Positions 1-5,393 of a stretch of 5,393 nt of DNA are shown here, piece by piece. How positions within the stretch are numbered: the stretch's first letter is position 1; every line of letters begins with the position of its first letter. The stretch is from a candidate division Zixibacteria bacterium RBG_16_43_9 (lineage in GTDB: Bacteria; Zixibacteria; MSB-5A5; RBG-16-43-9), in NCBI GenBank assembly GCA_001775355.1, contig MEWM01000089.1, positions 1 through 5,393 of the forward strand. The letters are read 5' to 3'. Under the pieces are notes generated by a model. That model did no database searches and was not told where the DNA came from. It saw only the letters and a list, made by a program, of their open reading frames with translations. The translations under genes and the position numbers were made by a program.

Positions 1-1799
1 TGTTTTTCGATAACCAGACCGGCGAAGATAAATATGATTATCTGCGCAAGGTTTTAGCAGATTTATTAATTACCGATCTCAGCACATCGAGGTATCTTAA
101 AGTCATGACTTTCCCAGAGATGTTGGATGGCTTGAAATCGCTTGGGTGTGAAGAAGTGAAAATCATTGCCGACTCTTTATGGTTTAAACTTTGTAAATTG
201 AAGGGTGTTCAGGTTATGGTATTGGGAAGCCTTACCAAGAGCGGAGATACATTTGTGTTAAATTCGCGATTGCTGAATGTTGATACAAAAAAACAGATAG
301 CAACACCCTATAGGGTCAAAGATAAGGGCGAAGATAGTATCCTGGGGCATTTAGTGGATGACCTCACGGACAAGATCAAAAGAGGGATAAAAATTTCCAT
401 GAAGGAAATCCAAGCAGAGAAGAAAGATATAGCGGAACTTACCACTACCTCTTTAGAAGCATACCAATATTATTTTGCTGGAGGAGAAGCAGCCTATCGG
501 ATGTATAACCCAGAAGCCATCGACAATTTGGAAAAAGCAGTAGCCATAGATTCAACTTTTGTCGAAGCTTACAGTGCTTTAGCACGGCAATACTATACTA
601 TTGGGGACAATACAATGGCACTAAAAATCATTGATAAAACTAAGACGATCGCTACCAATTATGGCAAAGGGACTGAGGAAACATTAGTTGGAATCCTTGC
701 ATTGGAGGCTTACATAAAACAAGATTGGGACCTGGCCATCAACTATTATAAAAGGTTAATAAGCCTAAACCCGGAAAACATAGGCGCTCATCTCGATCTG
801 GGAACAGTCTATTACCAGAAGAAAAGGATGTATGATGAGGGTATATCCGAGTTCAAAAAAATATTAGAGCTTGATCCTCAAGGAGTTACCAGTAGCAGCA
901 GTTTTGCTTACAACCTCCTGGGCTGGGCTTATCTCCGCAAAGAAGAATGGAAAAAAGCGCTTGGAGCATTTAATAAATACGTGGCTCTTTTACCAAATCA
1001 GGCTTATCCGCTTGATGTTTTAGCGGAGATCAACTTAGTGGTTGGTGATTATGATCAGGCGATAACTAATTTACAGCGGTCTCTGGAAATAAAGCCAGAT
1101 TATCCTGTTACTTCTGCTCTCCTTGGCGATGTTTATCTGTCTAAAGGTATGTACGGGCAAGCGCTGGGATCTTACCAAAGATGTCTTACTTTGTCCCTGA
1201 GTGAAGTCGAGCAGGCGGAAGGTCATCTTAACTTGGGCAATCTCTATTTCTTAAAGGGTGAATATGATCAAGCTGTTCAAGAATGCCAAAAGGCATTGGA
1301 ACTTGATCCACAGATGATAAAAGCTCATTGGATTCGAGGGCTAACTTTTGTCAAAAAGGGAATGTTCGAACAGGCTGACTCTGAGGTCTTGGCTATTAAA
1401 GGATTAATAGAAGAAACGAAAGCGGAGGACTTAAGAACAAATTATTATCATCTTTTAGGAGAGTTATTCCTTTGTAAGGGCATTAACCAGCAGGCACTGG
1501 CGAATTTGAACCAGGCAGCTACTATCTGGTCCTTAGACCGAACATATTATCTTAATGCTTTGGGAGAGGCTTATTTTAAGATAGGGGAATTGAATAAGGC
1601 GAAAGAGAAATTTGAAGATGTCTTTGAAATCAATCCAAATTATGCACAAACTCATTATCTACTTGGTCAGCTTTATCAGAAGCAAGGCAAAAAAGACAAA
1701 GCGAGGGGTCATTTGCAAAAATTTGTGGAAATCTGGAAAAATGCGGATGAAAATCTACCACAATTTATAGATGCTAAGAAACGATTGGCAGGATTATAA
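1..1799 (+). CDS. TPR-repeat protein with FlgO/TolB-like N-terminal region, 5' end outside window
   Basis: The frame is open from the left edge (first full codon at position 3) to the TAA at 1797-1799. The first in-frame ATG (105) is probably not the start, because the residues before it (FFDNQTGEDKYDYLRKVLAD and onward) fit the usual opening of a FlgO/TolB-N-like domain, and the following VMVLGSLTKSGDTFVLNSRL completes that fold. From about position 440 to 1740 come roughly ten tetratricopeptide repeats, with typical pieces such as LNLGNLYFLKGEYDQAVQEC and ALELDP; these form a helical protein-binding scaffold. In related proteins this arrangement often follows a Ser/Thr kinase domain and a membrane segment. 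That part would lie upstream and is inference. No membrane segment or enzyme motif is visible here. The partner is unknown. The next gene begins 66 nt downstream and may be co-transcribed. Confidence 0.9.
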   Translation, partial: FFDNQTGEDKYDYLRKVLADLLITDLSTSRYLKVMTFPEMLDGLKSLGCEEVKIIADSLWFKLCKLKGVQVMVLGSLTKSGDTFVLNSRLLNVDTKKQIATPYRVKDKGEDSILGHLVDDLTDKIKRGIKISMKEIQAEKKDIAELTTTSLEAYQYYFAGGEAAYRMYNPEAIDNLEKAVAIDSTFVEAYSALARQYYTIGDNTMALKIIDKTKTIATNYGKGTEETLVGILALEAYIKQDWDLAINYYKRLISLNPENIGAHLDLGTVYYQKKRMYDEGISEFKKILELDPQGVTSSSSFAYNLLGWAYLRKEEWKKALGAFNKYVALLPNQAYPLDVLAEINLVVGDYDQAITNLQRSLEIKPDYPVTSALLGDVYLSKGMYGQALGSYQRCLTLSLSEVEQAEGHLNLGNLYFLKGEYDQAVQECQKALELDPQMIKAHWIRGLTFVKKGMFEQADSEVLAIKGLIEETKAEDLRTNYYHLLGELFLCKGINQQALANLNQAATIWSLDRTYYLNALGEAYFKIGELNKAKEKFEDVFEINPNYAQTHYLLGQLYQKQGKKDKARGHLQKFVEIWKNADENLPQFIDAKKRLAGL

Positions 1800-1851
1800 A
1801 ACATCATAAATTCGGTTCCTGCTTATAGAGCATTACAAAAGAATTAAAAAG

Positions 1852-1862
1852 AGGAGGTGATC
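1852..1862 (+). promoter_or_regulatory. Very strong, extended Shine-Dalgarno sequence
   Basis: AGGAGGTGATC matches, without mismatch, the complement of the common bacterial 16S rRNA 3' end over 11 nt. The GGAGG core (1853-1857) lies 8 nt before the ATG at 1866, which is optimal spacing. It decides the start of the small gene that follows and is far stronger than any other ribosome binding site in the window. Confidence 0.85.
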
Positions 1863-1865
1863 TGA

Positions 1866-2072
1866 ATGCCACTGCTGACACGTCAAGACTGGGAGACGCT
1901 CAGAAAAGAGGAAGTTGCCTTCGAAAGAATGCAGCAAAAGCATTTTGAAAAGCTTTTAGACAAAGTCTATGGCAACCCAGGAAGTACAGCCAGAACTGAA
2001 CTCGATGATATCGATGCATTGATGGTCTATCTGGCTCGTACAGAGCCGCCCATCCCACCACCGCGAAAATAA
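1866..2072 (+). CDS. Small charged protein of unknown function (68 aa)
   Basis: I do not recognise this protein. The case that it is real rests on its near-perfect Shine-Dalgarno sequence at ideal spacing and its place 66 nt after the TPR gene on the same strand. The sequence begins MPLLTRQDWETLRKEEVAFE and is highly charged; residues 6-32 and 42-58 look helical, and the end is proline-rich (EPPIPPPRK). There is no signal peptide, membrane segment, cysteine pair or zinc motif, so a soluble cytoplasmic protein is likely. It may be translated from the TPR transcript or from its own promoter; no clear promoter is visible in the 66-nt gap. Two opposite-strand reading frames across this gene lack a ribosome site and are taken as shadows. 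Function cannot be assigned. Confidence 0.72.
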   Translation: MPLLTRQDWETLRKEEVAFERMQQKHFEKLLDKVYGNPGSTARTELDDIDALMVYLARTEPPIPPPRK

Positions 2073-2116
2073 GTGCCGCATCCAAGTGGGTGTTGGGTGT
2101 TTGTCTTTTTGATAAG

Positions 2117-2155
2117 GTATGGACAGAATCCGCTTAGTGTGGATTCTGTCCATAC
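2117..2155. repeat. Perfect 15-bp inverted repeat (hairpin) after the small gene
   Basis: GTATGGACAGAATCC (2117-2131) is followed, after the 9-nt loop GCTTAGTGT, by its exact reverse complement (2141-2155). Three more pairs (AAG 2114-2116 with CTT 2157-2159) are possible if G2156 is bulged. It lies 45 nt after the small gene's stop codon. There is no T run on the downstream side, so it is not a classical intrinsic terminator. It could end transcription by another route, protect a 3' end, or be a dispersed palindromic repeat. A partly similar sequence occurs at 4875-4889. Confidence 0.8.
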
Positions 2156-2189
2156 GCTTCTACCTGAATACAATCTACCTGTAAAAATC

Positions 2190-2245
2190 AAATAATTTTT
2201 GAAAAAATTTTCCTCTTTGAAATTTTTTTATTTATATTATCCGCT
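2190..2245 (+). promoter_or_regulatory. AT-rich stretch, possible promoter region for gcvT-comB
   Basis: This is the most AT-rich part of the window. It holds two TTTGAAA motifs exactly 18 bp apart (2198-2204 and 2216-2222) and a TATATTAT box at 2233-2240. No pair of -35 and -10 hexamers has the standard 16-18 bp spacing: TTGAAA at 2217 to TATATT at 2233 leaves only 10 bp. The call therefore rests on composition, the boxes and the position before a new transcription unit. The repeated TTTGAAA could instead be an operator. Confidence 0.3.
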
Positions 2246-2259
2246 TGAGTTTTTATTTC

Positions 2260-2282
2260 CTGTCAGGAGTAGCTCCTGACAG
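2260..2282. repeat. Perfect 10-bp palindrome in the gcvT leader
   Basis: CTGTCAGGAG (2260-2269) and CTCCTGACAG (2273-2282) are exact reverse complements separated by only TAG, giving a stable short hairpin. It sits 37 nt before the gcvT ATG and downstream of the possible promoter, so it would be in the 5' untranslated RNA. It may be a regulatory hairpin, an operator for a dimeric repressor, or a copy of a dispersed palindrome. The sequence alone does not decide. Confidence 0.75.
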
Positions 2283-2319
2283 AACTGGAGAATATTTTAA
2301 ACCTTTCAAAGAATTATCT

Positions 2320-3417
2320 ATGTCTGAACCAAAGAAGACCCCTTTTTACCAGATTCATCTGGAGAACAAGGCAAAGATAGTGGAGTTTGCTGGATACTGG
2401 ATGCCGATTCAGTTTAAAGGTATAATGGAGGAGCACAGGAAAGTCAGATCCAGCGTGGGGCTTTTTGACATCACCCATATGGGCGAGTTTGAAGTCAAAG
2501 GTAAGGATGCACTTGCTTTTCTGCAGAAGATGACCACAAACGATGTGTCCAAATTGTTTGATTATCAGGTGCAATATTCCTGTATGTGCTATGAAAATGG
2601 TGGGATAGTGGATGACCTTTTAGTCTATAGATTACCTGACCGTTTTCTCTTAGTGGTGAATGCATCCAACATCGAAAAGGATTTCAACTGGCTAAAAGGA
2701 CATCTATTCGGTGACGTGAAACTGGAAAACCTAAGTGACCAGATTGCGCTTTTAGCTATTCAGGGACCGGTTGCAGAGAAGGTGATGGCTAAGCTAACCG
2801 ACGTAGATTTGAAAAAGATCAAATATTACTGGGCAGCCAAGGGAAAAGTCGTTGGCAAAGAGATACTTTTCTCCCGTACAGGTTATACAGGTGAGGATGG
2901 TTTTGAGCTTTATATGCCAAACGAATATGGCGAACATTTTTGGGGTGCGATTATGCAAGCTGGAAAAGAATTCGGGATTGAGCCGATTGGTTTGGGTGCC
3001 AGGGATTCCTTGAGATTGGAGATGAAATATATGCTGTATGGGAACGATATTGACCAGACCACTAATCCTCTGGAAGCTGGATTAGGCTGGATCGTAAAAT
3101 TGGATAAAGGTGATTTTGTAGGAAAAGAGCCGACCCTGAAGTTACAGAAGGAAGGGTTAAAAAGAAAGCTGGTTGCTTTTGAGCTTTCTGATAAAGCCTT
3201 TCCCAGACAGCATTACCAGATAGAAAAGAACGCCAAGAAAATCGGCGAAGTGACGTCCGGCACATTTTCACCTTCTTTGGAAAAAGGGATTGGTCTAGGG
3301 TATGTGGATATCCAATACTCTGAGATCAGGGCGGAACTGGACATAAACATCCGGGGTAAGGATCATAAAGCGGAGATTATCAAGCCGCCCTTTTATAAGA
3401 AATTCACTCATAAATAA
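2320..3417 (+). CDS. gcvT: Aminomethyltransferase (glycine cleavage system T protein)
   Basis: GcvT takes the aminomethyl group carried on lipoyl-GcvH, releases ammonia and passes the one-carbon unit to tetrahydrofolate as 5,10-methylene-THF; it acts in the cytoplasm. The 365-residue length is normal. Family motifs run in order: TPFY near residue 7, GLFDITHMGE (47-56), GGIVDDLLVY (94-103) with the aspartate pair D98-D99 where the catalytic Asp of the family lies, NASN (114-117), RTGYTGEDGFE (186-196), GLGARDSLRLE (224-234), TSGTFSPSLEKGIGLGYV (312-329) and a PFYK end. I chose ATG 2320 because homology begins just after it; an in-frame TTG at 2245 would add 25 residues read through a palindrome. 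The ribosome site before ATG 2320 is weak. No gcvH or gcvP is adjacent; comB follows after 18 nt. Confidence 0.96.
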   Translation: MSEPKKTPFYQIHLENKAKIVEFAGYWMPIQFKGIMEEHRKVRSSVGLFDITHMGEFEVKGKDALAFLQKMTTNDVSKLFDYQVQYSCMCYENGGIVDDLLVYRLPDRFLLVVNASNIEKDFNWLKGHLFGDVKLENLSDQIALLAIQGPVAEKVMAKLTDVDLKKIKYYWAAKGKVVGKEILFSRTGYTGEDGFELYMPNEYGEHFWGAIMQAGKEFGIEPIGLGARDSLRLEMKYMLYGNDIDQTTNPLEAGLGWIVKLDKGDFVGKEPTLKLQKEGLKRKLVAFELSDKAFPRQHYQIEKNAKKIGEVTSGTFSPSLEKGIGLGYVDIQYSEIRAELDINIRGKDHKAEIIKPPFYKKFTHK

Positions 3418-3435
3418 ACAGAGGGCTGCCTAACG

Positions 3436-4155
3436 ATGAAAATTGACCTGTTTTTTACTCCAAATGAAGTTAAAGAGGAGGAATTAAATAATCAAGCTGT
3501 TTTAGTGATAGACGTTTTAAGGGCTTCCACCACCATCGCCTATGCTTTTCACAACGGGTGCAAAGATATTATTCCCACCAGCTCGATGGACACAGCCATT
3601 GAGCTTTCCAGAAAGATAGGCAGGGATGCAGCTCTTCTATGCGGTGAAAGGGAGGGGAGAAAGATCGAGGGCTTTGACCTGGGAAACTCTCCTTTTGAGT
3701 ATGAAGCTGAGAAGATAAAAGATAAAACCATGATTTTCGCCACCACCAACGGCTCTAAAGCTATTGTTAAGGGATCAGTTGGTCTTTCTCTTGCAGTAGG
3801 TTCCTTTGTGAACTTCCAGACCGTTGCAGATTATCTTAACTCTAACTCAAATGACCTTTCGATTGTCTGCTCAGGTAAACTGGACCAGTTCTCCATAGAA
3901 GATGCTGTTTGCGGTGGGCTGTATATAGATGCTCTTGCTAAAAAGGGTGTACGCCAGTTGAATGATGCGGCTTATGCTGCGCTCAGATTATACCAGGTAT
4001 ACAAAGATGACCTTCTGGGAATGCTGAGAAAATCCTCGCATGGAAGGTATCTTATCGAATTAGGTTTTGAAAAGGATTTGCTTCTGTGCTCTGAGGTTAA
4101 TTCTCTGCAAATTCTTCCTTTGATGAATGATGGAAGACTGGTCAGGGCATTGTAG
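3436..4155 (+). CDS. comB: 2-phosphosulfolactate phosphatase family protein (ComB)
   Basis: ComB is a magnesium-dependent phosphatase that turns 2-phosphosulfolactate into sulfolactate, first characterised in methanogen coenzyme M synthesis. Homologues are common in bacteria that do not make coenzyme M, where the substrate is often unproven. The 239-residue length is typical. Visible family motifs are VLVIDVLRASTTI (22-34), LLCGEREG (67-74), GFDLGNSPFEY (79-89), ATTNGSKA (102-109), CSGKLDQFSIEDAVCGG (145-161), NDAA (176-179) and SSHGRYLIELGF (200-211). The start has GAGGG at 3421-3425, 10 nt upstream. It follows gcvT by 18 nt, so co-transcription is likely. The TAG stop lies inside the first hairpin repeat of the downstream palindromic element. 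Family membership is firm; the reaction in this organism is inferred. Confidence 0.9.
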   Translation: MKIDLFFTPNEVKEEELNNQAVLVIDVLRASTTIAYAFHNGCKDIIPTSSMDTAIELSRKIGRDAALLCGEREGRKIEGFDLGNSPFEYEAEKIKDKTMIFATTNGSKAIVKGSVGLSLAVGSFVNFQTVADYLNSNSNDLSIVCSGKLDQFSIEDAVCGGLYIDALAKKGVRQLNDAAYAALRLYQVYKDDLLGMLRKSSHGRYLIELGFEKDLLLCSEVNSLQILPLMNDGRLVRAL

Positions 4156-4156
4156 T

Positions 4157-4174
4157 TGCCCAATTTATTGGGCA
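4157..4174 (+). repeat. Left-end hairpin, just after the comB stop
   Basis: TGCCCAA (4157-4163) pairs with TTGGGCA (4168-4174) around the loop TTTA. It begins 2 nt after the comB stop codon, in the position of a terminator, but no T run follows, so intrinsic termination is doubtful. It is the left partner of the inverted copy at 4283-4298. Confidence 0.7.
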
Positions 4175-4251
4175 TGGCGTCCATCGGGTGTACTCCATAT
4201 TTGTAGCGTTGCCTCTCCTGCCCTACGGGGGCTTGCTCAGGCAACGAAGAT

Positions 4252-4273
4252 CGTCCTCACGGGAGTGAGGACG
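4252..4273 (+). repeat. 9-bp stem with GNRA-type loop inside the composite element
   Basis: CGTCCTCAC (4252-4260) and GTGAGGACG (4265-4273) are exact reverse complements around GGGA. Read as RNA on the plus strand, GGGA fits the GNRA tetraloop class, which stabilises hairpins. A T run is absent downstream. Confidence 0.7.
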
Positions 4274-4321
4274 CTACGATTGGCTCGATAAATCGAGCAA
4301 CTACATTTTTCAGGCTCAGTT

Positions 4322-4357
4322 CCCTCTCCCCTTGTGGGAGAGGGTTAGGGAGAGGGG
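4322..4357. repeat. CCCTCTCCC palindromic repeat with duplicated right arm
   Basis: CCCTCTCCC (4322-4330) can pair with GGGAGAGGG at 4336-4344 (5-nt loop) or with a second copy of the same arm at 4348-4356, so two folds exclude each other. This CCCTCTCCC...GGGAGAGGGTTAGGG pattern resembles dispersed intergenic repeats that I recall from many unrelated bacteria. It ends 31 nt before the thiD2 start and would sit in its leader if transcription comes from upstream. Confidence 0.7.
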
Positions 4358-4377
4358 TCACCTGCCGTTAGTAGCCC

Positions 4378-4383
4378 AAGGGA
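4378..4383 (+). promoter_or_regulatory. Ribosome binding site that sets the thiD2 start
   Basis: AAGGGA lies 5 nt before ATG 4389. It supports that start over the in-frame TTG at 4332, which falls inside the CCCTCTCCC palindrome and would add 19 residues unlike the family. Confidence 0.65.
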
Positions 4384-4388
4384 ATAAG

Positions 4389-4808
4389 ATGAAGAACCAG
4401 AAAAATATTTACCGGATCATCGATGCTAATCTGAATCGTGCTCGGGAAGGTCTCAGAGTAGTCGAAGAGGTTGCCAGGTTCATCTGGGAGGATGAAAAGC
4501 TTTCCAAGGGGCTGAAAAACCTGCGACATAAACTAACTAAAATCTCACAGGAGAATTTCGATCAAAAACTCCTTCTGCTATGCCGGGACAGCCAGGGAGA
4601 TTTAGGTGCTAAGGGTATGGGGTTTTATGAAGGTAAAAGGAAAGACGTAAAAACGATTGTTCAGGCGAATCTGAGAAGATCAGAAGAAGCTTTGAGGGTT
4701 TTGGAAGAGTTCGGGAAAATCATAAAAAAAGGCTCGGCAGAGCAATTTAAGAATTTGAGGTTTAAATTATATACCATGGAAAAGGAGATTTTCGTTTCGT
4801 TAGAATAA
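4389..4808 (+). CDS. thiD2: ThiD2-type hydroxymethylpyrimidine phosphate kinase (stand-alone)
   Basis: ThiD2 phosphorylates HMP monophosphate to HMP diphosphate in thiamin synthesis. It replaces the second step of ThiD but does not act on free HMP. It exists alone or fused to the N-terminus of ThiE, and its usual size is about 130 residues; this one has 139. Signature stretches are RIIDANLNRAREGLRVVEEV (9-28), LKNLRHKL (42-49), RDSQGDLG (66-73), VQANLRRSEEALRVLEEFGK (91-110) and FKNLRFKLYTMEKE (120-133). The two ANL...LRV..EE...KNLR.KL halves resemble each other. There is no ThiE domain after it; the TAA stop closes it at the length expected of the stand-alone form. No TPP riboswitch is visible upstream. 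Many databases label this domain 'thiamine-phosphate pyrophosphorylase' because of the fusions, which would be misleading here. Confidence 0.9.
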   Translation: MKNQKNIYRIIDANLNRAREGLRVVEEVARFIWEDEKLSKGLKNLRHKLTKISQENFDQKLLLLCRDSQGDLGAKGMGFYEGKRKDVKTIVQANLRRSEEALRVLEEFGKIIKKGSAEQFKNLRFKLYTMEKEIFVSLE

Positions 4809-4814
4809 TAAAAT

Positions 4815-4859
4815 CGTCAGTCATTGCGAGGACTCTATTTGGACAACGAAGTAATCTGC
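4815..4859. repeat. Degenerate TCATTGCGAG...CGAAG.AATCT dispersed repeat
   Basis: TCATTGCGAG (4821-4830) followed by ACGAAGTAATCTGC (4846-4859) matches the layout of a short intergenic repeat that I recall from many bacterial genomes, with the core GTCATTGCGAG...CGAAGCAATCT. Here the middle is diverged and one position of the AATCT block differs. It lies just after the thiD2 stop and codes for nothing. Confidence 0.5.
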
Positions 4860-4878
4860 TTTCATACCAGAATTGTAT

Positions 4879-4908
4879 GGGCAGGGTTCCGCTATCGGAG
4901 AGATGCCC
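4879..4908. repeat. Weak compound hairpin between convergent genes
   Basis: GGGCA (4879-4883) pairs with TGCCC (4904-4908), and inside it TCCG (4888-4891) pairs with CGGA (4896-4899). It lies between the 3' ends of thiD2 and the minus-strand gene, where a bidirectional terminator would be useful. No T run is present on either side, so that role is a guess. Confidence 0.35.
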
Positions 4909-4929
4909 CTATAGCTTTCTTAAGACCTT

Positions 4930-5393
4930 CTACTTTTTAATGGCAATCTGACGCCAGGCTATAAGATTACCTTTCCTGCCTTTACTATTTAAGTCTTCAA
5001 CTGAAACGGAAAGAAAATACTCACCCTCAGGGATTTTCTTCGGGATTTGAATGGGAGAGGTTAAAATAGCTCTGGATAACCCTGTTTTTTCGCCTGAGGA
5101 AAAAATCAGATAACCGCTTTCTTTCAGACCCTTCTTTTGTCTGCCTTCGACTATAAATATCGCCGCAGTGTCTTTGACAATTTGAAGTGGTCCCATCTCC
5201 ACCACAGGCTTCTTTCTGGATTCCTTAATGGGGTAAAGTCGGCAAGTGATTAAGTAGGAATACTTTCCGAACTCATCAGAGATGAAATTATCGGTTCTGA
5301 ACTCAAAATACGGATAGACTATGTCGCCAGGTGAAAAAACTGAGAATGGATTATCCATAATCTTGATATTTCCCTGGCGACAGATCCAGGGTA
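4930..5393 (-). CDS. Uncharacterised protein, C-terminal part, possibly GWxTD-like; 5' end outside window
   Basis: The frame is open on the minus strand from the right edge to the TAG at 4930-4932. An ATG at 5358 exists, but the codons before it (PWICRQGNIKI) contain no stop and no strong ribosome site, so the protein probably starts beyond the window. The visible part is beta-rich: FSPGDIVYPYFEF, then SYLITCRLYPIKE, then VVEMGPLQIVKDTA, then PEGEYFLSVSVEDLNSKG, ending AWRQIAIKK. Alternating strands with a final 'EGEYFLSVSVEDL' strand suggest an immunoglobulin-like or similar beta domain. The pattern recalls the C-terminal region of GWxTD-domain proteins, but the GWxTD motif itself is not in view, so this is a weak guess. 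It is convergent with thiD2, with 121 nt between the stops. Confidence 0.75.
   Translation of the reverse strand, partial: PWICRQGNIKIMDNPFSVFSPGDIVYPYFEFRTDNFISDEFGKYSYLITCRLYPIKESRKKPVVEMGPLQIVKDTAAIFIVEGRQKKGLKESGYLIFSSGEKTGLSRAILTSPIQIPKKIPEGEYFLSVSVEDLNSKGRKGNLIAWRQIAIKK

Follow-up and report, generated by a model that had tools for sequence, protein, structure and literature searches.

Nested pairs of GTAG-tagged REP hairpins between comB and thiD2 in a Zixibacteria genome, with a candidate RAYT for each layer

The comB-thiD2 intergenic region

The DNA analysed here (the window, 5,393 nucleotides of contig MEWM01000089.1) belongs to candidate division Zixibacteria bacterium RBG_16_43_9, an assembly of 1.95 Mb in 160 contigs that is 74% complete and is called G000 below. 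Comparisons involve three congeners, G001, G002 (a sister species) and G003, and more distant genomes, including G005 and G010 from a sister family of the same order. In the window, a palindromic element separates a comB-type gene from a ThiD2-family gene:

3436-4155, plus strand: comB-type gene, 2-phosphosulfolactate phosphatase family (PF04029)
4152-4173, plus strand: A1, left outer REP unit, GTAG + TT + hairpin, stem of the CCCAA/TTGGG subtype
4174-4202, no strand: left linker from A1 to the inner pair, 29 nt, identical in G002
4203-4246, plus strand: B1, left inner REP unit, GTAGCGTTGCCTCTCCTG...AGGCAACG
4221-4238, no strand: extra piece of 18 nt in the B1 loop, a third layer, shared with G001 and lacking at this place in G002
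4252-4277, minus strand: B2, right inner REP unit, GTAGCGTCCTCACTCCCGTGAGGACG on the minus strand, 19 genome matches
4283-4304, minus strand: A2, right outer REP unit, GTAGTTGCTCGATTTATCGAGC on the minus strand, stem of the CTCGA/TCGAG subtype
4319-4362, plus strand: E, adjacent hairpin repeat, CCCTCTCCCC...GGGAGAGGG, with its loop at about 4330/4331, the site of a 46-nt insert (F) in G002
4389-4808, plus strand: ThiD2-family gene (PF17792)

The ATG at 4389 was picked as the ThiD2-family start by reading, the mechanical open reading frame beginning at 4332. The nearest named relative found for the ComB protein is 93% identical and comes from a Candidatus Zixiibacteriota MAG. The comB stop codon is the TAG of the outer REP's GTAG (4152-4155); the same holds in G002, and in G001 the stop lies at a degenerate unit. 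The E repeat follows directly after the element and has no GTAG tag. Neither this repeat at 4319-4362 nor the 18-nt piece at 4221-4238 was in the initial annotation of this DNA.

Elsewhere in the window, at 2117-2155, a perfect 15-bp inverted repeat with a 9-nt loop is preceded by a small reading frame (1866-2072) and followed by AT-rich DNA. It is possibly a terminator or another repeat.

Reading the sequence bears out what had been described of the outer arms (4151-4173 and 4283-4305): they are 83% complementary over 23 nt (19/23), and the four differences make up two stem pairs, C-G/T-A and A-T/G-C, both of which still pair, with no difference in the loop or the TGTAGTTGC flank. The inner layer is likewise as first reported, with TGTAGCG at the start of the block 4202-4278 and CGCTACG at its end.

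Two families of GTAG-tagged hairpins

The initial annotation took the ends for members of a repeat family, and further copies do occur both in the source genome and in its relatives. The outer end unit (family A) has 112 matches in G000 with at most 3 mismatches, and its reversed pattern has none. With at most 2 mismatches, A is found in 11 of 39 genomes searched, namely all 11 of the order and none of the 28 others of the class, the matches within the order falling as low as one (in G006). On these sequence matches, A looks like a lineage-specific repeat family. The right unit of the inner pair, B2, has 19 matches in G000 and again none for the reversed pattern. The element is therefore not a chance arrangement.

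We read 109 A units, selected for at most one mismatch in GTAGT. Units and pairs were taken from stretches around most of the matches listed, leaving out for instance C27:277, C80:10633 and C104:204, and so make up a part of the A population of G000. Each unit has the anatomy GTAG-TT-hairpin, and two main subtypes are seen among the 109, with stems CCCAA/TTGGG and CTCGA/TCGAG. Among units read that lie at most 260 bp apart, 36 neighbours are head to head, 11 in tandem and 7 tail to tail. The head-to-head pairs combine CCAA with TCGA in 30 cases and include an intermediate stem in the other 6; equal stem triplets occur in none of the 36, against a mean of 13.2 and a minimum of 3 in 20,000 shuffles. 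All the outer A pairs read are thus heterodimers of different stems. Their spacers measure 6-9 nt in 25 pairs, 11-25 nt in four and 54-130 nt in seven. Trimers of the form A1-A3-A2 and longer clusters are also present.

This pairing changes how the covarying positions of the window should be seen. They had been presented as two covarying pairs within one locus, pointing to selection on the folded form or to two members of a diverging repeat family. The covariation across copies is real on three of five measures, the hairpin is kept and the arms are indeed two members of a diverging family; they do not record two events within the locus, since what they display is the standing difference between the two subtypes that form 30 of the 36 head-to-head pairs.

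Family B forms a head-to-head pair of its own, in which GTAGCGTTGCC...GGCAACG faces GTAGCGTCCTCAC...GTGAGGACG. Its GTAG is intact in 17 of the 19 B2 matches listed, the other two reading GTTG and ATAA. The B pair also stands alone elsewhere in G000, for example on contigs C36, C53, C75 and C154; the C17 copy has extra sequence in its left hairpin loop too, and B pairs with E-like sequence inside lie on C3 and at C75:9480-9673. Two further repeats recur in G000: D, with 45 matches, and E, with 25 matches against 9 for its reversed pattern, which makes a noisy control. The 46-nt hairpin F interrupts the loop of E at C82 and at the comB-thiD2 locus of G002.

Both A and B carry the unpaired GTAG tag at one end of the palindrome that characterizes GTAG-type REPs. 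As in REPINs, the inverted A pair is over-represented, and the window copy folds as one hairpin. The element thus consists of GTAG-tagged REPs paired head to head (REPIN/BIME units) and is of a known kind.

Candidate transposases

Which enzyme carries these layers? In G000 we found 10 matches to Y1_Tnp (PF01797), nine of them over the cut-off, several with GTAG hairpins of other families alongside. Five PF01797 genes of this genome (L031, L032, L033, L034 and L037) lie between GTAG hairpins of other, mostly different families, one of those at L037 being 4 mismatches from A2 and belonging to another series. Several REP/RAYT systems thus seem to coexist in G000.

The search for A and B hairpins covered 43 PF01797 loci, taken from G000-G005 and G007-G010. 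The score threshold of a first scan of their flanks for GTAG hairpins could miss A units, and the scan was repeated with the A and B patterns at all 43 loci. Two loci have both kinds of B hairpin beside the gene, L188 (G001) and L186 (G002), and two have A hairpins on both sides, L212 (G005) and L211 (G010); at L189 a single B2 lies nearby. The arrangement known as a REPtron, a Y1/RAYT gene flanked by the same hairpins, is accordingly seen for B in G001 and G002 and for A in G005 and G010. The two B-type genes encode proteins that are 82% identical, the two A-type genes proteins that are 71% identical, and both types match TnpA-REP (PDB 4er8) by sequence, with E values of 1.2e-7 and 2.4e-7. 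Against NF047646 (NCBIfam REP_Tyr_transpos, cut-off 80 bits), the B-type proteins score 85.6 (L186) and 92.5 (L188); A-type L212, at 68.8 bits, is below this cut-off, and both A-type proteins, L212 and L211, are above that of PF01797. At L212, the stop codon of the RAYT gene is the TAG of an A hairpin.

The transposase-dependent MITE, the REP-type element and the structured RNA had all been named as possible carriers. Given the GTAG-tagged units, their head-to-head pairs and the RAYT genes flanked by A or B hairpins, it is the REP-type element that matches; judging from these gene neighbourhoods, the two layers very probably have two carriers, each layer its own RAYT (REP-associated tyrosine transposase).

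In G000 itself, we found neither gene. None of the PF01797 loci of G000-G003 (10, 5, 5 and 5) has A on both sides, and the best relative of the A-type RAYT in G000 (C124) is 37-45% identical and has other hairpins of its own, one of them 4 mismatches from A2. The best relative of the B-type RAYT in G000, L032, is 38% identical. At the site syntenic to the B-type RAYT genes of G001 and G002 (L337, 4270-4500), G000 lacks the gene and has instead about 170 nt with an E-like repeat. G000 thus combines B copies with a site that naturally lacks the RAYT. With neither RAYT found, no mobiliser is known in this 74% complete assembly, and both layers look like copies without a known mobiliser in a genome of which about a quarter is missing.

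Other repeat families inside A pairs

Position relative to genes was judged at the window and at six other loci, by long reading frames. Of the seven A pairs with long spacers, six hold another repeat family. The window pair holds B; D, a GTAGTGCG/GTAGCGCG pair, fills those at C64 and C127; and those at C75, C66 and C82 hold the CCCTCTCC repeat (E), C66 being partly masked and called E by its visible ends. The seventh, at C40, holds a degenerate A-like unit. With A and B both multicopy and six fillings from other families in seven long-spacer pairs, the modular, nested repeat family that had been suggested for this locus holds up.

Nesting is the exception among copies of the inner families: A pairs enclose 2 of the 45 D matches and 1 of the 19 B2 matches. 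Six nested cases compare with 0.07-0.15 expected from 89 B, D and E matches under a rough Poisson null, an estimate made post hoc that assumes uniform landing in intergenic DNA and an intergenic share of 10-20%, and that includes the E pattern with its noisy control and counts C66 as E though it is outside the 25 E matches. If the three E cases were one event, the nested cases would number four, with a chance of about 2e-5 or less under the same null.

Comparison between species

Composition at the comB-thiD2 locus differs between congeners. G002 has the same A1-B-A2 arrangement, aligned in its flanks on both sides, minus the 18 nt in B1 and plus the 46 nt of F in the E loop. In G001, the B pair is accompanied by only a degenerate A-like left unit and there is no A2. 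Orthologous regions had been proposed as places to look for empty sites, and the variation among them is real, but an A pair without B was found in neither of the two congeners compared (G001 and G002), so that the order of arrival at this locus, B after A, is one that we infer.

The six other long-spacer loci were compared with G001, G002 and G003. At C75, the A1 end is kept and the interior is E in G000, an A unit in G002 and a D pair in G001; in G003, an A1-like unit and then a D pair lie in the same intergenic region, without A2. The A1 alignment is unbroken in G002, resumes after a 55-nt gap in G001 and is a short separate match in G003, and beyond A2 the match of the G001 and G002 flanks to G000 stops after about 10 nt. 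At C127, it is the A2 end and its flank that align between G000 and G001, with D inside in the former and an A unit in the latter; no A element was recognised there in G003, and G002 gave no match. The C64 intergenic region contains A1-D-A2 in G000 and A1-A3-A2 in G001; G003 has A1-D there, and G002 has no A element. In G001 and G003 the elements occupy the same intergenic region, but the flanks adjoining them have diverged.

The E-filled frame at C66 is kept in all three congeners. In G001 this locus (L274) has two tandem A-framed E copies, a long one with F and a short one. Neither G002 nor G003 has an A element at the place orthologous to C82. C40 does not differ between G000 and G002. C82, C64 in G002, C127 in G003 and G002, and C40 are neutral for the explanation. 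The contents of A pairs thus differ between species, and one A end stays in place at C75 and C127.

How could one pair come to lie inside another?

The window shows a head-to-head A pair enclosing a head-to-head B pair, each family likely spread by its own RAYT, and we consider it probable that the inner pair was inserted at the single-stranded apex of the outer one. In such a scheme, A and B would each have been dispersed by a single-strand HUH/Y1 transposase; the apex of the outer palindrome would become exposed as a cruciform, or as single strand during replication; this exposed apex may be a preferred landing site for other REP pairs; and B would have reached the window locus after A. Two details bear on the cutting step. 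Both borders of the F insert of G002 can be placed at a CT, which would fit TnpA-REP-like cutting and is no proof of it. Where B or D fills an A pair, the linker next to A1 measures 15-31 nt, against the usual spacer of 6-9 nt, so that a simple cut in an 8-nt apex would need an extra step.

A wider version of this proposal is possible, and we put it forward tentatively: the apex of head-to-head REPs would be a docking site where miniature hairpins, some with their own transposase, keep landing and leaving, with smaller ones in their loops, giving stable frames with exchangeable contents in up to three layers.

Could the layers simply have been stacked, as in BIME mosaics, with B first and A added on either side, or with duplication and reshuffling through replication slippage, and no insertion at an apex? 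The G001 locus, where B has only a degenerate A-like neighbour, would also fit B first, and the A1-A3-A2 trimers and longer clusters are of the kind that stacking would leave. Against this, independent flanking would not predict a head-to-head pair of unlike stems around all seven long spacers (of these two traits only the unlike stems are a free test, the set having been defined as head-to-head), nor does it sit easily with the A end retained at C75 and C127 while the interior differs. We regard stacking as rather unlikely.

Much the same modest probability goes to an exchange of interiors as cassettes, in which the 22-bp A hairpins would let A-framed copies recombine or switch templates, with no transposase involved. 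Such exchange would explain the same frame having different contents in sister species, and the E-filled C66 and C82 share their junctions closely, as if a whole composite had been copied. The D linkers, however, vary from copy to copy, which speaks against one D composite having been copied; B and D also have matches outside A frames, which would need another route; and 22 bp is short for RecA-dependent exchange. Insertion at the apex is the reading that we prefer to both.

The fold, and a possible host RNA

The 155-nt element folds better than 200 of 200 dinucleotide shuffles (z of -5.3 as RNA and -5.8 as DNA). Across 42 distinct A units, 94.6% of stem cells are paired, against 20-34.5% in slid controls, and the covariation score is 0.409 against 0.240 +- 0.018 in shuffles, a value reached by none of 500. 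Covariation, which had been proposed as a check on the element, is borne out by three of five measures: all 500 shuffles and the slid controls fall short of the observed percentage paired, doubly changed cells and covariation score. The remaining measures are no higher than in shuffles: 4 stem pairs have double changes (2.9 in shuffles; 123 of 500), and there are 8 further pair types (9.2 in shuffles; 500 of 500). Taken together, these alignments suggest that the A stem is really kept by compensatory changes. They show a hairpin form maintained in the family and give no evidence of a host RNA function, since recognition by a RAYT alone would suffice as explanation.

Could the region nevertheless act as a host regulatory RNA, a folded comB 3' region selected for mRNA stability or termination control? 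Its strong predicted fold and the stem covariation across A copies would suit such a role, as would its place directly after comB and before thiD2 and the two terminator-like matches, one per strand, in 4050-4450, where 0.5 are expected. Yet palindromes recognised by a transposase would covary as well, the element is not intact across G000, G001 and G002, the A copies are scattered over many unrelated places of the genome, and the whole window has no Rfam match at gathering thresholds. A host RNA is very unlikely on these grounds, and the dedicated structured RNA that had been among the candidates finds no backing in them. The element had no match in a phage collection either.

Target-site duplications

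Terminal inverted repeats in many copies would also suit a MITE moved by a DDE transposase, the remaining candidate, but this is hardly credible, as the end hairpins are GTAG-tagged and lie on both sides of RAYT genes, and the 36 A pairs have no target-site duplication of at least 4 nt clearly above shuffles. At k=4 there are 5 of 36 against 2.7, a figure reached by 58 of 500 shuffles; k=5-7 are not unusual relative to shuffles, and k=8 and 9 give none. The flanks are slightly above shuffles at k=2 (28 against 23.0; 14 of 500), an excess that the shared AT-rich flank consensus of A pairs can explain. The lack of clear duplications fits a Y1 enzyme.

Relation to known REP systems

Several traits of the element are already in print. 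Di Nocera et al. (2013, PMC3733652), in their account of GTAG REPs, describe head-to-head dimers, heterodimers in many families, REP-flanked RAYT genes and the REP TAG serving as stop codon of a gene, and also report REPs inside other palindromes, including in A. variabilis and T. roseum. Our units resemble theirs in having GTAG at one end, a short stem and loop, heterodimers, the TAG stop codon and a RAYT flanked by REPs. Set beside the cases in that account, the outer palindrome is here a REP dimer with its own RAYT in the same order, and its interior varies between sister species. With the REPINs and RAYTs described by Bertels and Rainey (2011, PMC3116915) and Nunvar et al. (2010, PMC2817692), our families share inverted REP pairs that form one hairpin, a probable extragenic spread and a cognate RAYT flanked by the same hairpins; they depart from the REPINs presented there by their usual spacer of 6-9 nt, the unlike stems in 36 of 36 pairs read and the nesting of two families.

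REP palindromes are reported as insertion hot spots for mobile DNA such as IS1397, IS621 and ISPpu9 (Tobes and Pareja 2006, PMC1525189). The likeness lies in the palindrome as a hot spot; the elements treated in that report are autonomous IS of the IS3, IS110, IS4, IS256 and IS5 families, whereas here other REP pairs and miniature hairpin repeats are involved. E. coli TnpA-REP is described as acting on single-stranded REP hairpins and cutting at CT near the structure (PMC8266576).

In the open-licence literature searched, we found no nesting of one REP-pair family within another in which each family has an identified cognate RAYT and the contents vary between sister species. A narrow open-licence search with one spelling, combining 'Zixibacteria' with 'repetitive extragenic palindromic', returned no paper.

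Nested REP families with identifiable RAYTs provide natural pairs of hairpin loops with and without an insert, and make the targeting of loops testable. They also account for strongly folding intergenic sequences that annotation could mistake for structured RNAs, and Zixibacteria, a candidate phylum, may be added to the phyla with REP/RAYT systems.
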